NCBI GenBank assembly: GCA_947259645.1
Contig: CAMYND010000013.1
Span: 1 to 47,472, forward strand
Direction of reading: 5' to 3'
Source: Thermodesulfovibrionia bacterium
GTDB taxonomy: Bacteria; Nitrospirota; Thermodesulfovibrionia; UBA6902
Length of the DNA: 47,472 nucleotides
The notes beneath the pieces are model-generated. The model saw only the letters and a program-made list of their open reading frames with translations. It was not told the DNA's origin and did not search any database. Of the stretch, positions 1-47,472 are shown piece after piece. A program made the position numbers and the translations under genes. Numbering within the stretch: the first letter of the stretch is position 1; every line of letters starts with the position of its first letter.

Positions 1-486
1 TTCAGACTCACCCACTGTTATGTTCCGTTTCGACATTTCGTAAAACGCTGAGAGCGGATCATGCGCCGGTTTATCAAAACTGAACTCAATAACTTCGTTA
101 TCACGGATGTTCCGAAAGGTGACCTTTTGCGGTTTTCCTTCAATACTCTTATGAAACTCACTTACCTTATGCCTTCTGTGTCTGCCCTCCCGGGTATTCA
201 GCACAAATTCTTTTGGGTAGCCGTCTGGATACATAGTGCTCTGGGCCCTGTCGTCCACCTTGTAAAAAAGGGATATGAACGGGGCTGATGTAGCATGGGT
301 TTTGACAATTATATTATCAGGAGAAACAGTATATTCAAGGACCGCCTGTCCAGCCTTGATCCCAGACCAGTATATGTTATAGGTAAATTTCTTGTGAACT
401 GTTTCTTCTGATTCGGCAGAAAATGACATGCTTAAGGCAGTGAGCAGCGTGAAAATCAGAATGAAAATTTTCTTCTCTTTTATCAT
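1..486 (-). CDS. DUF3108 periplasmic protein (3' end cut off by window edge)
   Basis: Partial gene: 162 codons are present and the C-terminus lies beyond the left edge. The protein opens with a charged MIKEKK followed by a hydrophobic stretch (about residues 7-23) ending near SFSAES, which looks like a Sec signal peptide. The mature part reads KFTYNIYWSGIKAGQA and later DPLSAFYEM, the pattern of DUF3108, a family of exported beta-rich proteins of unknown biochemical role. Its ATG overlaps the stop of the upstream heptosyltransferase gene in an ATGA arrangement (483-486), so the two are probably translationally coupled. The context suggests a cell-envelope job, but no function is established for the family. 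Confidence 0.8.
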   Translation of the reverse strand, partial: MIKEKKIFILIFTLLTALSMSFSAESEETVHKKFTYNIYWSGIKAGQAVLEYTVSPDNIIVKTHATSAPFISLFYKVDDRAQSTMYPDGYPKEFVLNTREGRHRRHKVSEFHKSIEGKPQKVTFRNIRDNEVIEFSFDKPAHDPLSAFYEMSKRNITVGESE

Positions 487-1559
487 AAATGCACCTCTAA
501 TGCTTTATAGACTGAATTAATGGAAATGTTTTTCATACATGCGAGATCCGTGCAGTCTCTTTTCCGGCATGGCCTGCAGGGAGTTGAGCTCTGAAGGACT
601 GACAGCTTTGTATCTGTTTGCCACCCGTAGGGCCCTGTTTTTATCGGATCGGTTGGACCAAAAATGGCCACTACTGGTTTGCCCAGTGCAGCCGCAATAT
701 GCATGGGGCCGGTATCGTTGCTGACCACTGCTGATGCTCCTGATAGTAAGGCGACAAGATCTTTTAGTTCTGTTTTTCCGCACAGGTTAATATTCTTATT
801 GGAAACGGTTTTATTTTTTTTCTTTATAGCCCCCTGTTCTGAGGAAGAGTCAGGCCGGAATGCCGGTTTATTGGCGAGACTGTGCAGTATTTTTTTTGCG
901 ATTCGGTTGTCTCCCCTGCTGCCAGCAATAACACAGGGTTTGTTGATCTTTGAAATCAGGGCAGCAAAATTATCAGCAGGCCATCTCTTGCTGGACCATC
1001 TGGCTGAGGGAATTATCACGACATAGTCTGTTACCCCGCTGAGCAGTTCTTTAACCCTCTTTTCCGCTTCCCTGTCAACATGGAGGGGGAATTCCGCTTT
1101 TCCTGCCTTGGCGCCGATCGCCTCTGCAACGGCAAGGCACTTGTCCACGGCGTGCAGGTTCTCAGGTACGGTCACCTTTTTGTCATAAAAAAATTTACTG
1201 CCCTCGCGCGCCCGCGCAAACCCAACAGTTAGTGTCGAGTCCGTGGAAAAGGCGATGAGACCGCTTCTGAGCAGGCCCTGTAAGTCAATAACCATATCAT
1301 AATGTTTGGATTTTAATTTTTTTCTGAGAGTTGTTAACTCGGCCACTGTTTCCGGGATTTTTCTTATCTTTTTCCAGGAGTCTTTATTCAGAAGGATAAG
1401 GTTCTCAATAAGGGGGTTTCCTTTGAGCAAGCCTTCAAAGTTTCTGCTTAATACCCAGTCGACATGGGCCCCGGCAAAGGAACTTTTGACGGCCTGTAAA
1501 AAGGGGAGGGCATGTACTACATCACCCAAAGAACTGGGTTTTATGACAAGTATCTTCAT
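483..1559 (-). CDS. waaC: Lipopolysaccharide heptosyltransferase I-like (GT9)
   Basis: Predicted to transfer the first L,D-heptose from ADP-heptose onto Kdo of the LPS inner core, at the cytoplasmic face of the inner membrane. The 358-residue protein starts MKILVIKPSSLGDVVHALP, the classic GT9/WaaC N-terminus. It carries the donor-site block SNDTGPMH...GPTDP near residues 280-305. The open frame extends 44 codons further upstream, but that extension looks non-coding and the family begins exactly at this Met. A polar Ser/Lys/Asn-rich insert (about residues 230-255, around SSSEQGAIKKKNKT) interrupts the C-terminal Rossmann domain. A cysteine-rich CRPCRKRDC follows near the end. The stop overlaps the start of the DUF3108 gene. 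WaaC is preferred over other GT9 members by the N-terminus and by the waaF neighbour. Confidence 0.85.
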   Translation of the reverse strand: MKILVIKPSSLGDVVHALPFLQAVKSSFAGAHVDWVLSRNFEGLLKGNPLIENLILLNKDSWKKIRKIPETVAELTTLRKKLKSKHYDMVIDLQGLLRSGLIAFSTDSTLTVGFARAREGSKFFYDKKVTVPENLHAVDKCLAVAEAIGAKAGKAEFPLHVDREAEKRVKELLSGVTDYVVIIPSARWSSKRWPADNFAALISKINKPCVIAGSRGDNRIAKKILHSLANKPAFRPDSSSEQGAIKKKNKTVSNKNINLCGKTELKDLVALLSGASAVVSNDTGPMHIAAALGKPVVAIFGPTDPIKTGPYGWQTDTKLSVLQSSTPCRPCRKRDCTDLACMKNISINSVYKALEVHL

Positions 1560-1684
1560 CTGTTTATCTGAATGAGTTACCCATAGGCTGATTAATATCA
1601 GATAGTTTAATGAAATACACTGCTGATTATCAATATGCGGGGAGATCAGATTCAAATTATCCTGAACGGGGCTCTTGGAGATAC

Positions 1685-2281
1685 ATGACAATGTTAAGCG
1701 CTGAATTTGACGGCAAAGCCCCCACTTGTTACGCTATGAGTATGAATGACAAACATGTCCACTACTTTGCGTACGGATCCAACATGCATCCATTCCGCAT
1801 GCGCAACAGAGTGCCTTCAGCGCTGAACATTGACATTGCGTACCTTGAAAACCATTCTCTCTGTTTTCACAAGAGAGGCTGGAGCGACGGATCAGGAAAA
1901 TGCAATGCTTTTTTTGCCGGTAGTTCTGATGATAGTGTCATTGGTGTTGTTTACCGGCTGCATGAATCAGAGAGGCATCTCCTGGACAGGTATGAAGGCG
2001 TTGGAAATGGGTATGAGATAGCAAATGTAAGGGTGTTTTCCGAGAGCAGGGAATATGCTGCATTTACCTATATGGCTGCTGAATCGCACATTGACGAGGC
2101 CATTTCTCCCTATTCATGGTATAAACAGTACGTGGTTCACGGTGCGCTTTACCATAAATTGCCTGATCCATACATTGCAAGGATCAGGGAGGTTGAGGCG
2201 ATCAGTGACCCGGATCAGGACCGTGCAGAAAAAGAGTTTGCAGTGGTTCGATCTTTTTCAGAGAGCGTTCTGCCGGGCTGA
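1685..2281 (+). CDS. Gamma-glutamylcyclotransferase / AIG2-like protein
   Basis: The core motif YFAYGSNM, with LDRYEG further on (likely catalytic Glu) and YEIANVRV, marks the GGCT/AIG2-like fold. These enzymes cyclise gamma-glutamyl amines or peptides to 5-oxoproline, and the substrate here cannot be told from sequence. The start is uncertain. ATG 1685 has TTGGAG four bases upstream and gives an N-terminal extension before the conserved YFAYGSNM. ATG 1736 or 1742 would give the usual short N-terminus but lack a clear ribosome-binding site. It lies between the divergent waaC and the convergent waaF-gmhB gene, and its last 24 bases overlap the end of the latter on the other strand. A short palindrome CTGAT-TAAT-ATCAG (1588-1601) sits in the divergent gap to waaC. 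Nothing ties its function to LPS. Confidence 0.75.
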   Translation: MTMLSAEFDGKAPTCYAMSMNDKHVHYFAYGSNMHPFRMRNRVPSALNIDIAYLENHSLCFHKRGWSDGSGKCNAFFAGSSDDSVIGVVYRLHESERHLLDRYEGVGNGYEIANVRVFSESREYAAFTYMAAESHIDEAISPYSWYKQYVVHGALYHKLPDPYIARIREVEAISDPDQDRAEKEFAVVRSFSESVLPG

Positions 2282-3844
2282 CACTTCTTCAGATTCTCTC
2301 TGCAGTATCCAGCCAACAGCATCGTCTAAATTTTCTGCTATGTAGGAAGCTGATGAGTCTTCCAGGAGAGGGGTTGATGAAAGTAACACTCCTGTGGCCC
2401 CTGCATTATGCGCAAGAAGGACATCTGATTCCTTGTCACCGATAACATAGGACCTTCTGAGGTTGATCCGGTGTCTGAGGCAGGCTTTCCGGATCATCAG
2501 GGGTTCCGGCTTTCTGCAGGAACAGCCATCATCGGGATGGTGGGGGCAGTAAAAAAAATCTTCAATCCCAAGCTTTTCCTTCAGGGAGGTGTTCGAATCT
2601 TTCACAAACTGCTCGTCTACAATTCCCCGGGCAATGCCGGACTGGTTTGTTATTCCGATAAGCATGAACCCCGCCTTTACCAGCCGGGTCAGGCTCTGTT
2701 TTGTTTTTGGAAGGATTACGAGGTTGTCAAAGCTATTCAGGTAATGTTTGTCTTCGATAAGTGTCCCGTCCTTGTCAAGGAATACAGCAGGCTTTTCAGG
2801 GATGAGATTCTTAACTGTCTCGAGCACTTCTCCTGCGCTGATGTCAGCCATGCACCTGACGTGGCCTTCAGGGCACTCACGCTCCATACAGGGAGAGCAG
2901 GAAAGGCCCTTGGAAATGACCCTGTGACCCTCGCCAACAGGACCTGTGGCAGCGCTCCTGGTTGAACCGAAAATAGCGATGGTCGGAACAAACAGCGCTG
3001 AAGACATATGCATGGGTCCGGAATCGTTTGTGACAAAGAGTGTGCATTCTGAGATAAGCGCGGCAAGTTCCCGGAGGCTTGTTTTGCCCGACATCAGCAG
3101 GATATCTGAATCAATATTATTCAGACCAGTCTTTTTTGTTTCAGCAATAATTTCGCGGGCAATTTCGACCTCCGCAGCGCTGCCGACAAGAACAACATGG
3201 CCCTTTAAATCAGAGATTATTCCCTTTATGAGCTCTGCAAACCGCTCAGGGAGCCATCTCTTTGCAGAGCCGTATGTTGCGCCGGGGTTAATACCGATCA
3301 ATGGAGACCCATTCCCGGGAAAAGCTGACCTGAGAAGGCTTCTTGCCCATGCGCGTTCCTTATTTGTCAGGTTTATATAAGGCTCGGTCTCAACTGTTTC
3401 AATGCTTGCCGAGTTCACAAGGTTCAAGTAATAATAAACCTGATGCTCTTCACGGATACTGTCTGTTACAGGGATCGCACTGGTAAGGAGAAAACCCCGC
3501 CAGTCTCTTCTATATCCGATCCTTACAGGAATTCGAGCCAGCCATGTTATGAACGCCGCGTCAAAGGCGTTCTGGAGGAGTATCGCATGGTCGAAGTTGT
3601 TCTTTCGAAGCAATTTGGCAAGGCGCAACTTTCCGGCAAGCCCGCTGAACCGCTCTTCATACAGGATTACTTCATCAATATCCGGACTTGCAATAAATAT
3701 TTCGGCGGTCCATGGTTTTGCAAGAAGGCAGATATGCGCCTTTGGATAAGCTCTTCGGATGGACTTTATTGCCGGTATGGTTAATACAGCGTCTCCAATC
3801 CAGTTTACGCCGCGAATCAGTATTCTTTCTGGTGTATCAGCCAT
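2258..3844 (-). CDS. waaF-gmhB: Fused heptosyltransferase II (WaaF) and heptose-1,7-bisphosphate phosphatase (GmhB)
   Basis: A 528-residue two-domain protein. Residues about 1-345 are a GT9 heptosyltransferase: N-terminus ILIRGVNWIGDAVLTIPA, then NPGATYGSAKRWL and TNDSGPMHMSSAL, all typical of WaaF, which adds the second inner-core heptose. Residues about 352-515 are an HAD phosphatase with FLDKDGTL (nucleophile D357, acid D359), TNQSG and GDKESD. It also has the zinc-binding CPHHPDDGCSCRKP that distinguishes GmhB from histidinol phosphatase. GmhB dephosphorylates D-glycero-manno-heptose 1,7-bisphosphate on the way to ADP-heptose. The two activities are normally separate proteins and are not consecutive steps. 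The frame is open throughout, so the fusion is not an assembly of two ORFs. ATG 3844 starts exactly at the conserved N-terminus. Confidence 0.9.
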   Translation of the reverse strand: MADTPERILIRGVNWIGDAVLTIPAIKSIRRAYPKAHICLLAKPWTAEIFIASPDIDEVILYEERFSGLAGKLRLAKLLRKNNFDHAILLQNAFDAAFITWLARIPVRIGYRRDWRGFLLTSAIPVTDSIREEHQVYYYLNLVNSASIETVETEPYINLTNKERAWARSLLRSAFPGNGSPLIGINPGATYGSAKRWLPERFAELIKGIISDLKGHVVLVGSAAEVEIAREIIAETKKTGLNNIDSDILLMSGKTSLRELAALISECTLFVTNDSGPMHMSSALFVPTIAIFGSTRSAATGPVGEGHRVISKGLSCSPCMERECPEGHVRCMADISAGEVLETVKNLIPEKPAVFLDKDGTLIEDKHYLNSFDNLVILPKTKQSLTRLVKAGFMLIGITNQSGIARGIVDEQFVKDSNTSLKEKLGIEDFFYCPHHPDDGCSCRKPEPLMIRKACLRHRINLRRSYVIGDKESDVLLAHNAGATGVLLSSTPLLEDSSASYIAENLDDAVGWILQRESEEVSARQNAL

Positions 3845-3868
3845 GGATGCGGTACCTGATTTATCTGC

Positions 3869-3885
3869 TTCAGCAAGTTGCTGAA
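3869..3885. promoter_or_regulatory. Palindrome upstream of waaF-gmhB
   Basis: TTCAGCAA-G-TTGCTGAA is a perfect 8-bp dyad around one base. It lies 25-41 bases upstream of the waaF-gmhB ATG in the short gap to the lon gene. It could be an operator or a small mRNA hairpin; no known regulator is recognised. Confidence 0.4.
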
Positions 3886-3923
3886 AAATAAATGTTATGA
3901 AGTGCCAGACTTTTTATAAACAG

Positions 3924-3941
3924 TGCCGGAAACTGCCGGCA
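3924..3941 (-). terminator. Weak hairpin downstream of lon
   Basis: TGCCGG, six bases, CCGGCA forms a 6-bp GC-rich stem about 55 bases beyond the lon stop. Read on the minus strand it is followed only by CTGTTTATA, so the U-tract is poor. It may be a weak terminator separating lon from waaF-gmhB. Confidence 0.3.
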
Positions 3942-3997
3942 GGAAGCCGAAACAGGCGGCACAGTATTCGTGAACAGGGAATCAGGGACACAAACTG

Positions 3998-6565
3998 TTA
4001 CTTTTTCTTTCCCTTCTTTCCTTTGCTCCCGGTGGTCTTTTTTCTAACGGTTTTTTTCTTCGTGACCTTTTTCTTTGCAGCCTGCTTCTTCGCGACCGTT
4101 TTCCTGGCAGGTGTTTTCTTAGTGACCTTCTTCTTAACGGTCTTTTTCTTCGTGGCCTTTTTCCGGGGCTTATTATTGGTTCCCTGCTCACTCTTGAGGG
4201 CATCTGCCAGTTCCTTCAGCTCCCGGGCAACAAGAAAATTAAACGTGCCTTTGGGATAGGCACCATCCTTTTTTATCTCACCAGGGGTCTTCCCGGTCAG
4301 AATTTCTATCCCGTCTTCAACATTATCAATCGAGTAGAGGTTAAACGTGCCGCTCACTATGGAATCTATAACCTCTTTTCTCAGCATGAGATGCTTTACA
4401 TTTTTCTCCGGTATTATGACACCATGTTTACCATCGAGACCGTCGAGTTTGCAGAGTTCGAAAAATCCCTCAATTTTCTCATTAACACCACCGATGGGCT
4501 GAACATCTCCATGCTGGTTCATTGATCCGGTGATCGCAAATGACTGCTTTATCGGCACGCCCGAGATGCTGCTCAATATCGCGTAGACTTCGGCGCAGGT
4601 GGCGCTGTCTCCTTCTACTCCCCCATATAACTGTTCAAAGGTCAGTGATGCCGTCAGGCTGAGAGAATGTCGTGTCGCGTATTTTCCGCCGAGGTATGCG
4701 GTGAGAGTCAGTATCGCTTTTTCATGGATCTTGCCGCTCATCTTTGTTTCCCGTTCGATGTTCACTATCCCTGCCCGTCCTGCGTATGTCCGTGCCGTGA
4801 TCCTCGAGGGTGTGCCGAAACGGTAATCACCAAGGTCAAGCACGGACAGTCCGTTAATCTGTCCAACAACTGAACCTTCCGTAGCAATGAGTATCGTGCC
4901 TTCTCTTGTTGCCTCCAGAATTTTCTTCTCTACCTTATTGACGCGGTACCTTCTTTCTTCAAGAGCTTTGTCAACATCTTCAGACGAGACAACTGAGCTT
5001 TTGCGATACCGTGACCAGTGGTCTGCCTCTTTGAGCAGGTCCGCGATCTCACTGAATTTTGCGGAAAGCTTCTGCTGGTGCTCGGCAAGTCTGGAGCTGT
5101 GCTCGATAACACGCGCAACAGCGTCCCTGTCAAATGCCAACAGGTTTCGTTCTTTGCATTTTGTCTGAATAAAGCTGGCATATTTCAGAGTGTTCTCATC
5201 GTTTCTGTCCATACGGTTTTCGTAGTCCGCCTTGATCTTAAAGAGCTCTCTGTACTCTTCGTCAAGGTTATAGAGGAGGTAATACAGGTGCGGGTTTCCG
5301 ACGAGGATGATTTTGACATTAAAGGGGATTGGCTGCGGTCTGAGCGAGACAGTAGACATGAGGCGGTACTGTTCCCACACATCTTCAATCTTAATTTCCT
5401 TTTCCTTTATTGTCCGTTTGAGTGAGTCATAGGAAAAGATATTTTTCAGCAGCTCGAGGGCATCAATCACCAGATACCCGCCATTTGCCTGCTGGAGCGA
5501 GCCGGGTTTGATCATCGTGAGATCAGTAGTCGCCACTCCGTACTGAAGTTTGTGCTCAACCCTCCCAAAGAGATTGTAATACGTCGGGTTATTTTCTATG
5601 ACCACCGGAGCTCCTTCCAAATCCTTGTTGTCAACAAAGGCGTTGACCTTGTATCTCACAAATGAAGGCTCTGACTTTGAAGGCTTCATCATAGGCAGTG
5701 CCTGGGGCTGCTCCTCCTGGGGCTTAAAGTCATCGAGATGTTCGAGGATGTCCTCTTTTACCTCGTTCAAATAGCTGGTTATCTCATCATTGTCTTTATA
5801 TTTATTGTTAATCTCATCTATTCTGTGGCCGATCGCGGAAAGTGTTGCCTGCCTTTCCAGGTCTTTCATCACCTCCCTGATCTTTTTCTCCTCTTCCCTG
5901 ACCACCCTGATCGCGTCGTCAAGTTTTTCCTGAAGCTCCTTGCCGATCGTTTCCACTTTCTTTTTCACCGTTGGCTCAAGGGCCTCGTACTCCTCTTCAC
6001 TCAAGGTTTCTCCTGTTGTTTTTACCGGGACGAGGGCTAGCCCGCTCACTGATTTCCGGAGAGTGAAGTCCTTGCTCTTCGCTTCTTTTTCGAGATCGGT
6101 AAAATACTTCTTCTGCTTTTGCTGAAAATCTTCCAGTATTTTTGTCCGCTGTTTTTCGTACTCCTTTGACTCGAATATCTTTGGTATTTCCTGACGAAGT
6201 TCTGTGATGACCTCCTCCATCTCTTTCCGGAACTGTGATCCTGTTCCGGAAGACAGGCTGATGGCCCTCGGAATGTCCTGGTGCTTGAAGTTGTGCACAT
6301 AACAGAAATCAGGAGGGACGGACTCTTTCTTTGCCTTGTCGTTCAGAATGGACTTTATCGTGGTCAATTTACCCGTGCCGCTTTCGCCGAGGATATAAAT
6401 ATTAAATCCATGGCTGTCAATTCCGAGGCCAAAATCCAGTGCGCTCAGAGCTCTCTGCTGTCCGATTGTTTCCTGCAGGGAAGATATGTCATCAGTAGTC
6501 TTGAAAGGGAGCTGAGAAGGCTCACAGCAGAAGTAGAGTTCGTCTTGCTCGATTTTTCTTAACAT
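3998..6565 (-). CDS. Lon-family (S16) ATP-dependent protease with lysine-rich C-terminal tail
   Basis: An 855-residue AAA+ protease of the Lon-related type lacking the classical LonA N-domain. The Walker A is GESGTGK at 60-66. A long charged, probably coiled-coil insert spans roughly 130-300. GGYLVIDALELL is a Walker B-like element. The S16 domain has catalytic Ser654 in GDSAT and Lys697 in GGVNEKIEG; the 43-residue spacing equals that of E. coli Lon S679/K722. Residues about 799-855 form a tail made almost only of K, T, R, A and V (KKVTKK, ARKTVAKK, GKKGKKK). It resembles histone H1-like or AlgP-like DNA-binding tails and is foreign to the family core. The start is well supported: GGAGG lies 7 bases upstream of ATG 6565. 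The family is usually assigned to protein quality control. The tail suggests nucleic-acid or polyanion binding, which is inference. Confidence 0.9.
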   Translation of the reverse strand: MLRKIEQDELYFCCEPSQLPFKTTDDISSLQETIGQQRALSALDFGLGIDSHGFNIYILGESGTGKLTTIKSILNDKAKKESVPPDFCYVHNFKHQDIPRAISLSSGTGSQFRKEMEEVITELRQEIPKIFESKEYEKQRTKILEDFQQKQKKYFTDLEKEAKSKDFTLRKSVSGLALVPVKTTGETLSEEEYEALEPTVKKKVETIGKELQEKLDDAIRVVREEEKKIREVMKDLERQATLSAIGHRIDEINNKYKDNDEITSYLNEVKEDILEHLDDFKPQEEQPQALPMMKPSKSEPSFVRYKVNAFVDNKDLEGAPVVIENNPTYYNLFGRVEHKLQYGVATTDLTMIKPGSLQQANGGYLVIDALELLKNIFSYDSLKRTIKEKEIKIEDVWEQYRLMSTVSLRPQPIPFNVKIILVGNPHLYYLLYNLDEEYRELFKIKADYENRMDRNDENTLKYASFIQTKCKERNLLAFDRDAVARVIEHSSRLAEHQQKLSAKFSEIADLLKEADHWSRYRKSSVVSSEDVDKALEERRYRVNKVEKKILEATREGTILIATEGSVVGQINGLSVLDLGDYRFGTPSRITARTYAGRAGIVNIERETKMSGKIHEKAILTLTAYLGGKYATRHSLSLTASLTFEQLYGGVEGDSATCAEVYAILSSISGVPIKQSFAITGSMNQHGDVQPIGGVNEKIEGFFELCKLDGLDGKHGVIIPEKNVKHLMLRKEVIDSIVSGTFNLYSIDNVEDGIEILTGKTPGEIKKDGAYPKGTFNFLVARELKELADALKSEQGTNNKPRKKATKKKTVKKKVTKKTPARKTVAKKQAAKKKVTKKKTVRKKTTGSKGKKGKKK

Positions 6566-6769
6566 AGGTTGACCTCCGGAATTAATGCAATGTTTAAATG
6601 TTCGTAATCGTAATAATGAAAAAAATAAGAGTTGTTCACATTATATCGTTGATCTATAGCCATGACAAGTGTTTTTTTGTTTTTGTAGAGCGTTGTGAAG
6701 GTGTGAGAGGGTGTAATCAAGGTTTTTCGTGACAGTCAGAGAGAGCTTTTTTTGTGCCCTGAGGGACTT

Positions 6770-7645
6770 TCAGCCTCTGGGGTGATGTTTCTTGTGAACT
6801 TTAATCAGTCTTTCCGGAGTGACCTTGGTATATATCTGTGTCGTTGATATGTCAGTGTGGCCGAGCATTTTCTGCAATGCCCTCAGGTCAGCACCGCCCT
6901 CAAGAAGGTGGCTGGCAAAACAGTGCCTCAATGTGTGCGGGGAAACCCGGATGGACAACTCGTTTGAATATTTTTTAATGAGCTGCCAGAGACGCTGCCT
7001 GGTCATAGGTTTGCCGCCTTTTGCAAGAAACAGAAACGGGCTTGTTCTTTTTCTCAGAAGCTGGGGCCGCGACTCTGAAATATATTTTTTTACTGTGTCA
7101 AGAGCGGTTTCATTCATCGGGACGACCCGCTCTTTGGAGCCTTTTCCGATTATCGTAATAAAACCGGCCTCAAAATTAATGTCGCCCATCTTGATATGAA
7201 TGACCTCACTTGCCCTCAAACCCGAGGAATAGATCATTTCCAACATTGCCCGGTCACGGAGCGAAAGCTTTTTGCCTTCTGGCTGGTTGAGAAGAGAAGA
7301 GACCTCGTCAATGCCGACAATCCTGGGAACGCGCTTCCAGCCCCTGGGTGTTGAAACATTTTCAACGGGATCTTCCTGGAATATTCCTTCTAACAGCATG
7401 AACCTGCAGAACCCGCGAAGGGCAGCGATATTTCTGGCCAGTGTTGCTGACTGGTTCCCTGCATCGCGGAGATGGCTCAGGAAATCAGTCACGTCACTTC
7501 TCTGGAATTCAGTCAGGGATCTGCCGGACTTGTCGAGAAAGTGCTTGAATTTCCGGATATCTCTCCTGTAGGCTTCCAGCGTGTTCAGAGAAAGCCCTTT
7601 TTCAACACTCAGGTAATTCAGGAATTGTTCAAGGGGAGCGGACAT
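6770..7645 (-). CDS. xerD: Site-specific tyrosine recombinase XerD
   Basis: A 291-residue recombinase, normal for XerC/XerD, which resolves chromosome dimers at dif with FtsK. An N-terminal SAM-like DNA-binding domain (about 1-85) opens LEQFLNYLSVEKGLS. It is followed by the catalytic domain with R144 (SGLRASE), K168 (GKGSKER), H237 and R240 (HTLRH), H263 (LGH) and Y272 (TQIYT). The complete catalytic set indicates an active enzyme. XerD is preferred over XerC by its overall pattern, but the assignment between the two is less certain than the family. It is divergent from mraZ, and no attachment site or phage gene is nearby, so it is a housekeeping recombinase rather than an integrase. Confidence 0.9.
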   Translation of the reverse strand: MSAPLEQFLNYLSVEKGLSLNTLEAYRRDIRKFKHFLDKSGRSLTEFQRSDVTDFLSHLRDAGNQSATLARNIAALRGFCRFMLLEGIFQEDPVENVSTPRGWKRVPRIVGIDEVSSLLNQPEGKKLSLRDRAMLEMIYSSGLRASEVIHIKMGDINFEAGFITIIGKGSKERVVPMNETALDTVKKYISESRPQLLRKRTSPFLFLAKGGKPMTRQRLWQLIKKYSNELSIRVSPHTLRHCFASHLLEGGADLRALQKMLGHTDISTTQIYTKVTPERLIKVHKKHHPRG

Positions 7646-8010
7646 TTATTTGAGGATACCTTATAGATAATGGCAGGCGCAAGATTTTTTTATTATTCTG
7701 TGGTTATGGAAGGCCACAACAGAGAAGAGTAAATCACTGATGAACTGATACAAACACTTCAGGGGCTGGATATAGTTATGGTTGCAGCTGATTTTATATC
7801 TGTGTTAGATTAATTAACAGCTGGCTATGATGAAATTGAGGAGAGATATTCTGCCTGACTTGTGATATCCCTCAGCCGATTATGCAGTAAATAGAGAAAT
7901 ATGTTCTATTTTTTTACATTAAACATCATAGCCAATGTGCCCATAATTAGTGCCTTAGAGGCATTGATACCACAAAATATTGTGACTCACCCCTTTTAGT
8001 GATTTTTCTC
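7646..8010. other. Intergenic region between xerD and the mraZ promoter
   Basis: About 365 AT-rich bases between the divergent xerD and mraZ. No convincing gene: all frames are broken by stops within about 35 codons. Short readable stretches such as DELIQTLQGLDIVMVAADF (near 7738-7795) could be a decayed gene but match no family I recognise. It contains an 11-bp inverted repeat pair (listed separately). Confidence 0.5.
7822..7934. repeat. 11-bp inverted repeat bracketing a 91-bp spacer
   Basis: TGGCTATGATG at 7822-7832 is perfectly inverted as CATCATAGCCA at 7924-7934. The 113-bp unit is AT-rich and non-coding. It could be the ends of a small decayed mobile unit or a cruciform-forming sequence. 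No target-site duplication is evident. Confidence 0.4.
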
Positions 8011-8040
8011 TTGACAACCCCTTGACAACCCCCATATACT
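8011..8040 (+). promoter_or_regulatory. Sigma-70 promoter of the dcw cluster
   Basis: A perfect -35 TTGACA (8011-8016) and -10 TATACT (8035-8040) are 18 bases apart, predicting a start near 8046-8048. The -35 lies in a tandem 11-bp duplication, TTGACAACCCC twice (8011-8021 and 8022-8032). The second copy is too close to the -10 (7 bases) to serve as its -35. This is the only clear promoter before mraZ and probably drives the whole cluster. Confidence 0.8.
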
Positions 8041-8045
8041 TTGTA

Positions 8046-8064
8046 AGTGGGAGAAATTCCCACT
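8046..8064. promoter_or_regulatory. Candidate MraZ operator (inverted TGGGA pair)
   Basis: AGTGGGA-GAAAT-TCCCACT is a perfect 7-bp dyad with a 5-bp spacer, immediately at the predicted transcription start. Known MraZ boxes are direct TGGGN repeats separated by 5 bases; here the TGGGA units keep the 5-base spacing but face each other. Two looser T-initial pentamers, TGCCT (8068) and TGGAG (8078), continue the 10-base periodicity. Autoregulation by MraZ is inferred from position and motif. Confidence 0.55.
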
Positions 8065-8086
8065 AAGTGCCTGAATGTGGAGGAAG

Positions 8087-8539
8087 GTGTTGGAGTTTTT
8101 AGGAAAACATTATAATTCTCTTGATGCAAAGGGGCGGCTGATTATTCCGGCGCCTTTTCGCGAAAGCCTTGCCTCGGCTGACAGTGCAACACTGGTCGTG
8201 ACAAATGATGTTTTTGATAAATGTCTGTGCGCCTATTCAGCAGCAGAGTGGAGACAGCTGGTGGAAAAGGTGAGGGCCCTTCCTCAATCGTCGGATGCCA
8301 TGAAGTTTTACCTGAGGAGGGTCATCGGTTCTGCAGTTAAATATGATATTGACAAACAGGGGAGGATTCTTGTTTCTCCCGCCCTCAGAAGGGATGCCGG
8401 ATTAAACAGTGAAGTTGTGCTGGTCGGTCTCGGGAGCAGAATTGAGATCTGGGACAAACAGGAGTATGAAGGAGTAACCGAACCGTCCGAAACTGAGAAG
8501 GATGCCTTTAAAGAGGCTTATGATCAGCACGGATTATAA
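8087..8539 (+). CDS. mraZ: Transcriptional regulator / cell division protein MraZ
   Basis: First gene of the dcw cluster. MraZ forms a ring-shaped oligomer of AbrB-like beta modules and represses its own operon. Two such modules are visible, centred on NSLDAKGRLIIP and YDIDKQGRILVSP, each with the conserved DxxxR. The length of about 150 residues is normal. The frame is open from ATG 8075. However, GGAGG at 8079-8083 lies inside that extension, and the family starts just before FLGK, so GTG 8087 or TTG 8090 is the more likely start (TTG has the better spacing of 6 bases). The stop codon TAA directly abuts the rsmH ATG, so translation is probably coupled. The gene is preceded by a strong promoter and a candidate MraZ operator. 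Confidence 0.93.
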   Translation: MLEFLGKHYNSLDAKGRLIIPAPFRESLASADSATLVVTNDVFDKCLCAYSAAEWRQLVEKVRALPQSSDAMKFYLRRVIGSAVKYDIDKQGRILVSPALRRDAGLNSEVVLVGLGSRIEIWDKQEYEGVTEPSETEKDAFKEAYDQHGL

Positions 8540-9415
8540 ATGGAAATAGCACATATCCCGGTGATGCGGGAGGAGGTCTTGGAGGCTTTGAACATAAGAG
8601 AATCAGGGGTATATGTTGATGCAACCGTTGGTCTCGGAGGACATGCCGAGGGGATTCTCCAGCGGGCTTCAGACTGCACGCTGATCGGAATCGACCGTGA
8701 TGACAGGGCCCTTGCAATTGCCCGGGAGCGGCTTTCACAATACCGGAACGTCCACCTTGCAAGAGACAGGTTTTCCAATATGAAAGATCTGGCCAATACC
8801 CTCGGATACGAAGGAGTTGATGGAATTATTCTGGATGCCGGTGTCTCTACATTGCATTTGAAGTCCGAAGGCAGCGGTTTCAGTTTCCTTAAAGACGAGC
8901 CTCTTGATATGAGAATGGACCGCAGAGAAAAACTGACAGCAGCGGACGTTGTCAATAAATATTCTGAAAAAGACCTTGCAGACCTGATCTGGAAGTATGG
9001 TGAAGAAAGACGCAGCAGAAGAATAGCGCGGGGAATCTGTTATGCCCGGCAGAAACAATCTATAAAATCCTGCAAGGTCCTTGCCGGCATAGTTGCAAAA
9101 TCAGTTGGCCGAAGCGGCAGAATACATCCGGCCACGCGGACATTTCAGGCCCTGAGAATCGAGGTCAATAGTGAGTTAACCGAACTCGCTGCCGCAATGG
9201 ATTCAGGTTATCAACTTTTAAATGCCGGGGGGCGGTACTGTGTGCTTTCCTATCATTCTCTCGAGGACAGGATTGTAAAGAATGCGTTTAAAGAACTTGC
9301 AAAAGAAAAAATATTCAACATTATAACGAAAAAACCTCTTGTTCCGGGAGCAGAGGAACGAAAGATAAATCCTTCGTCCAGAAGTGCAAAATTGAGAGTG
9401 GGAGAAAAGATATGA
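8540..9415 (+). CDS. rsmH: 16S rRNA (cytosine1402-N4)-methyltransferase
   Basis: RsmH (MraW) methylates N4 of C1402 in the decoding centre of 16S rRNA using S-adenosylmethionine. The SAM-binding loop VDATVGLGGHAEGIL is at residues 27-41. ILDAGVSTLHL and FSFLKDEPLDMRMD follow, and the C-terminal HSLEDRIVKN and SRSAKLRVGEK signatures complete a full-length 291-residue protein. A helical insertion domain occupies the middle, as usual in the family. ATG follows the mraZ stop without a gap. The TGA overlaps the ftsL ATG (ATGA, 9412-9415), continuing the coupled string. Confidence 0.96.
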   Translation: MEIAHIPVMREEVLEALNIRESGVYVDATVGLGGHAEGILQRASDCTLIGIDRDDRALAIARERLSQYRNVHLARDRFSNMKDLANTLGYEGVDGIILDAGVSTLHLKSEGSGFSFLKDEPLDMRMDRREKLTAADVVNKYSEKDLADLIWKYGEERRSRRIARGICYARQKQSIKSCKVLAGIVAKSVGRSGRIHPATRTFQALRIEVNSELTELAAAMDSGYQLLNAGGRYCVLSYHSLEDRIVKNAFKELAKEKIFNIITKKPLVPGAEERKINPSSRSAKLRVGEKI

Positions 9416-9744
9416 GCAGAAGGAGAGTCAGGAACCATAAAGGAAAGGGAGCATTTCTGAGAGTTGGGTGTGCGCTGTATCTGGGCTTTTGCCTCTTTGC
9501 AACTGTATGGTTAAAGGCTGCTGTTGTGAATCTTGAGTATGAACTTGGAGAACTTGGCTGGCAGCGTGCAGACCTTATTAGTGATACCAAAATGCTCAGT
9601 GCGGAGAGAGCGAACTTTTACTCGTCGGAGAAAATAGAAAAAGTCGCGTTAAAGCGCCTGGATATGAGAATGCCGGAACGAGACAATGTCTACTTTGTAA
9701 GAAGAACAGCGGAAGCCGGCCCGCACAGGGCATCAATGAAATAA
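9412..9744 (+). CDS. ftsL: Cell division protein FtsL
   Basis: A 110-residue bitopic membrane protein of the divisome. A basic N-terminal cytoplasmic part (RRRVRNHKGK) precedes one membrane helix (about 17-37, VGCALYLGFCLFATVWL). A short periplasmic heptad-like segment follows that would pair with FtsB in the FtsQLB complex. FtsL sequences are poorly conserved, so the call rests on size, topology, the EKIEKVALKRLDMRMPE end typical of the family, and position between rsmH and ftsI. The start overlaps the rsmH stop by 4 bases. Confidence 0.85.
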   Translation: MSRRRVRNHKGKGAFLRVGCALYLGFCLFATVWLKAAVVNLEYELGELGWQRADLISDTKMLSAERANFYSSEKIEKVALKRLDMRMPERDNVYFVRRTAEAGPHRASMK

Positions 9745-9867
9745 TGTTAACCCTCATGACGGGATGATGTGCTCTGAAATATGAAACGTATAGTCTTTTG
9801 GGATGAGGAGTAGGGAAATAATCAGCGACCGGAAGGAGTCGGCCGGCGTATATGAGGTATAACGAAT

Positions 9868-11664
9868 ATGTCACGAAGGAGGCAGGAAAGCCTATACACA
9901 AAGAAGCTCTGGGATGAGAATCCGTCAGAGATACCATTGAAGAAAAGCAGGAAGAGGGCTGTTGTACTGGTTACGGCAATTTTATTTGCCTTTGGGGTCA
10001 TAACACTGCGTCTTATTGGTCTGATGGTCATCGACCATGACAAGTTATCCGAGCGCGCGGAACAGCAGTATATCAGGGAGCAGACACTGCAGCCCCAGCG
10101 AGGGGTTATCTGGGACAGGAAAATGCGGGAAATGGCCGCCAACCTTGAGGTTGAGTCCCTCTATGCGGTGCCGTTAAAAATTAAAGATACGAGACATCTC
10201 TCAAGGAAACTCGCTCCATTAATAAAGATATCATCAAAGAAACTCAACAAGACCCTCCTGAAGAAGAAGCAAAAAGAGTTTATCTGGCTTGAAAGGAAAA
10301 TGGATAAGGCCGGGGCCCGGAAAGTGGCTGAAATGAAGGACAGGTTCTCTTACGGGGGGCTTGGCTTTCTCTCTGAAGCAAAGCGTTATTATCCGAAGGG
10401 CTATACCGCATCACATTTAATGGGGTTTACCAATATAGATAATGTAGGTATTTCTGGCCTTGAACTGCACTATGATGACTACCTCAAGGGAGAGGTGAGC
10501 AGCGTGTCTGTCAACAGGGATGCCAGGGGCAGAAGTCTTTCAGGAGGCATTAAAGACCCTGTCCCCGGGAACAACCTGGTATTAACCATTGACGAGGGGA
10601 TCCAGTATATCGTCGAGCGGGAACTGGCCGGCGTGATGAAGGAAAGGAAAGCCAAAGCTGCTGTTGCGATCATGATGGATCCTGCCACCGGCGAGATTCT
10701 GGCAATGGCAAACAGGCCGACATATGACCCCAACCATGCGGGAACCTTTGAGTCCTCCGCAAGGCGAAACAGGGCAATAACAGACCTCTTTGAACCGGGA
10801 TCTACCCTTAAGGCGGTGCTCGCTGCAGCGGCACTTGAAGAACGTGTTGTTGCCCTTAACGAGGTCTTCGACGTATCAAAGGGATTTATCGTTGTGGGCG
10901 GGAAGCCTGTTCGCGATGTTCACAAAAGTGAAAAGCTTACCTTTCAGGAAGTCATGCAGAGGTCATCCAATGTAGGTGCGGTCCAAATAGGCCTGAAACT
11001 CGGAAGCAGTAACTACTATAAGTATCTCAGGGGATTTGGGTTTGGAGAAAAATCAGGCATTGATTATCCCGGCGAAGTCAAGGGGATTCTCAGGGGTATC
11101 GACCAATGGTCAGGAACTTCAATAGCGGCCCTTTCGATCGGTCAGGAGATAGGAGTGACACCCCTGCAGGTTCTCCGGGCCTACGCGGCTATTGCGAACA
11201 GGGGCGCAGTGATGAAGCCCTATATAGTGTCTGACATAATTTCCCCTTCAGGCGAAGTCATTAAACGGGTCAGCCCTGAAATTGAGAGACAGGTTGTTTC
11301 AGCTGAGACAGCAGAAACAGTAACGGACATATTGAAAATGGTAGTCGAAGAAGAAGGCACCGCACGAAAAGCATATATAAAGGGAAACCTTGTTGCCGGC
11401 AAGACAGGCACTGCCCAGGTATTTGACCATAAGGCAGGGCGATATTCCAGGAAGAAGTTTGTCAGTTCCTTTGTGGGGTTTGTGCCGGCTGATAATCCTA
11501 AGCTGGCTCTCATTGTTGTTGTGTATGAGCCTGAAGGGTCTGCATATGGCGGGGTGGTTGCCGCTCCGGTATTCAAATCAATAATTGAACATACATTGGC
11601 GTACATGGATGTTCCTATGGAAAGGCATGAAAACCAGATTCTTCTTGTCAGTGAAACCCGGTAA
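9868..11664 (+). CDS. ftsI: Peptidoglycan D,D-transpeptidase FtsI (PBP3, class B)
   Basis: The septal cross-linking enzyme. A basic cytoplasmic N-terminus and one membrane helix (about 30-52) lead into the pedestal, which contains RGVIWDRKMREMA. The transpeptidase domain has the three catalytic motifs: S312-T-L-K315 (EPGSTLK), S366-S-N368 and K512-T-G514 (AGKTGTAQ). The 598 residues are normal for the family, and there is no C-terminal PASTA repeat. GAGGT 9 bases upstream supports ATG 9868. The gene is separated from ftsL by 123 bases without a coding frame, one of the larger breaks in the otherwise tight cluster. Confidence 0.95.
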   Translation: MSRRRQESLYTKKLWDENPSEIPLKKSRKRAVVLVTAILFAFGVITLRLIGLMVIDHDKLSERAEQQYIREQTLQPQRGVIWDRKMREMAANLEVESLYAVPLKIKDTRHLSRKLAPLIKISSKKLNKTLLKKKQKEFIWLERKMDKAGARKVAEMKDRFSYGGLGFLSEAKRYYPKGYTASHLMGFTNIDNVGISGLELHYDDYLKGEVSSVSVNRDARGRSLSGGIKDPVPGNNLVLTIDEGIQYIVERELAGVMKERKAKAAVAIMMDPATGEILAMANRPTYDPNHAGTFESSARRNRAITDLFEPGSTLKAVLAAAALEERVVALNEVFDVSKGFIVVGGKPVRDVHKSEKLTFQEVMQRSSNVGAVQIGLKLGSSNYYKYLRGFGFGEKSGIDYPGEVKGILRGIDQWSGTSIAALSIGQEIGVTPLQVLRAYAAIANRGAVMKPYIVSDIISPSGEVIKRVSPEIERQVVSAETAETVTDILKMVVEEEGTARKAYIKGNLVAGKTGTAQVFDHKAGRYSRKKFVSSFVGFVPADNPKLALIVVVYEPEGSAYGGVVAAPVFKSIIEHTLAYMDVPMERHENQILLVSETR

Positions 11665-11677
11665 AAGACCGCGGTTG

Positions 11678-11759
11678 CCTGAGTTTCCGGACTGTAAGGT
11701 CAATAAACTCAGGTTCAATGAGAGCGTTACTGTTAAAGCTGTTAGAGTTTTTCTCTAAC
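11678..11759 (+). promoter_or_regulatory. Two hairpins in the ftsI-murE gap
   Basis: CCTGAGTTT (11678-11686) pairs perfectly with AAACTCAGG (11705-11713). A second hairpin, GTTAGAG-TTTTT-CTCTAAC (11741-11759), ends 7 bases before the murE ATG, where a ribosome-binding site would be expected and none is seen. Neither has a downstream U-tract, so they are more likely mRNA-processing or translation-control structures than terminators. Function is unproven. Confidence 0.45.
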
Positions 11760-11766
11760 TTGATAC

Positions 11767-13296
11767 ATGACTATTATGGAACTTTTAGAGGGCCTCTCGA
11801 TCAGGAAAAAGGGCTCTCTGGACAGGGAGATAAAAGGAATAGCCTATGATTCAAGATTAGTTCAGGAAGATTACCTTTTCGTGGCAATCAGGGGTTACAG
11901 TGTTGACGGCCACGATTTTATACATGATGCATTAAGCAGGGGGGCTGCTTCAATCGTATCGGAAAGAGCAGTAGAAAAAGTATATGCAGAGCATTCTGGT
12001 CAGCACAGTACCGCTACGTATATTCAGGTCTCTGACAGCAGAGACGCTCTGGCCCTCATTTCCGCTGCTTATTACCGGCATCCTGCGCAGCACCTGTCCC
12101 TGGCAGGGATTACAGGGACAAACGGAAAAACAACAACAAGTTATATAACAAAAAGCATACTGGAATCGGGCGGAACCCGGTCCGGATTGCTGGGAACGAT
12201 CTGTTATATGGTAGGAGATAAAACAGTGCCTGCACTGAACACCACACCGGAATCACTTGACTTGCACAGATACTTGAGTGAGATGATCGCGGAAAAGATC
12301 AAATACGCGGTTATTGAAGTTTCATCTCATGCTCTGACACTGAAGAGGGTAAATGGATGCACCTTTGCTGTGGTTGCATTTACCAATTTTACCCAGGACC
12401 ATCTTGATTTTCACGGTTCCATGGATGAATATTTCGAGGCAAAGTGCAGGATTTTTTCATATTTGGAAGAAGGCGGGACAGCGGTGCTGAACTACGATGA
12501 TCCAATGATCAGGCCCCTTGCTGATACCCTGTCCTGCAATGTTATGACATATGGCATTGCAGAGGGAGCAGAGGTGAAGGCGGAAAATATTGTTAACCGG
12601 ATGGCAAAGAGTAAAGACCGGAGGCACGATGTCCCTGCCGGGCTCTCGTTTGATGTTGTGACACCGGGGAAAAGGTTTGCTGTGAACTCGCGCCTTCTCG
12701 GGCGTTTTAATGTGTATAACATTCTGGCATCAATCTCTATAGCGGCTGCGCTGGGTATGAGTGAAAAGACAATCCAGGAAGGGGTCGCTGCAGCAAAGCC
12801 GGTGCCGGGGCGTTTTGAAAATATTGACGAAGGCCAGGAATTTTTCTGCATAGTTGATTATGCGCATACAGAAGACGCGTTACGGAAGCTGATTGCCGAG
12901 GCGCGGCATGTCACGCCAGGAAGGGTCCTGACTGTTTTTGGGTGCGGCGGGAACAGAGATATATTGAAAAGACCCTTAATGGGGGCTGCAGCTTCAGAAA
13001 TGAGTGATATTGCGGTAATCACCTCGGATAACCCGCGCAATGAAGACCCTGCAGATATTATAGAGGAGATAATCCGCGGAATTCATAAAGATAACTATAC
13101 TGTGTATCTTGACAGGGAAGAGGCGATTCGGGCAGCGGTGGCCATGGCAGATGAAGGCGATTCAGTACTTGTTGCCGGTAAGGGACACGAAAACTACCAG
13201 GAGATAGGCGGGGAGCGGTACCACTTCAGTGACAGAGAAATTTTAAGAAAGGCGATAATGGAGCGCTTAACAACGGGAACCCAGGGGTCAGCGTAG
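11767..13296 (+). CDS. murE: UDP-MurNAc-tripeptide synthetase MurE (meso-DAP adding)
   Basis: Adds the third stem-peptide residue to UDP-MurNAc-L-Ala-D-Glu in the cytoplasm. The N-terminal domain contains DSRLVQEDYLFVAIRG. The ATP loop is GTNGKTTT near residues 117-124. HLDFHGSMDEYF and the C-terminal DNPR motif at 421-424 follow; DNPR is the signature of meso-diaminopimelate-specific MurE, whereas lysine enzymes differ. The 509 residues are slightly longer than E. coli MurE, partly from a polar stretch near 280 (NRMAKSKDRRHDVP). No Shine-Dalgarno is visible before ATG 11767 or the alternative Met4 codon. The gene follows a pair of hairpins. Confidence 0.95.
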   Translation: MTIMELLEGLSIRKKGSLDREIKGIAYDSRLVQEDYLFVAIRGYSVDGHDFIHDALSRGAASIVSERAVEKVYAEHSGQHSTATYIQVSDSRDALALISAAYYRHPAQHLSLAGITGTNGKTTTSYITKSILESGGTRSGLLGTICYMVGDKTVPALNTTPESLDLHRYLSEMIAEKIKYAVIEVSSHALTLKRVNGCTFAVVAFTNFTQDHLDFHGSMDEYFEAKCRIFSYLEEGGTAVLNYDDPMIRPLADTLSCNVMTYGIAEGAEVKAENIVNRMAKSKDRRHDVPAGLSFDVVTPGKRFAVNSRLLGRFNVYNILASISIAAALGMSEKTIQEGVAAAKPVPGRFENIDEGQEFFCIVDYAHTEDALRKLIAEARHVTPGRVLTVFGCGGNRDILKRPLMGAAASEMSDIAVITSDNPRNEDPADIIEEIIRGIHKDNYTVYLDREEAIRAAVAMADEGDSVLVAGKGHENYQEIGGERYHFSDREILRKAIMERLTTGTQGSA

Positions 13297-13307
13297 ATGG
13301 GGTTTTT

Positions 13308-13347
13308 ACTGAAAGCTGACCGCTGAAAGCTGAAAACTGAAAACTGA
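13308..13347 (+). repeat. Short degenerate 7-base tandem repeat before murF
   Basis: A run of CTGAAAG / CTGAAAA / ACTGAAA units (period 7, with one interruption near 13318) fills the murE-murF gap and ends 6 bases before the murF ATG, displacing any Shine-Dalgarno. Similar CTGAAAACTGAAAACTG runs are, as I recall, scattered between genes in several environmental bacterial genomes. Confidence 0.6.
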
Positions 13348-13353
13348 TTTACT

Positions 13354-14736
13354 ATGGCGACAATAACAGTAGATGACATTTTAGAAGCAACAGGAGGCGA
13401 GCTGCTTTCGGAAAACTCGGGGGCATTCTCAGGAGTGTCTATAGACTCGCGGACAATCTCCATGGATGAACTTTTTATTGCTATTAAGGGAGAACGGTTC
13501 GACGGTCACGATTTTCTTGATGATGTTCTGAAAAAAGGCGGTGGGGCGTTAGTGCAGACGAAGCCTGAATCTTTCGTTAACGGTAAAGTGATTATCTGTG
13601 TAAAGGATACACTCCGGTCTCTCCAGGATTTAGCACATTTTCTCAGAATGAAAAAAGATATTCCGGTCATTGCCGTGACCGGGAGCAGCGGAAAAACAAC
13701 GACAAAAGAGATGGTATATGAAATCCTTTCATCGCGACTCAGGACTCTGAAAAATCAGGGGAACCTCAATAATCATATCGGGCTCCCTCTGAGTCTCTTG
13801 AAAATTGAACCGGATGATGAAGTAATTGTTCTCGAAATGGGGATGAACGCGCCCGGGGACATAAAAAGGCTCTGTGAGATTGCTGAGCCAAGCCACGGTG
13901 TTATTACAAATATCGGTACGGCCCACATCGGCAGGCTTGGCAGCCGTGAGGCGATACGGGAGGCGAAACTGGAAGTTCTCTCCGGACTTCATATAGCTGT
14001 GATAAATGCTGACGACAATTTTTTAATGGCAGGGATAGAGGAGACAACAGATTTTAAGGGACAGATTATCACTTATGCCATAAACAATGATGCTCATGTC
14101 AGGGCAGCTGACCTCAGGCCCACTGAAAAGGGAACTGATTTCACCCTGTTAATCAGAGACCAGGGAAGCGTTACAGTGAGCCTCAACATGCATGGAACAT
14201 TCAATGTGTATAACGCACTCGCGGCGGCAGCGGCAGCCTATTCAATGGACATACCGGTTGATGCGATAAAAAAATCGCTTGAAGCATTCAGGGGGTTTCC
14301 CATGAGGTTCGAGGTGTTGAAGAAAGGCGGAATTACCATCATTAATGACTCTTATAATGCAAACCCAGCATCAATGAAAGAATCATTAAAAGGGCTTTCC
14401 CTTATTGGCGCTGAGGGTCGCCGGGTTGCCGTACTCGGTGACATGAGTGAACTGGATGAATTCGCGGATGAGGCGCACAGGGAAGTGGGGAGAACTGTAT
14501 TAGATCAGGGAGTCCAGATATTTATCGCAGTAGGTGTAAAGATGGGCGCTGCTGCGCAGGAAATCATGAACAGAAAGGATAAAAAGGGTGTGCAGGATGT
14601 GTTTGTCTTTCAGGACGCTGAATCTGCCGGTCAGAATATCATGGATATATTGAAGGAAGGTGACACAGTACTCGTGAAAGGATCACGGTCAATGGCCATG
14701 GAAAGGATTTCAGATAGTATCTTAAATGCTCTATAA
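13354..14736 (+). CDS. murF: UDP-MurNAc-tripeptide:D-Ala-D-Ala ligase MurF
   Basis: Completes the UDP-MurNAc-pentapeptide by adding the D-Ala-D-Ala made by Ddl. The N-terminal domain contains SIDSRTISMDELFIAIKG. The ATP loop VTGSSGKTTTKE starts at residue 108. NQGNLNNHIGLPL and the C-terminal NDSYNANPASM are diagnostic for MurF among Mur ligases. Length 460 is normal. The start has no clear ribosome-binding site because the preceding gap is occupied by a 7-base repeat. The 3' end overlaps mraY by 11 bases. Confidence 0.96.
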   Translation: MATITVDDILEATGGELLSENSGAFSGVSIDSRTISMDELFIAIKGERFDGHDFLDDVLKKGGGALVQTKPESFVNGKVIICVKDTLRSLQDLAHFLRMKKDIPVIAVTGSSGKTTTKEMVYEILSSRLRTLKNQGNLNNHIGLPLSLLKIEPDDEVIVLEMGMNAPGDIKRLCEIAEPSHGVITNIGTAHIGRLGSREAIREAKLEVLSGLHIAVINADDNFLMAGIEETTDFKGQIITYAINNDAHVRAADLRPTEKGTDFTLLIRDQGSVTVSLNMHGTFNVYNALAAAAAAYSMDIPVDAIKKSLEAFRGFPMRFEVLKKGGITIINDSYNANPASMKESLKGLSLIGAEGRRVAVLGDMSELDEFADEAHREVGRTVLDQGVQIFIAVGVKMGAAAQEIMNRKDKKGVQDVFVFQDAESAGQNIMDILKEGDTVLVKGSRSMAMERISDSILNAL

Positions 14737-15808
14737 ACTGTTTTACTCATTATATGAAGTATATTTTCCGTTTAATGTATTCAGATACATTACATTCAGG
14801 ACCGCCCTTGCTACGATTACAGCATTGATCATCACCTTTGTGATGGCCCCCTGGCTCATTGAAAAACTGAAACAACACAGTCTTACCCAGCACGTACGAT
14901 ATGATGGACCGCAGACCCATCTGAACAAATCAGGCACACCGACAATGGGTGGTATCCTGATCATATTTTCTGTGGTAATCAGTGTTTTGATGTGGGGAGA
15001 CCTGAGCAATAAATATATATTGATCATGATCGCCGCAATTCTCGGTTTTGGAATGATCGGTTTCATTGATGATTATCTCAAGGCAATTAAAAAAGACCCG
15101 AAAGGGTTGAGGGGTTGGTATAAGATCGGTTTACAGATTGCCCTTGCTGCCGGGATCGGGATGCTCTTTTATTATGACCCGAACGACCCGTTCACGGCAC
15201 AACTGAGCATTCCTTTTTTCAAAAAATGGCTCATTGACCTTGGCTGGTTTTATATCCCCTTTCTCATACTGGTCATAGTTGGCTCTTCAAATGCGGTCAA
15301 CCTGACCGATGGCATTGATGGTCTTGCGATCGGACTGGTCGGCATAGCCAGTCTCGCAAACGGCGCTCTCGTATACATATCAGGACATGTTGGTTTTTCT
15401 CAATATCTTCATGTCCTCTATCTTCCCGGCATCGGAGAGCTTACTGTGTTTTGCGGCGCGATGTTTGGAGCTGCGCTCGGTTTTCTGTGGTATAACAGCT
15501 ATCCCGCAGAAATATTTATGGGTGACGTCGGGTCCCTGGGCCTTGGGGGCGCGCTCGGAACGCTTGCGGTATTGACAAAGCAGGAGATCGTCCTCGCTGT
15601 AGTAGGGGGTATCTTTGTGGTAGAGGCCTTTTCAGTAATGATACAGGTGGCTTCCTTTAAGTTGACCGGTAAGCGGGTGTTTAAAATGGCGCCAATTCAT
15701 CATCATTTTGAGGTAAAGGGAATGCCGGAACCGAAAGTCATTGTGCGGTTCTGGATAGTCGGCATCATACTCGCTCTGTTAAGCCTGACAACATTAAAGG
15801 TGCGGTGA
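14726..15808 (+). CDS. mraY: Phospho-MurNAc-pentapeptide translocase MraY
   Basis: Transfers phospho-MurNAc-pentapeptide to undecaprenyl phosphate, forming lipid I. It is a polytopic inner-membrane protein with about ten predicted helices and the family length of 360 residues. Conserved cytoplasmic loops are visible: GTPTMGG, GFIDDYLK (first aspartate pair), NAVNLTDGIDGLA, and PIHHHFEVKG near the C-terminus. ATG lies inside the murF 3' end, so coupling with murF is likely. A gap of 43 bases separates it from murD. Confidence 0.97.
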   Translation: MLYKLFYSLYEVYFPFNVFRYITFRTALATITALIITFVMAPWLIEKLKQHSLTQHVRYDGPQTHLNKSGTPTMGGILIIFSVVISVLMWGDLSNKYILIMIAAILGFGMIGFIDDYLKAIKKDPKGLRGWYKIGLQIALAAGIGMLFYYDPNDPFTAQLSIPFFKKWLIDLGWFYIPFLILVIVGSSNAVNLTDGIDGLAIGLVGIASLANGALVYISGHVGFSQYLHVLYLPGIGELTVFCGAMFGAALGFLWYNSYPAEIFMGDVGSLGLGGALGTLAVLTKQEIVLAVVGGIFVVEAFSVMIQVASFKLTGKRVFKMAPIHHHFEVKGMPEPKVIVRFWIVGIILALLSLTTLKVR

Positions 15809-15851
15809 CAACAACGGTGGGAATAATAAGGATAAAGAATATTATTGATTC

Positions 15852-17387
15852 ATGATTGAGGTGAAAAAGAAAATAAATACATTTAAAAACAGGAAGGTTC
15901 TGGTAGTCGGCCTGGCTCGGAGCGGCGCCGGTGCGGCCAACCTCCTCGCTGAATTGGGTGCCCATGTTTCAGTAACTGACAGGAAGAGTGCGGAGTCTCT
16001 GAAAGAACGTATAGAAAAACTGAAACCGGGAATCGATGTAGTTGCGGGAGAGACGCCCGATGAACTCTTTGAAACATCAGATTTAATTGTAATTAGTCCG
16101 GGAGTCCCCTCTAGCGCGGATCAATTTCAGCGCGCACGGGAACGGGGCATACCGATTATTGGTGAACTTGAACTTGCCTACCAGACGGTTGCGAATTTCA
16201 GGTCAGGGGATACAGGTGACGAACTCAAAAGCGGCACCACGACTCCTGACAGGGAATTCGCAACCCCTCACTTTATCGGTGTGACCGGAACAAACGGCAA
16301 ATCCACAGTCACAACGCTTATCAATCTTGTGCTCCGGGAGGATGGTTTTAAAACTGTTCTTGGCGGGAATATCGGGAACGCATTGACAGAAGAAATACAG
16401 AACGCTATGAGTTTTCCTGAAACCGCATCGAAGAGTGAACTGACTGCAGACCGCTGTTCGCTTCATGCTGATTTTGTTGTCGCTGAGATCTCAAGTTTTC
16501 AGCTTGAATCGATAAGCGAATTTAAACCCCGGGTTGCGGCCATTCTCAATCTGACACCGGACCATCTGGACAGATATGATGACATGGATGACTACGTGAG
16601 CGCCAAAGCCAGAATATTTGAGAATCAGACGCCTGATGACTACCTTGTTCTCAACGCTGATGATGCCCGGGTCATGGAGATGGCAGGAGAAGAGATGTCG
16701 CGAAACCGCCTGTTCCCGGGGACTTTATACTTCAGCTCCCGTCAGGAAGTTGAAGGCGTGTACTGTAAGAATGGGATGCTCTACTGCAATATCCCTTCTC
16801 ATGGAGAAGGTGCTTCAAATCTGCCGTTTATTTCCGCTGATGAGATTAAAATCAAAGGGGCACACAACCTTGAAAACGCCATGGCCGCCTCACTGGTCTG
16901 CCTGATATCTGGATGTTCGCGGCAGGCAGTAAGATCAGTTCTGATGAGCTTTCCCGGGCTGGAGCACAGGCTTGAAATTGCTGGTGTAATAGACGGGGTA
17001 ACGTATATAAATGATTCCAAAGGCACAAACGTCGGTGCCGTAGCAAAATCGCTGGAAAGTCTGGAGAACGTAATCTTGATAATGGGTGGGCTTGACAAGG
17101 ATGGCGACTTTTCTGTTTTGAGGGAACTGGTGGAGAGTAAAGTCAGGTTGCTTATTCTCCTTGGTTCAGCAAAGGAAAAAATCGCTGAGGCACTGGGAGG
17201 CAGGGTAGCCACGGTCATGACAGAGAGCCTGCATGAGGCAGTTACCCTCGCACGGGAGAGCGCGTCACCCGGTGATACTGTCCTTCTTTCTCCCGGCTGC
17301 GCCAGCTTTGATATGTTTGCTGATTTTGAAGACAGGGGGAGAAAATTTAAAGAGGCAGTACAGGAGCTGGCGGAGAGAAATACCTGA
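15852..17387 (+). CDS. murD: UDP-MurNAc-L-alanine:D-glutamate ligase MurD with two extra polar inserts
   Basis: Adds D-Glu to UDP-MurNAc-L-Ala. Seen are the N-terminal Rossmann element VVGLARSGAGAANLL, the ATP loop GVTGTNGKST (residues 143-152), EISSFQLE, LTPDHLDRYDD, NDSKGTN and the closing LSPGCASFD. At 511 residues it is some 60 longer than the usual ~450. The excess is mainly two low-complexity polar inserts: about 116-139, just before the ATP loop (SGDTGDELKSGTTTPDRE), and about 185-205 (PETASKSELTADR). Both fall at surface-loop positions and the catalytic motifs are intact, so activity is expected. Only two bases separate its stop from the ftsW ATG. Confidence 0.95.
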   Translation: MIEVKKKINTFKNRKVLVVGLARSGAGAANLLAELGAHVSVTDRKSAESLKERIEKLKPGIDVVAGETPDELFETSDLIVISPGVPSSADQFQRARERGIPIIGELELAYQTVANFRSGDTGDELKSGTTTPDREFATPHFIGVTGTNGKSTVTTLINLVLREDGFKTVLGGNIGNALTEEIQNAMSFPETASKSELTADRCSLHADFVVAEISSFQLESISEFKPRVAAILNLTPDHLDRYDDMDDYVSAKARIFENQTPDDYLVLNADDARVMEMAGEEMSRNRLFPGTLYFSSRQEVEGVYCKNGMLYCNIPSHGEGASNLPFISADEIKIKGAHNLENAMAASLVCLISGCSRQAVRSVLMSFPGLEHRLEIAGVIDGVTYINDSKGTNVGAVAKSLESLENVILIMGGLDKDGDFSVLRELVESKVRLLILLGSAKEKIAEALGGRVATVMTESLHEAVTLARESASPGDTVLLSPGCASFDMFADFEDRGRKFKEAVQELAERNT

Positions 17388-17389
17388 TT

Positions 17390-18556
17390 ATGATGATTTA
17401 TACCAAGAATACACGCAACATGGTCCTGTCTGTTCTGGCGCTTGTCAGCATCGGGACACTGATGGTTTACAGCTCGACCGCCCTGATGTCCATGAGAAAA
17501 TACGGGAGCGGTTTTCATTACCTCTGGAGTCATCTTTTCACCGTATGTGCAGGTGCTGTGGCGATGGTTGCCATGGCAAAACTGGATTACCGGAGAGTCA
17601 GGCCGTTCATTTATGTTTTACTCGGGATTTCACTGGTCATGCTGCTCCTGGTCTTTGTCCCGGGCATCGGCATTTCCGCTAACGGGGCCAGAAGGTGGCT
17701 GAAGCTCTGGCCGACAACGTTTCAGCCTTCTGAACTGGTAAAGATTGTAATGGTGATATTTCTTGCTGACTATATGGACAGGAACATTAACCGGATGAAA
17801 GATATCCGGTTTGGCATTCTGATCCCCGTTGGTGTCATGTTATTTTTTCAGGCGATCATTATTCAACAGCCTGATTTTGGAGCGGTCATGAGCCTTGGCG
17901 TGCTAACGATCTGTCTCTTGATTCTGGGTGGGGCCCGGATAATCCATATTGGGGGTCTGGTTCTCTTCTCGCTTCCAGTTATCTATGTCCTCCTCACGTC
18001 TTCCACCTACAGGATGAAAAGGCTGATGTGCTTTGTTGACCCGTGGAAAGAGCCCTTTGACTGCGGATTTCAGCTCGTACAGTCCTTTATAGCTTTTGGG
18101 AAGGGCAGCCTTTTTGGAGTAGGTCTTGGCGGGAGCAGACAGAAGCTCTATTTTCTGCCGGAGGTCCACACGGATTTCATTTTTTCTCTGATTGGAGAGG
18201 AGCTGGGGCTCATCGGCGTCGTAGTAGTCATAGGTCTTTTTATCTTTTTTTTCAAAAAAGGAATGGATGTTGCGTCAAAAACTGATGACCCATTCAGCTA
18301 TTTCCTGACCTTTGGACTCACAATGATGATATGCATTCAGGCAATTATAAATTTTTCAGTTTCAACAGGACTGATGCCGACCAAGGGCCTGCCGCTGCCT
18401 TTTATCAGCTACGGCGGATCCGCGCTGCTTGTTAATCTGGCTGCTGTCGGTATCCTGGTGAGTATATCAATGAAGAACGACAATACTGAAACAAATGCAG
18501 TGAGGTATGGGGAAGTGGACATGTCACTCAACAACTATATGAGAAGACAGCGATGA
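17390..18556 (+). CDS. ftsW: Septal peptidoglycan glycosyltransferase FtsW (SEDS)
   Basis: The SEDS polymerase that works with FtsI at the septum, extending glycan strands from lipid II. It is polytopic (about ten helices) and 388 residues long. Conserved segments are GISANGARRWLKL, FQPSELVKI, the QQPDFGAVM loop (aspartate conserved in SEDS proteins), and PFISYGGSALL near the C-terminus. FtsW rather than RodA is supported by its place between murD and murG. It starts two bases after murD and overlaps murG by 4 bases (ATGA). Confidence 0.95.
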   Translation: MMIYTKNTRNMVLSVLALVSIGTLMVYSSTALMSMRKYGSGFHYLWSHLFTVCAGAVAMVAMAKLDYRRVRPFIYVLLGISLVMLLLVFVPGIGISANGARRWLKLWPTTFQPSELVKIVMVIFLADYMDRNINRMKDIRFGILIPVGVMLFFQAIIIQQPDFGAVMSLGVLTICLLILGGARIIHIGGLVLFSLPVIYVLLTSSTYRMKRLMCFVDPWKEPFDCGFQLVQSFIAFGKGSLFGVGLGGSRQKLYFLPEVHTDFIFSLIGEELGLIGVVVVIGLFIFFFKKGMDVASKTDDPFSYFLTFGLTMMICIQAIINFSVSTGLMPTKGLPLPFISYGGSALLVNLAAVGILVSISMKNDNTETNAVRYGEVDMSLNNYMRRQR

Positions 18557-19728
18557 ACATTGCTATAGCAGGAGGCGGTACAGGAGGACATCTGTTCCCG
18601 GCTCTTGCAATTGCCAGGGGTCTTGAGAAGAAAATTGCAGGGGTGCGCATAACATTTATCGGAACTGAAAGGGGCCTTGAGGCACGAATAATTCCAAGGG
18701 AAGGCTATGATATCAGATTTATCAGGTCCGAGGGAATGGTCAGGAAAGGAATACTCAAGACCGTGAAAGCAGCACTGAAAATACCGCTCTCGCTGAAGGA
18801 CTCACACAGAATATTGCAGGACATTCATCCTGATCTTGTTCTGGGAGTCGGGGGATACAGCTCCGGTCCTGTGCTGTTGTGCGCGAAATATATGGGGATT
18901 CCCACAATCATTCATGAACAGAACACGCTTCCGGGACTTGCAAACAAAATACTGAGCCGGTTCGTGGATATTATTGCTGTTACCTATCATGAGAGCATGA
19001 AGCACTTTAACGGAGACCGAACATACCTTACCGGCAACCCTGTGCGGAGTGAGATCATGAAGGGCAGCAGAAGAAGAGGGATAAAATCATTCAGCCTTGA
19101 CAATGACCGGTTCACTATCTTTGTTTTCGGCGGAAGCAGGGGCGCAACTCAGATCAACAGCGCTGTTGCTGAGGCCCTTGTTTACCTGGAGCCATTCAAA
19201 GATAACATCCAGTTTTTACATCAGACAGGTGACAGGGATGTAGAGGAGATGAAAGAGGTGTACAGGACGCGCGAATTTAAGGGGACTGTCATACCCTTTG
19301 CCTATGAGATGGCTGACGCGTATGCTGTTGCGGACATGATAATCTCGAGGGCCGGGGCAACAACTCTTGCTGAACTCATGGCCTGCGGAAAAGCAGCTAT
19401 CCTTATTCCCTACCCGTACGCTGCGGCAAACCATCAGGAAATTAATGCGAGGAAACTCTGGGACATGGGCGCAGCCCAGATGATACTGGATAGAGATCTG
19501 AACGGCAAGAGTCTCGCTGACAGCATTAAGTTTATGCTGGAAGACCCTGAGGCAATTTCAGAAATGGAGCGGACAAGCAAGTCGCTGGGCAGTCCGGAAG
19601 CCGCAGGAAAGGTTATTGATTTGATGATGTCGTTACTAAAAAAAAAGAACAAAAGCAATGAGAGGGTATCCATGCGAAGCAGGGCGATGATAAAAGCAGT
19701 CAGGAAAACCAGGCCGGGAAATGTATAA
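18553..19728 (+). CDS. murG: UDP-GlcNAc:lipid I N-acetylglucosaminyltransferase MurG
   Basis: Converts lipid I to lipid II at the inner face of the membrane (GT28). The glycine-rich loop GGGTGGHLFPALAIA is at the N-terminus. GVGGYSSGPV, HEQNTLPGLANK, FGGSRGATQIN and the donor-site stretch SRAGATTLAEL...PYPYAAANHQ follow. At 391 residues it is longer than E. coli MurG by a basic C-terminal extension of about 25 residues (KKKNKSNERVSMRSR). The extension overlaps the murC start by 8 bases and may help membrane association. Confidence 0.96.
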   Translation: MNIAIAGGGTGGHLFPALAIARGLEKKIAGVRITFIGTERGLEARIIPREGYDIRFIRSEGMVRKGILKTVKAALKIPLSLKDSHRILQDIHPDLVLGVGGYSSGPVLLCAKYMGIPTIIHEQNTLPGLANKILSRFVDIIAVTYHESMKHFNGDRTYLTGNPVRSEIMKGSRRRGIKSFSLDNDRFTIFVFGGSRGATQINSAVAEALVYLEPFKDNIQFLHQTGDRDVEEMKEVYRTREFKGTVIPFAYEMADAYAVADMIISRAGATTLAELMACGKAAILIPYPYAAANHQEINARKLWDMGAAQMILDRDLNGKSLADSIKFMLEDPEAISEMERTSKSLGSPEAAGKVIDLMMSLLKKKNKSNERVSMRSRAMIKAVRKTRPGNV

Positions 19729-21121
19729 AAGATTTCAAAAAGTACACTTTGTCGGGATTGGCGGCGTGGGAATGAGCGGCATAGCCGAAGTCCTGAACAA
19801 CCTCGGCTATGAAGTGGAGGGATCTGACCTGAAGGAGTCTGAGACGACGAAGAGGCTGAGAGAGGCCGGCATAAACCTCCATATCGGCCATAAAACAGAG
19901 AACTTGAAAGAAGCAGATGTTGTGGTGATATCATCGGCTGTGTCTGCTGACAATCCTGAAGTGCAGGGAGCCAGGAACATGTCTATCCCTGTAATACCCC
20001 GGGCGGAGATGCTTGCAGAAATAGCTCGGCTCAAGTACGGCGTGCTCGTTGCCGGCGCACATGGAAAGACAACAACAACGTCCCTCATTGCCAGTGTCCT
20101 TGGTGATGGAAAACTGGATCCAACGGTAGTCATCGGCGGCAAATTAAAGGGTATGGGCAGCAATGCACGGCTTGGTCAGGGTGAGTTTCTGGTGGCCGAA
20201 GCAGACGAGAGCGACGGGTCATTTTTGAAACTGTCGCCGACCATCGCTGTTGTGACAAATGTAGACAAAGAACATATGGATTATTTCAAGGACATTGATG
20301 AAATCAAAGATGCCTTTCTTTCATTTATCAATAAGGTGCCGTTTTACGGTCTCTCTATCTTGTGCGGTGACAATCAGTATATTCAGGAACTTCTTCCACA
20401 GGTCCGGAGACGCTATTTGACCTACGGGCTGAGCGAAAACCTGGATCTTGTAGCAAAAAACATCAGGACAGAGGGGACTACGTCGACATTCCAGTGTGAG
20501 TTGAACGGTAAGCTGCTCGGTACCTTTAACGTTCCCTTAATTGGAGATCATAATGTATGTAACTGCCTCGCTGCGATCGCTGTTGCCAATGACCTGAAGG
20601 TAAGCATCGACAATATAGCAACGGCACTTGAAAATTTCAGCGGTGTTCAGAGACGCTTTGAAAACAAGGGAACAGTGAAGGGGATACAAGTCATAGATGA
20701 CTATGGTCACCACCCCTCTGAAATCGAGGCGACGTTAAAGGCGGTAAAAACTTCTCTTGGCCAGAAAGAAGGAAAAACAAAAGGAAGACTGGTCGTGCTT
20801 TTTCAGCCTCACCGATATACCCGGACTCGGGATTTGCTGGGTGAATTCATAGACGCCTTTGTTGATGCTGATAAGGTGGTTTTAATGGACATTTACCCTG
20901 CCGGTGAAAAGCCCCTGCCCGGTGTTAACTCAGAGCTGCTCTTCAGGGGCATTCAGGATACGGGAAAGGATATTGAATATATACAGGGCGGAGATGAAAT
21001 TATGAGTTATCTCCTGTCTGAATTGAGAGAGTTTGATATTTTGCTTACCCTCGGAGCCGGTGATGTATGGAAAACGGGGGAGGAATTTTTCAAATTAAAA
21101 AGCAGAGAGAATGCAGACTAA
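19721..21121 (+). CDS. murC: UDP-MurNAc:L-alanine ligase MurC
   Basis: First Mur ligase of the cytoplasmic pathway. It has an N-terminal HFVGIGGVGMSGIAEVL dinucleotide-fold motif and the ATP loop GAHGKTTTT (residues 112-120). EADESDGSFL, DDYGHHPSEI and FQPHRYTRT, all diagnostic of MurC, follow. The 466 residues are normal. The gene overlaps murG at its start and murB at its end by a few bases, so expression is coupled within the cluster. Confidence 0.97.
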   Translation: MYKRFQKVHFVGIGGVGMSGIAEVLNNLGYEVEGSDLKESETTKRLREAGINLHIGHKTENLKEADVVVISSAVSADNPEVQGARNMSIPVIPRAEMLAEIARLKYGVLVAGAHGKTTTTSLIASVLGDGKLDPTVVIGGKLKGMGSNARLGQGEFLVAEADESDGSFLKLSPTIAVVTNVDKEHMDYFKDIDEIKDAFLSFINKVPFYGLSILCGDNQYIQELLPQVRRRYLTYGLSENLDLVAKNIRTEGTTSTFQCELNGKLLGTFNVPLIGDHNVCNCLAAIAVANDLKVSIDNIATALENFSGVQRRFENKGTVKGIQVIDDYGHHPSEIEATLKAVKTSLGQKEGKTKGRLVVLFQPHRYTRTRDLLGEFIDAFVDADKVVLMDIYPAGEKPLPGVNSELLFRGIQDTGKDIEYIQGGDEIMSYLLSELREFDILLTLGAGDVWKTGEEFFKLKSRENAD

Positions 21122-22112
21122 CAGTGGATTGAAAAAAACGCCCGATAACAGGCCGATGCAGGCCTGCTCCCGGGGGCCGAAGGAAATGGTGAATATAAAA
21201 TCAGAAATAAAAGACCTTATTGAGGGGGAAATCAGGTTTGATGAACCGATGTCAGGCCACACTTCTCTCAAGATCGGAGGGCCTGTTGATATTATGGTCT
21301 TTCCGGAAGACCCGGCATCACTCAAGAATGTCCTTGTCGCGGCCCAAACCGGAGGCCTGCCTCTGTTCTTTTTCGGGGCGGGAACAAATCTTCTTGTTGA
21401 TGACCGCGGGATTGAAGGAATTGCTGTGTCCCTCAAGAAATTCAACTCTATTGATATGACCCGGGGGACTGATGAATTTAACGCGGTGGTCCATGTAGGT
21501 TCAGGTGTGCCAATGGCTCAGCTTATGAGCACTGCGAGAATTAACGGGTTATCAGGACTTGAACCTCTGGCAGGCATACCCGGTTATGTAGGGGGCGCGG
21601 TTTTCATGAATGCCGGTTCCTTTGGAAGGGAAATGAAAGATGTGATCCTCTCCGTTGCGATAATGGACAGGGAAGGACAGATAACAATGCTGAAGAAGGA
21701 TGATATCGGCTTTTCCTACAGATATTCCCAGCTGCCCGATAATTCAGTCATACTCAGCGCTACCATAAAGCTTGTCAAGGATGAACCGGAAAAAGTGGAA
21801 AAACGGATCAAAGACTATATGGCGAGAAAAAAGAAGACCCAGCCACTTGGTGAGTTTTCAGCGGGGTGTGTGTTTAAAAACCCCGAGGGTGATTCAGCGG
21901 GGCTCTTAATTGACCAGGCCGGATGCAAGGGAATGAGGGTCGGGGAAATTGAGGTCAGCACCAAACATGCAAATTACTTTATAAACAGAGGCAGCGGCAC
22001 GTTCACGGATTTCATGAAACTGATGGAAACTGTCAGGGCAAAAGTCCTGTTAAACCAGGGCGTTGACCTGGAGTCTGAAATAATAATTATCGGAAAGGAC
22101 CGGCAAGGATAA
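21111..22112 (+). CDS. murB: UDP-N-acetylenolpyruvoylglucosamine reductase MurB
   Basis: FAD enzyme that reduces UDP-enolpyruvyl-GlcNAc to UDP-MurNAc with NADPH. FAD-domain motifs HTSLKIGGP, GAGTNLLVDD and GIPGYVGGAVFMNAG are clear. The catalytic block reads SAGCVFKNP, with Cys253 where E. coli-type MurB has the proton-donating serine; a cysteine here is known in some MurB branches and is chemically plausible. Two starts are possible: ATG 21111 inside murC (25-residue extension) or ATG/GTG at 21186/21189 behind AAGGA, which gives the more usual N-terminus MVNIKSEI. The longer start is listed, with low certainty. Confidence 0.93.
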   Translation: MQTNSGLKKTPDNRPMQACSRGPKEMVNIKSEIKDLIEGEIRFDEPMSGHTSLKIGGPVDIMVFPEDPASLKNVLVAAQTGGLPLFFFGAGTNLLVDDRGIEGIAVSLKKFNSIDMTRGTDEFNAVVHVGSGVPMAQLMSTARINGLSGLEPLAGIPGYVGGAVFMNAGSFGREMKDVILSVAIMDREGQITMLKKDDIGFSYRYSQLPDNSVILSATIKLVKDEPEKVEKRIKDYMARKKKTQPLGEFSAGCVFKNPEGDSAGLLIDQAGCKGMRVGEIEVSTKHANYFINRGSGTFTDFMKLMETVRAKVLLNQGVDLESEIIIIGKDRQG

Positions 22113-22132
22113 TTGAGAGAGAAGGGCCGAAA

Positions 22133-23128
22133 ATGACAAAAGGTCTCGTCACAAAAAAACGGATAGCTGTTTTAATGGGCGGCATGTCCGCGGAGCGGGA
22201 CGTATCAATGCGGAGCGGCATTGCTATTTATCAGGGCCTCCAGGAACTGGGATATGACTCAGTCATGATAGACGTAAAAAAGGACATTGTGAATGTTCTG
22301 AAAAAAGAAAAAGTGAGACTTGCCTTTCTCGCCCTCCACGGGGGCATCGGCGAAAATGGAGCAATACAGGGGCTGCTCGAAGTGATTGGTATACCCTATA
22401 CAGGTTCAGGGATACTTGCATCTGCCCTCGCAATGGATAAGGAGGAGTCAAAAAAGATTTTTGCTTTTCATGAGATCCCGGTTTCGCCTTCAATGGTGAT
22501 AAAGAAAACAGCGACTCAGAAGAAAAAGTCTGCGCGCCCCCACAAGGTTTCTGAAACACAGGATGCTTCAGGAGCCTATATGTTTCCTGATTTTCCGATG
22601 CCTCAATTTGACCTCCCCTGGGTTGTGAAACCGGTATCAGAGGGATCAAGTATCGGGGTCACTATGATTAAAGAGGAAAAAGACCTCCTTCCCTGCCTCG
22701 AAAAAACCTTTGAGCTTGGATCAAAGGTCATGATAGAAAAATACATCAAAGGGAAGGAACTCCATATAGGTATTGCCGGAGACAGAGTCCTCGGTGGTGT
22801 TGAGGTGAGACCTTCACAGGAATTTTATAATTATGAAGCCAAGTATACTTCCGGTATGACTGAGTACATCATCCCCCCTCAGATAGACGACGCTATACTT
22901 GAACATACAGGAAATATGGCCCTCAGGGCCCATGTAGCCCTCGGGTGTTCCGGTGCTACGCGTGTCGATTTTATCGTTGATAACAGAGACAGTATGCCCT
23001 ATATTTTAGAGGTAAATACTCTGCCTGGAATGACGACAACAAGCCTTCTGCCGAAAATAGCCAGGTCTGCGGGCATGAGTTTTAATGACTTAATAGAGGA
23101 GATAATTCGGTTTGCCGTCAAAAAATAG
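22133..23128 (+). CDS. ddl: D-alanine--D-alanine ligase
   Basis: ATP-grasp ligase making D-Ala-D-Ala for MurF. Seen are LMGGMSAERDVSMRSG (N-terminal glycine loop), LHGGIGENGAIQGLLE, YTGSG, KPVSEGSSIGV (ATP-binding lysine and serine loop) and EVNTLPGMTTTSLLPK at the C-terminus. A non-conserved insert of about 35-40 residues (22499-22619), lysine-rich then proline/phenylalanine-rich (KKTATQKKKSARPHK; MFPDFPMPQF), lies just before the KPVSEGSS motif. The last 17 bases overlap ftsQ. Confidence 0.95.
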   Translation: MTKGLVTKKRIAVLMGGMSAERDVSMRSGIAIYQGLQELGYDSVMIDVKKDIVNVLKKEKVRLAFLALHGGIGENGAIQGLLEVIGIPYTGSGILASALAMDKEESKKIFAFHEIPVSPSMVIKKTATQKKKSARPHKVSETQDASGAYMFPDFPMPQFDLPWVVKPVSEGSSIGVTMIKEEKDLLPCLEKTFELGSKVMIEKYIKGKELHIGIAGDRVLGGVEVRPSQEFYNYEAKYTSGMTEYIIPPQIDDAILEHTGNMALRAHVALGCSGATRVDFIVDNRDSMPYILEVNTLPGMTTTSLLPKIARSAGMSFNDLIEEIIRFAVKK

Positions 23129-23885
23129 AAAGAAAAAATCAACATACCGCAGAGGAGAAAAGATGGTTCTCCTGTTTAAGAGGGCAACCCTTATCATGCT
23201 CGTCCTTGTGATTGTGATACTGGCCGTACTCGGGGCAACGATGCTGGTGAAGAGACTGAGCGTCAATGAGGTGATGATAACAGGCAACTACCATCTGGAT
23301 GAAGAAGATATAATTAACAGTTCAGGCATTAAGAAGGGGGAGCCGCTTTTGAAAGTTAATTTTGAGAAGGTTGATAAAAATCTCCGGCAAAATGCCTGGA
23401 TCAAAAATGTCTCAGTCAGAAAGCAGCTGCCCGGCACAGTTTTGATTAATATTGAGGAGGCAGTGCCGACAGCACTGTTGAGGATCAAGAAGCGGCTTTA
23501 CCTCATTGACAGGGGGGGATATGTGCTCGAGAGAATTGAGGGTGAAACAACACCCTTTCTTCCGGTTTTAAAGGGTATAAACCGCAATAACAAAAAAGGC
23601 ATGGCAGAGGCGCTGAAACTTGTGGGGGCATTGTCTGAGAAGAATACCCTCGCAAACAGGGAGTCGATTGAGGTCGGTCTTGAGTCATATGGCCTGACGA
23701 TGAATATAGACGGTGAATTTATAAAAATCGGATACGGTGATTACTCAGAAAAATTTGACAGGTGGATCGAGCTGGAGCCGGAGCTCAGAAGAAAAGGTCT
23801 GCCAATAAAATATGTAGACCTGAGATTTAAAGACTCAGTAGTCGTTAAACCACTTGAGCCGGTTAAAAGGAAGAAGACCTCGTAA
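23112..23885 (+). CDS. ftsQ: Cell division protein FtsQ/DivIB
   Basis: Bitopic divisome protein that scaffolds FtsB and FtsL. A basic cytoplasmic N-terminus (KNRKKKSTYRRGEK) precedes one helix (about 22-46). The POTRA domain begins VNEVMITGNYHLDEEDI and contains GEPLLKVN and WIKNVSVRKQLPGTVLINIEE, hallmark FtsQ/POTRA segments. The periplasmic beta domain with RLYLIDRGGYVL follows. The 257 residues are normal. It starts inside the 3' end of ddl. Met18 (23163) is an alternative start, but the basic N-terminus argues for the longer form. Confidence 0.93.
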   Translation: MPSKNRKKKSTYRRGEKMVLLFKRATLIMLVLVIVILAVLGATMLVKRLSVNEVMITGNYHLDEEDIINSSGIKKGEPLLKVNFEKVDKNLRQNAWIKNVSVRKQLPGTVLINIEEAVPTALLRIKKRLYLIDRGGYVLERIEGETTPFLPVLKGINRNNKKGMAEALKLVGALSEKNTLANRESIEVGLESYGLTMNIDGEFIKIGYGDYSEKFDRWIELEPELRRKGLPIKYVDLRFKDSVVVKPLEPVKRKKTS

Positions 23886-23887
23886 TC

Positions 23888-25183
23888 ATGCATTTTGGAT
23901 TTATCAAAGAAATAGGCACAAAAAACAGCAGCCTCGTAGTAGGGCTTGACATCGGGACCGCGAATGTAAGCGTTGTAGTCGCTGAAGTCAACAATGAGAG
24001 AGTTGCCAGAAAAGCCTCGCCGCAGAATGGAGCAAAGGGTGCTGATGTCAATATTCTCGGCATGGGGACAGTGCCCTCCAGCGGAATTAAAAAAGGTGTC
24101 GTAACAAACATAGAGAGTACGGTTCAGTCAATACAGGAAGCTGTAGCGGAGGCTGAATCAACTGCGGGAATTCATATCCGGGAAGTATATGCCGGGATAT
24201 CAGGCAGTCACGTGGAGTGTATATCGAGCAATGGGGTCATTGCGGTCAAAGAAAAGGAGATCAGCCAGAAAGAGGTTGACAGTGTTATTGAAGCTGCCCG
24301 TGCCGTTGCGATCCCCTTTGACAGGGAGATACTCCATGTGATACCGGTTGAGTACACGGTGGACGGGCAGAGTGAAATTATTGATCCCCGGGGGATGGAA
24401 GGAGTGAGGCTGGAGACTGATGTGCAGATTATCACCGGAACAGCAACTTCCGTCAGGAATTTATTGAAAAGTTGTCAGAAGGCGGGACTCGAAGTAATGG
24501 ATATTATATTCCAGCCTCTGGCTGCCGCTGAATCAGTATTGACCACTGACGAAAAGGACCTTGGCGTAGCACTGGTGGATGTCGGCGGCGGGACAACGGA
24601 CATTGCCCTTTTTAAAGACGGACATCTCTGTCACTCAGGTGTCCTTGCGCTGGGAGGGAATAATTTTACAAACGATGTGGCAATCGGCCTGAGAATACCA
24701 ACCCTTGAAGCGGAGAAACTGAAGAAAAATGAGGGCTGCTCCATGATTTCACTTTTAAGGGACACCGATGATGTAGAGATACACAGCGATAAACGGACAG
24801 GGAAAATAATCCCCCGAAGCTATCTTGTGGAGATACTGCAGCCCCGTGCCGAAGAGTTGTTCTCACTTATTAAAGAAGAGATCAACGGGAGGGGATTTTA
24901 TGGATACATGAACGCGGGAGTTGTTTTGACCGGAGGCTCAGTTCTTATGGAGGGGATGGATGTGATGGCTGAAAACATCCTCGAGCTGCCTGTGAGAATA
25001 GGTGTTCCTGGAGATATGGAGGGCTTATCATTAGCTGCCAGGAATCCTGCAACTGTTACCGCTGTGGGCCTGATGCTCTGCGGGGCGCAGGAACTAATGA
25101 TGGCACGTCTATCAAGAGAAAACACGGTTTTATCAGGAATGAGAAACAGGATGAAGGGTCTTGTCGGAGGGTTTTTTGCCTGA
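23888..25183 (+). CDS. ftsA: Cell division protein FtsA
   Basis: Actin-like ATPase that tethers FtsZ to the membrane. The phosphate-1 motif is VVGLDIGTANVSVVVAE, phosphate-2 VDVGGGTTDIALF, and the adenosine motif LTGGSVLMEGM. The family-specific 1C domain occupies roughly residues 95-175. The C-terminal MRNRMKGLVGGFFA is a plausible amphipathic membrane-targeting helix. The 431 residues are normal. A short polar insert (KASPQNGAKGADVN) follows the first beta strands. It starts two bases after ftsQ. Confidence 0.96.
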   Translation: MHFGFIKEIGTKNSSLVVGLDIGTANVSVVVAEVNNERVARKASPQNGAKGADVNILGMGTVPSSGIKKGVVTNIESTVQSIQEAVAEAESTAGIHIREVYAGISGSHVECISSNGVIAVKEKEISQKEVDSVIEAARAVAIPFDREILHVIPVEYTVDGQSEIIDPRGMEGVRLETDVQIITGTATSVRNLLKSCQKAGLEVMDIIFQPLAAAESVLTTDEKDLGVALVDVGGGTTDIALFKDGHLCHSGVLALGGNNFTNDVAIGLRIPTLEAEKLKKNEGCSMISLLRDTDDVEIHSDKRTGKIIPRSYLVEILQPRAEELFSLIKEEINGRGFYGYMNAGVVLTGGSVLMEGMDVMAENILELPVRIGVPGDMEGLSLAARNPATVTAVGLMLCGAQELMMARLSRENTVLSGMRNRMKGLVGGFFA

Positions 25184-25228
25184 AGATTGCCCAATGCAGA
25201 TAATATAAAAACAGGAAAGGAGAAAAAC

Positions 25229-26386
25229 ATGCAAATATTTGAAATGGAGGAAGTTCAGAACACAAATGCAAATATCAAGATAGTAGGCGTCGGCGGAGGA
25301 GGGAGTAACGCGGTTAACAGCATGATTGCATCCAGTCTGCAGGGAGTGGAATTCGTTGCGATCAACACAGACGCCCAGGCACTTGAGTCATCTCTTGCCC
25401 ATCAGCGCATTCGCATTGGCAACTCCCTGACAAAGGGGTTGGGAGCAGGTGCTGATCCTGAAGTGGGGCGGCAGGCAGCCCTTGATGACCGCGACCTGAT
25501 CGAAGAGGCGATCAAAGGCGCTGACATGGTATTTGTTACAGCCGGAATGGGCGGTGGAACAGGGACAGGCGCATCTCCTGTCATTGCTGAGGTAGCAAGG
25601 GAGCAGGGAATTCTCACTACTGCGGTGGTGACGAGACCCTTCCTCTTTGAAGGAAACAAGAGATCGAGAAATGCTGAGCAGGGCATAAAGGAGCTGAAGA
25701 AACATGTTGATGCGATTATCATAATCCATAACAACCGAATCCTTGACATAACCGAGAAACATACGCCGTGGCTCCAGGCGTTAAACTTCGCAAACGATGT
25801 CCTCAGGCAGGCCGTAAAAGGCATATCAGATCTGATTCTCGTGCCCGGTCTTATCAACCAGGACTTTGCGGACATAAAAACAATACTGTCAGAGAGCGGC
25901 AGGGCCCTGATGGGAGTCGGAAACGCAGAGGGAGAAAACAGGGCTGTAACAGCGGCAAAGATGGCAATCAAAAGCCCCCTGTTGGAGGAGACCTCCATTG
26001 ATGGTGCGAAGGGATTACTCATAAACATCACTGGAGGCTCCTCCTTATCATTTCATGAGGTCCATGAGGCTGCAAGCCTTATCCAGGACGCTGCTCATGA
26101 AGACGCTGAAATCATATTCGGTTCAGTTATTGATTCTGATCTGGATGACAAAATCATCGTTACCGTAATAGCGACCGGGTTTGAGGAGAAGTCCAAGGCT
26201 GTGATGACATCCTTTGAAAAGTGGAGGCCTTCCCGAGAGCTGAGCAGCCTGAAAAGTTCGTCAAGGATATTGTCAAATACCACTCTCCAGGAAAGCAGTT
26301 CCCGCATGTCCGAGAGTGACCTTGATATCCCGACCTTTATGCGAAAAAGTACCTATGATCAAGTACGGGATGAAAAAGGCGTTTAA
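25229..26386 (+). CDS. ftsZ: Cell division GTPase FtsZ
   Basis: Tubulin homologue forming the Z-ring. The N-terminal IKIVGVGGGGSNAVN nucleotide motif, the GGGTGTG tubulin signature (108-114), and the T7-loop region FADIKTILSESGRALMG are present. The tail ends in DIPTFMRK, the conserved peptide that binds FtsA. The open frame reaches 25187, but ATG 25229 has AAAGGAG six bases upstream and gives the normal 385-residue protein. It is the last gene of the dcw cluster, followed by a strong hairpin. The linker between GTPase domain and tail is short and serine-rich. Confidence 0.97.
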   Translation: MQIFEMEEVQNTNANIKIVGVGGGGSNAVNSMIASSLQGVEFVAINTDAQALESSLAHQRIRIGNSLTKGLGAGADPEVGRQAALDDRDLIEEAIKGADMVFVTAGMGGGTGTGASPVIAEVAREQGILTTAVVTRPFLFEGNKRSRNAEQGIKELKKHVDAIIIIHNNRILDITEKHTPWLQALNFANDVLRQAVKGISDLILVPGLINQDFADIKTILSESGRALMGVGNAEGENRAVTAAKMAIKSPLLEETSIDGAKGLLINITGGSSLSFHEVHEAASLIQDAAHEDAEIIFGSVIDSDLDDKIIVTVIATGFEEKSKAVMTSFEKWRPSRELSSLKSSSRILSNTTLQESSSRMSESDLDIPTFMRKSTYDQVRDEKGV

Positions 26387-26413
26387 GGTAGTATAGCCAG
26401 GTCCTGACCCTTT

Positions 26414-26448
26414 CCTCTCATATCGAGGTCCCACCTCGATATGAGAGG
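26414..26448. terminator. Perfect 16-bp hairpin after ftsZ
   Basis: CCTCTCATATCGAGGT, loop CCC, then the exact complement. The stem is very stable and lies 27 bases after the ftsZ stop. Neither strand has a U-tract behind it, so it is not a canonical intrinsic terminator. It may protect the mRNA 3' end or be a dispersed palindromic repeat. Confidence 0.5.
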
Positions 26449-26535
26449 ATCCTTCAATTACCGCAGTATATATGATAAAATATCCAAACTTTCAGCAGCA
26501 ATACTAAACAGTAGCAGCAGGTGGAGAGGTACGGG

Positions 26536-28230
26536 ATGCGATTTTCGAAAATATTTATACCTACATTGCGCGAGACTCCTGCGGAAGCAGAGGCTGTCAG
26601 TCATGTGATGATGCTGCGGGCAGGCTACGTGAGGCAGTTGGCATCAGGGTTGTACATATACCTGCCTCTTGCGTGGCGGGTCATGAGGAAGATAATGAGA
26701 ATTATCAGGGAGGAGATGGACGCCATAGAAGCACAGGAAATATCAATGCCATCTCTCCATCCTTCAGAAATATGGCAGAAGACCGGCCGCTGGGACACGA
26801 TCGGAGATGAGATGCTCCGCCTGAAAGACCGGGGAGGCAGGGACATGTGTCTTGGCATGACCCATGAGGAGATTGTAACATGGCTTGCATCCAGTGAGAT
26901 TCGATCGTACCGGGACCTGCCGCAGACATGGTATCAGATGCAGACCAAGTTCAGGGATGAGGCGCGGCCGAAGAGCGGTATACTGAGGACGCGGGAGTTT
27001 ATTATGAAAGACAGTTACAGTTTTGATATGGATGAGAATGGCCTTGAAGAGAACTACCGGAAACATGCAGAGGCGTATCACCGGATATTTAACAGGTGCG
27101 GTCTCGAGTTTTATCAGGTTGACAGTGATCCCGGAATGATGGGCGGTGCTACTGCTCACGAGTTTATGGCTCCGAGCCCTGCAGGAGAGGACACAATCGT
27201 GCTCTGCAGTTCCTGCGGCTATTCCGCGAATGTTGAGCTGGCAGGATCAGTGCCGACCGAGCAGGTGCTGAACGGTGATGAAAAAAACTGGAAGGGCGAT
27301 GAAGTTTCAACTCCTGAAAAAAGGACGGTTGCGGAAGTGTCGGCATTTTTAAAAACAGATCCTTCATGCTTTATCAAGAGTTTACTGCTTATCAGTGCTG
27401 ATGGGCCTTTTCTGGCGCTTGTCAGGGGTGATCAGGAACTCCACGAAATGAAACTTCAGAGAATTGTCGGAGAGTTCAGGCCGGCACAGAAAGACGAGGT
27501 CAGAGAAATTCTTAAGGTTGAAGCGGGCTTTATCGGGCCCCACAGCCACTCCCTGAAAATTATAGCGGATAACGTGCTCAGAGATGGCCATTTTATTTCA
27601 GGGGCGAATAAGGAAGGGTATCATAAGAGGGGGATAAAGCCGGACCTGGACTTCAATGCGGACTGGCAGGATATCCATCTGGCGAGGGGAGGCGACGGCT
27701 GTCCTGTTTGCAGTGCTCCTCTGGAGGAAAAGAAGGCGATCGAAATAGGCAATATCTTTAAGCTCGGGACCAAATATTCTCACTCCCTGAAAGCAATGTA
27801 CCTCGATGAAAAGGGCAATGAAATGCCTCTTGTAATGGGGAGCTACGGCATCGGTCCTGCACGGATCGCTGCCGCTGCTGTGGAGCAAAAAAATGACAAG
27901 GATGGAATTGTATGGCCTGCAAGCATAGCTCCCTTTGATGTGGAAATTCTCCCCCTTGCTTCTGATGATGATATTTCAGAAGTTGCAGCTGAAATGAGCA
28001 GAAGTCTTGAGGATGAGAGACTGGATGTGCTGATCGATGACAGAAATGAGCGGCCCGGCGTAAAGTTCAAGGATGCTGATCTCCTGGGGATTCCTTTTCA
28101 GGTCATTATCGGAAAAAAAGGGCTGAAAGATGGTGTTGTTGAACTCAAGATCAGAGAAAAAAGGGAAACAGAGCGTCTTGCACCGTCAGGTGTGGCAACC
28201 AGAATAAAGGAGTTGCTGAAAGATATGTAA
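26536..28230 (+). CDS. proS: Prolyl-tRNA synthetase (bacterial type)
   Basis: Class II aminoacyl-tRNA synthetase charging tRNA-Pro. Motif 1 lies in the N-terminal 80 residues. Motif 2 (KFRDEARPKSGILRTREF) and motif 3 (GSYGIGPARIAAAAVEQ) flank an INS editing domain at roughly 220-400 that removes mischarged alanine, characteristic of the long bacterial form. The anticodon-binding domain ends the protein. A GTG at 26521 is in frame, but GGAGAGGT (26523-26530) is correctly placed for ATG 26536, giving 564 residues starting MRFSKIFIPTLRETP. Downstream is a terminator facing a convergent gene. Confidence 0.97.
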   Translation: MRFSKIFIPTLRETPAEAEAVSHVMMLRAGYVRQLASGLYIYLPLAWRVMRKIMRIIREEMDAIEAQEISMPSLHPSEIWQKTGRWDTIGDEMLRLKDRGGRDMCLGMTHEEIVTWLASSEIRSYRDLPQTWYQMQTKFRDEARPKSGILRTREFIMKDSYSFDMDENGLEENYRKHAEAYHRIFNRCGLEFYQVDSDPGMMGGATAHEFMAPSPAGEDTIVLCSSCGYSANVELAGSVPTEQVLNGDEKNWKGDEVSTPEKRTVAEVSAFLKTDPSCFIKSLLLISADGPFLALVRGDQELHEMKLQRIVGEFRPAQKDEVREILKVEAGFIGPHSHSLKIIADNVLRDGHFISGANKEGYHKRGIKPDLDFNADWQDIHLARGGDGCPVCSAPLEEKKAIEIGNIFKLGTKYSHSLKAMYLDEKGNEMPLVMGSYGIGPARIAAAAVEQKNDKDGIVWPASIAPFDVEILPLASDDDISEVAAEMSRSLEDERLDVLIDDRNERPGVKFKDADLLGIPFQVIIGKKGLKDGVVELKIREKRETERLAPSGVATRIKELLKDM

Positions 28231-28234
28231 GGAC

Positions 28235-28283
28235 AGGCCTCTGCCTGTCTGTTGGAAGACTGGCAGAGGCCTTCATCGTTTTT
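28235..28283 (+). terminator. Intrinsic terminator after proS
   Basis: AGGCCTCTGCC (28235-28245) pairs with GGCAGAGGCCT (28262-28272) across a 16-base loop, followed by TCATCG and five Ts. A competing 7-bp hairpin (GACAGGC...GCCTGTC, 28232-28249) uses the same left arm. It sits between proS and the convergent parvulin gene. Confidence 0.7.
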
Positions 28284-28312
28284 ACCGTTGTTTCCGTTCT
28301 CAGTCGCGCAAT

Positions 28313-29221
28313 CTACTGATCAGCGGGTTGCTTGGGTGCAGCGGTCTTGCCCGCGCCTTCCCAGGGAAGTTTGACTGCGGCAAGCTCATTGTCATTAGTT
28401 GTTATTTTCATTTCCGCCTTCAGCTTGTCAACAAAGGAATCAAAGGCTTTTTTCCTCTTCTCTCCAAGAAGCTGTTTCTGGATGGATTCTTTTGACTGCT
28501 CAAATGACGCAGGGTCACCTTTCTGTATTTCAGCAAGCTTGATAATATGATATCCAAACCGGGTCCTTACCGGTTTGCTCAGCTCTCCCGGTTTCAGACT
28601 TAATGCAGCCTGTTCAAATTCTGGCACCATCTGGCCCCGGCTGAAGAAACCGAGATCTCCGCCCTTTTCAGCAGAGCCGGTGTCTTTTGACAGCTTGGCA
28701 AGTGCCTTAAACGACTCTCCTTTGTTCAATCGGTCCAGAATATCCTGAGCTTCTTTTTCAGTCCCTACGAGAATGTGGCTTGCCCTGATTTTCGATCCGA
28801 TCGTGAACTTGTCCTCGTTGGAATCAAAAAACTGTCTGGCATCATTTTCACCCAGCAGTGCCTTTTCCTCAACTTCTTTCTTGAGGACCATGGATACGAG
28901 CGTCATTTTTTTAAACTCGTCAACTTTTGAAATATACTCTTCATCATTGTCCAGTTTCATCTTTCGTGCGTACTGATATATGAGCTCTCTTTTGACAAGC
29001 TCATCCAGGAATTTTTTCTTACCCTCATCATTCTGGAACTGTTCCTGTGCCCATTGCGGTATACGCTCTACTTCCTTGATAAAATCCTCTGCTGTAATTG
29101 CATTGCCGTCAACCTCTGCAATAACGGGTCCTTTAGATTGTGACTTTTTCGTGTCATCGCAGGCTGCGAAGAGCGCAACGACGCAGAAAAGGGGAAAAAT
29201 TATGGTAATAAGTCTTTTCAT
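28313..29221 (-). CDS. Lipoprotein parvulin-type peptidyl-prolyl isomerase (PrsA/SurA-like)
   Basis: Exported foldase. The signal peptide ends in the lipobox LFAAC (Cys20), so it is predicted to be lipid-anchored. A SurA-N-like helical region (about 40-130) follows. The parvulin domain (about 140-235) contains IRASHILV, GGDLGFFSRGQMVPEFE and TRFGYHIIKL. A short helical tail ends in a proline/alanine-rich stretch. The 302 residues match PrsA/PpiC-type proteins and are shorter than SurA (~430, two parvulin domains). AAAGGAG lies 7 bases upstream of ATG. The likely role is folding of envelope proteins in the periplasm. Confidence 0.92.
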   Translation of the reverse strand: MKRLITIIFPLFCVVALFAACDDTKKSQSKGPVIAEVDGNAITAEDFIKEVERIPQWAQEQFQNDEGKKKFLDELVKRELIYQYARKMKLDNDEEYISKVDEFKKMTLVSMVLKKEVEEKALLGENDARQFFDSNEDKFTIGSKIRASHILVGTEKEAQDILDRLNKGESFKALAKLSKDTGSAEKGGDLGFFSRGQMVPEFEQAALSLKPGELSKPVRTRFGYHIIKLAEIQKGDPASFEQSKESIQKQLLGEKRKKAFDSFVDKLKAEMKITTNDNELAAVKLPWEGAGKTAAPKQPADQ

Positions 29222-29274
29222 CTGAGTTCTCCTTTGGGATCTTTAGAAAGTTAATTAGTTTTATAACATATAGG

Positions 29275-29289
29275 GTTGTATTTTACAAC
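29275..29289. promoter_or_regulatory. Palindrome in the parvulin-kinase divergent gap
   Basis: GTTGTA-TTT-TACAAC is a perfect 6-bp dyad 54 bases upstream of the parvulin ATG and about 140 bases before the small membrane gene. Possible operator; no regulator recognised. Confidence 0.35.
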
Positions 29290-29429
29290 AGAAAAGCATA
29301 TTTCCCGAGGATTCTGTATGTACATATGTCCGGGGTCTGCATACTGAATAATCTGAGGGAGTGACGAGCATACCATTATCTACTAATGACCTCTGCAGAA
29401 CTGTGCTCCAATCTATTATAATAACCGCA

Positions 29430-29606
29430 ATGATGAGAGATATATGGATATTTCTTTTTGCCCTTGGGCTCATTCTCTTCGGCTGGCCTTTTATGAGCAT
29501 GTTCAGCACCAACCTCGTTTTATATCTCTTCTCTACGTGGTTTATTCTTATCGTTGTTATTTTTATCTTATCGGTATATAACAAAAACGGAGACAACGGA
29601 GGATAA
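29430..29606 (+). CDS. Small two-helix membrane protein preceding the SSS-kinase
   Basis: A 58-residue protein beginning MMRDIWIFLFALGLILFGWPF, with two predicted membrane helices (about 4-25 and 30-52) and a short polar tail (NKNGDNGG). From memory, similar small proteins precede SSS-type sensor kinases in other bacteria, but I cannot verify this here. Its stop TAA directly abuts the TTG start of the kinase, implying coupling. The frame extends upstream to GTG 29361, but that part is not hydrophobic and has no sensible ribosome-binding site. A TATAAT (29417-29422) lies 8 bases before the ATG, which would leave almost no leader if used. It may be a partner subunit of the kinase's transporter domain; this is inference. 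Confidence 0.65.
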   Translation: MMRDIWIFLFALGLILFGWPFMSMFSTNLVLYLFSTWFILIVVIFILSVYNKNGDNGG

Positions 29607-32567
29607 TTGTTTTCCACTACGGTTCTATTCTTTATTTTATTTGCCTATCTGGTACTGCTTTTTCTTGTAGCGTTCTTTGCCGAGAGAAAACAGCGAAAGG
29701 GGAGCAATCTTGTAGCGAACCCCTATGTCTATTCCCTTTCTCTCGCGGTTTACTGCACGTCATGGACATTCTACGGCAGTGTAGGCAAGGCCGCGAATTC
29801 AGGCCTGAACTTCCTGACCATTTATATCGGACCGACACTGATGGCCCTCCTGTGGTGGATTGTCCTGAGAAAGGTAGTGTGCATTTCCAAGGAAAACAGG
29901 ATCACTTCGATCTCTGACTTTATAGCTTCCCGGTACGGAAATTCTCTTGTTTTATCCGCGCTCGTAACATTTGTAGCTGTTGTAGGAATAACGCCATACC
30001 TTGGACTTCAGCTCAAAGCCATTATGACCACCTTTGCTGTTATGTCGGGAAAACCGGAGGGCAGCCATTTTGCGGGCTGGTTTATCGCGCTTGTGCTCGG
30101 AGTTTTTGCTGTTTTTTTCGGTGCCCGCAAGGTAGATCTCTCAGAGCGTCATGAAGGGATCGTATTTGCCGTTGCCTTTGAATCAGCGATAAAGCTTATT
30201 GCTTTCATGTCTGTCGGCGTTGCGGTAACATACGGACTTTTTGACGGGTTCGGTGATATTTTTGAAAAGATCAGGAATACCCCCTACGCGTCTCTTATGG
30301 CCCTTGGTGAGAACTCTAAAGTGAGTTTTATGGAATGGACCTCCCTTACCTTTCTTTCGATGATGGCCATTATGTTCCTTCCGAGGCAGTTTCATGTATC
30401 TGTTGTTGAGAACTCATCAGTTGATCATATCAAAAAGGCCATGTGGCTTTTCCCTCTCTACCTTTTTCTCATGAATATATTTGTGCTGCCCATTGCCTAT
30501 GGCGGGCTTCTCCTTGGAGAACCTCAGCAGAGTGCAGACTATTTTGTGCTGAGCATACCACTGAATCAAGGAGCTCCATATCTTGCTCTGTTCGCATTTA
30601 TCGGGGGGTTCTCTGCTGCTACCGCGATGATAATTGTTGAGTCGCTTGCTCTCAGTACGATGGTTATGAACAGTTTTGTTATCCCGGCTGTGTGGGGCCT
30701 CAATGCAATGAAAGGTTTCTATCTGATGATACTCAATACGAGGAGGATAGTTATTCTCGGTCTGGTCTTTATGGGATATGTTTTTGCCATTTATATCGGG
30801 GATTATTACAGCCTTGTTGCCATTGGACTGAAATCCTTTGAGGCGGTTACCATATTTGCTCCCTCATTTCTGCTGGGACTATACTGGAAAGGGGGCAACA
30901 AGAAGGGGGCCATAGCGGGCATCCTGGCCGGATTTACCATATGGCTTTATACCCTGATTCTTCCGGCTCTGATGAGGGCCGGGATTATAGCAAAGGACAG
31001 TATCCAGGAATACATTTTCAGTTCAACTTTTTTAAATCCCACAGCTCTCTTTGGTTTGGAAGGCCTGGACCGCTGGAGCCACTCCCTGTTCTGGGGACTT
31101 TTTCTGAATCTTTTTTTCTACGTTTCCGTGTCGCTTCTTACAAAGCAGTCGGAGGCTGAAACACGGCAGACGATAATTTTTGTCGATGCCTATTCACCGA
31201 GGCAATTAAGCCTTTCAAATAAACCTGACAGCATCGCGGAGATAGAGAGCATCCTTGCTGAGTATATCGGGAAGGGTGAGGCCGGCTATTTTATTGATGA
31301 GTTTCTGAATAATAACTTGTTGTCGCGCCACAGCATTAATGACGAGTGGCTGCTCAAGCTGAGAAGTGAAGCGGAAATTGTTCTTTCAGGGGTTTTGGGC
31401 CCGTCAATCAGCAGCCTGATTTTTCAGGACAAACGGATTCTGACGCACGATGATCAGGTCCAGATTTCCGACTCAGTCAGGAAAATATCCAGTTCGCTCC
31501 GTCTCTCACGGCAGGAACTTGCCGAGAAAAACAGGCAGCTAGCCATGCTGAAGGATTTCACAGAGAACATCATTGAGAGCGTTCCGCTCGGTATATCAAT
31601 GCTTGATGAGTCTCTGAATGTCAAGTACTGGAACATGGCAATGGAAAACATAACAGGGGTGAAGAAGGAAGATGCTCTCAACCTTCAGGCTGACCTGATT
31701 CTCAAATGCCTGGAGATTGATTTATTCGAACCGGAAGTAAAGGAAGGTGAAGTTATCTGCAACAGGACCCCCGGGAACATGCCTCTTATGACCCTGAAGG
31801 TCCATCTGAACCGGGTAACGGGGAGACAGAGAGGATATGTCCTGGTCATAGAAGATATAACGGATAAGAAGAAGATCGAAGAAGAGCTTTTCAGGACGAG
31901 CAAACATGCCAGTATCGGACGGCTCGCTGCCGGTGTTTCTCATGAAATAGGCAATCCCCTGGCATCTATATCATCGCTGGTGCAGGAGCTCCTGACCGAG
32001 AAGATGTCAACGTTTGCCTCTGATTCCCTTACTACTATTAATACGCATATAGACAGAATCGCGCGAATCGTCCGGAACCTCGGGGACTTTGCGCGCCTTA
32101 ATCCCAGGCAAAAGGTTTTAACGAATCTGAAGGACATCCTGGAAAATACCATAAGCCTTGTCCGGTATGACCAGAATTTCAGGAAAATTTCCATTAACAC
32201 CGAAATCCAGGAAGTCCCCCCGTTGAAAATTGATCCTGACCAGATGCAGCAGGTATTTCTTAACCTTGTTCTCAACGCCCGGGATGCCATGCCCGACGGA
32301 GGTCAACTGGACATATCAATCAGGCGGATTAACGGTTTTGCCGAAACCGTGTTCAGGGACTCAGGCAGTGGTATTGATTTTAAGCACAGGGACAAACTGT
32401 TCGATCCTTTTTTTACCACGAAATCTCCTACAAAAGGTACGGGGCTGGGATTAAGCATTTGTTACAGCATTATAAAGGACCATGGAGGACGAATAGAAAT
32501 TGACTCCCTGAAAGGCAAGGGAACAAGTTTCATTATTAGAATACCCTGGAAGGATGAAGAGAAATAA
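29607..32567 (+). CDS. CbrA-like sensor histidine kinase with N-terminal Na+/solute symporter domain
   Basis: A 986-residue protein. Residues about 1-510 are a polytopic domain of the sodium:solute symporter family, around 12-13 helices. A linker follows, then a PAS domain (about 645-755, SVPLGISMLDESLNVKYWN). The kinase core has the H-box SHEIGNPL with phospho-acceptor His779. The ATPase domain carries NLVLNARDAM (N box), DSGSGID (G1) and GTGLGLSI (G2). CbrA of Pseudomonas has the same architecture and couples substrate transport or sensing to an NtrC-type regulator. The start is TTG with GGAGG four bases upstream. Its partner is probably the NtrC-family regulator 96 bases downstream. The ligand is not known from sequence; the neighbouring acetate genes suggest acetate or a related acid. 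Confidence 0.9.
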   Translation: MFSTTVLFFILFAYLVLLFLVAFFAERKQRKGSNLVANPYVYSLSLAVYCTSWTFYGSVGKAANSGLNFLTIYIGPTLMALLWWIVLRKVVCISKENRITSISDFIASRYGNSLVLSALVTFVAVVGITPYLGLQLKAIMTTFAVMSGKPEGSHFAGWFIALVLGVFAVFFGARKVDLSERHEGIVFAVAFESAIKLIAFMSVGVAVTYGLFDGFGDIFEKIRNTPYASLMALGENSKVSFMEWTSLTFLSMMAIMFLPRQFHVSVVENSSVDHIKKAMWLFPLYLFLMNIFVLPIAYGGLLLGEPQQSADYFVLSIPLNQGAPYLALFAFIGGFSAATAMIIVESLALSTMVMNSFVIPAVWGLNAMKGFYLMILNTRRIVILGLVFMGYVFAIYIGDYYSLVAIGLKSFEAVTIFAPSFLLGLYWKGGNKKGAIAGILAGFTIWLYTLILPALMRAGIIAKDSIQEYIFSSTFLNPTALFGLEGLDRWSHSLFWGLFLNLFFYVSVSLLTKQSEAETRQTIIFVDAYSPRQLSLSNKPDSIAEIESILAEYIGKGEAGYFIDEFLNNNLLSRHSINDEWLLKLRSEAEIVLSGVLGPSISSLIFQDKRILTHDDQVQISDSVRKISSSLRLSRQELAEKNRQLAMLKDFTENIIESVPLGISMLDESLNVKYWNMAMENITGVKKEDALNLQADLILKCLEIDLFEPEVKEGEVICNRTPGNMPLMTLKVHLNRVTGRQRGYVLVIEDITDKKKIEEELFRTSKHASIGRLAAGVSHEIGNPLASISSLVQELLTEKMSTFASDSLTTINTHIDRIARIVRNLGDFARLNPRQKVLTNLKDILENTISLVRYDQNFRKISINTEIQEVPPLKIDPDQMQQVFLNLVLNARDAMPDGGQLDISIRRINGFAETVFRDSGSGIDFKHRDKLFDPFFTTKSPTKGTGLGLSICYSIIKDHGGRIEIDSLKGKGTSFIIRIPWKDEEK

Positions 32568-32570
32568 TCT

Positions 32571-32582
32571 CTCCCATGGGAG
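32571..32582. repeat. 12-bp palindrome between kinase and regulator
   Basis: CTCCCATGGGAG is a perfect palindrome shortly after the kinase stop. It is too short and lacks a U-tract for a terminator. It might be a protein-binding site or chance. Confidence 0.25.
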
Positions 32583-32663
32583 GCAAAACAGGATATTAGG
32601 GCTTTCCATATTGTAAGATAGAGAGGTCGTTGTCAATCAAAGAAACCTGGTCCGGAACAGCCC

Positions 32664-34013
32664 ATGTCAAAAAGTATTTTAATTGTCGAAGATGAAGAAA
32701 CCCTCAGGGAATCTCTCAAAAGGATTTTTCTGAAAGAGGGTTTTATTGTTGATGCTGCTGCCTCAGCTGAAAATGGGCTGAGCCTGGTTGCGGCAAACGT
32801 GTATGATGTGATCGTCACAGATATTATTCTTCCGGGCATGGACGGCATTGAGATGATGTCAAAGATAAAAAAGGAACTTCCGGAGCAGCTTTTTGTTGTG
32901 ATGACAGCCTATGCCTCTCTTGAAACAGCAATTAAGGCATTGAGAGGCGGAGCGTATGACTACATCATGAAGCCGGTTATGCATGAAGAGATCAAACAGG
33001 TGGTGAAAAACGCGCTCAGGCAACGGCATCTTCAGATCGAAAACATACTCCTGAAGAGGGAAATTGGAAAAAGCTATGATTTCAGCAGCATTATAGGAAA
33101 TAGTCCACCTCTGAAGGAAGTCATTGAAGAGGTAAGAAAGATCGCAGATACAAAGAGCAATGTTCTCCTTCTTGGGGAAACAGGCACCGGGAAAGAGCTC
33201 TTTGCCCGAGTGATTCACCATAACAGCGCACGCAAGGAGATGCCCTGTATCCCGATTAACTGCTCGGTAATCCCTGAAAACCTCCTTGAAAGTGAGCTGT
33301 TCGGGCATATGAAGGGCGCCTTTACCGGGGCGGTCTCCTCAAAAAAGGGCCTCTTTGAAGAAGCTGACGGCGGCACGGTTTTCCTTGATGAGATCGGGGA
33401 TATTAACCTCTATTTCCAGATTAAACTGCTCAGAGTGCTTGAAGACCAGATGATCAGGCCTGTCGGGGGGACAAAGGCATTGCAGGTTGACCTGAGGTTT
33501 ATTGCCGCCACAAACAGGGACCTTGAAGAAGCAGTACAAGAAAGCAGTTTCCGTGAAGACCTGTATTACCGGGTAAATACGATCACATTGAAAATACCTC
33601 CTTTGAGGGAGAGAAAAGAGGACATCCCTCTTTTGGCGCAACATTTTCTCAGGAAATATTCGCAGGACCTTGGAAAGAATGTTACAGAAATCAGTGATGA
33701 GACCCTTTCTCACATGATTAATTACTCATGGCCCGGGAATGTGCGAGAGCTGCAAAATGTGATCGAGCGGGCAATACTGATAGCAGAGAAAAGCGTGATT
33801 AATACCGGCAACCTGCCTGAATCAATGAGGAACGGACGGACGTTTCAGCATGTATCCCTTGAAAAAAAGCTCTCCATCGAAGATTACACCAAAGCCTTTA
33901 TCCTCAAGTACCAGTCTGACTATACAGAGCAGCAGATAGCATCGATGATGGGTATTACCCGAAAATCCCTCTGGGAAAAGAGAAAAAAATGGGGCCTTAG
34001 TAAAGCCCAGTAA
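32664..34013 (+). CDS. Sigma-54-dependent response regulator (NtrC/AtoC family)
   Basis: Three-domain activator of 449 residues. The receiver domain has acidic pocket E9/D10, phospho-acceptor D53, T81 and K103. The AAA+ domain has Walker A GETGTGKE (171-178), the sigma-54 contact loop GAFTGA (218-223) and Walker B FLDEIGD (240-246). A short Fis-type helix-turn-helix ends the protein (QQIASMMGITRKSLWEKRKKWGL). All residues needed to activate sigma-54 polymerase are present. The preceding SSS-kinase is the likely phospho-donor. Candidate targets are the DUF294 operon just downstream and acs, both with -24/-12 promoters and a shared upstream palindrome. Confidence 0.95.
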   Translation: MSKSILIVEDEETLRESLKRIFLKEGFIVDAAASAENGLSLVAANVYDVIVTDIILPGMDGIEMMSKIKKELPEQLFVVMTAYASLETAIKALRGGAYDYIMKPVMHEEIKQVVKNALRQRHLQIENILLKREIGKSYDFSSIIGNSPPLKEVIEEVRKIADTKSNVLLLGETGTGKELFARVIHHNSARKEMPCIPINCSVIPENLLESELFGHMKGAFTGAVSSKKGLFEEADGGTVFLDEIGDINLYFQIKLLRVLEDQMIRPVGGTKALQVDLRFIAATNRDLEEAVQESSFREDLYYRVNTITLKIPPLRERKEDIPLLAQHFLRKYSQDLGKNVTEISDETLSHMINYSWPGNVRELQNVIERAILIAEKSVINTGNLPESMRNGRTFQHVSLEKKLSIEDYTKAFILKYQSDYTEQQIASMMGITRKSLWEKRKKWGLSKAQ

Positions 34014-34018
34014 GAATT

Positions 34019-34036
34019 GTTACCATTCGTAACGCG
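34019..34036. promoter_or_regulatory. Candidate activator site (shared palindrome, copy 1)
   Basis: GTTAC-CATTC-GTAACGCG. The 5-bp dyad with 5-base spacer plus the GCG extension is repeated upstream of acs. It is centred about 112 bases upstream of the -24 element of a sigma-54 promoter, a usual place for an NtrC-type enhancer. Confidence 0.65.
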
Positions 34037-34136
34037 CCCTGCCATTATTGCTACCAGAGGTTACACCGCCTATAAAATAATTTTATAATTACCAACTGAA
34101 CCCCTTATTTTAACTGCATTCCTGCAAAACCTCTGC

Positions 34137-34152
34137 TGGCATTTTATTTGCT
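34137..34152 (+). promoter_or_regulatory. Sigma-54 promoter of the DUF294-exonuclease-symporter operon
   Basis: TGGCAT-TTTAT-TTGCT matches the TGGCAY-N5-TTGCW consensus with the exact 10-base spacing between the invariant GG (34138-34139) and GC (34150-34151). Transcription would start near 34163, about 33 bases before the first ATG. Confidence 0.75.
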
Positions 34153-34195
34153 TGGTTTATATACGGTAACTCCTTCATAATAACGGGTAAATTAG

Positions 34196-36100
34196 ATGAT
34201 AACAGAAGATAGCATTAAATTTTTGGCCGGAATACCACCCTTTCAGTTTCTTGATGATTCTGCATTGAGAAGCATTGCCGGGAACCTCTCAATGGAATTT
34301 TTTCCCAAAAATGCCTTGATCCTGACGCAGGACGGCCCGCCCGGTGAATCCTTGCGGGTTATTAAGAAGGGCGGGGTAAAAGTCTACCTGTCCAATGATG
34401 ATGAGATTGTCATTGATTATAAAAGCGAGGGGGATTCGTTCGGTTACCTTTCCCTGATAAGTGGAGACAAGGCACGGGCCAATGTCATGGCGATCGAGGA
34501 CACCCTCTGTTACCTCATTCCCAAAAATATCATCCGCGACATAATCAACAAAAATCCAGGTTTTGGCGAGTACTTTATGAAGTCTTTTTTCAAGAACTAT
34601 CTTGACAAGACGTACAAAGAAATGAGGAGCAAAAACCTCCTGTTCAAGGAGGGAGAAAAACTTTTGTACACAACGCCGGTAAAGGACATTCTTACGAAAG
34701 CGCCAGTTATGGCCGGTACGGAAACAACGATCAAAGAGGCAGCAGGCATCATGTCTGAAGAGAGAATCAGCTCCATCATTATCAGGGACAGCCAGGACGC
34801 TCCTCTGGGGATCGTTACTGACAGGGACCTCAGGGACAAAGTGGTTGCCCAGGGTGTTGATACCTCTCAAAGGGTTACTGAGATCATGAGCAAGGAACTG
34901 GTTACGGTTCCTTCTGACAGTACCTGCTTTGATTCTCTTTCAACAATGATCCATGAAAATATTCATCACCTGCTGGTAACTGATGGAGACAAGCTTGCGG
35001 GAGTGGTGACGAATCATGATTTCATGCTTCTGCAGGGAACGTCACCGTTGTCGATCCTGAAGACGATCGATCGTCAGCAGAATCCTGAGGAACTGAGAAC
35101 AGTTCATGAAAGGATCAATCAGACAATTTCGATTCTCCTGAAAGAAGGGGTGAAGGCCAGTTACATTCTGCGGATAATAACAGAGCTTCATGACAGGCTG
35201 ATTCAGAAAATTATAGACCTGAGCATTAAAGACATTGGCAAGTCCCACTGCCCCTTTGCGTTTTTTGTCTATGGGGCTGAGGGAAGGAAAGAGGAGACCT
35301 TTAAAACAGTTTTTCGCTGTGCCATCGTGTTTAATGAAAAGACCACATACTGCGCGAAAAAGGAGATGGAGGATTTTTGCGCCAGGCTCATAGCGAACTT
35401 GCAGGACACCTTCAGTGCCTGTGAACTGCCCCTTTTTGATACCCATCCATTCGGGGGTCAGATACCGGTTTATGGAGATATTGCCGCATGGGAAAAGAAC
35501 ATACTGAACAGCCTGCTCTCTCCTGAAAGCAGAAACGTTATTACAGCCAAAAAGATGCTGGATCTGAGGGCAATATTCGGAGATGTGTCTGTTGTCGAAG
35601 ATTTGAAGAACAGCCTCTTTAGAAAGATCAGGGGTGATGAGAGGTATACCTCTGTGCTGTATGAGTACGCCTCAAAGCAGAAATCACCGATAGGTTTTTT
35701 CAAGAAATTTATTGTAGATGAAAAAGGGGAGCAACAGGAGAAATTTGATGTAAAGAAAAAAGGGATGTCTCACATAATAGATGCGTTGCGGGCGTTATCA
35801 ATTGCCTACGATATTCACGAGACTTCCTCTATGGAGCGGCTTGACCTCCTGCATCGAAAAGGTGTTTTGAACAAGGAACTCAGGAATGATATCAGTGCCG
35901 GCTTTGAATTCCTCCTTCACCTGCTGATGCAGGCCCAGCTTGAGAAAAAGGAGGAGCAGGTAAAAATTGACAATGTGATAGAGCCTGATAATCTTTCTAT
36001 GCTTGAAAAGAAAAGCCTGAAGGAAGTTTTTCAGCTCATGCCTGCGCTTCAGGAAGTAGTTAAAACCCGTTTTAAAAACCGGGAAGCATTGGCTCGATGA
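34196..36100 (+). CDS. cNMP-binding/CBS/DUF294 protein with degenerate nucleotidyltransferase motif
   Basis: A 634-residue multidomain protein. A cyclic-nucleotide-binding-like domain spans about 10-130, two CBS domains about 155-275, a DUF294-type (GlnD-like) putative nucleotidyltransferase about 330-480, and the DUF294 C-terminal helical domain the rest. In active members the motif is G-S-x-G-R-x-E followed by T-D-x-D. Here it reads GAEGRKEETFKTVFRC (residues 360-375), so both metal-binding aspartates are replaced (Val372, Arg374) and catalysis is doubtful. CBS pairs usually sense adenylates. First gene of a sigma-54-driven operon with an exonuclease and an SSS symporter; its stop overlaps the exonuclease ATG by 4 bases. 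Probably a regulatory sensor of the transporter; the true role is unknown. Confidence 0.85.
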   Translation: MITEDSIKFLAGIPPFQFLDDSALRSIAGNLSMEFFPKNALILTQDGPPGESLRVIKKGGVKVYLSNDDEIVIDYKSEGDSFGYLSLISGDKARANVMAIEDTLCYLIPKNIIRDIINKNPGFGEYFMKSFFKNYLDKTYKEMRSKNLLFKEGEKLLYTTPVKDILTKAPVMAGTETTIKEAAGIMSEERISSIIIRDSQDAPLGIVTDRDLRDKVVAQGVDTSQRVTEIMSKELVTVPSDSTCFDSLSTMIHENIHHLLVTDGDKLAGVVTNHDFMLLQGTSPLSILKTIDRQQNPEELRTVHERINQTISILLKEGVKASYILRIITELHDRLIQKIIDLSIKDIGKSHCPFAFFVYGAEGRKEETFKTVFRCAIVFNEKTTYCAKKEMEDFCARLIANLQDTFSACELPLFDTHPFGGQIPVYGDIAAWEKNILNSLLSPESRNVITAKKMLDLRAIFGDVSVVEDLKNSLFRKIRGDERYTSVLYEYASKQKSPIGFFKKFIVDEKGEQQEKFDVKKKGMSHIIDALRALSIAYDIHETSSMERLDLLHRKGVLNKELRNDISAGFEFLLHLLMQAQLEKKEEQVKIDNVIEPDNLSMLEKKSLKEVFQLMPALQEVVKTRFKNREALAR

Positions 36101-36807
36101 GCTTTCTTTCCCGTGTTTTTCGACATGCCAAGGCCGGAAAAAGAGCAAAGGCGGATGAAGGTGAGGCAACAAATACATGGACAGGTGCAATACAGCCGGG
36201 GATCTCGATTAAAGAGTGCCCCTTTGTGGTATTTGATACGGAATTAAGCGGACTCAACGCGAGAAAGGACTTTATCGTTTCGGTCGGGGCAATAAAAATG
36301 ACAGGAGGGACAATTCATATCAACAGGGAAATGTACAGGCTGGTAAGACCGGCAGGAGAGATGAAAAAGGAAAGTGTAGAAATACATGGCCTGACTCCCG
36401 GTGAGCTGAAAGATGAGGAAGAGATCAAATCAGTCCTGCCTGACTTTCTTGAATTCATCAAAGACTCTGTCCTTGTCGGACATTTTATAAACATAGACAT
36501 AAAATTTATGGACAAAGCGCTTAAGAATAAATATAATTATACATTGCCGAATCTTGCGGTCGATACGCATACAATACATGAATGGCTATATGAAAATGGA
36601 GTGCAGTTCAAAAAACATTATCATGGCGGATCGACAAAGACAGACCTGTTCTCTGTTGCTCAACGATATGGAATTACCGTTGACACTGCACATGACGCAT
36701 TAAACGACGCCTTTGTAACAGCCCAGCTGTTTCAGAGGTTTTTGTACTTTTTGTATGCAGATGGCATACATACGCTGAATGAACTTTTAGACATCGGCAG
36801 AGCGTAG
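36097..36807 (+). CDS. DEDDh 3'-5' exonuclease (DnaQ/PolC epsilon-like)
   Basis: A 236-residue RNase-H-fold exonuclease. Acidic residues D47 and E49 (FDTELSG), D134 (GHFINIDIKF) and the closing H199 and D204 (HDALND) form a complete DEDDh site, so an active nuclease is predicted. A basic N-terminal segment (RHAKAGKRAKAD) precedes the domain. DUF294/CBS proteins, DnaQ-like exonucleases and SSS symporters are, as I recall, repeatedly found together, but why a nuclease sits with a transporter is unexplained. The ATG overlaps the DUF294 stop. It is separated by 99 bases from the symporter. Confidence 0.9.
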   Translation: MSFLSRVFRHAKAGKRAKADEGEATNTWTGAIQPGISIKECPFVVFDTELSGLNARKDFIVSVGAIKMTGGTIHINREMYRLVRPAGEMKKESVEIHGLTPGELKDEEEIKSVLPDFLEFIKDSVLVGHFINIDIKFMDKALKNKYNYTLPNLAVDTHTIHEWLYENGVQFKKHYHGGSTKTDLFSVAQRYGITVDTAHDALNDAFVTAQLFQRFLYFLYADGIHTLNELLDIGRA

Positions 36808-36906
36808 TGTAAAGGTAGCCGGAAGAAAGGGGGTTGATAGACGGTTTATCTGAGTTTTGCATATTCCATTTTATGGAAAGAACTTTTTAAAAGGAGGTAA
36901 CAGTTA

Positions 36907-38892
36907 GTGGAATCTAAAATTATATGGTTATTTGTATGTGTAGCCGCCTACTGGGCCTATTGCATTGCAATGGGCATCAAGGGCGCAAGAATGGCAAAGA
37001 GTGCTTCTGATTACTTTATTGCTGGCCGTTCGATCCCTATCTGGGTCTTCGTGCTCGCAGCTACTGCGACATCCTTCTCGGGATGGACATTTATGGGACA
37101 TCCGGGGCTGTTGTACCGTGACGGCTTTCAGTATGCATATGCATCGTTTTATGCCATCACGATTCCTTTTACCGGGGTTGTATTTCTTAAAAGGCAGTGG
37201 ATCCTTGGTAAACGTTTCGGGTATGTAACGCCTGGTGAGATGTTCTCTGACTACTTTAAGTCAGACGCGATCAGGGTATTGACCGTTGTTGTTGCGCTGG
37301 TTTTCTCAATTCCGTATCTCGGCGTACAGTTAAGAGCTTCGGGCTTCCTGTTTAACGTTCTCACTGACGGCATGCTTGGTGTTGAAACTGGCATGTGGAT
37401 GCTTTCAGCCGTTGTTTTTATCTATGTTGCCTCAGGAGGACTGAGAGCTGTGGCCTACGTTGATACGGTCCAGTGCATTCTTCTTGCGGGCGGTATTATT
37501 GCTATCGGCTTCATCGCCCTTGATGCAGCAGGCGGCTGGACAGCCCTGAATGCAGGTATTGCCAACCTGACTTCACCCGATGCGCTCGCTGCTTTGGGCG
37601 GAGAGGCAGTGGATAAGAAACGAACGATGGACGGGTTCAGCCATTACATTGCTGTTCCCGGTGTCATTCAGTTTATCCCGGCCGGAACCAAGGCAGTCGG
37701 TGGCGCGTGGACAGGTATCATGATCCTTTCCTATGCGTTCGCTCTCATGGGTATCCAGTCTTCACCTGCATTTTCAATGTGGTCATTTTCCAATAAGAAC
37801 CCGAGCCCGTTTGCACCTCAGCAGGTCTGGGCGTCTTCTCTGGGTATCGGTGGAATACTGATTTTCTTCACAGCCATGCAGGGTCTCGGCGGACACCTTA
37901 TCGGTGCTGACCCCAGAATGCTGCAGGCGGGATATGCCACAGACGTATTGAACCTGGGTAAGGACCTTATGGCTATGCCGGGTAAACAGGGAATGATTGT
38001 TCCTGCACTGATCAATCTCCTTGCTGATACTGCTCCATGGGCGGTCGGTCTGTTGAGTGTTTGTGCCCTTGCTGCCATGCAGTCAACGGGCGCTGCATAC
38101 ATGTCTACAGCAGGCGGTATGCTCACAAGAGATCTTTACAAACACTTCATTAAAAAGGATGCAAGTCATGCAACGCAGAAGCTCTTCGGAAGAATCGGCG
38201 TTGGTATCATCGTTCTCTCTGCTCTCGTAGTTGCGACGACATCCAAGGATGCACTCGTTCTTCTTGGCGGACTTGCTGTTGCGTATGGTTTTCAGATGTG
38301 GCCTGCTCTTATCGGAATCTGTTACTGGCCGTTTCTTACGAGAAGGGGCATAACCGTAGGTCTGATACTCGGCCTGGCAGCGGTAACAATGACGGAAACG
38401 ATCGGACAGAAATGGTTTGGTATAACTTCATGGGGCCGCTGGCCATGGACAATCCACTCTGCCGGATGGGGCATTATCTTTAACCTCGGATCAGCGATAC
38501 TGATATCGGCAATGACCCAGGATTCAGAATCTCGTGCACACAGACAGAAGTATCACGACTTTCTGAAAGAACATGCTGGTCTGCCTGAAGACAAGAAGAG
38601 CCTTGTACCAATGGCATGGATCATTGTTATTGTATGGTTTCTCTTTGCTCAGGGTCCTGGCACAGTCATCGGCAACACGATCTTCGGTAACCCCAACAAC
38701 TCCGCAACCTGGACATTTGGCATGCCATCAATCTGGGCATGGCAGATTATCTGGTGGGCGCTTGGTGTTGGCATGATGTGGTTCCTCGCTTACAAGATGA
38801 ATATGTCAACTATTCCGAAAAGTGAGATTGAGGTTCTCGTAGAAGACATCGGTGATACTTCAAAGGCGCGTCTCGACACTGACAAGCCGTAA
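36907..38892 (+). CDS. Sodium:solute symporter family transporter (acetate/monocarboxylate-type candidate)
   Basis: A 661-residue inner-membrane transporter of the SSS family with about 13-15 predicted helices. Conserved features are SASDYFIAGRSIPIW after the first helix, ATATSFSGWTFMG, and SIPYLGVQLRASGFL. It is longer than typical members (~500-550), with an extended hydrophilic loop near 560 and a C-terminal tail rich in acidic residues. The start is GTG 36907, preceded by AAAGGAGGT at 9 bases. The neighbours (SSS-kinase, NtrC regulator, DUF294 proteins, acs) make acetate or another small carboxylate the likely substrate, which is inference. A strong terminator follows. Confidence 0.9.
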   Translation: MESKIIWLFVCVAAYWAYCIAMGIKGARMAKSASDYFIAGRSIPIWVFVLAATATSFSGWTFMGHPGLLYRDGFQYAYASFYAITIPFTGVVFLKRQWILGKRFGYVTPGEMFSDYFKSDAIRVLTVVVALVFSIPYLGVQLRASGFLFNVLTDGMLGVETGMWMLSAVVFIYVASGGLRAVAYVDTVQCILLAGGIIAIGFIALDAAGGWTALNAGIANLTSPDALAALGGEAVDKKRTMDGFSHYIAVPGVIQFIPAGTKAVGGAWTGIMILSYAFALMGIQSSPAFSMWSFSNKNPSPFAPQQVWASSLGIGGILIFFTAMQGLGGHLIGADPRMLQAGYATDVLNLGKDLMAMPGKQGMIVPALINLLADTAPWAVGLLSVCALAAMQSTGAAYMSTAGGMLTRDLYKHFIKKDASHATQKLFGRIGVGIIVLSALVVATTSKDALVLLGGLAVAYGFQMWPALIGICYWPFLTRRGITVGLILGLAAVTMTETIGQKWFGITSWGRWPWTIHSAGWGIIFNLGSAILISAMTQDSESRAHRQKYHDFLKEHAGLPEDKKSLVPMAWIIVIVWFLFAQGPGTVIGNTIFGNPNNSATWTFGMPSIWAWQIIWWALGVGMMWFLAYKMNMSTIPKSEIEVLVEDIGDTSKARLDTDKP

Positions 38893-38910
38893 ACACCTGT
38901 TGTATTTTCA

Positions 38911-38940
38911 GGGGGGAGTTTTATCTCCCCCCTTTATTTT
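38911..38940 (+). terminator. Intrinsic terminator after the symporter
   Basis: GGGGGGAG, loop TTTTAT, CTCCCCCC, then TTTATTTT. A GC-rich 8-bp stem with U-tract 18 bases past the stop, ending the operon. Confidence 0.9.
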
Positions 38941-39088
38941 CTCTGTTGTATAAGATAAAGTACTTAACGTTATAGTTATTTGCTATCAGTTCATCGAAAG
39001 TATCTGTTGGACATTCTGATTTGCCAGATCCCTATTTCTATTAATATGAAGTAAGCAACGCATTACAAATTACTGAACCGGAGGCAAT

Positions 39089-39340
39089 GTGAGTACAGGA
39101 GTTTTCGTGTGGTACTGGGTTTCATCGCTTTTCCTTACAATGGTCCTTTTTAAGCCGGCTAAGAAATTTATTCTTGTCCAAAGGGTAAATAAGTCAGTGC
39201 GGAAGTTGAAGAGGGAACTGACTGAAGAGGAGTATGCAAAACTTGAAAAGAAAACGATCCCGATGGTAGTCGTGATCGTCCTGACCTTTTCACTCATATT
39301 TAACAGAATCCTTATAGGAAAATATTGGCTGGGCAGATGA
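39089..39340 (+). CDS. Small membrane protein, unknown function
   Basis: An 83-residue protein with two predicted helices: about 4-22 and 58-77. A basic/acidic amphipathic linker containing KLKRELTEEEYAKLEKK separates them. The start is GTG 39089 with GGAGG four bases upstream; an overlapping ATG at 39087 is out of frame and stops at once. The stop overlaps the ATG of the following TPR gene (ATGA), so they are a translationally coupled pair. I do not recognise the family. Its position after the symporter recalls small subunits of some SSS systems, but it does not resemble DUF4212 and a terminator separates them. Confidence 0.7.
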   Translation: MSTGVFVWYWVSSLFLTMVLFKPAKKFILVQRVNKSVRKLKRELTEEEYAKLEKKTIPMVVVIVLTFSLIFNRILIGKYWLGR

Positions 39341-39906
39341 ATAAAAACACGAGAACAGCTGTTATCGCTCTGACCGTAATTGTCATTTTTGCATATTTTT
39401 ACTTTCAATACACGGTAAAGGAAAATGTTCCAGGGGAAAACAATTTCAGGCTTGCCAACAAGTACCTTGAAGACGGCAAATACGATGAGTCTCTAAAGAC
39501 GTTTGATGATGTCCTTGCCCAGTATCCCGAATACAAGGAGGCCTATCTCGGCAGGGCAATAACTCTCATGCAAATGGGTGAACTGGAAGAGTCAAGGGCT
39601 GATTTTGACAGAGCAGTTGAGTTTGATCATGATTATACTGCTGCATATGCAAACAGGGGTATCCTCAACGACAGGGCGGGCAGGTACAGGGAGGCCGTCG
39701 ATGACTACCGGAAGGCGATTGAACTTGATCCTGAAATACTGGAAGGACCCGGCTACATCTGGAGGTTTCTCCATAACGTGGACAAGAGGCCTCCTACTTT
39801 GGCTGACAGGGCGGATTATATTGAAGCGGAACTGAAAAAGCCAGAATCCGAGCGTCTTCTCAGAGTCCCTGAAATTGATGAACAGCAGAGGATGTACAAG
39901 AAATAA
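39337..39906 (+). CDS. Membrane-anchored TPR protein
   Basis: A 189-residue protein with one N-terminal helix (about 8-26, IALTVIVIFAYFYFQYTV). Three tetratricopeptide repeats follow: LANKYLEDGKYDESLKTFDD, YLGRAITLMQMGELEESRAD and YANRGILNDRAGRYREAVDD. A proline- and glutamate-rich C-terminus ends the protein. TPRs mediate protein contacts, and the domain should face the periplasm if the helix is an uncleaved anchor. ATG 39337 is preferred over an in-frame upstream TTG because it overlaps the previous stop. A hairpin follows before the convergent cytochrome b gene. Confidence 0.85.
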   Translation: MNKNTRTAVIALTVIVIFAYFYFQYTVKENVPGENNFRLANKYLEDGKYDESLKTFDDVLAQYPEYKEAYLGRAITLMQMGELEESRADFDRAVEFDHDYTAAYANRGILNDRAGRYREAVDDYRKAIELDPEILEGPGYIWRFLHNVDKRPPTLADRADYIEAELKKPESERLLRVPEIDEQQRMYKK

Positions 39907-39919
39907 TTCTGCGGCCATG

Positions 39920-39946
39920 GAGTCACTTTTTCTCAGAAAGCGACTC
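39920..39946. terminator. Hairpin between convergent TPR and cytochrome b genes
   Basis: GAGTCACTTT and AAAGCGACTC form a 10-bp stem with one mismatch (a G-U pair on the minus-strand RNA). On the plus strand six Ts follow 13 bases later, so termination may be weak. Confidence 0.5.
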
Positions 39947-40004
39947 GCACAGGCACTCCTTTTTTAACTATCCTGATCTTCTGTTTTCTTTGATTCCTCT
40001 GAAG

Positions 40005-40760
40005 TTACGATTCCAGTGCCGGAACACTCTCAGGGGTCATTGGCGTCTCATCGTAGCAATAGACTTCTATGGGCTGAGGCACAGTCATGTCTTCGACACA
40101 GCTGATTGTAGCGGTGCATTCAAACTGTTCCCGGTACCACTGTGTATGGTGATGTTCCACGAATTGGCGGTCGACAAAACCTGTGATCATACCTGACAGC
40201 GCAGCCCGGCTGCTCGGATTAACCATAGCCATAAAAAGATGTCCCGCGACAAGGGGGATAGCGATAACAGCCATTCCAAAGTGGATTACCCATGACAGAA
40301 GGATCCCGTTAGTCATCCATATTACAATCCCCGTCAGTATATACAATGGGTAGGTTGCTGTCAGTGTCATAAAGTTCACTTTTTCAGCTGCATTAAATTT
40401 GCCCTGTTCAGGCAGGGAGATTTTTTTAGAGACAGCAGCGGGGCTCATGAGCAGCAGCCATTTCAGGTCTTTGAAGCTCCATGTCCATGCCTGCTTTATA
40501 TTATGGAAATAAACCCTGATGTCTTTTCTGTGTTTTATCAAGGACAGCAAAGGAAAAATTATGAGGCTTACTCCTGATATCCTGTGAACCCAGGAAACAG
40601 CATCCCGGTATGGACGGGACGGGTCAGGATTGTAGACAATGACGAGAACCATGGCAGTTGCAAAGCAGAGCATGAAGGGAACAGCCATTGCCCAGTGGAT
40701 ATTTATCTCTGATTTGCGGAAACGCATTATTTTTTGTGATGACTGTTCCTGGTTTTTCAT
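40005..40760 (-). CDS. Dihaem cytochrome b subunit (formate dehydrogenase gamma / b561 type)
   Basis: A 251-residue membrane protein with four main helices. Histidines H22 (INIHWAM), H59 (WVHRISG), H160 (VIHFGM) and H174 (VAGHLFM) match the four b-haem ligands of FdnI/b561-type quinone-reacting subunits. The family passes electrons between the quinone pool and a periplasmic partner. The C-terminal 45 residues are hydrophilic and include three cysteines (ECTATISC, YCYDE), which is unusual. No dehydrogenase catalytic subunit is adjacent. The divergent multihaem cytochrome c is the nearest candidate electron partner, which is inference. Confidence 0.87.
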   Translation of the reverse strand: MKNQEQSSQKIMRFRKSEINIHWAMAVPFMLCFATAMVLVIVYNPDPSRPYRDAVSWVHRISGVSLIIFPLLSLIKHRKDIRVYFHNIKQAWTWSFKDLKWLLLMSPAAVSKKISLPEQGKFNAAEKVNFMTLTATYPLYILTGIVIWMTNGILLSWVIHFGMAVIAIPLVAGHLFMAMVNPSSRAALSGMITGFVDRQFVEHHHTQWYREQFECTATISCVEDMTVPQPIEVYCYDETPMTPESVPALES

Positions 40761-40846
40761 GGGTTTCTCTTTTAGCCTTCCTTTATGCTGCCTTGATTAA
40801 CCTTTTTCTTAAGTTTCTGGAGTAGTTAATGAGCAAGAACAATGCC

Positions 40847-40877
40847 TGTAAATAAAATTTACTTAAATGTAAATAAA
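40847..40877. promoter_or_regulatory. Triple GTAAAT operator-like cluster
   Basis: GTAAAT-AAA-ATTTAC (40848-40862) is a perfect dyad. A further GTAAAT (40869-40874) re-creates a second dyad with the middle arm, ATTTAC-TTAAAT-GTAAAT. TGTAAATAAA itself is repeated 21 bases apart. The cluster lies in the divergent cytochrome b/c promoter region. Confidence 0.5.
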
Positions 40878-40894
40878 TTAAGCATATAGTGTCG

Positions 40895-40947
40895 GGAATT
40901 TCCACATAAATAGTGCGGAATTGCTCACTTATGAGGAATTTCACACT
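40895..40947. promoter_or_regulatory. Three GGAATT direct repeats upstream of the multihaem cytochrome
   Basis: GGAATTTCCACA (40895), GGAATTGCTCAC (40917) and GGAATTTCACAC (40935) are spaced 22 and 18 bases apart. AGTGCGGAATT (40912-40922) and AATTTCACACT (40937-40947) also form an imperfect dyad (9 of 11). Likely regulator binding; the factor is unknown. Confidence 0.45.
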
Positions 40948-41064
40948 ATGAAACGCTTCATCTAATAAGGAGACTGCCTGTTCCTCTGAATTCCTAAAGT
41001 AATAGCAGTGATATTCCGAATAGATGGGAAGTACCTAAGGAAGAAGAACGGTCTTTCTGAGAAT

Positions 41065-43026
41065 ATGAAAAAAACTCTCGCATTTATAGTAGTTTCAATA
41101 GTTATTCTTTTTGCAAGCGGAAATGAAGCGTTAAGCCAGTGGATTGCTCCCGGTACATTGACGAAAGCCCACAAAGACCTCCGCGGTGTGACGAGCTGCC
41201 TGAAATGTCATACCCTGACACAGGGACTTGATAATAAGGCATGCAGCTCAAGCTCGTGCCATGAAAAACTGCAGAAAAAAATCAAGGAGAAGAAGGGACT
41301 CCATGCCAGGATTGAGAGCGATTGTGTCACCTGTCATACTGACCATAAAGGGGCAGAGTATGACATTACCGCGATAAACGAGGAATCCTTTCAACATTCA
41401 TTAACAGGGTACGAATTGCTTGACAGTCATCATGTTGGCTGTAAAGAATGCCATACAAAGGAAGGAACATACCTGGAGCTTAAGACAGATTGCCTGAGTT
41501 GCCATGCGGATGTACACAAGAAAGCCGTTTCAGAGGACTGTATACAATGCCATAATTATAAAGAATGGAAAGATTATGTTTTTGATCATGCGAAAAAAGC
41601 TGATTATAAACTGATTGGAAAGCATGTTGATGTAAAGTGCGAACTCTGTCATCCACGGGAAAGAGTTGTTGCAAAATCCGGGTACAGTGAAAAAGAGTAT
41701 CAGGTCCTGAAACTGAAACCGATACAGTCTGAAACATGCATGGATTGCCATTATGATGTGCACAAGGGACAGTTTAAAGACCAGAAGTGCGATGCCTGTC
41801 ATTCTGTTGAGAAGGGGTGGAAGGAATATACCTTTAAGCATGAGTCAGAAAAATACAGGGGATACAGGCTTGAGGGCAAACACAAAGACGTTGATTGCGA
41901 GAAGTGCCATGCCCGGACTGATATTAAATATACCGAGTTTACTGCTGATAAAAAAGTATCAGTTGGTACATTTAAACCGATTAAGGGCAAAATCTGCAGT
42001 GAATGTCATTATGATGTTCATAAGGGCCAGTTTAAGAAACAGAAGTGCAATGAATGTCATTCAGTGGAAAAGGACTGGAAGGACTATACCTTTGACCACC
42101 AGTCCGAAAAGTTCAGCTACAAGCTTGAGGGCAAACACAAAGACGCAGATTGCGTGAAGTGCCATGCGAAAAATGAGGTCACCTATACAGAGTTCAGAAC
42201 AGCAAAGAAAGTCCTGATAAGCACCTTTGAAAAGATCAAGGCTGAAGAGTGCACGAGCTGTCATTTTGATATTCATAACGGTGAGTTTAAAGACCAGAAA
42301 TGCGATGCATGTCACTCACTGGAAAAGGGCTGGAAGGATTATACCTTTGACCACCAGTCTGAAAAGTTCAGCTACAAGCTTGAGGGCAGACATAAAGACG
42401 TTGACTGCGTGAAGTGCCATCTGAAGAAAGAAGTCAAATACAATGAGTTTGAGACAGCGAAAAAGGTCGTGATAAGTTCCTTTGAAGAAATAAAGGCAGA
42501 CGAGTGTACGAGTTGTCATTTTGATATTCATAACGGACAGTTTAAAGACCAGAAATGCAACTCCTGCCATTCATTGGAAAAGGAATGGAAAGATACGACA
42601 TTTAAACACGAAGCCGAGAATTATAAGGGATACAAGCTTGAGGGCAAGCATAAACCGGTTGAATGCGAGAAATGCCATAAACGGAGTGAAATCAGCTATA
42701 CAGAATTTAATCTGCAGAAAAAGGTAATGATTGGCGAGTTTAAACCGCTTAAATCAGATAAGTGCGGTGATTGTCATAAGAACGGCCACGAGCGGGAATT
42801 AAAAGGGATGGAGAAGCTCGAGGGCTTAACATGTGCTGACTGTCATTCAGTTGAGAAAGAGTTTAAAGAGCACGATTATAAGCACAAGGAAGACAGCAAG
42901 TATCATAAATATAACCTGAACGGCCAGGTTCATGAATCAAATTGTGCTGAATGTCATTACTGTGATCCCAATATGTTCTCTATCTCCAGCTGCTTCAATG
43001 AGTTGGGGATTTTGCCGACGGATTAA
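41065..43026 (+). CDS. Periplasmic multihaem cytochrome c with 22 haem-binding motifs
   Basis: A 653-residue secreted cytochrome. The signal peptide MKKTLAFIVVSIVILFASG ends near ALS-Q. I count 21 CXXCH motifs plus one CX4CH (CSSSSCH, second motif). The body is built of repeats of about 82-86 residues, each with three haem motifs: CxxCHxDxH, then CxxCHS, then CxxCH after LEGKHKDxDC. Unit starts are at 41491, 41737, 41995, 42250 and 42505, with a diverged unit from 42763. The frame is open to a GTG at 41008, but ATG 41065 begins the signal peptide. Such proteins act as periplasmic electron conduits or stores. No CXXCK or nitrite-reductase signature is seen, so it is probably an electron carrier rather than an enzyme. 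It is divergent from a dihaem cytochrome b. Confidence 0.93.
   Translation: MKKTLAFIVVSIVILFASGNEALSQWIAPGTLTKAHKDLRGVTSCLKCHTLTQGLDNKACSSSSCHEKLQKKIKEKKGLHARIESDCVTCHTDHKGAEYDITAINEESFQHSLTGYELLDSHHVGCKECHTKEGTYLELKTDCLSCHADVHKKAVSEDCIQCHNYKEWKDYVFDHAKKADYKLIGKHVDVKCELCHPRERVVAKSGYSEKEYQVLKLKPIQSETCMDCHYDVHKGQFKDQKCDACHSVEKGWKEYTFKHESEKYRGYRLEGKHKDVDCEKCHARTDIKYTEFTADKKVSVGTFKPIKGKICSECHYDVHKGQFKKQKCNECHSVEKDWKDYTFDHQSEKFSYKLEGKHKDADCVKCHAKNEVTYTEFRTAKKVLISTFEKIKAEECTSCHFDIHNGEFKDQKCDACHSLEKGWKDYTFDHQSEKFSYKLEGRHKDVDCVKCHLKKEVKYNEFETAKKVVISSFEEIKADECTSCHFDIHNGQFKDQKCNSCHSLEKEWKDTTFKHEAENYKGYKLEGKHKPVECEKCHKRSEISYTEFNLQKKVMIGEFKPLKSDKCGDCHKNGHERELKGMEKLEGLTCADCHSVEKEFKEHDYKHKEDSKYHKYNLNGQVHESNCAECHYCDPNMFSISSCFNELGILPTD
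41491..42762 (+). repeat. Five tandem ~82-86-codon three-haem repeats
   Basis: Units 41491-41736 (82 codons), 41737-41994 (86), 41995-42249 (85), 42250-42504 (85) and 42505-42762 (86). The third and fourth units are nearly identical at DNA level over long stretches (for example around 42106 and 42361, exactly 255 bases apart), which points to recent duplication or gene conversion. Confidence 0.9.
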
Positions 43027-43077
43027 ACTGGAGATTCTGTCTCAACTTTTCTATTCAATAAATTATTTAATGAGAAA

Positions 43078-43133
43078 TGGGGTTTCGGCCCCAAACGACG
43101 AGTTCATTCTTTTGTACGCAAAAAAGAACGAAC
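43078..43133. terminator. Double hairpin between convergent genes; possible dispersed repeat
   Basis: TGGGG-TTTCGG-CCCCA (43078-43093) is followed by GTTCATTCTTTT (43102-43113) pairing 11 of 12 with AAAAGAACGAAC (43122-43133). The second hairpin has T/A-rich arms and could terminate both strands. The surrounding text (from about 43078 to 43145) resembles, from memory, an intergenic element seen repeatedly in environmental genomes. Confidence 0.55.
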
Positions 43134-43150
43134 CAAGAAAAAGCGCCCCA

Positions 43151-44656
43151 TTATAAGATCAATTCCCCGAACTCACTCCCCACAATCTCCTGAAGTTTAG
43201 TAATGGCCTTGAAGGCCTCTTTGAGCACCTCCTGACCTCTGTGGGAAAGCTTTGAAGGGGTAAGGAAGTAGTCGTTTGATGATTTCTCGATATAGTTATC
43301 GACCTGGGCGTTCAGGGTGTGAAAGAGGATTACCCGGTAGGCATTTTCGAAATACTCTGAATCGTCTTTCTGGATTACTCCCTGGTCAACAAGTGCCTGT
43401 ATCCTGCTCATGGTAGAGGTCGCTTTTATTTTATTCTTTAATGCAAGAACCCGGGCAGACTCGATCAGGAAGATCAGGCCGCTTTTCTTCATATCAATCT
43501 GACCCTTGTGTTCACCGCTTTTTTCAGTTATGAATGTATTGAACAGCCCGAGGGGGACCTTGTGAAGCCCTTCCTCTTCATCGTGCATCTGTCGGAGTAC
43601 ATTATGGTTTCTCGAGAGCAGGGAAAAGGCGGTATTGATAAATCTGTCAAAGAGCGCCCTGGTGCCGTACAGATATGCTGCGTCATAAATCAGGGTCATA
43701 TATCGCACTGTAAAAGGGCCCTGGTGTTTAAATATGCCTGCTACAAAGGTGTCCCAGTCTGCTATTCTCTTGCGCCACTCAGGGTTATGCCCCATAATTT
43801 TTCCAGGGCAATAGACAAATCCCGCATCGTTCAGGGCATCAGAGAATTTCCGGGACACCTCAAAGAAGTACCGGTCAACATCATTAAAACGGCTGTCATC
43901 GTAGTCTTCAGTGATGATGCAGTAGTCCTGGTCCGGGAAGAGGAGGTTTTCTTTTCTTCCATGGCTTCCGGTAACAAAAAAGCAGTAGTCAACCGGCGGC
44001 GTGCCGATTTCTTCCATTACGCAGTTGAGAAGTCGCCTGTGAATGCTGGCATTTATCAGTGAGATCATGGTGACGATGTCAACGGGGTTTGTGTTTGCTT
44101 TCAGTTTATCCTTCACAAGGTAAATGAGTTCGTCTTTAATTTTTTTGAAATCAGCTACAGACTGGGCGTCTTCAAGCTGGCCGATAATTACAAATGGTTC
44201 TGCATGGCGGATCTTCATGATTTGCCTGAGCGTGATGATGCCGACTACTCTGTCATCGCTGACGATCGGCAGATGCTTTACCGTATACTTTGACAGTACA
44301 GAGAGAGCGTCAAAAAGGGTGGAGTCAAGGGGAAGGCATACCGGGTCAGGAGTCATGATCTCTGAAATATTTCTGTTAAACCCGCACTGGCTGTCCTTTG
44401 CCACAATTTTTCTCACCATATCACGTTCCGTTACAATGCCCAGGGGCTTAAACTTGTCATCTGTCACGATGACTGATGAAATTTTTCTTTTTGCCATTTC
44501 CCGGGCAACGGTCTGTATCGTCTCTTCCGGCTTGCACCGGTAAACCTCTGTAGACATGATACTGTACAGAGGCTCCTGGTATTGAAAGGCGGCAATTCGG
44601 AATACAGATTCGCTTTCTTCAAGGCGGCTGGATTCTGATGATACTGGTTTATTCAT
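43151..44656 (-). CDS. CBS-domain / DUF294 putative nucleotidyltransferase
   Basis: A 501-residue protein with two CBS domains (about 28-150) and a DUF294 nucleotidyltransferase domain. Its motif is GSHGRKE (230-236) with the aspartates D242 and D244 of FPDQDYCII retained. YCPGKIMGHNPEWR further on is also typical of the family. The C-terminal helical DUF294_C domain completes it. It lacks the cyclic-nucleotide-binding domain of its paralogue at 34196-36100 but keeps the catalytic residues that paralogue has lost. The biochemical reaction of the family is not settled; GlnD-like uridylylation is a guess from fold. It is divergent from acs, so the 442-base gap may regulate both. Confidence 0.88.
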   Translation of the reverse strand: MNKPVSSESSRLEESESVFRIAAFQYQEPLYSIMSTEVYRCKPEETIQTVAREMAKRKISSVIVTDDKFKPLGIVTERDMVRKIVAKDSQCGFNRNISEIMTPDPVCLPLDSTLFDALSVLSKYTVKHLPIVSDDRVVGIITLRQIMKIRHAEPFVIIGQLEDAQSVADFKKIKDELIYLVKDKLKANTNPVDIVTMISLINASIHRRLLNCVMEEIGTPPVDYCFFVTGSHGRKENLLFPDQDYCIITEDYDDSRFNDVDRYFFEVSRKFSDALNDAGFVYCPGKIMGHNPEWRKRIADWDTFVAGIFKHQGPFTVRYMTLIYDAAYLYGTRALFDRFINTAFSLLSRNHNVLRQMHDEEEGLHKVPLGLFNTFITEKSGEHKGQIDMKKSGLIFLIESARVLALKNKIKATSTMSRIQALVDQGVIQKDDSEYFENAYRVILFHTLNAQVDNYIEKSSNDYFLTPSKLSHRGQEVLKEAFKAITKLQEIVGSEFGELIL

Positions 44657-44913
44657 AGTATTTATCTTTTCTGAGACTGATAACGGTATTGCCCATCTAT
44701 TTTACGTATTCGCTCTGTATTTTTAAATGTATTGATATCAAGAGGCTATCAGTATATCTGTTTTACTGGAATAACCGGAGTTACCTTGATTGTATTCTGC
44801 TTTACCCCTTTTCTTCTTGACGGAGAAATAGCGTGTGATACAATGATTTTACTATTAATTTTTCTTGATTTATGTATGAAATTCTGCTACTTTATGAAAT
44901 GCTTCCCTATGAA

Positions 44914-44932
44914 GCGTTACAATTGGTAACGC
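44914..44932. promoter_or_regulatory. Candidate activator site (shared palindrome, copy 2)
   Basis: GCGTTAC-AATTG-GTAACGC is a perfect 7-bp dyad with a 5-base spacer. It shares GTTAC-N5-GTAACGCG with the site at 34019-34036 and is centred about 104 bases upstream of the acs -24 element. Confidence 0.7.
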
Positions 44933-45025
44933 GGCTAATATTTATTTGTAATAACCGTGCTGTTAAATAGACAGTAACTCATTGAATTGTATACATATTA
45001 AATTGTAACCAGGGCAAATCGTTAT

Positions 45026-45041
45026 GGGCATCAATATTGCT
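45026..45041 (+). promoter_or_regulatory. Sigma-54 promoter of acs
   Basis: GGGCAT-CAATA-TTGCT fits TGGCAY-N5-TTGCW except for the first base. The invariant GG (45027-45028) and GC (45039-45040) are 10 bases apart. Predicted start near 45052, leaving a leader of about 47 bases with GGGAGGT before ATG 45099. Confidence 0.7.
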
Positions 45042-45098
45042 TTGAACAATACGTCCTAATGTTCCATTTTTAAATCTTAAATTCAGGGAGGTAGCGGT

Positions 45099-47072
45099 AT
45101 GTCAGAAAAAGAATCGATTAAAGTGTTAAGCGCGGAAGGGAGAACATTTCCACCTTCAAAGGAAATGAGTGAGAAGGCTCATATTGGCAGCATGGAACAA
45201 TATGAGACGATGTACAAGAAATCTGTGGAAGACCCGGAGGGATTCTGGGCGGACATAGCAGAACAGAACATTACCTGGACTAAAAAGTGGGACAAGGTTC
45301 TTGAATACGATTTTAACAAGCCTGAGATAAAGTGGTTTGTCGGCGGAAAGCTTAATGCATCGTACAACTGCCTTGACCGCCATCTTGAGGCGGGAAGAAA
45401 AGACAAAACAGCGATTCTTTGGGAGGCGGATGACGGTTCAAACAGGACCTATACATATGAGCAGCTTCACCTTCAGGTGAACAGGTTTGCAAATGTCCTG
45501 AAGAAAAATGGTGTGAGCAAGGGCGACAGGATCGGAATATATATGCCGATGATCCCTGAGCTTGCCATCGCCATGCTTGCATGCGCAAGAGTGGGTGCGA
45601 TTCACAGTATTACATTCGGCGGATTCAGCGCACAGGCGTTAAAAGATAGGATCAATGACTGCGGGGCAAAGCTGGTCATTACCTCTGACCAGAGCGTCAG
45701 GGGCGGCAAGCATATCCCGCTTAAGATAAATGCGGATAATGCGGTTGTGGATTGCCCAACGGTCGAGAAGATGATCGTTGTCCAGCATGTAGGCGATATA
45801 GATATGAAAGAGGGCAGGGACATCTGGTGGCATGAGGAGATGGCTGCCGCAGATATTGAAGACTTCTGCAAGCCTGAGGAGATGGATGCTGAAGACCCGC
45901 TCTTCATACTTTATACATCAGGTTCAACAGGCAAGCCCAAGGGAGTGCTCCACACGACCGGCGGATACATGGTCTATACGAACCTGACCTTTAAATATAT
46001 CTTTGACTATCATGAAGAGGATATATGGTTCTGCGGGGCTGACATAGGTTGGGTAACAGGGCACAGCTACATCATATACGGCCCGCTCTCAGCAGGAGCA
46101 ACAAGTATCATGTTCGAGGGGATTCCTACATATCCGGACCCGGGAAGGCTTTGGGATATATGTGACAAGCACAAGGTAACCCAGATATACACTGCTCCGA
46201 CGGTCATAAGGGCGCTTATGAGATCGGGCGAAGAATGGCCCAACAAATATGACCTCTCTTCACTGAGGGTTCTAGGCTCTGTAGGTGAACCGATCAATCC
46301 CGAAGCATGGATGTGGTACCACAAGAATGTTGGCAGGAGTAAACTTCCCATAGTTGACACATGGTGGCAGACCGAGACAGGCGGAATTCTTATCACACCT
46401 CTTCCGGGCGCAATGACGCTCAAGCCGGGCTCTGCCAATAGACCGTTCTTTGGAGTTAAGCCGAAAATAGTCAAGCAGGACGGGTCCGAGGCCGGAGTGA
46501 ATGAGGGAGGATATCTTCTTATAGAAAAACCATGGCCGGGAATGATCAGGGGAACATACGGTGATCCTGAACAGAAGCGTGTCAAGGAAGTATATTTCTC
46601 ACAGTTCCCGGGAACGTACATGTCCGGTGACGGTGCGAGAGTTGATGCGGATGGTGACTACTGGCTTATGGGAAGGATTGATGATGTTATCAATATATCC
46701 GGGCACAGGCTTGGTACTGCGGAAGTTGAATCAGCGCTGGTCAGTCATGAAACTGTTGCGGAAGCCGCTGTTGTCGGATATCCTCATGATATCAAGGGTG
46801 AAGGAATTTATGTATACGTTACCTTAAAGGAGGGTATAGAGGCTACCGATGACCTGAAGAAAACCCTTGTCGGGCACATTAGAAAAGAGATCGGGCCTAT
46901 CGCTACTCCTGACAAAATGCAGTTTGCACCTGGTCTTCCAAAGACGAGAAGCGGCAAGATCATGAGACGAATTCTCAGAAAAATTGCCCAGGGCGCGATT
47001 GATGAGCTTGGAGACACATCAACTCTTGCTGATCCGTCTGTTGTTGATAATCTTGTGAAAGAGAGACAATAA
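45099..47072 (+). CDS. acs: Acetyl-CoA synthetase (AMP-forming)
   Basis: Activates acetate to acetyl-CoA via acetyl-AMP. The 657 residues match Acs. Motifs in order are the N-terminal ACAS domain, P-loop [12 protein letters not shown], the acyl-binding WWQTETGG, the hinge and adenylate motif [32 protein letters not shown], and the C-terminal [11 protein letters not shown]. The lysine of that last motif is the adenylation catalyst and the usual acetylation target. WWQTETGG and overall length favour acetate over longer acids. GGGAGGT supports ATG 45099. Preceded by a sigma-54 promoter and an activator palindrome, and placed near an SSS symporter, it is predicted to be the metabolic endpoint of the acetate uptake module. 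Confidence 0.96.
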
Positions 47073-47086
47073 AAAAATATGACCGT

Positions 47087-47110
47087 AGGGGCGTATTGCG
47101 ATACGCCCCT
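47087..47110. repeat. Perfect 10-bp palindromic repeat after acs
   Basis: AGGGGCGTAT-TGCG-ATACGCCCCT. A perfect stem with a 4-base loop and no U-tract, 15 bases after the acs stop. Nearly identical GGGGCGTATTGCNATACGCCCC elements are, as I recall, common dispersed palindromes in cyanobacteria and other genomes. It may also stabilise the acs mRNA 3' end. Confidence 0.65.
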
Positions 47111-47124
47111 GCAATTACTTTATT

Positions 47125-47472
47125 ATGACAAAATTCAAATTAGAAAAAACAAATTCTGTCCTTGTCTTTATAGACATACAGGAAAAGCTTGTTCCTGCGA
47201 TGGACAAGAAAGAGACAGTCTACGAGAACTGCCGCCACCTCATTGAAGCAGCGACCCTGCTTGATATCCCCATGGTTGTCACAGAGCAATACCCCAAGGG
47301 CCTTGGACCTACAGTGAATGAGATTAAAACCGGGCTCCCGCGGTATGAACCTTTTGAGAAGATTACCTTTGACTGCTGCGGGGGTGACGGATTTCTGGAA
47401 AAGATAGCTTCTCTCAAGGCGAGCCATCTGATTTTGACAGGGATGGAAACCCATGTGTGCGTGCTGCAGACC
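47125..47472 (+). CDS. Isochorismatase-family hydrolase (truncated by window end)
   Basis: 116 codons are present and the C-terminus lies outside. The start MTKFKLEKTNSVLVFIDIQ, the candidate catalytic triad D17 (FIDIQEKL), K79 (FEKITFD) and C112 (THVCVLQT), and TEQYPKGLG place it in the cysteine-hydrolase/isochorismatase fold. That fold also includes nicotinamidase and other amidases. The ycaC/ISOC-like subtype seems most similar; the substrate cannot be told. No Shine-Dalgarno is obvious before ATG 47125, and the gene follows acs by 52 bases containing a palindromic repeat. Confidence 0.85.
   Translation, partial: MTKFKLEKTNSVLVFIDIQEKLVPAMDKKETVYENCRHLIEAATLLDIPMVVTEQYPKGLGPTVNEIKTGLPRYEPFEKITFDCCGGDGFLEKIASLKASHLILTGMETHVCVLQT

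Follow-up and report, generated by a model that had tools for sequence, protein, structure and literature searches.

The locus analysed here raises the question of what a cytochrome c built from tandem haem units does in its cell, whether the number of units has changed among relatives, and with which partners the protein would exchange electrons. The gene lies on the plus strand of the window (the whole stretch of 47,472 nucleotides that was analysed, from a Thermodesulfovibrionia bacterium) at 41065..43026, from an ATG at 41065 to a stop codon ending at 43026. It encodes 653 amino acids, with a mature part of about 73 kDa before haem is added. An in-frame GTG is found upstream at 41008; the ATG is the better start because the signal peptide begins there. 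This signal peptide, probably of the Sec type, was recognised by inspection of the sequence at residues 1-24 (41065..41136, +), and the same inspection of the signal region revealed no lipobox. Aligned relatives retain the signal, followed by the motif (F/W/M)xSPGKL. The reading frame is uninterrupted and every haem motif is intact. Counting confirmed the 22 motifs reported in the initial annotation, namely 21 CX2CH and one CX4CH. The protein scored 79 bits against the Pfam Cytochrome_C7 model (PF14522, cut-off 24.8), which places it in that family, and Tandem Repeats Finder gave a score of 794 (threshold 50), so that the repeats are far above chance. The gene is thus real, intact and built of repeats, and its product would be a variation on a known type of molecular wire, not a novel class of system.

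Judged by the spacing of its motifs, the protein begins with three haems in an N-terminal segment; a short three-haem unit of diverged sequence comes next, then five regular three-haem units (A1-A5, 85-93 amino acids each) and one last haem (3 + 3 + 15 + 1 = 22 motifs). All parts are on the plus strand. The N-terminal segment with motifs 1-3 (41197..41409) is strongly conserved across the family and is followed by the diverged unit with motifs 4-6 (residues 116-180, 41410..41604). Next come A1 (41605..41862), A2 (41863..42117), A3 (42118..42372), A4 (42373..42630) and A5 (42631..42909), the last with a 6-residue insert, and then the C-terminal segment with the final motif, CAECH (42910..43023). 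Repeat finders placed copies of 85-86 amino acids at a spacing of 255 or 258 bases, with starts at 41605, 41863, 42118 and 42373. The proposal of a tandemly duplicated 85-residue three-haem unit is therefore borne out as a c7-like array. The earlier count of five regular units and one diverged unit holds if residues 116-180 are taken as the latter; the first three haems and the last one belong to no unit.

Units 3 and 4 had been described as nearly identical in DNA, which did not stand. A3 and A4 share 76-77% identity in DNA and 74% in protein, third codon positions hold 37 of the 60 differences, and the synonymous p-distance is 0.72 (dN 0.15; dS about 2.3, and so poorly estimated). Since the synonymous sites are nearly saturated, this duplication is old, and a recent expansion of the two units was rejected on the same ground. 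The best 60-base match between units (57/60) straddles a unit boundary, and this stretch may be where the impression of near identity arose. The longest exact repeat in the cytochrome gene is 28 bp. For that reason a short-read assembly is unlikely to have collapsed these units, and such collapse was rejected for the array in the window; what could still have been lost is identical extra copies. The earlier concern over collapsed repeats fits this gene poorly, but it does apply to five relatives in which the array breaks the assembly.

We compared the number of A-type units among relatives, using one genome per species. The window protein has 5 and the only other genome of its genus (G001) has 4, with 19 haems in all. 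Four units were also found in G013 and G025, and six in G010, G018, G027, G031 and G033; by genus, there are 4 in g13 and 6 in g7, g14 and one g10 genome. A fixed unit number in relatives had been set beforehand as the observation that would speak against an array of expandable length; the counts ranged from 4 to 6, so that the length does vary between relatives, across genera, and it may also vary between strains. A tree of the units, built on few columns and with many weak forks, paired sister units inside single proteins: A3 and A4 of the window (99/96), A2 and A4 of G018 (100/98) and A3 and A5 of G010 (100/94). The last units of the window and G001 proteins were orthologous (99/90). These pairings, read from the sequences, indicate that duplication or gene conversion occurred separately in several lineages, and that tandem duplication has changed the unit number over the time scale of genera.

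The CX4CH motif (CSSSSCH) is the second in the protein, at residues 60-66 (41242..41262, +), as the initial annotation stated. In all 7 relatives aligned at this position the motif is CX2CH. The longer form is therefore private to the window protein and looks like a 6-base duplication (AGCTCA AGCTCG). We rejected it as a functional hallmark on account of this privacy. It carries little weight in any case, because CX4CH also belongs to the usual haem motifs of tetrahaem cytochrome c3. A comparison of 11 units, drawn from six genomes, showed three CXXCH motifs and three further invariant His residues in every unit, with no conserved Met. The whole window protein has 26 His outside the motifs for its 22 haems and just five Met, and these counts fit His-His coordination of every haem.

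With the window protein alone as query, named genomes yielded no relative; an alignment-based scan found them. A profile of the N-terminal part matched 13 of the 37 genomes of the window's family, one of them (G021) merely in part. Close relatives are Nitrospirota/Thermodesulfovibrionia genomes from metagenomes; distant ones (24-36% identity) are found in Ignavibacteria, Chlorobi, Chloroflexi, Proteobacteria and others. In most relatives the cytochrome is longer, with a second array and 38 to at least 51 haems. This second, C-terminal array consists of shorter three-haem units in G013, G024, G025 and G027, and is absent in the window and G001. G013, a single-contig genome, has 42 motifs, G024 has 38, and G025 has 39 plus a masked stretch. 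In G027 the frame breaks after 41 motifs, and a further 11 follow in a different frame (L040:11380-12324); the break is either a sequencing error or a real frameshift. In four genomes the array runs off the contig end and the counts are lower bounds: 36 in G010, 32 in G018, 38 in G031 and 51 in G033, where at least 51 motifs lie in a single open frame (L042, 8371-12600). In G024 (L038), at residues ~247-253 of the cytochrome, a unit is incomplete and the junction CSKCKCH forms a CX4CH-like motif, whether through a genuine deletion or through a join made in assembly. G021 encodes a 10-haem protein (L043:8505-9329) that matches just the later part of the family and is followed by a barrel gene of the kind described below; its N-terminal arrays seem to have been lost.

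The cytochrome has a conserved partner. A cytochrome b561/formate dehydrogenase gamma-like membrane protein is encoded at 40005..40760 on the minus strand (Pfam PF01292, 48.4 bits, cut-off 30.1), divergently transcribed from the cytochrome gene in the window and likewise in G001. Strong homologues (55-66% identity) were found in G001, G007, G010, G013, G018, G023, G024, G025, G027 and G031. The b561 gene adjoins the cytochrome gene in the window, G001, G013, G024 and G027, adjoins the tail of the cytochrome in G007, G010, G018, G023 and G031, and lies far from it in G025. No strong match was found in G033 or G021, and G003 gave a weak one. Across the 37 genomes, 10 have both genes, 3 and 1 have one alone, and 23 have neither (Fisher p 8e-6, a value that is too small because the genomes are related and shared ancestry is ignored). 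In a distant relative, one open reading frame (L056:7191-9185) comprises a b561-like N-terminal part (26% identity, E 1.5e-20 by tblastn) followed by 13 haem motifs; the Pfam b561 model gave no match in this frame. The b561 protein is a conserved partner of the cytochrome across the family, with one natural fusion.

A third gene accompanies the pair in many relatives. In G013, G024 and G027 a gene for a protein of 420-660 amino acids stands between those for the giant cytochrome and b561. In G007, G010, G018, G023 and G031 the middle gene and b561 stand at a contig end behind a broken tail of the haem array; the position of these tails, at contig ends before the last two genes, shows that the arrays themselves broke the five assemblies. 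The middle protein probably is an outer-membrane barrel (genes at L040:12353-13681, L036:11268-13253 and, on the minus strand, L038:5090-6700). It has 21-24 alternating amphipathic stretches, compared with ~13 in shuffled versions, terminates in Phe, and matches barrel models weakly (E 0.009-0.03). The protein at L036 also has a SPOR domain. A profile search of the PDB with the barrel gave no match up to E 1, and an AlphaFold model from two sequences reached a pLDDT of 28 and was discarded. No homologue of this barrel was found in the window genome or G001, and it is also absent in G003 and L056. As cytochrome, barrel and b561 genes recur in this order, Nitrospirota relatives may have an electron-transfer route that is unnamed in the open-access full-text literature searched.

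We infer from the sequence that the cytochrome is periplasmic and that electrons pass along its chain. In the reading that we prefer, to which we give a probability of roughly 0.6, it would be a periplasmic electron relay of tandem c7-like three-haem units, linked to the quinone pool by b561. The quinone-reactive b561 protein in the inner membrane would exchange electrons with the pool, and the 22-haem chain would convey these either along the periplasm or across it, to putative partners at its far end. Neighbouring haems in known multihaem cytochromes are about 1 nm apart; with such spacing, 22 haems in line would come to about the width of the periplasm. An AlphaFold model of the cytochrome from eight sequences (mean pLDDT 34.6, pTM 0.16) was discarded. 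Redox partners are available in the genome, since many other multihaem cytochromes are encoded there, for example on contigs C7 and C75, with 20 motifs (L132:1360-3858, -), 21 motifs (L131:8416-11619, -) and 26 + 16 motifs (L133:3401-6710). Some of these three adjoin further b561-like and NHL-like genes, and the 21-motif cytochrome comes after a Ca-binding-like acidic repeat region.

An extension of this relay, which we offer tentatively, is a modular conduit of Thermodesulfovibrionia that assigns two jobs to one giant cytochrome: the N-terminal array (4-6 x 85 amino acids) would bridge the periplasm, starting from b561, the C-terminal array would serve the adjacent barrel, and the window's genus would retain the periplasmic half alone. 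If so, the number of units would set the reach of the wire. The relatives form a natural series of wires with 4, 5 and 6 units, with and without the second array and the barrel, so that a possible effect of wire length on electron transfer can be addressed. The short form has another conceivable history, as a giant cytochrome cut short when the second array and the barrel gene disappeared, its original job gone. The window and G001 do indeed lack the array and barrel found in most relatives, but the open frame, the intact motifs, a dN well below dS and a C-terminal layout common to both species of the genus make such a remnant very improbable. The short form may even be the older one, because G003 and L056 are also without the barrel.

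A role in storage, with the haems serving mainly as a periplasmic capacitor when acceptors are short and no long directed path needed, is possible although we consider it rather unlikely. Twenty-two haems in one soluble chain, with no outer-membrane anchor seen in the sequence, would suit it, and storage has been discussed for such proteins of Geobacter (PMC10138318). The conserved b561 and the membrane-barrel neighbour in relatives point instead to a through-path, although the two roles are mutually compatible. We regard it as doubtful, and less probable than storage, that the cytochrome is reserved as a redox partner for one respiration complex, of the soluble-acceptor or sulfur type, in the way of HmcA in sulfate reducers and without a link to extracellular electron transfer. 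One unit matches the first three-haem domain of HmcA, and the organism is among relatives in Thermodesulfovibrionia, a group with sulfate reducers. However, the NCBIfam HmcA model (NF045713) gave 20.6 bits against a cut-off of 400, and no other Hmc-type gene stands beside the cytochrome within the window. A periplasmic relay paired with b561 remains our preferred reading.

A PDB search with the single cytochrome sequence returned no match, and profiles did, one unit matching GSU1996 (PDB 3ov0, E 5e-6) and the three-haem domain of HmcA being matched at E 1.6e-5 (PDB 1h29). The DmsE decahaem model (TIGR03508) gave 37.9 bits, below its cut-off of 192.2. GSU1996 (12 haems) and GSU2210 (27 haems) of Geobacter are periplasmic 'nanowires of hemes' (PMC10138318), and like them the window protein is predicted to be a secreted single-chain polymer of c7-like three-haem domains with many haems. 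A linear crescent of haems at short edge distances characterises the GSU1996 type. Every domain of GSU1996 includes one His-Met haem, whereas each window unit contains three additional invariant His and lacks a conserved Met; without the His-Met haem, the window cytochrome was not placed in the GSU1996 group. Its units also differ, being ~85 amino acids long with haems 1 and 2 set far apart in the sequence, and it is accompanied by a b561 gene. Between 22 and 51 haems is no record, as DSOUD_0664 has 69 motifs (PMC4914508), a protein likened to ours by motif count alone. Like the porin-cytochrome conduits (MtrCAB, the Geobacter conduits and OetABI; PMC10553843), the relatives pair a giant cytochrome with a probable barrel; unlike them, the window and its genus mate are without a detectable homologue of that barrel, and an unrelated barrel may be encoded elsewhere. 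CbcL, MtrH and MtoC couple a HydC/FdnI-like b561 to a multihaem c domain of 3-23 motifs and act as quinol oxidases or quinone reductases, in either direction (PMC6295460, PMC9129911). The window shares their pairing of b561 with a multihaem cytochrome c and resembles a split CbcL: what is one polypeptide in CbcL, MtrH and MtoC is encoded by two divergent genes in the window and G001, and by a single frame in L056 only.
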